Positions 1 through 35,868 of a DNA stretch of 35,868 bases are shown piece by piece; the first letter of the stretch is position 1; every line of letters begins with the position of its first letter. The DNA comes from Bugula neritina (Eukaryota; Bryozoa; Gymnolaemata; Cheilostomatida; Bugulidae), in assembly GCA_964035545.1 (NCBI GenBank), contig CAXIUT010000239.1, positions 1 through 35,868 on the forward strand, in the 5' to 3' direction. The notes under the pieces are model-generated. The model ran no database searches. It was not told where the DNA came from and saw nothing but the letters and a program-made list of their open reading frames with translations. The position numbers were made by a program, and so were the translations under genes.

Positions 1-100
1 CCCAACCCCAACCCCAACCCCAACCCCAACCCCAACCCCAACCCCAACCCCAACCCCAACCCCAACCCCAACCCCAACCCCAACCCCAACCCCAACCCCA
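1..100. repeat. Left telomere, (C4A2)n
   Basis: About 16.5 perfect CCCCAA units start at base 1 and end abruptly at unique sequence near base 100. C4A2 on the 5' strand (G4T2 on the 3'-ending strand) is the telomere type known from oligohymenophorean ciliates. Together with the right-hand array it shows that the window is a whole chromosome. Confidence 0.98.
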
Positions 101-314
101 TCGGAAAAGCTAAAAAGTAATCATGCAATAAACACTACTATAAAATGAATAGGAAGATAACAGCCAAGATACTAGTGACTTTGTTCAAAGAAGAATTTCT
201 ACTTCTATTATTAGAAGAAGTAGAGATATAAGTCCTCTAAAAAATAATGAAAAAGAAGAACATTAATTTTGATTATTTATAAGTTTTAAATTGACTGGAA
301 TAAATTATAAACTA
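101..314. other. Left subtelomeric spacer
   Basis: About 214 bp of AT-rich sequence lies between the telomere and the 3' end of the first gene (minus strand). No gene was recognised. It presumably holds the 3' UTR and poly(A) signal of the kinase gene. Confidence 0.6.
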
Positions 315-2017
315 TCATTCTTACAATTGGAGCAAGAACCGATGCTTAAGAGCCTACGATGCTTTCATCCTCTGATCTGGATTCTTCAGTATCAGCTTTT
401 CAATAAAATCAATTGCTGAGGCTGACATATTCTAAGGATAAGTCACAGCTTCCATCTAACAGTTTATTATTTTTTTCATAGTTTACTTCCTACTAATATG
501 ATAGAAAGGAGCCTTTCCAGTCAAAAGTTCAAAAGTAAGCACTCCCAAACACCAGAGATCTACACTCATATCATAGTCTTTACCCTAGAGAATCTCCGGA
601 GCAGCATAGTCAAAGGTTCCACAGTATGTAGTTCTTCTCTGATTGCACAGAGTAGCCCAACCAAAATCACAAAGTTTACAAACGTTCTAAATAAATGAAT
701 TGATACGTTGGATATAACTATATTTTAAGGTTTGATGTCTCTATGGGCTATGTCATGGTCATGAAGGTACTCCACAGCCTCTGTTATTTGCTTTATTATT
801 GTTGCTGCTTCTATTTCAGACAGAATTTTATTCTTTTTGAGTTGAGAATAAAGAGTACCCTGCTCCATATACTCCAAAACGATGAATAGATGTGTACTAT
901 TATCAAAAAAACCATAAATTCTGAGAATATTCTTATGATTAAGAAAGCTCTGCAATCTAACCTCTAGAGCCAATTGATCAATCATGAAGTGGGACTTGAT
1001 CATTTCTTTAGGTATTTTCTTTAATGCAAATAGGCTAGAAGTGTTGCGATGCCTTACCATCGATACTATTCCAAATTTACCTTCTCCTAAGGTCTTCCCT
1101 GCCTAAAAATCTTCAAATGATATTTTATTGGACTTCTTCCATTTTTATTAAACTTATAAAAACTTAGTTGGAGGCGATCTAGAATCTGAGTTGTCGGTTG
1201 AAGTTGGAGACCCAACCTTCTTAAACCTTTATTCATAGGAGTATTTAGGCAACTTTGGAGTATAGCACTCATAGGGTTCTTGAGTGATTATTTTTTTTCT
1301 AAAAACATTGTTATTTTTTTATGAGTCATCCTGTTCGTTTTAAGGAGGATATGATGCTTTTCGGTAGTTTTCTATTTTGACTTTATGTTCTTCATAGGGC
1401 TTTGCTCGAGAAGAAGAAAAGCTTTATGGCACAATTTATTTTTATTTTTTGCTTTAAACCATGTTTTTTCTAAACCCTCCTGACTTCCACTTCTGTTTCA
1501 ACTACTCAATCGACTGTTCATTGTTGTCTCCATAATCAATCGATCTTAGACTTTTTGTCTATGGAACATACTGTTCTTTACGTGAGTAATAAAGATCGTA
1601 TTTATTAGGTGCTTTCATCAAATCGGTACTTGAGTTTATGGTATGAGTAGGGTTGCTTTCTGAATATGTTTTTTAAAGTCTATTTTTGAAGGTAGAGTTG
1701 CTACTAATTGTCTGTCGAAGGATACTACTCGGTTTTTGTAACTTGTCTTTTTCATCATTATGAATCCAAGTGTTGAAATCAGAAGATTTATAGTTGAGTG
1801 TTTGACGTAAGGTAGAGTATTCGCTGGGTAGTTTCCTTAAATTTTATAAATTAGTGGAGGAAACAGTCTGATTCACTGCCAACTTACTTCCCTCTTTGGG
1901 TTTTATCAAAGGTTCGTAGACAGCAAACTTATTAGGACTTTTCTTGAAGTTCAAGTCGCTGGTGAAAGAAGAGGTCTTGCTAGCTGGAGGAGAAAATATC
2001 GAAAACTTGTCTTTCAT
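315..2017 (-). CDS. Aurora-like Ser/Thr protein kinase
   Basis: Serine/threonine kinase of 556 aa once a 32-nt GT-AG intron (687-718, ending TTTAG) is removed and TAA/TAG are read as Glu. The first ~290 residues are Ser/Thr-rich and low complexity. The catalytic domain runs from ~300 to the end: glycine loop GEGKFG at 311-316, VAIK-type Lys in ALKKI, catalytic HRDIKPEN (Asp about 427, its Glu encoded by TAA), DFG as CDFGWA, and APE as AAPEILEGK. FEAGKTLGEGKFG, DFGWAT and the TYCGTFDY activation segment resemble Aurora kinases, so a mitotic or ciliary role is likely but not shown. The start is the first ATG after an AT-rich leader; TGA ends the gene 214 bp from the telomere. Removing the intron joins HRDIKPENI to NVCKLCDFGWA, which confirms the splice. 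Family is certain; Aurora assignment is likely (PLK or another AGC-like kinase is the alternative). Confidence 0.92.
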
Positions 2018-2271
2018 TCTTAATTAAGCAATATAATGAAATATGACTTTCACAGAAATTTATTTGAACATACTTTAAAACACTTAAAAACTCCAAAAAC
2101 TATCTAGAAACTAGTTCAATAAGGATCATAATTTTTAATATATTTGACTTAAATATGAGAAAAGTTGACTATATTAGATAAACAAAATTAAAATGCATTA
2201 AAACAAGTACAATGTTGATATATTAGTAGGTATGTTTAATATAATAGAGTTATATATATAACGAATAGATA
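2018..2271. other. Divergent intergenic region
   Basis: 254 bp of AT-rich DNA between the start codons of two divergent genes (kinase on minus, Lys-rich protein on plus). It presumably holds both promoters. I see no distinct motif beyond A/T runs. Confidence 0.5.
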
Positions 2272-3451
2272 ATGCATCATCACCTTTTCCCGATTGAAAA
2301 ACAAAAGCATTAAATTGAAAGAAGAATAAATCAACTTTAATAAAGATTTAAAGAGGTAAAGATTAATTTATGTAGAAAGAAATACCAAAAAATAATCAAA
2401 AAAGAATCAATAACTATCTACAAGATTAAAATAAAATTATAGCTCAACACCATACCTCAAAAACATTAGAACTTAGAGGTAAAATAAAAACTCAAGGAAA
2501 TAAAAATAAACCTGGAAAATAACAAACCTTTAATCCATCTTTCAAATCACCTCTAACAGAAACAATCAACCTCTAAAACAACTATGAAGCAAAATAATCA
2601 AAAAGACAATACTACAAAAGGTAAGGTAGAGACTACAAAAGGTAAGAGAGAGACTACAAAAGAGAAGACTACAAAAGAGAAGACTACAAAAGAGAAGACT
2701 ACAAAAGAGAAGACTACAAAAGAGAAGACTACAAAAGAGAAGACTACAAAAGAGAAGACTACAAAGGATAAGACTACAAAAGAGAAGACTACAAAGGATA
2801 AGACTACAAAGGGTAAGATTAGAAAGGATAAGATAAAGATAAAAAGATAAAATAACTCTATGATGTACTAATATGATGAAATAGATGATGCATTTGATAC
2901 TAAATGGACAAAAAAACATCGAAAAGGAAATAAATTAATTAAAAAGTAAATAATAAACTAAAAAGAGTAAATTTTAAGGACAGAATAGCTATCTTAGAGG
3001 TCAAATAACTCCTTTATAGTCTAGTTTATAAAAAAATAGCTACTCAAAATAGAATAAACATCAAAAAAGTCATAAGAAGATTCTTCAAGAACTCAACCAA
3101 AGTCTACCTCTCAAAGAATAGACAAGCCATAATAAGGATACTAAGTTAATAAAGCAAAAAAAAGTAATATCAAAGAAGTAAAGGTTTGATTTAGAGGGAA
3201 ATTTATAGTAGCTGAGAGGACAGTCGAAGTGCAGTGAGAGAATTCGAGTTGGAGAGGAGTGGAAGGGACGAATATGGTGTGAGGTGGAGGGAAGAGTGAA
3301 GGATTCATAGAAAGAGTATAAAGATACGATTCATCGTAATAATAAGCACTAGTTTTAACATTTAACTAGTACTTTTGAATTGCAAAGGAAGTTAAAAGAT
3401 GACTTATTGTAAAAAATATATCAACAGTGCAATCCTCAAGTGTATAAGTGA
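2272..3451 (+). CDS. Lys-rich protein with TTKEK repeats
   Basis: Unrecognised hydrophilic protein, 382 aa, from two exons joined across a 31-nt intron (3164-3194, GTAATA...TTTAG). Splicing bypasses a TGA at 3187 and opens a further 84 codons of credible protein sequence (Trp, Cys, mixed charge), which supports the intron. Residues ~1-110 are Lys/Glu/Ile-rich and probably helical. Residues ~121-182 are about a dozen TTKEK/TTKDK/TTKGK pentapeptides encoded by a 15-bp tandem repeat. The C-terminal part (~190-382) is acidic/basic mixed and includes a Trp-containing segment near VGEEWKGRIW. No signal peptide or membrane segment is seen. It ends 17 bp from the stop of the convergent F-BAR-like gene. 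Lys-rich repeats suggest nucleic-acid or polyanion contact, but this is a guess. The start ATG could be a later one. Confidence 0.7.
2635..2815 (+). repeat. 15-bp tandem repeat in CDS (TTKEK)n
   Basis: About 12 copies of a 15-bp unit of the type actacaaaagagaag, with variants carrying gataag or ggtaag, stay in frame inside the Lys-rich protein gene. The unit length is a multiple of three, as expected for a coding repeat and unlike most intergenic repeats on this chromosome. Confidence 0.95.
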
Positions 3452-3468
3452 TGAACGAATGATATAAA

Positions 3469-5109
3469 TCACTATTTTTTACATTTTTTATTTTTTTAAA
3501 AGTTTTAATGAGCCGTTTATATAATTTTAAGCAGTTAGGCTATTTGATTTTACGCAAGAGAGTGAAAAGTTTTAGCTATTTTACCTATTATATTTTTAAC
3601 ATTATGCTTTTCTATTCCACAATCAATCATATTCAAAGCATTATTCATCAAACTTGTATAAACTCCATTTTTTATATAAACCTATCTTTACTATTGAATT
3701 TTACAACTAGTTATACTTTATCTAACACTCCAAAAAAGATAAAACCTCCAAAAAGCCAAATCATTGAGAACTTTTTATTTTTTCAATTCATCTAAAATAG
3801 TTTTTCTTCTATTTTCTATTGAATTCGAATAGTATGAATTACCATACAGAATAATAGTTTGTACACATCTAAAGTCCAATTCAGAAATAGCCATTTTCAA
3901 TATCTACTTAAATATATAAACCAAAATCACGAATTATTAATTCTCAAATTTAAAACGACCACTCTTTCGAAAAGATTATATCCAAATCACAACCTCATTC
4001 CTGTATTATTAATATTTAGTCCTCAATTAAACCACCATCTCCTCCACAAACTTACCAACAACCAACTTCTCCACAAACTTACCAACACCCAACTTCTCCC
4101 CATGCTTACCAACCCCCAAACTCTCCCCATGCTTATCAACACCCAACTTCTCCCCATGATTACCAACACCCAACTTTTATTAAATATACCTTAACCTTTA
4201 CTCGCTAAAACTGTTTTCATTTTTAAAATCAATCACATCCTTTTGGGATAGAATATTTGATTTAAACTTTTTAAAAGGATCATCAAATGATAGTTGTTAA
4301 ATAGTTTTTGAAGCAAACGATAGTTGTTAAATAGTTTTAGTAGCAAATTGGTCTTTAAATTAATTGGTATTTTGCCAATTAAAGATATCTGTCTTCTTGA
4401 TCATAGTATCTATATCATATTGAATATTTCTAATCAGAGATATTTAGTGTACGTTCATCTTTTTAAAAAAATCTACAAATTACTCCTACACCTTTACATC
4501 CAACTACCAGATCTTCTTCTATCTCTCTGAAGCACTGCTCTCAAAACTAACCATCCCTTGTCTTACTTTCATCCAATCACTCTCCAATATCTCTAAAGAT
4601 GTAGATTGTTCTAAAAGTATATTTTGAGATATTTTTCTATTGCTTATATTGTCTTTATATAAAACAGATATTTAGTTAAGAATAAACTTCTAGTCAAGTT
4701 CTTTTAACTTTTGCTCAATACTACCTTTGTTCTTAAGCAAACTATCAAAAGATATCTTCAAATCTTTCTACATATTTTTCAACTCAGATAACTGACTCCT
4801 CATTTCCTCTTATATGGGAATCAATCCTTCCTTCAATAGCTAAGCTTCTCTTTATAACTGTTGTCGGAATAGTCTTATCTGATGAGAACGCTAGTTTATT
4901 AACTTCTTAAAGTTTAATATTATCTTACAGTAAAGAGGATGTGATGACTGGAGTTCACTTATTTTTTGTGCCGATCTATTGATAGCTTTTTCATATTGCT
5001 ATTCAGCTTAGACTCGTAGTAGAATTGAAGCCATGAGACTGTTAAGAGTTTAAAAGTTTTGAAGATGGTAAGAAAATACCTGATTGACTTTTGGAAATAC
5101 TTAGTGCAT
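3469..5109 (-). CDS. F-BAR-like coiled-coil protein
   Basis: 546 aa, a single exon from ATG at 5109 to TGA at 3469. Residues ~5-260 look like an F-BAR (EFC) domain. An early helix has the family pattern of a hydrophobic stretch followed by VEAEEQYEKAI, comparable to the RAxIEExYAK signature, and then long Glu/Lys/Leu helices. The F-BAR family binds and bends membranes as dimers. After a linker come five ~9-residue EKLGVGKHG-type repeats (about 312-356, DNA near 4043-4176), then a helical C-terminal domain with no clear family (FRKSGRFKF, ILYGNSYY, LAFWRFYLFWSV). The upstream in-frame TGA at 5134-5136 limits the N-terminus, so the first F-BAR residues may be missing or lie in an upstream exon. 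The next gene, on the same strand, stops only 46 bp upstream. F-BAR is inferred from pattern, not from a profile search. Confidence 0.75.
4043..4176. repeat. 27-bp tandem repeat in F-BAR-like CDS
   Basis: Five imperfect 27-bp units encode EKLGVGKHG-like nonapeptides on the minus strand. The opposite strand is also open here and reads Pro/Tyr-rich; I treat that as a shadow. Confidence 0.85.
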
Positions 5110-5155
5110 TTGATAGATATAATATTAAATGATTCAGAAGTTAGTGGATAAATCA

Positions 5156-7615
5156 TCACAATCTGAAATTAAAAACATTTTAATCCTATTTCTATTTCTA
5201 TCTGATCCTCAAGGTCAACCTCTCTATCTCTCGCTTATAGCTCACTATCTACTCCTTCAAAACCTCTATCTACGGAATCAACAAACATTACTCAGCCGAT
5301 TCAAGCATACGCATTATCTATCCTCCACTCTCTTCTTAACTATTCTCTTCTTCATCAACTTAACTACTCTCTTCATCAACTTAACTACTCTGTCTTTAAA
5401 CCTATCTACTATTTGGAATTAACTATTATTCCTCTGCTTGAATCCCACTTTCTGCCACCAACTTTTATTCAGTTTGAGCCTCACTCTAAATATATTATGT
5501 CTCATAAGTCTGAATTCCACTTGATACTTCTTCCTTCTCTTCTGTTTGCATCCCACCTTAAACCACAACATATTATAGCTGAACCTGACTTCTTCTTTAG
5601 AGTTATATCTGACTTCTTCTTTAGAGTTATATCTGACTTCTTCTTTAGAGTTATATCTAACTTCCTCTTTAGAGTTATTTCTAACTTCCTCTTTAGAGTT
5701 ATTTCTAACTTCCTCTTTAGAGTTATATCTGACTTCTTCTTTAGAGTTATTTCTAACTTCCTCTTTAGAGTTATTTCTAACTTCCTCTTTAGAGTTATAT
5801 CTGACTTCTTCTTTAGAGTTATATCTGACTTCTTCTTTAGAGTTATTTCTAACTTCCTCTTTAGAGTTATTTCTAACTTCCTCTTTAGAGTTATATCTGA
5901 CTTCTTCTTTAGAGTTATATCTGACTTCTTCTTTAGAGTTATATCTAACTTCCTCTTTAGAGTTATTTCTAACTTCCTCTTTAGAGTTATATCTGACTTC
6001 TTCTTTAGAGTTATATCTGACTTCCTCTTTAGAGTTATATCTGACTTCTTCTTTAGAGTTATATCTGACTTCTTCTTTAGAGTTATATCTGACTTCTTCT
6101 TTAGAGTTATATCTAACTTTCTCTTTAGAGTTATATCTGACTTCTTCTTTATAATTCCTTTTAATATATATTTTTTTGACTTATTATTTAAATATTTTAC
6201 TTTTCATATTCAGTCTGACATTCATTCTAGATATGTGCTATAAAGATTTAGGTTTGACATTAATTCTATTTTATTTAGCTATTCTTTTCAGTTTGATATT
6301 CTAATTCTCTTTTGGTTATATTTTTCTAAGTCTGTATTCCACTCTATATACCTTATTTATAATATTCAGTTTGACTTTATCTATCTATTTTTTATCTTCT
6401 TGATATCTACATTATCTTCAATACTGATATAATCTTTTCACTACTCTTCTATTGCTATTCATTCATTTCTTTTATTGTTTTTCTTACATCAGATGCTATA
6501 CTTTTCAACTTTAAACACTGACCACTCAATAAAGATTCCAGCTATTTGATATTATGTTTGTTACGAGTTGATTCCCGAGTGAGTAAAGAGTACTATTTTG
6601 TTAGTTTAGAAAGTACTTCTTCGATAGTTAATTTTTATCTTAACAAATCTTAAAACTATTTCTGTTCAAAAGATAGTTGATTGGATAATGTTGTATTTAC
6701 TTCTTTTACTTTCTCGAGTTTCTCCAATAAACATACTTTCTATTTATTTAAAGAAGTATGTTAGACAGATAAATCAACATACTTCTCTTTTTAAGTTTAT
6801 AAAGCAGTTCTAGTAGCTATAACCTATTGACTTATACCTTAATGCTCTTATACTTTCTAACGAATAGACTCAGTAATCTTTTTAAAAGTCACAGGTTGAT
6901 CATTCTTAATACATCCTAGCTTTTATATTTTAGCAAATAAAGCTTTAATTATTCTATCTTTCTTGTCAATGCTCTCTTGAAGCTCTCTTACCTTTCCATC
7001 CAACATTTTTTATTCTGACATTATTCCCCCTGACAACTTCTTTTCAAGACCACTTTTAATTAACCCATCAACTGTTACTTTTGGACTTTTTTCCCTTGCT
7101 ATCAAAGTATTCTGAAAAACTCCAGAACCATTACTGCTAGGACATAAAAACAAACTCTCAAATTACTAAACTATTGATTTTTGACTGAGAATATATCTTT
7201 ATATATTGTCTTTACACTACCTTATTTTTGATTTATTGTTTTACTATTAAGCTTTAATAAGATTTTTTTTAGCTATTTATTCCCTTTGAAGCTATTATTG
7301 ATATTTATCATACAATCGACGAGGCCTACCATCCAAATATTTAATCACAATAGAAAAGATTTTATTAATTTTTTAGTTTCTACCAGACTAATCACCTCTA
7401 TCTCTATCTTTTTTGCTATTTTTATCAGGCACTATCGCATATTAAATAAATTTATTAGTATCAGTAGTTCTCAAAGGATGCTATTTTCTATTATAACTAA
7501 CCAAGTTATTATTCTGCTGAGTTCTTTTGAATTTGCTAGAATTTTTAACCTATCTAGAACTTCTGTAATTAATACATTTATACTATCGATTGGCCTGGGT
7601 GGTGTTTCTCATCAT
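5156..7615 (-). CDS. Long coiled-coil protein with octapeptide repeats
   Basis: 819 aa in one exon, unrecognised. The N-terminus (~1-130) is Asn/Lys/Ser-rich and ends in a short hydrophobic-basic stretch, IFSIVIKYLDGRPRRLYDKY. Residues ~130-410 are Glu/Lys/Leu-rich helix with heptad character (for example LTIEEVLSKLTKEYSLLTRE). From ~410 a degenerate QTE motif recurs (SQTEY, IQTEK, CQTEI, CQTEY). Residues ~488-674 are about 23 octapeptides of two kinds, RRSQIELE and RGSEKELE, from a 24-bp tandem repeat. The C-terminus returns to acidic QTE-type sequence and ends at TGA 5156-5158. The composition suggests a cytoskeletal or basal-body filament protein, but no homolog is recognised. The start is the first ATG of an ATG-ATG pair, and the divergent RAP gene begins only 34 bp away. 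Confidence 0.8.
5588..6152. repeat. 24-bp coding tandem repeat
   Basis: About 23 copies of a 24-bp unit (plus strand ttagagttatatctgacttc plus 4 bases). There are two main variants, ...atatctgacttcttc and ...atttctaacttcctc, arranged in blocks of two, three or more, which indicates higher-order duplication. On the coding minus strand the variants give RRSQIELE and RGSEKELE. Confidence 0.95.
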
Positions 7616-7649
7616 TTAAATATTTAAACTGTTAATTATAATATTGTGT

Positions 7650-8756
7650 ATGAAAATAAGAAACCTTTTTTATTTCTTTGGGAAATATTATGCATAAGAA
7701 TAAATAAAACTATTTAACAACCTAGATCAGCTTAAATATAGGATAGGTAAATAGTACTTTTTTGTCAGAAAAAACTATCAAGAAATAGGACATTAAATTC
7801 AAACATTGATTAAAAGACATGAATGGTAATTACTCAGGGACGGGTTAGAATTAATCAATATTAACTAACTAGATTCTTGGCTGATTCTTAAAAAAATATC
7901 TAATACTCTTACGAAAACCCTTAATTCATAAGTGCTTTTTGAAGGAATGAGATAAAATTAAATCAAAAGCATTCTTTCAATCTTAAACATCCTTCGATAC
8001 TAACCTATCAAAAATAAATAATACGACTCACTAGACCCATTCTACGAACAACTATAGCAGTATTTTTAGAATCTATCAAAAAATGAAATAGATTTGTTTT
8101 ACTTTTAGCTAGTTAAAAATCTCATTCATACTCAACCATCTCTTTTCCAAAAGAAGAGAAAATAAATTTAAACTTTTATTGAAGTAAACTTATAAGCTAT
8201 GTTATAAAAAGGATACTATTTAACAAAAATTTTAGCGAAAGGAATGATATCTAACTTTTGGAGCATTTAGTTCAAAAAAAGACTTGTTAGATATGTCCTT
8301 TTCACCAATAAAAACCAGTAAAAGATAAACCCCCTGCTCTTTGCTGACCTGAGTATACCTACAAATATAGAACAAGTAGTTAACAAATAAAAAGTAAAGA
8401 CATAAACAGATATATTCAATATTTTAGATGGCTATCAATACGATTTCAAAACTAATGTTCTTATCAATAAATACTAAGTCGATATTCTTCTTTCTGATTC
8501 CATTATAGTCTAGTATAATGGACATCATCACTACTCCATCAATTCACTCAAACTCATGCCTACTCTGTATTAGCAATGGAGATGCTCAATCCTAAAATCA
8601 AGAGGCTTTCATCTTGTTATCATTCCTTATGACTAGTGGAAAGTTCTAAAGTATTTTTAATCTAAAAGATAGTACCTTGTCACCAAAATATAAAATAATC
8701 TCATCCAAAACTACTCAAATAATTCAGTTAATGATATGCTTATTAGTAACGACTGA
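7650..8756 (+). CDS. RAP-domain protein, probably mitochondrial
   Basis: 368 aa, single exon. The last ~90 residues carry a RAP domain: YEVDILLSDSIIVEYNGHHH (about 270-290), then LYEQWRCSILKSRGFHLVIIPYDEW and a KREYLV helix. This follows the family pattern of beta-strand VDI, a V/I-E-x-N/D-G-x-x-H/H core, R-x-x-x-L-x-x-x-G, and IPYxEW. RAP proteins (also the C-terminus of FASTK proteins) act in organellar RNA processing, and the fold resembles a restriction-endonuclease-type core. The N-terminus MKIRNLFYFFGKYYA is basic and aromatic with no acidic residue at first, which suits a mitochondrial presequence. The middle is helical, as in FASTK- or OPR-like proteins. The TGA stop (8754-8756) lies in the first full unit of a 22-bp tandem repeat. 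The start codon is 34 bp from that of the divergent coiled-coil gene. Confidence 0.88.
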
Positions 8757-9002
8757 TATGTTTATTAATAATGACTGATATGTTTATTAAAAACGACTGA
8801 TATGTTTATTAATAATGACTGATATGTTTATTAGTAACGACTGATATGTTTATTAGTAACGACTGATATGTTTATTAAAAACGACTGATATGTGTATAAT
8901 AACGACTGGTATGTTTATTAGTAATGACTGATATGCTTATTAGTAACGACTGATATGCTTATTAGTAATGACTGGTATGTTTTATTAGTAACGACTGATA
9001 AT
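8735..9002. repeat. 22-bp TGA-bearing tandem repeat
   Basis: About 12 copies of a 22-bp unit, gactgatatgtttattagta with two more bases. The stop codon of the RAP gene is the TGA of the second unit. Because 22 is not a multiple of three, successive units place TGA in all three forward frames. The array ends ~34 bp before the next start codon. Confidence 0.95.
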
Positions 9003-9035
9003 ATCTATTGGCAAATATAAATAAAATTATTTTTG

Positions 9036-10262
9036 ATGAAAAACTTTATCCACCGCAACATCATGTTAATAAAAGGATCAAAGAAAGCTTCCTCGATCTA
9101 ACGTGAACACAATAAAGGTCCAATTAGCAAACACAACAGTCTCCCTAAAAGCGGATCAATGAATCAAAGAATATCTTAATTATAAAAGAAATTGTAATAT
9201 GTCTAACAAAATTATCAACAAGAAATAATATAACAACTATCAACGATCAAAGATGATATCAGACTAATAAAATCACACATGTTCGAACAAAAATATAATC
9301 ACACAGAAAAACAAATCACACAATAAAGCCAAGATTAATAAACTATTTTTGGATCAAACAAACAAAGAATGAAAAGCCAAAGCTCAGAACACGATAGCAA
9401 ACTAGCTTAAAAAAGTCTAGTCCATAATAATAGTTCAAAAGTAGTAGCTGTTTCATAGATAATCCAGGCTAGAATCAAAAGAAGTCACTCCAACTATCAT
9501 AAAAGTAGCATCAACCTGAAGGCCATCTCATCTTTCATCAAATAATACAAACTATAAACTCCTTAGTTCAGCACTATCTTCTATGGCTACTCAAAAAGAA
9601 ACTCACATCCAGTTGTTGTCAAATACGCCCCTGAAGGACTAGCACCCATCATAGAAATTTATGATAGACTTTGGAAAAATATAGCTATGGCTAAGTGGCC
9701 CTGTGTCAATCGACTACTTGACTTCAAAAGATAAGATTCCAGCTATATAGTCATATAAAAAAACAAAGGATCCATCCTAGGACTACCTCCTAAAGCCATC
9801 CTCATCGATATCCTCAAAATCATAGAATTTATTCACGACTGCGGCTACCTCTACAGAAACATTGAACCAGAACATTTCATGCTGAATTAGGAGGGACAAC
9901 TAGTAGTCATTGACTTCAAAAGGACAAAAAGATTCATCGATATCAAAGGACACTCTTTATAGGTTGTAGATGTCTACAATGGAAGTCCTTTCGCCAGCAA
10001 CAACCAATTAAGAGGATTTCCCTAAAGTAGAAAAGATGACCTTGAATCTCTAGGATATCTGGCCTTATTGCTCCTTGAAATTTAAATTCCATGGTTTGGT
10101 TGTAGTCGAGAACAAACCATCAAAATAAGGTCATCTCTCACTCTACAATAGCTATACAAAAATAACTCTAAGTGGGTCTAGTTTATGGCTGTGGTGATGA
10201 AGAGTCCCAAAGGAGAACGTCCTGACTATAAAAAACTTCTAGACATCATATAATACAGCTGA
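9036..10262 (+). CDS. CK1-like pseudokinase
   Basis: 408 aa, single exon. Residues ~1-180 are Ser/Asn/Lys-rich. The rest follows casein-kinase-1 architecture: VVVKYAPEG (Lys retained), LGLPPKAILIDILKIIEFIH, YRNIEPEHFML, VVIDFKRTKRF, and SRKDDLESLGYLALLLL, where CK1 has SRRDDLESLGYVLMY. The catalytic loop is degenerate: HRD is YRN (catalytic Asp to Asn), the loop Lys is Glu, the Mg-binding Asn is His, and DFG is DFK. Phosphotransfer is therefore unlikely, and a scaffold or regulatory role is inferred. The segment normally carrying the glycine loop is hard to see. TGA at 10260-10262 lies within the first of three 21-bp tandem units, as in the preceding gene. A second ATG, at about residue 10 (9063), is an alternative start. 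Confidence 0.87.
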
Positions 10263-10310
10263 TATATCATATAATACAGCTGATATATCATATTATACAG
10301 CTGATTTGTC
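10243..10310. repeat. 21-bp tandem repeat at stop codon
   Basis: Three copies of a unit of the form tataatacagctgatatatca. The first contains the pseudokinase stop TGA. The array fills most of the 75-bp gap to the convergent hydrolase gene. Confidence 0.9.
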
Positions 10311-10337
10311 TTATTTTCATTTCTTATTATTAGTCTA

Positions 10338-11417
10338 TCAAGTTCTCTCTGACAACCACTCTTGCATTACTTTTGCTACATCAGAAACGTGATCGTCCAG
10401 CCAAATTGCATGCCACATATCAAATATAATAACTGTAGTCTTATCAGTACAAGGACTGAACTTTTAGAGATCCAGGCAAGCAAAAGGATCCACCAATTTA
10501 TCACTTCCAGACTGAATCAATAAATAAGGAGTTTTAAAGTTTGAAAACTATTTACGAGTACGAGCCATTGCCATCATAATTTCCTGAACAGTTTTTGGAT
10601 AAAGCCTTCCATGATAAATGTAAGAATCACTTTGAGAATAACTATCCAGACGGTACTTTGATCCGTTTCTACCCGTTTGTTTTAAAAGCTGTTTGTAAGG
10701 AAATAATAATGAAAAGAGCATTGTTAATTTCTTTAACAGAGGATAATGCATTTTGTTTTACCTAAGAGAAGGACTTAGAAAGATAGCTCCATTTACAATA
10801 GAATGGTTCTTCAGAAGAAGATTAAAAGCAACTGCTCCTCCCAAACTCATCCCAGATAGATAAATCTTCATGTTTGGATTTTAAGATTTGACTTTGATCA
10901 CATATTGTTCAGCTATAGTAACTAACTGTTCGAAGGATTCAAGACAGCCTCGACGAGAACCTTCTGATTGTCCAAAATTGACAAAATCGAAACCTTTCAA
11001 TAGATATCCATCTTTAGACAGAGTACTAGCAATTTATCCGAATGTTCCAGTATGTCCATTGAGTGAATGCAAAAATATGATAACAGCTTTAGTTTTTTTA
11101 TTGTTTGGAGTCCAACTATATGTCATTAGTTTAGTTCCATGATAGTTCCATATTTCTTTATCAGGAAATATAGGAATTTGTCTTTAAAAAGAAAAAATAG
11201 ATTTTTTAAGACTTTTTATCCTCTACAACTCTTCATTTCTATCTTTAAATGAAATATTTTTGAAATAATCATAGTCTAATTGAAACTTATCTCGAAATTT
11301 TACCTCTTTAGAGTAACTCTTAACCTCTTTCGAAAAGCTATTTCCCAGAAGCGAGTGTAAACCTTTTAATAAAGTAAACTTCTGGTTTAGATTGATCCAT
11401 AGTCGAACAACTAACAT
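10338..11417 (-). CDS. Alpha/beta hydrolase, monoacylglycerol-lipase-like
   Basis: 359 aa, single exon. Family: alpha/beta hydrolases of the monoglyceride lipase/serine aminopeptidase S33 type, which cleave acylglycerol or related esters. The nucleophile elbow is GMSLGG (Ser about 191). The oxyanion region is HSLNGHTG, followed by DFVNFGQSEG, where relatives have D-x-x-G-x-G-x-S-x-G. The acid is probably the Asp of SGSDKLVDP and the base His is in DMWHAIW. All members of the triad are present, so activity is likely. The N-terminus has a short hydrophobic stretch (MLVVRLWINL) that could anchor or target the protein; ~60 residues precede the hydrolase core. An in-frame TGA just upstream fixes the start near 11417. 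It converges on the CK1-like gene and diverges from the selenoprotein K gene (122 bp between starts). Confidence 0.88.
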
Positions 11418-11539
11418 AACTATCACATAAATATATCACTTACAATTAAAAATAAATCCAATAAGACTAACTATTTAGAGTATTCAGTCATTAAAAGAGG
11501 CTTTTAAATATCTAGAACTTTCTTATACGTATAATATAT

Positions 11540-11802
11540 ATGTAAAATATCAGGCAAGTACCTTCAAAATTATATTGGTTCTTGTCCGCTATCATCGAAC
11601 TCATCCTCATCTTCTTCGTCTCCATCTTTAAACTCAACAAACCCTCTGACTCACTCACCTCAGATGACATCAGAAACCTCAGACGAGGAAATCAACCCGG
11701 CGGACATAACGGAAATGATTGGAGATATCAAGGATCAAGAGGTAAGTATCCTTTTATTTAGGTTCGACCAGAGTGCCCATGGGAGGATGAGGAGGAGGCT
11801 GA
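11540..11802 (+). CDS. selK: Selenoprotein K-like, Sec encoded by TGA
   Basis: 80 aa: exon 1 11540-11741, a 20-nt intron 11742-11761 (GTAAGT...TTTAG), exon 2 11762-11802. Layout matches the SelK/SelG family, small ER-membrane proteins: a short polar N-terminus, a Trp-containing single TM segment (about 11-29, YWFLSAIIELILIFFVSIF), then a Gly/Arg/Asn/Asp-rich tail (RRGNQPGGHNG, NDWRYQGSRG) and a C-terminal MGG-U-GGG. The U is TGA at 11788-11790, and a second TGA 9 nt on (11800-11802) is the stop. Family members end in GGUGR or similar. A canonical SECIS lies 37 nt beyond the stop (separate entry). SelK acts in ER-associated degradation and as a DHHC6 partner in animals; that role is by analogy. 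If the intron is retained, the frame gives an acidic tail instead of Sec. Confidence 0.9.
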
Positions 11803-11838
11803 TTCGATGGTTGAGGAAGAGAAGGCGCTACAATTTCC

Positions 11839-11882
11839 ATGATTGAGTTTAAAAAAACTCGAAAGAGCTTTAAACTCATGAT
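11839..11882 (+). promoter_or_regulatory. SECIS element (form II-like)
   Basis: The eukaryotic Sec-insertion hairpin is read directly. 5' quartet ATGA at 11839-11842, then one base, then a perfect 10-bp helix (11844-11853 with 11869-11878). The apical loop starts with AAAA (11854-11857), followed by a mini-stem CTC/GAG closing a GAAA loop (11858-11867). The 3' side is T-GA-T at 11879-11882, giving the tandem U-U, G-A and A-G non-Watson-Crick pairs of the consensus AUGAN...KGAW. Unpaired A's plus a mini-stem above the long helix is the form II layout. It sits 37 nt after the SelK stop, in the 3' UTR. Confidence 0.93.
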
Positions 11883-11973
11883 AATTGAAGCTATTCTTTG
11901 GTGATTCTTTATGATATAAGTTAGCAATCACTCTAGTATGAACAATTTTATTTGTTTTATTTCATATTTAGCT

Positions 11974-12048
11974 GGGGTTGGGGTTGGGGTTGGGGTTGGG
12001 GTTGGGGTTGGGGTTGGGGTTGGGGTTGGGGTTGGGGTTGGGGTTGGG
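11974..12048 (+). repeat. Internal telomeric array (G4T2)12.5
   Basis: 75 bp of perfect GGGGTT units, G-rich on the plus strand as at the right chromosome end. The array lies between the 3' ends of two convergent genes: 92 bp after the SECIS and 18 bp before the stop codon of the cyclase-like gene. It may form G-quadruplexes. The open frames across it (Gly-Val or Pro-Thr repeats) are not genes. Confidence 0.97.
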
Positions 12049-12066
12049 ATAACAAACGATTCACTA

Positions 12067-14995
12067 TCAAATACAATTACTATAATTTCTATATCCATTC
12101 CACTGACTGGGTACTCTAGCTTTTTGACTTTCAATAAATCCTTTGATTCTTTGAGCAGTATAGTCATGATTTAACTTTTAATATTTTAACCTAAATCAAT
12201 TCAAAATTACAATTATAGACTTTCTACCCACTACCCCTTTACATAATATTCAAAAGCTAGTCGATACTTCTTCCTTGTCTCTTCACTTAAATTCTTCTTC
12301 AATATCTCTCTCAATTCTTTCTTATTATTTATAAAATGCTAAATATTATCAAAAATACCCCAGAATTATAGTTACCCATCTAAGACATTTGAAGATACAT
12401 TAAATTTTCCTCTTTTTTAGTTTTTAAGTCTTTTGATTTTTTCTTTGATTTATCTATTCTATTTCTTGAAGGAGTGACATTCAAAGTGTCAAAATCAATC
12501 ATGTACACCCTCTCACTCACCTGAGAATCATCATATTTTATAGACTCAAGACATCTAAGATGTTTCTTGAGGCCAGTTGATAGGTTAGAATGTAGGGATT
12601 AAGATACAACCATGAAGTTTCCTTTCTCCTTAGCGAAGCTCATCAACTTATTTAACCTACTTACTTCAAGTCCAAAAAACATAGGATCTATTTTATAGCT
12701 ACTTCCTACTATTCCCTCAGAAGCCCATCCTAAAGTTAAAGCAAAACTCATTTAAACAGAAAAAGCTCCTTTGAAGCTCACTAAAAGTCTTTGGTCATTT
12801 CTATATTTAAATATTTTAGGTTCTTTGCACAAACGAGCTAAAATTTTCAATGCTGAGAATACTCCAAAATCACTAATGATTTTAATATAGTTATTGGTTT
12901 CTGGATCAGCATTATTGCCAATTAGACAAGGATTCATTCCTTATTAGATTCTATTTTTATTTAATTGGTCTTTAGGTATTTTAAAAACCAACAAAAATCC
13001 ATTATCCAGAATTTTAGAACAGTAGCCTCCATATCTAAAGGCAGAATTTTGAGCAATAATTGATATTTAGTTGATAAATCCAAAAACATCATCGCCTAGA
13101 ACTTAAGTGATAGTGTCAATATGGTTGATTTGACAAAGAACAAACACGCATAGCGACCTATTCATACTAGAATCAAGATTCTGATTGATAGCTTCACTAT
13201 TTTGCATCTTAGAATGAATCAGCTAGTTTCCAAGAGAACCAAAAATAGTCTGCATTAACTTTTTTATCTTTATTATAGCATTCTGCACCATCTGAGTCTC
13301 ATATTATTCATTACTATCTTCCTAAGGTTTATCTTCTTCGTCATTTGTTTCTTGTGACTTCACCAAAAAAAGCATTTTTTCTATGGGAACGATCACCAAC
13401 TCATTAATGTTATTACTAAAAGACGTTAGGAGGTACATAATAGTCAGACAAATGAAAGTAGTAGTTATAATAGAAAATACTATATAAAAGCATAATTACT
13501 GGCATCAATCTGATTGTATTGAGAATAATCAAGAAAGACAACAATAGAGTCAGCACTTTGATCAAATAGGTTTTTAGACTTTAAAGTAACATCAGGTCTG
13601 ATAGCTAAAACTTGACTAACATTAAATGTTTTATAGAATATGCCTATGTCAGTCGACCTGAAAGAAGAAAAATCAGTTACAGGACAATATTCGACTTCAT
13701 CAAAAGGGGTATCAATACAAAGAATACTTGAATAGACTCCTAAACCAGGAAACTCATTGATATTATTATTAATGAGTTGATTTATTTAATTAATAGTAAC
13801 TCGGCTATTAGTTCTAAATCAAGACAGGGCTACAATATTCTGGCTAGGAAGGATGTCATAAGGTCCCATTGTGTGGCTAAATCTAGGTAGTTTTTGATAT
13901 CCATCAAAGGAATAGATATCATCAATATGAGAATGATGATAATGATTCGTTTTCGTTTGATAGTGTCATTAGAAAGAATTTTACTTATATTGCTTTATTT
14001 GTTTTACTCAGTGATCTACTCCTACTTCTTCTCCTCACTCTACTCAGAAAATATCATCATTGCTTCAGATCTCTTAGATTCTATCCTGCTTTTCTTGTTT
14101 CTTTATAATTATGACTTCAACAACTTTTATATCTTATCCTATTATTCTTTTATACTATCCTTCTCTATTTCAAAACGACCTAAATTTTATTCATACATAT
14201 TCAACTCATTTGTCATTCTTATATTAGATAACCCTTCTTCATTGTACCCTATTATTTATTTATTAGAGTTGTTACCTTCATCCATTAGTGGCTCAATTAC
14301 CTCTTTTATATTTTTATCTTTCTTTCTTTGCTAATTTAGCTCTTTAGCTTTTTGACTTGACTTATATAGTTTAGCTACTCTAGCTAATCTGAATATCTTA
14401 ACCACTCGAACTGCTCTAGCTGCTGCTCTTGAAGCCTTACTTTGAGCAATTAAACTATTAACTTGAAAACCTGAAGAAGAGTTACTATTAAAGATGGCAT
14501 CAGTAATGAAATCTACATCGAGAAGTATAGTAATGGTGGAGATAAGGTCAAGATAGAAGTAGAATGAGCAGAAATATCCTTCCATAGCAAAATTCATAAA
14601 AATTTAAATCATGAAGACAGCAAAGAAGGTCAAATTGATATATCCTACAGTTTAGTCTTGTTCTTTAGTCATAAAAATAGTTCTAAGATCATAAAGAACC
14701 AAGCTTATCAAAGTTAGAAATGTAATAAAAAGTTGAAAATAAATACTAAATTATTCAATATTTACTTTTGAACTATTTTCAACAATGAACTTTTCTATTT
14801 CTTTTTTATCTCAGGCTACTCCTTTACTTTAGATGTAAACATTCTTTGTGTATTCTTTTTTTATGTCATTGCATTAAACTAATCCTAACTAATCCCTAAA
14901 CTGCTCTTTCTACTATAGTTAGCTCTATCTCTGTCACTCAATTCCATCACCTTACATATCTGCTCGTTAGTATATTCAGCAGGACTGATCGACAT
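12067..14995 (-). CDS. Voltage-sensor / nucleotide-cyclase-like fusion
   Basis: 942 aa after removal of five 20-nt introns (14746-14765, 13814-13833, 13480-13499, 12339-12358, 12191-12210); together they restore one frame from ATG to TGA. Order: Ser/Lys-rich N-terminus; S1-S3-like TM helices (~79-160); an S4-like segment with Arg/Lys every third residue (RAAARAVRVVKIFRLARVAK, ~190-212); a charged linker; TM (IIIIILILMISIPLM, ~340-356); an extracellular domain; TM (~488-510); a class III cyclase domain (~580-820); and a C-terminal tail of the type YYVKGEW...WNGYR. Ciliates and apicomplexans are known to have channel-cyclase fusions. Here no K+-channel pore signature (TxGYGD) was seen. The cyclase looks dead: the first metal Asp region reads CQIN, and the V-N-x-A-x-R motif reads V-S-R-L-N-K. 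A role as voltage-responsive regulator or partner of an active cyclase is inferred. Confidence 0.88.
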
Positions 14996-15039
14996 CTTTT
15001 ATTTAAATCCTAACTTATATATTCTATTACATCGATACT

Positions 15040-15306
15040 ATCATCATAACTATACTATCAATCATCATAACTATACTATCAATCAATATATCAATCCTAT
15101 CAATCAATATATCAATCCTATCAATCAATATAGCTATACTATCAATATAGCTATACTATCAATATAGCTATACTATCAATATAGCTATACTATCAATATA
15201 GCTATACTATCAATATAGCTATACTATCAATATAGCTATACTATCAATATAGCTATACTATCAATATAGCTATACTATCAATATAGCTATACTATACTAT
15301 AAATCA
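15040..15306. repeat. 17-bp tandem repeat array
   Basis: A left block of ~16- to 22-bp variants (atcataactatactatca; atcaatatatcaatcct) is followed by ten or so near-perfect 17-bp units, atagctatactatcaat. Each unit read on the minus strand contains TGA (attGATag reads ...TTGATAG). It lies 5' of the cyclase-like gene and 3' of the two-TM gene, both on the minus strand. Confidence 0.93.
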
Positions 15307-15365
15307 TTTTAGCTATAGTATCAATACTATCGATGTTATCAACTTAACTTGGAGAAATATAAGTA

Positions 15366-16063
15366 TCAGATATCATCACTATTATCATTTTACAGTTTAG
15401 TCAAGGCTATCCAAAGACAATCTGGGCTACAACTCCACTAAAATCTAGGAGACTAGGAAAGAGATATTTATTTATGATTTAACTCTGCCAACTTATGCTT
15501 GATGGAATCAGTCATTTTACTATCCAGGTCTTATCTCTATTCACTCCTATTGAACACGTAGAACACTCCAACCACAATGGCCACAACTATATTAAACTTT
15601 TAGTACCAAATATTACACTCAAACAAGAAAAAGAATAATACAAGTTGTCGTTAGTCACATTCAATAAAACAGCCATTATATAAATAGACAAAAATAGTAT
15701 AGCAGAAAGACATAGTCCCTTGATAGCCATCTCTTCTTGTCCGAAACAGTTACTTTATAACTTGTTTTTATACTCCTTCCAAGTACAATAGCACTATCCA
15801 TCCACTTATCCCTTCATCTCCTACACACACAACTCACCTAAACTCTAAGGAACTTTAGCCCTCTTAAAACCATTGCCATACTTATTAGAAACAAAGACCA
15901 CTTTGTCAGAAGTAGAAAGAGGAACATCGAAACTATTAGACTTCAACTTCTACATCCTTGTTTCAGGAATATAACCTCTTAGCTTAATAGATGTCATTTT
16001 ATTCAGTCGACCTCCGTCCATCTTGCGACAAGTCAACTTCCTTATTGTCTGAACCGATTGCAT
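15366..16063 (-). CDS. Two-TM membrane protein, unknown
   Basis: 225 aa after removal of one 20-nt intron (15587-15606, GTACTA...ATATAG). The intron lies inside the second hydrophobic segment, and without splicing the frame hits TGA soon after. Residues 1-125 are soluble and rich in Lys, Ser and Gly with several Cys, including a short CYCTWKEY motif. TM1 is near 130-150 (GLCLSAILFLSIYIMAVLL). TM2 is near 158-178 (SCLSVIFVVAIVVGVFYVF). A ~45-residue Glu/Lys/Ser-rich tail ends in a CSPDCLWIALTKL segment. No family recognised. The ATG has an AT-rich leader, and the divergent coiled-coil gene starts 145 bp away. Confidence 0.75.
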
Positions 16064-16208
16064 CTTATAGAAAATATTTATCAATTTAGAATATTACATC
16101 AAACTCTTCATAAAGGGTATCAATAATATCAATGATATCAATAAAGAGTGGTATTTAGAATGGTTTTAGAAAAGTGATAGGTTATAATTTTGTTCAATAA
16201 ATAATTTT

Positions 16209-17768
16209 ATGTCAAAACATACAAGTAAGTACTACCAATTAGTCAAAGCCATAAGAACAGAAAAGCAATAGTCCCACCTCAGAAAGACTCTTCGCTAGCA
16301 AAGAACCAAAATAAAGCTGATTAAAGACAAACAAGAAGTCAACTAAAAAATAATATCGTAGATAATCGACCAAGATAGATCGATATAATTGGATAAATAA
16401 GACCTAAACATAAGCAAAACAGAAGAACGATTAATCGATAGAGATCAAGAAGAACAAAGACTATGGAAAATATTTATAGATAAGGCTAAGACAATAACCC
16501 AACCGTCAGATCTTCTTCCGATAAAGAAGAAACTCAATCAGGCAAAAGATGAATAAGCAATAGAATAGATATTGATGTTGATATAAAACGAGGAAAGGAT
16601 AAACAGATAGAATGAATAAAGAATATAAAGGAAATTAGGTAACATATGGTCGTAAGGAGGTGGTTTAAAGAAGAAGATAGAAGAGATAAGGATGAAATTG
16701 TAATAATATGATCGGTAGTTGATCAGGTTAAAAAACAATTTTGATAAAGAAGAAAAAGCACTTCATTAGAGGTCAAATAAATTCAAAGAAGAGAAAAGTA
16801 AAGATATGATGATCAAAAATATAAATAAAGATGATAATCAAATGAGAAATGCTATGATATCAAAGATAAAACTCAATCAAGAACTAGATTTTGGATTTCA
16901 ACTCCAAAGAAGAAGAACTTTCAACCAAGCCAAACAAGTCATCAACGACAATAAAAAAACAACTAATCAGCAACTCAACACTTTAACCTAGAAGTATAAT
17001 CAACTTAAAATTCTATAAAAATAAATAGAACCTCAACTTATTAGCATTAAAAACAAATAAAATACTTTAAACAGTTAAATCATTTACTTTTTAAAATATC
17101 TAATAAAGTATTTTCCTTACCATTCTCAAGGAATCAAATGGATGGTATAAAAATTAAATCATCTAAAAGTATAAATAAAATAATAGTAACTGCCTGAATC
17201 ATTATTAACTTAAGACAAATAATTTCTATCCTCTTTGTTCAAGTAAAATATTCATAAAAGTCAATTCTAGAACACTTAAATCAAAGTATTTAATAAAACA
17301 CGTTTCTCCAAATAAAATACTACCAAAAATGGATTTAAAAAAATATAAACTTATAGAACATAACCCAATATGACCACCAACCAAGATTTCATCAAAAACT
17401 ATTAAATCAACTAATAATCTCCCTTCAATAAAGATACCACCATTCACTTCGATATCGACAACTAATTCGATAACACCATTCACTTCTAGTCATCATCTCC
17501 GAGAAAGTTTAATGTCCAATCAAACTCTCTTAAAAGAATATACCAAGAAGCAGGATAAGTCATTTCTGATAGAATTAAAAAAAGACAATGGAGCTACTAA
17601 TCCTGCAAAATGATCAATACAAATAAACTAAACAATAGCGAGCTCAAAAATAGAAGCAATAGTGTGATAAAGTAAAAACTTAGATGCAAATTCATCAATG
17701 TCAGACAAAACTCAAGAAGAAATAAACTCAACTCCCTCATCTTCGGAGACACATACAGATAATTATGA
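16209..17768 (+). CDS. Coiled-coil protein, unknown
   Basis: 519 aa, single exon. Residues ~1-290 are continuous Lys/Glu/Arg/Gln-rich helix with heptad spacing (for example KIEEIRMKLEEYDREELIRL) and probably form a coiled coil. A short aromatic patch near 293-313 (IIYFLKYLIKYFPYHSQGIK) interrupts it. The C-terminal ~190 residues are Asn/Ser/Thr/Lys-rich and disordered-looking, with a duplicated NDTTIHFD/FDNTIHF motif. No membrane segment. Size and composition fit ciliary or basal-body coiled-coil proteins, but I recognise no family. TGA at 17766-17768 is followed by a kilobase of satellite DNA. Confidence 0.8.
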
Positions 17769-17824
17769 TCATTCTTATCCTTTATAGTCATATTCTTAAA
17801 TAAGATATAATATCATAATAGACC

Positions 17825-18028
17825 AATTAGCAAATCAATAAATAATATTATCAATGAAAAGGTTGTGAGTAATTACTGAAATAAATAAATAAGTCAATCA
17901 ATAAATAATATTATCAATAAATAATATTATCAATGAAAAGGTTGTGAGTAATTACTGGAATAAATGAATAAATAAATGAATGAATGAATGAATGAATGAA
18001 TGAATGAATGAATGAATGAATGAATGAA

Positions 18029-18079
<51 letters not shown>

Positions 18080-18253
18080 ATCAATAAATAGTATTATCAA
18101 TGAAAAGGTTGTGAGTAATGGGGTTGGGGTTGGGGTTGGGGTTGGGGTTGGGGTTGGGGTTGGGGTTGGGGTTGGGGTTGGGGTTGGGAGTATTATCAAT
18201 GAAAAGGTTGTGAGTAATTACTTCAATAAATAAATGAATAAATAAAATAATAA

Positions 18254-18312
<59 letters not shown>

Positions 18313-18360
18313 ATCAATAAATAGTATTATCAATGAAAAGGTTGTGAGTAATTACTTCAA

Positions 18361-18395
<35 letters not shown>

Positions 18396-18443
18396 ATCAA
18401 TAAATAGTATTATCAATGAAAAGGTTGTGAGTAATTACTTCAA

Positions 18444-18474
<31 letters not shown>

Positions 18475-18522
18475 ATCAATAAATAGTATTATCAATGAAA
18501 AGGTTGTGAGTAATTACTTCAA

Positions 18523-18561
<39 letters not shown>

Positions 18562-18636
18562 ATCAATAAATAGTATTATCAATGAAAAGGTTGTGAGTAA
18601 TTACTTCAATAAATAAATGAATAAATAAAATAATAA

Positions 18637-18687
<51 letters not shown>

Positions 18688-18780
18688 GTCAATCAATAAA
18701 TAGTATTATCAATGAAAAGGTTGTGAGTAATTACTGAAATAAATGAATAAATGAATGAATAAATAAATAAATAAATAAAT
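17825..18780. repeat. Composite satellite: 30-bp core plus (AATA)n
   Basis: Nine copies of a ~30-bp core (attatcaatgaaaaggttgt then gagtaattact) start near 17847, 17927, 18093, 18191, 18324, 18408, 18487, 18573 and 18692. They alternate with (AATA)n tracts of varied length and one (AATG)n block near 17960-18027. Copy 3 is interrupted by the internal telomeric array. The region fills the gap between the 3' ends of two convergent coiled-coil genes and holds no credible gene; open frames across it are tetranucleotide read-through. Confidence 0.95.
18120..18188 (+). repeat. Second internal telomeric array (G4T2)11.5
   Basis: 69 bp of perfect GGGGTT units within the satellite, in the same orientation as the array at 11974 and as the right telomere. 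It follows gtgagtaat of core copy 3 and is followed directly by gtattatcaatg of copy 4, replacing the usual attact-(AATA)n spacer. Confidence 0.97.
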
Positions 18781-18800
18781 ATTTAGGAATAATAGAGATA

Positions 18801-20669
18801 TCACAGCTATCCAGGAGTTTTTTTATCCTGCAGCAACAAAATTTAACTTTCAAGATACTTAATTTTGGTTTTGAAATGATCAGTTTTGTCCTTCAGTATA
18901 TTCTAGTATTTCTAAGATATTAACTTCTACATACTATCCAGTCCTTCTTAAATGCTCTCTATTTTTTATGTTTCTAACTCATTTCTTAATTCTATCATCT
19001 TTTGCTAGAACTATTTCTTTTCCTTTTCTCTCTATCTAGATAATGAATAAATATCTTCTTATAGTCCTTTGATGTCGTTCTGAAATGCAGATGTTTTCTA
19101 TTTTTCAATGATGTACAGTTTTTAGCATTAATTAATACAATTTTGAGTCTACTTCAAAAGATTTTCCCTTTAAATAGACTTCTCCATCAGCTGTTCTTTC
19201 TACTATTATATGCTTTTTCTTCTTTATATTTCTGAATCTAATATCTTATCAAACTCCTTGACTCTTTTATTCTCCTTTTCGTAAATAAGTTCCATTTAGA
19301 CCAACCTAGTCTTCACATCTACATAGTTCTTCTCAGTCTCATTGGCAAATATCTAATTCTTGTGACTTTTCTCTCTCAAACTTTCTAGCTCTTTGGTCTG
19401 CACCTCTAAAGTATGATCAACCTATCTCAATTTTTGACTCATTCGATGGCTGCCCTCTTTTAAATGAACATTTTCACCCATCAACTCCTTCTCTCCTTTC
19501 TATAATGTTGAGACAATAGCTATCAAGTCGTGAATTTCTTGCTGTTTTGTGCTGACATCTTTTTAAAGAGTGCTATTGGACTAACGGATAAGTACATTAT
19601 CTTTCTCTAAAGCATTTATTAATAGTTTGTGTTTATTATCATTTTATTTTAGTTAGCATTCAAAGAAAGTACTGCTCTAAGTCATTCTTCTCAGTTATGA
19701 TTAAAGGTTTTAGATATGTCTCATTTGAGAATACTTGGTTTCTTAAAGTCCAAGAATGTTTTATTTCAATTCATTTCCTTAAGCCATCAAATGAGCTCCA
19801 TCTTGCTTCAACTGACCTACTATCCTTTCAAGCATAGCTCTCTCTTGTTTACTTTTCTATAACTCACTCTTGGACGTTTATAACTACCTCCCCAAGACTT
19901 GTATCTTTTGCAAATTATCTGTTTATATCTGATTTATCTTTTTATTTTTTAGTTAAATTTAACTTTTAAGATCCTCGGCCAAGGATTTGTATTTTTTAAG
20001 TTCTATTTCTATTTTATCCAGTTCGATGTTTATTTTATTGAGTGCTAGTTCTTGATTTTTGCAGGTGATTTTCAGCTATGTATTTTATTTAAATAGAGTT
20101 TCTATTTATTTTTTGGAAGAAAGATTTTCTTAAGAATATTTTTTCTGTGCACTTCTAAATGATTGCTACAAATGCATCATTTCTGATTTATTTTTTGCTT
20201 ATAAATTGCTGAGAACTCTTTCCCTACTTTGTCTTTCACTGGTTAGTTCTTGTTGCAACCTCACTAGTTGAAAATTGTCTTAAATCTCATTTATTTTATG
20301 ATAAGAAGCTCGATCCACCTCTTTTTTCCAATTCTATTAAACTCTATTCTTTAATCCCTTGATCTGTCCGTTCTCATTTCTCAAACTATCAATCTCTCGA
20401 ACCAACTATGAATTTTGTTTTTGCAACTAGAGAGTACTCACCTTATAGCTCTCATTCTGAGCCACCAAAACATTCACGTATCTCTATATTTAATCTATTT
20501 TAGAACACCTTAACTTCAATTCTTTATTTTCTATCTTATACTCTTCAAGTCTTCTATCAATATTCGAGTGAGTGGGTTCGACTCGCTTTAATGTACTGAG
20601 TTGATTGATGGGTAAATCTTTAAGCACTTTGGCTGAATTATACTTGCTTTAACTTGTCAAACGGTACAT
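18801..20669 (-). CDS. Long coiled-coil protein
   Basis: 622 aa, single uninterrupted frame. Almost the whole length from residue ~30 is Glu/Lys/Leu/Gln/Asn-rich with heptad character (LRCSKIDEIERYVNVLV; LNKIDIELDK-like segments). There are no Pro-rich breaks except at the ends, no TM segment and no enzyme motif. The N-terminus MYRLTSESKYNSAKVLKDLP is polar. Proteins of this kind in ciliates are usually cytoskeletal, basal-body or Golgi tethers. The family cannot be named from sequence alone. The stop lies 20 bp from the satellite block, and the start is 30 bp from the stop of the upstream carrier gene on the same strand. Confidence 0.85.
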
Positions 20670-20699
20670 TCTATTTTAATATTATATTTTATATAAATA

Positions 20700-21611
20700 T
20701 CAAAAGGTGCTTCTCTTGCGATAATACTCAGGCAACAAATTATGAGAAACCCTTTTGCCATGCTGTTCCTATATTGCTTTTGAAAGCAGCCAATCAAAAT
20801 AAGTGAAATACATCCAATATAACAACATCCCCTTTGACATGTTTTTTATCAAAGTACCAGTAAAGCCCTTCCAATAACGATATCTAGACTTCAAATCAAA
20901 ACACTATTCTATCTGTCTCTGTACAGCGAAATGACTAGCAGCATTAGTCAAACCAATCACAATCGATGCTATCAACAACTCTTACTTTCTAAAACTTGTC
21001 TCAGAAGTTTATTCATGATGTTATGCCTATCTTGATACCAGTTTTCCTTATAATTTAAGAAAAGTAAAAACCTCTATCATGCTGTTTATAAGACTAGCAG
21101 GCAATGTATATTTCAATCCATTTCTAAAGACACTTTTATTTTATGTCACTTTAATCAACCTCCTACGGACACTTTCTGTTGAATTGTTAGAACTTGGTTC
21201 AAGAGATGAGGCAATAGTTTGATAGTTGAAGGCGCTTTGACTGGCCAAAGTAGCAAATCCATTTGCCAGAATACAAGATATATAGATCCAGTATTTACTG
21301 TCAGCCCATCGAGATACTATCAGATGATCGAAAATAAAGAATTTAAAAGTCATCAGAGTGACAGAATAGTCCAAAGAGTACCTGAAACCATGAAAGCATT
21401 TCGGAAAACCTTAGACTTTAAACATCTGAGCCAATATCATTGGTATTTATGTAATCTGATTGGGTGTCAAATAGGTCTATCTTTTAATTAATTGCGTCTG
21501 CAAACGTTGCAAAGGATAAGTAACCAATTCAGTCAAAACTACAGGAAGGTTTATTGCTAAAAACTTATTTAATAACCCGAACGAACTGAAATCGAAATTT
21601 ATCACAAACAT
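20700..21611 (-). CDS. Mitochondrial carrier-like protein
   Basis: 303 aa, the standard length of SLC25 carriers, single exon. Three ~100-residue repeats can be made out. The first carries LTELVTYPLQRLQTQLIKRE, the carrier signature Px(D/E)xx(K/R) with Asp replaced by Gln, followed by a Q-T amphipathic turn. In the third, GFTGTLIKNMSKGMLLYWMYFTYFDWL matches the matrix-helix/even-helix pattern of carriers. The middle repeat (FATLASQSAFNYQTIASSL) has lost the PxD box. Loss of these charges suggests a divergent carrier, comparable to MTCH/Ugo1-type outer-membrane relatives, so transport is uncertain. The start ATG has an AT-rich leader. The gene is packed 30 bp upstream of the coiled-coil gene. 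Confidence 0.8.
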
Positions 21612-21683
21612 TTCTCTTATTTATTATTATCTAACTTTAAAAATCAAATCATTAAATCCAATCACTCTTCTTAAAAAATATAT

Positions 21684-21845
21684 CAAATACTCACAGATAA
21701 AAAACTCCAATACTCATAGATAACAAACTCCAAGACTCACAGATAACAAACTCCAATACTCACAGATAACAAACTCCAATACTCATAGATAATACATTAA
21801 ATACTCATAGATGATAAACACCAATACTCACAGATGATAAACAAC
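21684..21845. repeat. 23-bp tandem repeat 3' of pseudokinase gene
   Basis: About seven units of the type actcacagataacaaactcc plus three bases, some with catagatgataaacacc. On the minus strand each reads ...CTGTGAGT..., so TGA recurs every 23 nt right after the stop of the pseudokinase gene (21854). Confidence 0.93.
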
Positions 21846-21853
21846 ATCACTAT

Positions 21854-22917
21854 TCACTGAGTACTATTGAACTCAACATAGATTTACTTTTATGTTTAGT
21901 TGTTGGCAATCATAGAGCCTCCTTTTCTGTGTTCAGGATTCAAGAAGTCAGCAATACTGGGCTCAGGGGTACCTACCTCATCCATAGTAGTTTTTTCTGG
22001 ATGATCAAAAGATTTCAAAGATAAGATCTCGTCTTCGTAGTGACTGAGTTCCCTAAATAAGTCACTTGCAGATCGTCTCTGACTCGGATTCTATTGAAGC
22101 ATACTATTAAGAATGCTCTTGAAGTATTGACTGTAGTTATGACCAATTTTTTGCATGAGATCGTTTTTTTTATCTTTGCAAAATGAAAAGATAGATCTAT
22201 TGTAAAGATGGTAGCAATCACAAAGAGTCCCAGCCATCAATATAGTCACTCCTATACTAAAGATTTAAGCTTTACAAGGGTTGACCTTCGGATAGATTCC
22301 TTTTTAGATGAACTTGTTGTCAATTTCTTCAGGAGCTATATGAAAAGAGATCTACCTAAGAAACAATCGCTAGCCTTTGATTCAACAATTTTATTATAAT
22401 TATTTTTTCCAAAGGGCAAAAGGCAAGTTGGCACTACTTTTGCCCTTCCTTTTTGATTGACAACAATATTGGAAGGATGCACATTTCCTATCTTTTTATT
22501 CGAAGGCTCAAGATAGAATGCTGCTTATAGCAAATTATAAAGCAAATACCATAACTAACTTTCATCGAAAAAAGCTTTACTATGATGCCGACTGACTATC
22601 TATGTCTTTAGAATATGTTGATAGTATTAGCATTCGATTTACAAAGTGCCAGCCGTTCCACATAGAGTCTCCTGGGTAAACTTATAATGAGTAGGTAAAA
22701 AAAATATCTACCTGGCCTCTTCGTTCAATAAATGCTTTATATCATTTTACCACTAAGTAAATGTTTTACTAGAATTCAGTCCTTTTGTCACTTTCATGGT
22801 TGTAAGAGCCGAGATATCAGTTGTTTTTTGAGGGTCAAGAGAGCTTATTTCTATTTGACCAAAGAGGTGATGGGTGGTGGTTGTCGTTTCTGTTTATTTA
22901 ACTTGTCCCTGTCCCAT
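21854..22917 (-). CDS. Pseudokinase, possibly N-myristoylated
   Basis: 347 aa after removal of one 20-nt intron (22336-22355, GTAGAT...ATATAG); splicing creates the APE-like motif LAPEEIDN. C-lobe landmarks: LWYLLYNLLEAAFYLEP (helix E), HPSNIVVNQKGRAKVV in place of HRDxxxxN, no DFG (VPTCLLPFGKN), APEE, CKAEIFSIGVTILMAG where kinases have D-x-W-S-x-G, and MLQENPSQRRSASDLF. The catalytic Asp and DFG Asp are both missing, so it is a pseudokinase. The N-terminus MGQGQVKETE has Gly2, which could be myristoylated; Thr-rich sequence follows. The N-lobe is poorly conserved. The acidic C-terminal tail is ~60 residues. Similar kinases are numerous in ciliates. Confidence 0.85.
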
Positions 22918-23053
22918 GTAATAAAATTATAGATAAAATAACTTGTTTTTTTAATCAAATATCAAATAACTGTCAAAGTCGTCTTTTCAGTCATTTATCT
23001 TAATTAAATTATCAGAATAAATAAGATAGAATTAGTCTTTAAGATGAGTAAGT
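22918..23053. other. Short intergenic spacer
   Basis: 136 bp of AT-rich DNA between two minus-strand genes, upstream of the pseudokinase and downstream of the next gene. No motif seen. Confidence 0.5.
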
Positions 23054-23876
23054 TCAAAAATCATACAAAATATAAAGAAATGATGATTGGATCTTACTGA
23101 AGATATTGTTAAGAGTTTTAAATATTATTTTAGCTGCTGCTTCTCTGTTCTTACATCGAATAAATCTGTTCTAATCACACATATTATTCAGATTCTCCTC
23201 TAACTCTAAACCAACCATCTTATTCCTTAATATTTCATATTTGTCCTTTATCTATCGAACATCTTTGCCTTTCTTCTACCCAAAATTATTGTCTAAACCT
23301 ACTTTCTACTTGCTTTTCCTCGTTATCATCCTATTCTTCTATTTCGACTCGTTCTGGTATTTATTTTGTGACCTACTTTGTTTGAAATCCTGATTGCTTT
23401 TATCTTTTTTGTAGTCTACTGACAAAATAGATCTTATTTTATACAATCTCATCGATTAAGTAGACTATCTGCTCTGCTTTGATAAACTTCTCTCGGCATG
23501 TTGTTCTATTCTTTTGCTAAGCTGTCCATCTCTTGGAACTTAAAGTTTTAAATACCTATAAGCTTTTTTCCTTTTCCTTTATTTGCCAAACATATTTTTA
23601 TTCCTCCTCTAACTCTCATCAGTCAAATCTACTTAAAATACTCTTTACAGACAAGCTAACTAGTCATTGGTTTATTTCCTTGCAAATGAGAATTGATAGT
23701 ATATCCTTGGTTAAATCGATTTTACCTGATTATTTATTAAAAGAACTATTTCCATAACGATTGTTATACAAGTTTTTTCTCACGTATTTAGTATTATCAG
23801 GTTTAGGTATTTCTACATTATAGGTTGACTGTTCTGTTGGTAGTTTGTTTTTGAATCGTTTCGATTGAATTATCAT
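23054..23876 (-). CDS. Lys/Glu-rich coiled-coil protein, multi-exon
   Basis: Unrecognised protein of roughly 230-250 aa whose exon structure I could not fix. The coding frame changes at least twice. The first part (from ATG 23876) reads KNKLPTEQSTYNVEIPKPDN. The middle has the strongest coding character (RWTAEQKNRTTCREKFIKAE, VYLIDEIVENKIYFVSRL). The last part, ending at TGA 23054-23056, reads NKMVGLELEENLNNMCDENR. Plausible introns are a 28-nt GTAGAA...CGATAG near 23260-23290 and one or two near 23590-23720. Candidates of 20 nt exist there (GTAGATTTGACTGATGAGAG; GTAAAATCGATTTAACCAAG) but do not all fit one frame. Helical, no TM. Its ATG is 13 bp from that of the divergent BPI/LBP-like gene. 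Confidence 0.6.
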
Positions 23877-23889
23877 ACAAATATTATAA

Positions 23890-25337
23890 ATGATAGTTAT
23901 AATTCTCCTTCCCTTACTAATCTCCTCTCTCACCATCAACAATCACTTCAAAGATTGCAATTCCTCTCAATATGACTTCTTCAGCTAGTACATCTTAGGA
24001 AAACAAAATTAACTCAATAGAACCTTCTAGATTCTCAATAAACAAGTCAGTCCTCTGCCTTAAGTCACTTATAATTCAAGCTAACACTTCTATCGCTATT
24101 CTATTTCAAAAACTAAAGCCAGTTTTTACTACAGAGATAGCTAGCAAAGGGCTCAAATCGTAGGAGATAACACTATTTATATAAAAGGAGGAAAAACATA
24201 AGCAAATTTATAATTTAAATGGACATTAAATGAGATGTAAGGAATAGGAACAGCATAATGTCTAAGCGACCAAATAACTTTTTCTAAAACTGTTTTTCTT
24301 GAGAGAGGATTCATAAAATACAAAATATTAGATTACACTAATATATCCTACTATTCGACTAATTGCACTATCACAAGAGTCGATCCAGAGCTATAACAAA
24401 AACATATAGTTGTGATGTAGGACATGATCAACACCCACGAAGGATATAAACATTTAAAAGAATATCTGGAATAATAAATCAGTCGCAAATATTAATAAGC
24501 CTTAAGCGAAAGTCTACATTTTTAAAGACAACCAGTTGACACATCGTATCAGTATCAATGGATTGATGAAACTCCAGGTAAAAAAAATATGACCATCAAC
24601 TACACTATACTACCCGTTGGATGCCATCTACAAACACACGGAATGTCTCTCAATTTTGTTACTTAAATAAGCTAGTATTAACATTGGGAATGTGGAGCCC
24701 CAGTCCCCACGTCTCCTAAAGATTAAAAGTATATTCATAGTTATATAGAAGCTATGGAGGAGTTCAGGAGTATCTTTCCCTTTCGATCCTTGAAAATACT
24801 ATTAGATACGCAATAGAACTAAAACAACTAGATACAGAACTGAATAAATAGAATTGGTAATCAATAATGTTCCAATTCTATGCAGGAGATCTCTACGCTA
24901 TAATTCCCTTCCTAGCAACTAAACACTATGCCAGCTAAGTAGTAAAAGGACATTGCAACGCCACTACTAGTAATTTAAAACTGACATAATCTAGTCAAAA
25001 CAACCTCTTCTTGTCGATGCACTACTAATGCCAACTCAACATCAATTCTATCACTATCAGCTAGTTTACTATTGACCCTAATTTTGTTATTTAAACAGTA
25101 CCTCAACAAAAATACCTAGATTTCTATGTTAGAAAAGTCAATAAGTTCAGTCATTTTAAAGATGTAGGATAGTATAAAATATTCAACCTAGATCTAGCCA
25201 ATACAATACTCACTAAATGCCTCGAAAATGTCTAAAATAAAAAAGTCTTTGGAAGTGGATGGAAAATATATGCCAGAGACCTACCTGCTATCTAAGTCGA
25301 TTAAGGACTACTTCTCATCTACGATAAAGCCAACTGA
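23890..25337 (+). CDS. Secreted BPI/LBP-like lipid-binding protein
   Basis: 475 aa after removal of one 20-nt intron (24729-24748, GTATAT...ATATAG). The N-terminus MIVIILLPLLISSLTINN is a signal peptide. The rest has the two-lobe layout of BPI/LBP (TULIP) proteins: an N-lobe with amphipathic strands (NTIYIKGGKTEANLEFKWTL) and several NxS/T glycosylation sites. A C-lobe follows that opens with SYGGVQEYLSLSILENTIRY, comparable to the QVYLSEYVLNSAL-type helix, includes DLYAIIPFLATKHY and ends LLLIYDKAN. TULIP proteins bind lipids or lipopolysaccharide in a hydrophobic tunnel. For a bacterivorous ciliate an antibacterial or lipid-scavenging role is attractive but inferred. The intron joins KDEK to SYGGVQEY and removes a later TGA. 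Family is likely, not certain. Confidence 0.75.
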
Positions 25338-25339
25338 TC

Positions 25340-25505
25340 TTATAACTAAATATCCCTCATTGAATAACTGAATATCTATCATTGAATAATCTAATATCTA
25401 TCATTGAATAAATAATTATTTAATCATTGAATAATCTAATATCTATCATTGAACAACTAAATATTTATCATTGAATAAGTAATTATTTAATCATTGAACA
25501 GCTAT
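25340..25505. repeat. Degenerate ~17- to 20-bp repeats
   Basis: Six to eight imperfect copies of the type aatatctatcattgaataa, with a longer variant aataattatttaatcattga. TGA recurs in the units as attGAAt/caTTGA contexts on the plus strand. They lie between the stops of the convergent BPI-like and TFIIE-beta genes. Confidence 0.85.
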
Positions 25506-25511
25506 GAACAA

Positions 25512-26243
25512 TCATTTTTTGTTGTACTGTTTTAGCCATTCAGCTTTATCTTACAAATATCCATTCAGCTGGTAGTTAGGATCAGGCAAGTTTTTTTTAT
25601 GTCCTCCCCGTCTACTCACCTCTTAGACTTACTTTTATGGCTGTTTGATATTGATATTGGAACAGACCTTCAAATAATCCTGAAAAGTATACTCTTTATG
25701 AGTATTGTTCATGATATTCAGCTGAATCTCTTCGTTTCTTGGAAATATCATGTAGTTTGTTTCTACTCTATCTTTTTTGAGTTTTCTAAATGACTTTTCA
25801 CTATATAGTCTCTCAAGATCGTCTTTCACTCTTTTGTAGGTGTAGTTGAGTAACTAGTCGTCTACTTATAGTCCTCCTGGATGTTTAAGAATTAAAGACC
25901 TGAGTTCTTTTTCATTCTTTACATTGTATTTGTTATTCCTGCATATTTTGATATTTTCTTTGTTATTGCTTTTTTAGACAGGCTCAAAATAATATTTTTC
26001 TTTGAAAATAGGATCGTTTTTAACTACGTCTTCTATAAATGACTTCACAAATTGCTAGTCTACACTTCTGTTGGCGACAAACCTATTTTATTAAGCCATC
26101 TTTCGAAATGCTTAATTGTTTATCACCTTTTCTATCTTAATTGGGTCTCCATGACTGTTCTTAAACTCGTCTTCAAACAAAAACTTAAGAATTGTTAACT
26201 GTCCCTGGTCCTCTCTCGACAATGTCACCAAACTACTATTCAT
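25512..26243 (-). CDS. Transcription factor IIE, beta subunit
   Basis: 243 aa, single exon. Matches TFIIE-beta (GTF2E2): a first winged-helix (~15-100: AFRKMAEENRFVANRS) and then a segment ending in ICRNNKYNVKNEKELRSLIL, the family's KYNVRDKKALLRLL. Next come HPGGLEVDDELLNYTYKRVK (second winged helix) and YMIFPRNEEIQLNIMNN, where human has ILFFND. The C-terminal SRRGGHKKNLPDPNYQLNGYL corresponds to the basic KKRRFKTHNEHL tail. TFIIE recruits TFIIH to the RNA polymerase II pre-initiation complex in the nucleus. Human TFIIE-beta is ~290 aa; this one lacks the Ser/Lys-rich N-terminal extension. Divergent from the NAD synthetase gene (137 bp between starts). Confidence 0.88.
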
Positions 26244-26380
26244 AGATATTTAATATTATAATACTTACGACTCTTTTCCCGCTATATCTTTTTAAACAAG
26301 TTTAATTTGGCATCTAAATATATAATTTACCAGATTTTGATTAATTACAACCTCTCTTCGCTCAATATATAATATATCTT

Positions 26381-28624
26381 ATGAAACTCAGACAATTACA
26401 CGTCAAAATTGGTCTCTGCAGTCTCAACAACGACCCTCTCGATTTCAAAAACAACTACAGAAAAATATGTTAAAGCATCGAAGAGTGCCGTCGTCTCAAT
26501 TGTTCCATCAGAGTAGGAGGATAACTATAAATTTCAGGATATTCATGTGAAGATCACTTCCTCTAATACGACACAGTTTTCCACTCTTGGGATATAATCA
26601 GAGATATTATCGCCTCAGGAGTAACTAATGGCATCGTTGTAGACATCGGTTGTCCAGTTCTACACAAAGCAGCTCTCTACAATGGCAGAATAATCATCTA
26701 TAACTCCAAGTTGATTGGTATTAGATGTAAGATGAGTCTTTTCGATGAAGGAAACACCTTTGAAACCAGATACTTTTCTGCCTGGAAACATTCCAGACAA
26801 ATTGATCAGTTTATGTTGCCTCAAATACTCCAAGATCTTACAGGACAACGGACAATCCCCATTGGCAGTTTTATCCTGAACTTTAACGACACCTTTGTTG
26901 CCTATTAAATAGGATAATAAGCCTGGATTTCTGACAATCCAATGATAGATGCTTCTCTTGACGGAGCATAGATCTTTCTCAGTCCTTCAGGATCAGAAGC
27001 TTAAAGAGGAAAGTTAAAAAGGAAGTTACAAATGCTTGAATAATTTACTTAGAGACATGGAGGAGCATATGCCCATGTTAATATCAAAGGAGGAATTGGT
27101 CAAAGAAACTTCTATGATGGTTGTTGCTTTTATGCTTAGAACGGAAAAGTAAAAGAATTGTCATAACCCTTTCATCTGGGAGATGTCCAAGTAACTCCTG
27201 TAGTAATAAACCTCAATGCAGTTAGAACATTCAGGATAAATAACAAATCGTTCCAGAAGGCCTCACATGGAGTATCTCTAATTCCTCGAGTTAAAATATA
27301 AACTAGTATCGCTACAAATGCAGAATAGTATGTTTATGATAGTTAAATTCATAAAAAAGAACTGAAAAGAAGAAGGAATCTGTATTAATTTTAACATGTA
27401 TCTTATGAACCTTCTGCTTATCTATGGGATTTCTTGAGAAAAAGCAGAGCTAGAGGATTTTTCTTGCCTTTATCTGGTGGATTAGACAGTTGCGCAGTGG
27501 CTCTTATAGTCTATAATATGTGTTTTCTTATCTACAATCAAATCAAACACTCGGCACAGTCATTGTAAATCCTATAACAAGTGAGGCAAGTAGTTAAAGA
27601 TAAAGAATATGTCCCTTGTAGTACTTAATAACTGTGTGGAAAAATACTATGGACAGCTTATTTGAGCACTGAAAATACGAGTTAATTAACTAAAAATAGG
27701 GCAGATAAAATAGCAAAACAGTTTGGTATCAATCATCGTAAAATAAATTTTGATAAGATATATCAATCCTACAAACAAATCGCATTAAAACAATTTAATC
27801 TTCAACCTAAATTCAAACTAGAAGGGGGATCTTAGAGGATGGACCTTTCTCTTCAAAATATTCAGGCAAGGACAAGAATGGTTCTATCATACTTCCTAGC
27901 TGCTTTAGAAGTAGAAAAAGCCAATCAACCAGGTTTTTTATTAGTCTTAAGCGCAGCTAATTTAGATTAAACTCTTAGAGGTTACTTCACTAAATACGAC
28001 TGTAGTTCAGCTGACATCAACCTTATTGGCTCCTTCTCAAAGTATCGACTCAGATAGTTTGTAAACTACTTTCAAGGAGTCCATAACTTTGATATTTTAA
28101 AAGAGGTGCTGGAAGCTACTCCTTCAGCTTAACTTAGACCTTTAAAAAAAGGATAGACAGTTCAAAATGATGAAGAAGATATGGGTCTATCTTATGCCTA
28201 GTTATGTGTGTTTGGAAGATTTAGAAAGATATAAAGATTAGGTCCTGTTTCAATGTTCGATAGAATGATTTATAAAGCAAGTTATTCAGATGTCTAAGAA
28301 TTGGCAACAAAAATAAAATTATTTTTTACTACATACGGCTAGAACAGACATAAAGCTAATACTCTACCTCCAGTATTTTACTATGATCCTGAGTGCAGTG
28401 AACACAATAGGTATGATATTCGACCTTGGGTTTATGCAACCGATTGGTCCTATCAATTCTAAATAATCGACGAGAGAGTAAGAGAGATCAAAAGCAAAAA
28501 ATAGCAACTAAGTAAAATATAAAAACAGCTAAATGGAGGACAATAAGACAAAAATATCAATGCCATTTTGCTACCACCCGTTAAAGAACAAAATAAAGAA
28601 GTAACCAGAATTCTTAATCTTTGA
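26381..28624 (+). CDS. NAD+ synthetase, glutamine-dependent type with degenerate amidase site
   Basis: 747 aa, single exon, collinear with eukaryotic NADSYN1/QNS1 (~700 aa). N-terminal nitrilase-type amidase (~1-290): catalytic Glu48 in GGELEISGYSCEDHF (codon TAA), catalytic-site Lys in RCKMSLF. The nucleophile Cys of EICEELW is Gly178 here (YEIGEEAW; GGA at 26912-26914). C-terminal synthetase (~350-720): ATP PP-loop [53 protein letters not shown]. The synthetase site looks intact, so the enzyme should convert deamido-NAD to NAD with ammonia but probably cannot draw it from glutamine. NAD biosynthesis, cytosolic. Conserved Glu positions throughout are TAA/TAG, which fixes the code. The C-terminal ~40 residues after VYATDWS are a charged extension. 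Confidence 0.97.
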
Positions 28625-28661
28625 TAAATAATTATTCTTATTGTCAAATTAAGTATATATA

Positions 28662-29209
28662 TCAAACTGGAGGGTACTCTTTTGTTACTACCTCTACAAA
28701 TTAGTCGAAATTGATCCTACCGTCTTTATCTTTGTCTGCATATTCGATCATTTGTTCAATTTAGGTTGGAGAAAACCTTTAGCCTACACTTTCGCACATC
28801 TAACTGAACTATTACACTCCAAATGATCCTAAACCTTGCTTATCGAACATCTAAAATAAATGTCTTAAACTAGATTAGTTGGTATTATCACCACTAAATC
28901 CAAAAATCTTAAGAAAAGTTTAAAAATCCATTTAAACTTAACTAGATTGAGTTTGAACAATTTGAAGAATTTTTCCAGCCTATTTCTATAGTCCTAAAGC
29001 TTTGATAGCAGTTGATAGTTATTCAGTTGATACATTACCACTCTTATCATAATCAAAGATATCAAAACATTATTTGAGACGAGCTACATCATCAGCTGGT
29101 AAATTTTTAGATGCATAAGCAGAAGGGTCAAAGACATTAGCTTGTTTGAGATGAGAAGAAACCTTAATAAAAATAAAATTACTGATCTAAGAGGAGATTT
29201 CGTCGACAT
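28662..29209 (-). CDS. EF-hand calcium-binding protein, calmodulin/centrin-like
   Basis: 175 aa after removal of a 20-nt intron (29163-29182, GTAATT...TTAAG) right after MSTKSPLRS. Four EF-hand units are spaced as in calmodulin/centrin. EF1 loop DYDKSGNVSTEE (46-57) and EF4 loop DKDKDGRINFDE (152-163) have all calcium ligands. EF2 is degenerate and EF3 (DKQGLGSFGVEE) has lost ligands. The ~30-residue N-terminal extension (FDPSAYASKNLPADD) resembles centrin-like or calcium-sensor proteins of alveolates. Acts as a calcium sensor, most likely cytosolic or cytoskeletal. The intron ends AAG instead of TAG but restores the frame exactly. Divergent from the next gene with 30 bp between ATGs. Confidence 0.93.
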
Positions 29210-29239
29210 AACAGTTAAATTCAATCTAAAATATTAATT

Positions 29240-29812
29240 ATGAATGTAATTAACAAACTCAAAAGCAAAAAGAATAAATAACTCAATTCGCAACAATAAA
29301 ATCTAATGGAAAATCAAATAACTCATCCTCAAATAGTAGAACCGTCAAATACTGTATCTATTCAGTCAACAATAAGTCAAAAAACTACAAATAACATTTC
29401 TTTATTTGGCGTTCATTAATAGAAAAGTTAAAGTTTTGAAAGAGACCTCGATTAAATAAATATTAATGAATATTATTAAAGAAAAGATAGAAAGAAACAA
29501 ATGATAGATAAAAGATAAAGCAGCTTTACTTTTCAATAAAATGAGATCAAAGAAGATCACTATAATCTCAAAGTCAAAAAAACATTTAATCTAGGCGATA
29601 TTTGTATCTTTGAAGGAGAACTAGCAAAGAAGGTATAAGGAAAGTAAGTTCAAAGGTATAGAGTAAAGCTTTCGTGTGGTTTTGATAGTATTTAATTTCC
29701 AGAGATGATTAGCAATATCCTTCTTTCTCAGATTACTATGCTAAACCAGCAAGAAGGATTGTTTGTTAGTGATGATATAATAAAGATAGCCTAAAAAAGA
29801 CAAAAGAAATGA
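29240..29812 (+). CDS. Small protein, unknown
   Basis: 190 aa, single exon, no family recognised. Residues 1-95 are Asn/Gln/Ser/Lys-rich and disordered-looking. Residues ~105-190 look folded: KKTFNLGDICIFEGELAKKV, then RYRVKLSCGFDSIEFPEMIS, then an SNILLSQITMLNQQEG helix. No TM or signal peptide. The TGA stop is 20 bp from that of the convergent SUN-domain gene. Confidence 0.75.
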
Positions 29813-29832
29813 TTATACTACTATTATAAATA

Positions 29833-31449
29833 TCACCTTTTGCTTTATCTTGATTTATACTTTCTATTGCTTTTTATATTTCTATCCAAATATCTCTCTT
29901 TCTAGTTTTATTTATAAAGATTAGTATTTTCTGTTTTCTAGATATTAGTTGGAGATTCTCTTGAAGAAGTAGTCCTAAATATAAAGTTGAAAGCTACAAA
30001 GAATACTAAAGTTGTTACTATTACACTAGATCCAACACAAATTAAAATTAAAAGAGTCATTGATATCTAGTATCCTTCTTTATTGTCTTTTATTTTTAAC
30101 TCAAGATCTTTTAGCTTTTTTTTAAGATATTTGACTTAATTATTGACCATAAACTGATCTATGACATTGTTTTTTCTTTAAGAATTACTTTTATTAAATG
30201 ATTTTGTTGACATTGTTTAGTGATTAAGTCCTAAATAATATTAATAAATAGCACTAGAAAAGAGTTTTCTCTCAGATTCAGATACCTTATTCGTAATATT
30301 AGTTCTATTAATAAGAGAAGAGTTGTTATTTTGGTACATTGATAGTTGATTTTATAACTATTTAATTTGAAGAGTTAAATTATTCAAATAGAGGATTTGT
30401 TTTTATTATATTTTTGATAATTTTTGTAGTTATTGAAAAAAGAATTTAATTAAATTATTTTGAGGAATTGTTTTATTTCCCTCTCGAGCCAGTGTTATCA
30501 TCTTCTTCAAATCTTCATATAATTACATACTCGAAGTATCTACTTCAGGCTCAATCAAAGTAAAGTTGACATTCTATTGATAGTTATTCATAGCCTATGC
30601 ATAAAGACTATTTCCATACACTTTTATCTGAGTCATCGTAAAATATCTCCAATTTCCATGGGCACTAATCACTTTCAACTTCAAAAACCTTATCACCTTA
30701 TTAGCAGTTCTAAAATCCTGCTATCCTGCAGTATTTTTAGCATTTGCCTCAACCAACTGAAACCAGTTATCCTTATCATCTTCTTTATCATATTGATCTA
30801 AAGAAAAAGCCCCATAAACTATAAACTAATTTATTGTACTAGAATAATACTAATTAGTTTTGATTCCTATTCGATATATACTTGCTTCTTCCTTCAAAGC
30901 AATCACTATTTCTATTGGCAGTTCTTAATCAGTATACATATATCGATCGTTGTTATCTTAAAGAAGTGCCTGAGGAGCTCTTATTTTATCAGAAGATAGA
31001 CGTAAAATAATGGCTCCTCCGTCAATACTAGCAAAATTTTAATAATATTCAGCTGCTTTAGTCATTACTTGTCCAATATCGAAATACTCCATCAAATCTG
31101 ACCTTACTTCTCTTATAAGATATACTATTTCTTAAAAAGTGACTGAAAGTGTTTATATAGTGCTCAATATCCATTGTATTATCAAATTTCTATTTTATAT
31201 TTCCTGAATATCTATTTATTCTTTAAGGTTAATCGTAGAATAGTTTTAACTGGGTTGAAAGAGTTGATTTTAGTCTATAAAAGATTGATATTAGTGCTTA
31301 TAACATTTTTTTGATCTATCAAAGCTTACATTAATCGATCTCAATATCTCAAAATACTACTCAGAGAAAGTCTACTCATAAGAACCACAAAAAGACAAGT
31401 TTATCAGAACTAGCAAAAAAAAGACCTTCCTAGAATCGCTTTTCCACAT
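29833..31449 (-). CDS. SUN-domain membrane protein (SUCO/SLP1-like)
   Basis: 538 aa, single exon. The signal peptide is KVFFLLVLINLSFCG (about 9-23) after a short basic start. A SUN domain spans ~130-285: NFASIDGGAIILRLSS, then ALLEDNNDRYMYTDEELPIE, IVIALKEEASIYRIGIKTNE, FIVYGAFS, IRFLKLKVISAHGNWRYFTM and TQIKVYG. These are the landmarks of the mid-SUN (SUCO/Opt/SLP1) class, in which an internal SUN domain is followed by a coiled coil and a C-terminal TM. The coiled coil is ~300-455 and the TM is ~462-489 (MTLLILICVGSSVIVTTLVF), with a basic cytosolic tail. Such proteins sit in the ER or nuclear membrane with the SUN domain luminal and protect or fold membrane proteins. The start ATG gives a good signal sequence. 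Confidence 0.88.
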
Positions 31450-31540
31450 CCACACGTCTATTACTATTATAATAACAACAAAGATTATTTAGGCTTAAAT
31501 ATTATCATTTTGAAATATAATTATATTAAATGTCCAACAA

Positions 31541-32719
31541 TCAATAGGCACAAGGTTTGTTGCTTGGCCATGCATCGGCATCAATCATTGCAACTTTTTC
31601 ATCTTTAAAAACAAATCTATCAATCGCATCAGCAACAGTAGAACCTACTAGTTGAGGTATTTTCTGAGTAGAAACATTATAAAAATTACCAAAACAAGCA
31701 TAAGAATGTTGACAACAACTAATAGTCCAGATACTATGATTGTTTTGAACGATATTTTATACAATGCTCAGATAATTAGTCCTATATCCTTAGATATAAT
31801 TCATTTGTTTTTAGTTACATCTAGATAGAGTCATTCCTGATACTCCAGCAGACATACAATCCATCCCCATTGATGTTTAAAGACCTACAGCATCATACTA
31901 CGAATTCAAAAACATCACCTTACTCTAGATAAAGTATAAAGCATTTTGAATACTAAAACATTTCCATTATTAGCCCACATATTTCTGATTACATCCTTCG
32001 ATGGGAGATTTCTAGTCTATATTTGACAACTTTATGAGATTTTTTGTCAAAACATCATATATATGAATAATAGTATTAGGATAACTCACATTGGCAAACA
32101 CACTTGAATCAGCTATAGTGTAGACCTTGCTAGGCTAGTCAACTAATGATCTAAAATAGTTACTCCACATCCAAGTAGCTACTCCTCCAGCTGACGCACC
32201 AGTCAAAATCACTTTACTTGCCTTGTTTATCTTATATCTATTCAATAACCATCTAAAATGCGATCTTGTATTATCAGCTCCTCTAAAGTATAATTGAGTA
32301 TCTTTATACGATACTGGATCTTTACTGCTACCTTGGTGCAATGAGCTGTCACAGTATGTTATAATTATCTTTGTAAAGTTGGCAAATTTACTCAAAGAAG
32401 GATCAGTTGATAGATATCCTCCAGGAGATAAGACTTATTTTGATAAGTATTTACTACTTCCCAAGTCTGTTTTAGATCTTTTATAACAATCTTCAAGAGT
32501 CTGTTCAACAGTCAAGCCAGAACAAAAGCCACCTCCTACAAAAAATATCAAAAAGTGTTAAGTATCTCCTCCCTAGTGTAGATATAAAGCAGGAGAAGAT
32601 CCATCCAAACATCTAGCTTAAGGATCTGTATTATGAATTACCAATTTATAAGGTTCTTATGCACAGTTGATCAAGGATAAACAACTCAGAAGAAACAAAA
32701 ATCCTATTTTAAGATGCAT
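31541..32719 (-). CDS. Pectin acetylesterase / NOTUM-family hydrolase, secreted
   Basis: 392 aa, single exon. Signal peptide MHLKIGFLFLLSCLSLINCA. Family landmarks in order: CLDGSSPALYLHEGG, FLIFFVGGGFCSG (oxyanion region), KIIITYCDSSLHQG (family: VYVPYCSGD), LYFRG, nucleophile elbow LTGASAGGVATWMW (Ser176), IADSSVFANVS, and a C-terminal NHSIWTISCCQHS holding the probable catalytic His. Cysteines are many and spaced as in secreted members. The family removes O-linked acyl groups (acetyl from pectin, palmitoleate from Wnt). In a ciliate without Wnt, digestion of acetylated plant or algal polysaccharide is the likely role. Alone among neighbours it is a plain secreted hydrolase. Confidence 0.92.
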
Positions 32720-32776
32720 TCTACTATTAAATATCAATTATAAGGTAAAAAGGAAAATTATTATTTACTTTGGGAA

Positions 32777-33154
32777 TCATTCGCTTTTTAGATAATTTTA
32801 ATAGTTATCTCTTTCTACTTAAGCCATTTCTTAGTAAAATTACTAAAAAGAATTGTTGTTACTGCTTTTTGATTTTTAATCCTCTACTAGATCTTTTTCT
32901 AAAGGAAAAGTAGACTTTTACTCTTCTTATTATAATCTTTGAGGGAGATATATTTCTTAAAAGGCTTAAAAGTATGATTTTTTAAATTGTTTTTATTCTT
33001 GCAGCTCTTAATTTTCATCTTTATATAACTAAAAGCTTCCTTGCTGATACTAAAGCTTTTGATCTTATAAATTAGAAGGATTCTTCTTGAAATATTATTC
33101 GGGACGCTCTATCTTTATCAAATAAACTCTAACTTTCTTATTTTAAGAGTCCAT
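32777..33154 (-). CDS. Small acidic protein, unknown
   Basis: 125 aa, single exon, about a quarter Glu, largely encoded by TAA/TAG. Begins MDSENKKVRVYLIKIERPEE, then helical acidic sequence (ELYKDENEELQEEKQFKKSY). No domain, TM or signal peptide recognised. It sits between the stop of the PH-domain gene (91 bp) and the start of the pectin-acetylesterase gene (57 bp), all on the minus strand. Coding status rests on open frame, start/stop and composition. Confidence 0.65.
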
Positions 33155-33245
33155 TTCTCCAATAGTGATTAAATAATTATACTCTAAGAAATAACTTAAT
33201 TTTTTATTAAAAATATAAACAATTCTGAATTAAACAAGATATAAA

Positions 33246-34607
33246 TCATGATTCTACTTGAATTTATAATTCACTTTTCCATTCTAATATTTTGATAGGT
33301 AATAGATTGGTAGTTAGCAAAAAAGATTGAAATCTTTTTATTTAATTAATAAAAGAGATACCTAAATCAAAATGTTTATGACGGTTAACTTTAAGACAAA
33401 GACTACAAAATTGATATAATTTTTATGATGATTTGGAGAGTATATAAATCCATAAGGTAAGATCTATCCACTAGTAATACTTTTTATATTAGAACTAGCT
33501 TTACTCTAAAGATTTTATTATTAAATAAAACTGTTGATCGATTACTATTGAGGTTACCATTGCATAGCAATATTTAGGTAATGACCAAAAGGATTATTTA
33601 TTAAATTATAAATAAATAAGGTATATTCCTTAGTCTATTCTATTTATTAGTCTATGATGTTTTATTCTTTCATTCCATAGCTATAAATGGTAAAATAATT
33701 AAAATAGTTAGAGTTATTTCAAGTGTGTCTTCAAAAGGATGTTTGCTTTGAGATAAGTTCCTTGTTTTTATAGAAGTCTTCCTTCTGTAAAATTTTATCT
33801 CAACCTAAAACCTTCATCTGATGATAAATATCTCATCTATTACGAGGTAATTGGCAACTTCAAATGTAATCTTTACTGTGGTTATTCCACAACAATCGGC
33901 TACTCTTACATCACTGTGCAATACTACGATTAATGCTATGATCTCGAGTGATTTTCTTAGTCTTACTCTTTTTCAAATTAAAATTATATCTACTTTGGGT
34001 TATTCTTCATAATTTTAGGTTAATTTGGTTGTTTTTCAAGTCTATACTCATACTATCCTTATGATTTTTAAAATAAGAGTTAATTTTTTGACTTATTTTC
34101 TATCTTTATATCATCAATAGGAAACATCTTTTATATTTGAATTTTAGGTACTTTGAAATATCTTTTCAACCGGATTACATTATCAAATAGCACTAGAGTT
34201 TTAGCCTATGTCTATCTCCCAACAAGATACCTTCTTCCATTAGATAGCTACAGTCCAAAACAATGATGCTACTCAATAACAGAACATCTCTTAGACATCT
34301 TAGTCTGTCTCAAATTGATTACTTATTCTTAATTAGAAGTATCTTTGATAGTCATAGTTAATTCTGTTTTAGGGAGATAAATGATAAAAGATGTTCTTTT
34401 TTTCCATTTAGAAAAAAAACTTGATTCTCTTTTTATAAATATCTAAAAATGCAACTCTTCTTTAAGACTAGAACGATACTCTCTCTGCTTCTCACCTTAT
34501 CTCGCGTTACTTGATTCAGTCGACCTCTAACCTATCATCTTATTATCTGTTGAGATTTATTATCTATCACATAATATCCTACTAATCATATTAACCATCT
34601 TAATCAT
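33246..34607 (-). CDS. PH-domain protein
   Basis: 453 aa, single exon. Residues ~45-150 fit a pleckstrin-homology domain. Strands read LHFEIFIKRESSFFSKWKKR, SFIIYLPKTELTMTI, CFGLELSNGRRYLVGRETEA, then a C-terminal helix beginning LVLFDNVIRLKRYF, where classical PH domains place an invariant Trp (not clearly present). PH domains bind phosphoinositides or proteins. The middle (~170-250) is very acidic (EFEFEKEEDEEN). The C-terminal ~200 residues are a helical domain with aromatic residues and a CSLC pair (KLYQFCSLCLKVNRHKHFD), unrecognised. The chosen ATG lies at the edge of a tandem repeat; internal ATGs 3 or 6 codons later are equally possible. Confidence 0.8.
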
Positions 34608-34740
34608 ATGTTAGTCACATGTTAGTTATGTAAATAATGTAAATCACATGATAATCATGTAAATCACATGATAATCATGTAAATCACATGTTAATCATGT
34701 AAATCACATGTTAATCATGTAAATCACATGTTAGTTATTT
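34601..34740. repeat. 20-bp tandem repeat
   Basis: Five to six units of the type aatcatgtaaatcacatgtt, rich in the CATG palindrome. The array covers the 5' edge of the PH-domain gene and the region 3' of the next minus-strand gene (stop at 34793). On the minus strand units read ATGTGATTTACATGATT, with TGA twice per unit. Confidence 0.92.
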
Positions 34741-34792
34741 TAATCAAGAGAATCAAATAATATGATACAATATTTAGATAACTTAGAAGAGA

Positions 34793-35443
34793 TCATTGAG
34801 TGTATTGTCTGAGACTTTACCTGGCAGTTTGAGCTCTTTGATCTTCTTCTTGATATTTTTTTTATAAATCTTGTAGTTTTTTCTTTTGAATGTTAGTGAT
34901 GCTCCACACTTGAGATTGATTCATTCCTTTCTGATAGTTATTAGATTTGATATTTCCCAAATAAAATAACTATTTACCTGGTGACCTTAGTTCTTGGTTG
35001 AAGCAGAAGGTACTCAAAGTCAATTCTGATTCATTTTATGAGATCGTGGTAGATAGATCATCTCCAACCATTAAACTTTGATACTGGTGGGCTATTTGTT
35101 CTTCAGGAAAGAGCATTGTACCTGCTGTTAAGGTAACATCCATCTATTTTCTTGCTTTTATCCCTAAGGTAACTTTTCTATGTGTATTGGAGATGATTTT
35201 AGTGATTTTGAGGTCATTGGATTGAGCCAAATTGTAGATATTATCTTTTTCTTTGATTTATTCAAAGCCTATTTCCTACATTGTTATTTTAGGATGACTT
35301 ATCCCCAGTCTCTTCTTCTACTTCTCCACTATCTCTACTACAGGAGTCAAATTCTTTAGAGTAAAGAATTTTTTGGGAGTATAGCTGTTGTAGTTTTGGA
35401 CACATTGTTTAAAAACTTACTATGTTTTAAGAGGATTGAACAT
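34793..35443 (-). CDS. Protein of unknown function
   Basis: 216 aa, single exon, last gene before the right telomere. A helical N-terminus (~1-75, FTLKNLTPVVEIVEKEKKRL) precedes a beta-rich middle with a motif-like stretch, LTAGTMLFPEEQIAHQYQSL then MVGDDLSTTISENESELTLS then TFCFNQELRSPGKELFYLG (~105-160). A Lys/Gln/Glu-rich helical tail ends the protein. No signal peptide or TM. Family not recognised. The middle suggests an immunoglobulin-like or similar beta-sandwich domain, at low confidence. Confidence 0.72.
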
Positions 35444-35781
35444 AATAGCTAAACTTATTTGATATAAATGATTTTGGTCTTTGAATTTATAATAGGATAG
35501 TCTAACTAATACCGATATTTTATAAAGAACTTTAAAAAATCTACTAGTTTTATCAGTTTATTATTATATCTCTTTTAATCAAGATAATCTATGTTGCTTC
35601 TTGCAAGGTCAATAAACTAGATATATATTTATCCTTACGTTACATATTTATTTTATAATAGACTCATCAGTTCAATCTAGTACAAATATATGAATCAAAT
35701 AAATATGATTTTATTTAAGAAAACCATCTTTAACAATTACTATCCAATAGAATAGAACAAAATATTTTTAAATAAAATAAT
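35444..35781. other. Right subtelomeric spacer
   Basis: About 338 bp of AT-rich DNA upstream of the last gene and next to the telomere. It presumably holds that gene's promoter. No open frame or repeat of note. Confidence 0.6.
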
Positions 35782-35868
35782 GGGGTTGGGGTTGGGGTTG
35801 GGGTTGGGGTTGGGGTTGGGGTTGGGGTTGGGGTTGGGGTTGGGGTTGGGGTTGGGGTTGGGGTTGGG
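35782..35868. repeat. Right telomere, (G4T2)n
   Basis: 87 bp, 14.5 perfect GGGGTT units running to the end of the window. Orientation is that of a true chromosome end. Confidence 0.98.

Follow-up and report, generated by a model that had tools for sequence, protein, structure and literature searches.

A putative selenoprotein K gene of a ciliate with a peritrich-type genetic code, in which UGA may serve as selenocysteine codon and as the only stop

Results

A two-exon gene on a macronuclear chromosome

The window, that is the whole stretch of 35,868 bases analysed here, is one contig (C228) of an assembly of 215.8 Mb in 295 contigs. Because it opens with a C4A2 telomere and ends with a T2G4 telomere, which is typical of such chromosomes, it is a ciliate macronuclear chromosome, present from telomere to telomere (Table 1). 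On its forward strand lies a two-exon gene (11540-11802) predicted to encode an 80-residue selenoprotein K (SelK) with the C-terminus PMGG-UGA-GGG-UGA, and a SECIS-type hairpin stands in the 3' region. From the ATG, translation gives M-E(UAA)-NIRQVPSKLYWFLSAIIELILIFFVSIFKLNKPSDSLTSDDIRNLRRGNQPGGHNGNDWRYQGSRG, then the intron GTAAGTATCCTTTTATTTAG, then STRVPMGG-UGA-GGG-UGA. The sense codons between the putative selenocysteine (Sec) UGA and the putative stop UGA are three Gly codons, and a third in-frame UGA lies three codons beyond that stop.

Table 1. Coordinates of the features in the window, with the basis or content of each.
Feature	Position	Strand	Remarks
C4A2 telomere	1..100	+	repeat reading of the sequence
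SelK exon 1 (predicted)	11540..11741	+	ATG start at 11540; codon 2 UAA = Glu; putative membrane-spanning stretch and start of Gly/Arg tail
GT-AG intron, 20 nt	11742..11761	+	splits last Gly codon; splice restores the frame to ...GSRG-STRVPMGG
SelK exon 2 (predicted)	11762..11802	+	end of Gly codon, then STRVPMGG-U-GGG-stop
UGA as putative selenocysteine, residue 77	11788..11790	+	at Sec position; relatives show frame end, W or TGA-compatible codon
UGA as putative stop	11800..11802	+	another in-frame UGA three codons on
SECIS with lower helix CAAUU/AAUUG (putative)	11831..11887	+	fold
SECIS-type hairpin, AUGA to UGAU	11839..11882	+	fold and motif scans
NAD synthetase frame used for code reading	26006..28621	+	34 TAA and 12 TAG in frame
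T2G4 telomere	35781..35868	+	repeat reading of the sequence

Judged by eye, the translation appears to contain a membrane stretch, LYWFLSAIIELILIFFVSIF, followed by a Gly/Arg-rich tail, RRGNQPGGHNGNDWRYQGSRG. With Cys substituted at the UGA, the Pfam profile SelK_SelG (PF10961) matched over positions 24-86 of 86, to the end of the profile, and the score passed the cut-off narrowly (24.0 bits against 23.3, a margin of 0.7 bit). The SelK identity claimed in an earlier note on this DNA is thus borne out by a match above cut-off, and so is the reading MGG-TGA-GGG-TGA, in which the two TGA are separated by three Gly codons. No match to the PDB was obtained at E values up to 10, and Rfam run on the gene reported no SECIS family at E up to 1.

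Animal SelK carries its Sec near the C-terminus in a Gly context. The predicted protein resembles it in this, an in-frame UGA standing a few codons before the C-terminus among Gly codons, and the relatives that reach this point are compatible with it. Like the PF10961 family, which it matches by profile, it appears on visual inspection to have a short N-terminus, a single membrane stretch and a tail rich in Gly and Arg; unlike known SelK, it would end in U-GGG, use UAR for Glu within the gene and have UGA also as its stop.

The window contains further elements. Two internal T2G4 telomere-type arrays (11973-12048 and 18119-18188) have the orientation of the right telomere and, as judged from the open frames, apparently lie between convergent genes; comparable arrays occur, among the matches listed, in C10, C11, C14 and C15 and near the gene for SepSecS in C244. 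They are possibly alternative chromosome ends or assembly effects. A 24-bp tandem repeat of 23.6 copies (5585-6151) is overlapped by open frames, a long AATA-rich repeat zone extends over 17959-18781, and a pectinacetylesterase/NOTUM-family gene (PF03283, 207.6 bits) occupies 31544-32776 on the reverse strand.

Ciliate and presumed animal contigs

The contigs C2, C4, C7, C8 and C9 measure 11-34 Mb each. Since genes on the large contigs were matched in short, exon-like pieces, these look like an animal partner, the presumed host of the ciliate. Among the matches listed, the small contigs C10, C11, C14 and C15 open with the same telomere as the window. Small contigs with many in-frame UAR were defined as ciliate contigs and were all assumed to belong to one species; the tRNAs of two small contigs (C65 and C196) are not ciliate-looking, so small contigs need not all be ciliate. 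Proteasome-family genes were found on eight small contigs (C15, C58, C64, C76, C99, C103, C158 and C271), where about 14 such genes would be expected. The ciliate part thus appears roughly half complete, with perhaps about half of that genome absent from the assembly.

UAA and UAG read as glutamate

The code was read from the NAD synthetase frame of the window, from SepSecS on the ciliate contig C244 and from one alignment block of NOTUM. In the comparison with 6ofb, the solved human NAD synthetase, 23 residues align with TAA once one gap row is removed, and 10 of them are Glu; for TAG, 2 of 10 are Glu. SepSecS was recognised with 238.5 bits, its first matched stretch containing 9 TAA and 3 TAG in frame, and with 270 bits against 4zdl, the solved human SepSecS, to which TAG faces Glu in all four cases and TAA in 3 of 11. 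In the NOTUM block, the corresponding fractions are 1/1 for TAG and 0/3 for TAA. Pooled over the three, TAA faces Glu 13 times out of 37 (Gln 2, Lys 2) and TAG 7 times out of 15 (Gln 1). Moreover, TAG and TAA stand at the two Glu of the conserved GVGEREGR of SepSecS. Given these counts and the GVGEREGR positions, the code deduced from the alignments is that of peritrichs (NCBI table 30), with UAA and UAG as Glu and UGA as sole stop, and the earlier claim that UAR means Glu is upheld by the alignments.

Codes in which UAR means Gln, or UAA means Lys and UAG means Glu, belong to the same class, as described in the accessible text of PMC10553269. In their favour, two strict patterns recognised no UUA/Glu suppressor tRNA. 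The first pattern gave four matches, all on large contigs; the second gave 34, three of them on small contigs, at which two loci were read. One, on C196, is a tRNA-Lys; the other, on C65 (one of two matches with identical matched sequence), was called tRNA-??? by ARAGORN and is mitochondrial-looking by eye. The Gln and Lys codes are nevertheless opposed by the pooled counts, in which Glu stands against so few Gln and Lys, and by both Glu of GVGEREGR; they were rejected on this evidence, and we regard them as extremely unlikely.

A SECIS-type hairpin in the 3' region

The hairpin begins with AUGA and one spacer base, followed by a 10-bp helix, an unpaired A-run on the apical side and the mini-stem CUC-GAAA-GAG, and ends with UGAU. 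The segment 11826-11898 folds with -17.6 kcal/mol (z -4.08), and none of 200 shuffles was equally stable. A strict motif scan, in which at least 9 unbroken pairs were demanded, matched once in the whole window on both strands, at this hairpin; the controls gave 4 matches in 30 shuffled windows and 1 among 2000 shuffled versions of the 3' region (175 nt). A looser scan, with up to 2 mismatches and any base accepted at the first position of the 3' quartet, returned 14 sites in the window including the hairpin, so the looser motif alone is unspecific. Rfam reported no SECIS family for the hairpin at E up to 1, and Rfam on the whole window was likewise without result. By the motif scans, the SECIS core (AUGA, apical AA, KGA) is present in the 3' hairpin, and the fold and the strict scan agree with the SECIS of the form AUGAN...AA...KGAW, with a 10-bp helix and a GAAA mini-stem, that the earlier note had described. 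By coordinates, the AUGA lies 48 nt from the putative Sec UGA and 36 nt from the putative stop UGA.

Applied to the six Tetrahymena SECIS strings given in the accessible part of PMC2612030, the looser scan matched four, three of them without mismatch, and missed two. The four share the layout AUGA, one spacer, helix, AA and UGA, with a helix of 11-12 bp as compared with 10 bp here.

Selenocysteine machinery on the ciliate contigs

C244 carries two copies of the gene for SepSecS, the Sec-making enzyme, separated by about 8.4 kb. In an ungapped comparison, the two 3750-base loci (L044 and L045) differ at 1037 positions, apparently mostly or wholly in the flanks. The SepSecS gene has a 21-nt intron that, read by eye, is of the same kind as the 20-nt intron of the SelK gene.

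No tRNA-Sec was found on ciliate contigs with Rfam (a run that scored 53 of 6191 candidates) and two patterns. The one tRNA-Sec(UCA) found lies at C2:7600912-7600997, on a contig of 33.6 Mb that presumably belongs to the animal partner. Eight of the nine Rfam tRNA-Sec matches listed were read and comprise this tRNA-Sec and seven tRNA-Ser; the ninth is on C7. Among 12 pattern matches, the sole one on a small contig (C14) proved to be an intron-bearing tRNA, Leu(UAA) by eye. This region (C14:18300-18900, L062) holds two tRNAs, at positions 254-355 and 487-600, both with anticodon-loop introns and both Leu(UAA) by eye; they were reported by Rfam and missed by ARAGORN, and the first directly follows an internal telomere array.

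SelD gave 7 matches, every one on C1 or C2, PSTK gave 2, both of them on C2, and GPx, with Sec or Cys, gave 4 on the large contigs C1 and C3; none of the three was found on the ciliate contigs. The EFsec model gave 15 matches, the best on the large contig C5 and probably the partner's, and no EFsec was recognised among the small-contig matches read (C42, C120 and C139, not C52 and C210): by eye, C42 is eIF5B, C120 is GTPBP-like and C139 is eRF3-like. The match on C52 has a 453-residue frame and is probably eEF1A. One of five Sec-specific components was thus found on ciliate contigs, fewer than expected at the estimated completeness, and the models and patterns may perhaps be weak for ciliates. 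The earlier note had proposed a search for tRNA-Sec and EFsec as a check, and neither was found on ciliate contigs, whereas SepSecS, which that note did not list, was found; with the ciliate part seemingly about half complete, the missing tRNA-Sec speaks against the selenoprotein reading but does not refute it.

As for the presumed host, the tRNA-Sec on C2, SelD-like exons on both C1 and C2 and, on C1, a GPx exon containing a single in-frame TGA suggest that it also makes selenoproteins.

Relatives of the SelK gene

A search of 5.8 billion proteins found ten relatives, and 42, the first ten included, were obtained with the alignment as query (E up to 0.01). These relatives, known here as protein sequences, were sorted by where their frame ends. 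In 15 the frame ends exactly after MGG or MGGG, in 11 it stops before exon 2, two have W at the Sec position (P0038, MGGWGGGW; P0043, MGGWGGGAW), 13 carry exon 2 in another frame, which on back-translation is compatible with M-G-G-TGA-G-G, and one (P0042) is ambiguous. None of the 17 in-frame rows has Cys at the Sec position. The codon options in the shifted rows are TGA/TGC (three rows), TGA/CGA (seven), four codons (one) and eight codons (two), with TGA as the sole codon common to all 13; since the sorting script retained only TGA-permitting readings, these rows are a test of compatibility and not a proof.

The predicted splice is supported by relatives without the intron in their frame, which read GSRG-STRMYMGG (P0014 and P0034) or GSRG-STYVPMGG (P0010), and the C-termini of these three agree with the predicted spliced end of SelK. 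By our own reading, 20 relatives reach residue 2, of which 11 have Glu there, 6 have Asp, and the other three have Asn, Lys and Gln, one each; this predominance of Glu fits UAA as Glu inside the SelK gene. Scans of prokaryote and viral contigs gave 218 and 224 pattern matches, not one of which was confirmed as a relative. The database relatives are the strongest evidence for the proposed SelK reading.

The relatives also bear on two other ways of reading the UGA. Through readthrough or an ambiguous code, it might stand for one of the standard amino acids Trp and Cys, as UGA is in some ciliates according to the accessible text of PMC10553269, and the two relatives with W at the Sec position would agree with this. 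However, both W rows hold a second W near the expected stop, as if the gene caller had taken UGA for Trp, while their protein sequences would also allow TGG; moreover, a Trp or Cys reading leaves the SECIS and SepSecS without a role. It was rejected for these reasons, and we see hardly any chance that it is right. Alternatively, the gene might encode a short ordinary protein terminated by the first UGA, with the second UGA as a tandem stop and the hairpin as a relic or a product of chance. This would suit the absence of most Sec machinery from the ciliate contigs searched as well as the enrichment of downstream tandem in-frame UGAs in PL0344, a UGA-only ciliate (PMC10553269, as far as its text was accessible). 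Nevertheless, the first UGA sits at the SelK Sec position, the strict hairpin scan has its single match in the window at this site and seldom matches shuffled sequence, relatives repeatedly show a UGA-compatible codon together with a Gly-rich tail, and SepSecS is present. Termination at the first UGA was rejected on these grounds and appears to us quite improbable.

Discussion

Taking the sequence evidence together, we are confident that the gene is selenoprotein K of a ciliate with a peritrich-type code, in which UAA and UAG mean Glu and UGA is the sole stop. The SelK gene is real, and its product is very probably a selenoprotein. The use of UGA both for Sec and as sole terminator, 9 nt apart in one mRNA, as claimed in the earlier note, finds support in the SelK match, the SECIS scans, the reading of UAR as Glu and the relatives.

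We propose that the SECIS would recruit a SECIS-binding protein, EFsec and Sec-tRNA and thereby cause the UGA at 11788 to be read as Sec, and that the UGA at 11800, closer to the AUGA and backed by a further UGA, would terminate. The latter might be spared because it is too near the SECIS. In mammals, the minimum UGA-SECIS distance for recoding is about 51 nt. As the two UGA codons lie 48 and 36 nt from the AUGA, about this known minimum, position relative to the SECIS may decide between Sec and stop. That the distance to a single SECIS sorts the two meanings of the only stop codon over 9 nt, perhaps in the SelK relatives too, is a tentative idea that we consider somewhat unlikely. The predicted 80-residue protein would cross the membrane once and carry a reactive Sec in the C-terminal tail. 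Animal SelK resides in the ER, where its role is in redox reactions or protein complexes, and by analogy the same might hold for the ciliate protein. With regard to the spacing, the accessible text of PMC7409322 cites a range of 50-110 b, which it words in terms of how far away the true stop codon lies.

SelK, one of the selenoproteins with the widest distribution, has been reported in Drosophila, Dictyostelium and Ostreococcus (PMC2375036, in its accessible part). Tetrahymena uses UGA both as its sole stop and for Sec (PMC2612030, PMC7409322), a likeness to the system proposed here; unlike here, UAR is Gln in T. thermophila, and SelK lies outside the six selenoproteins given in the accessible part of the published account (2 GPx, 3 TrxR and SPS2; PMC2612030). 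Similarly, Oligohymenophorea sp. PL0344 has a tRNA-Sec(UCA) and UGA as sole stop, so that all 64 codons can be sense, but UAA is Lys and UAG is Glu there; the word selenoprotein does not occur in the main text of that report (PMC10553269). The code deduced here is like the peritrich nuclear code, table 30, in which Campanella and Carchesium have UAA and UAG as Glu (PMC10553269). Judged by titles, no selenoprotein under the peritrich code was found described in the literature searched, which included few subscription papers, in line with the earlier note, which knew of none. Thus, dual use of UGA is supported here and, in itself, has already been published for Tetrahymena and PL0344 (PMC2612030, PMC7409322, PMC10553269, in the parts accessible); what is new is its occurrence in SelK and under the peritrich code, together with the wide conservation.

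This reading would extend selenoproteins to a code with UAR as Glu. With a Sec UGA, 9 nt, a stop UGA and one SECIS, the gene would also offer a compact natural case for the choice between Sec and termination under a single stop codon. Moreover, SelK genes of this kind appear truncated or misframed in sequence collections, as in the 15 of 42 relatives whose frames end exactly before the Sec codon.
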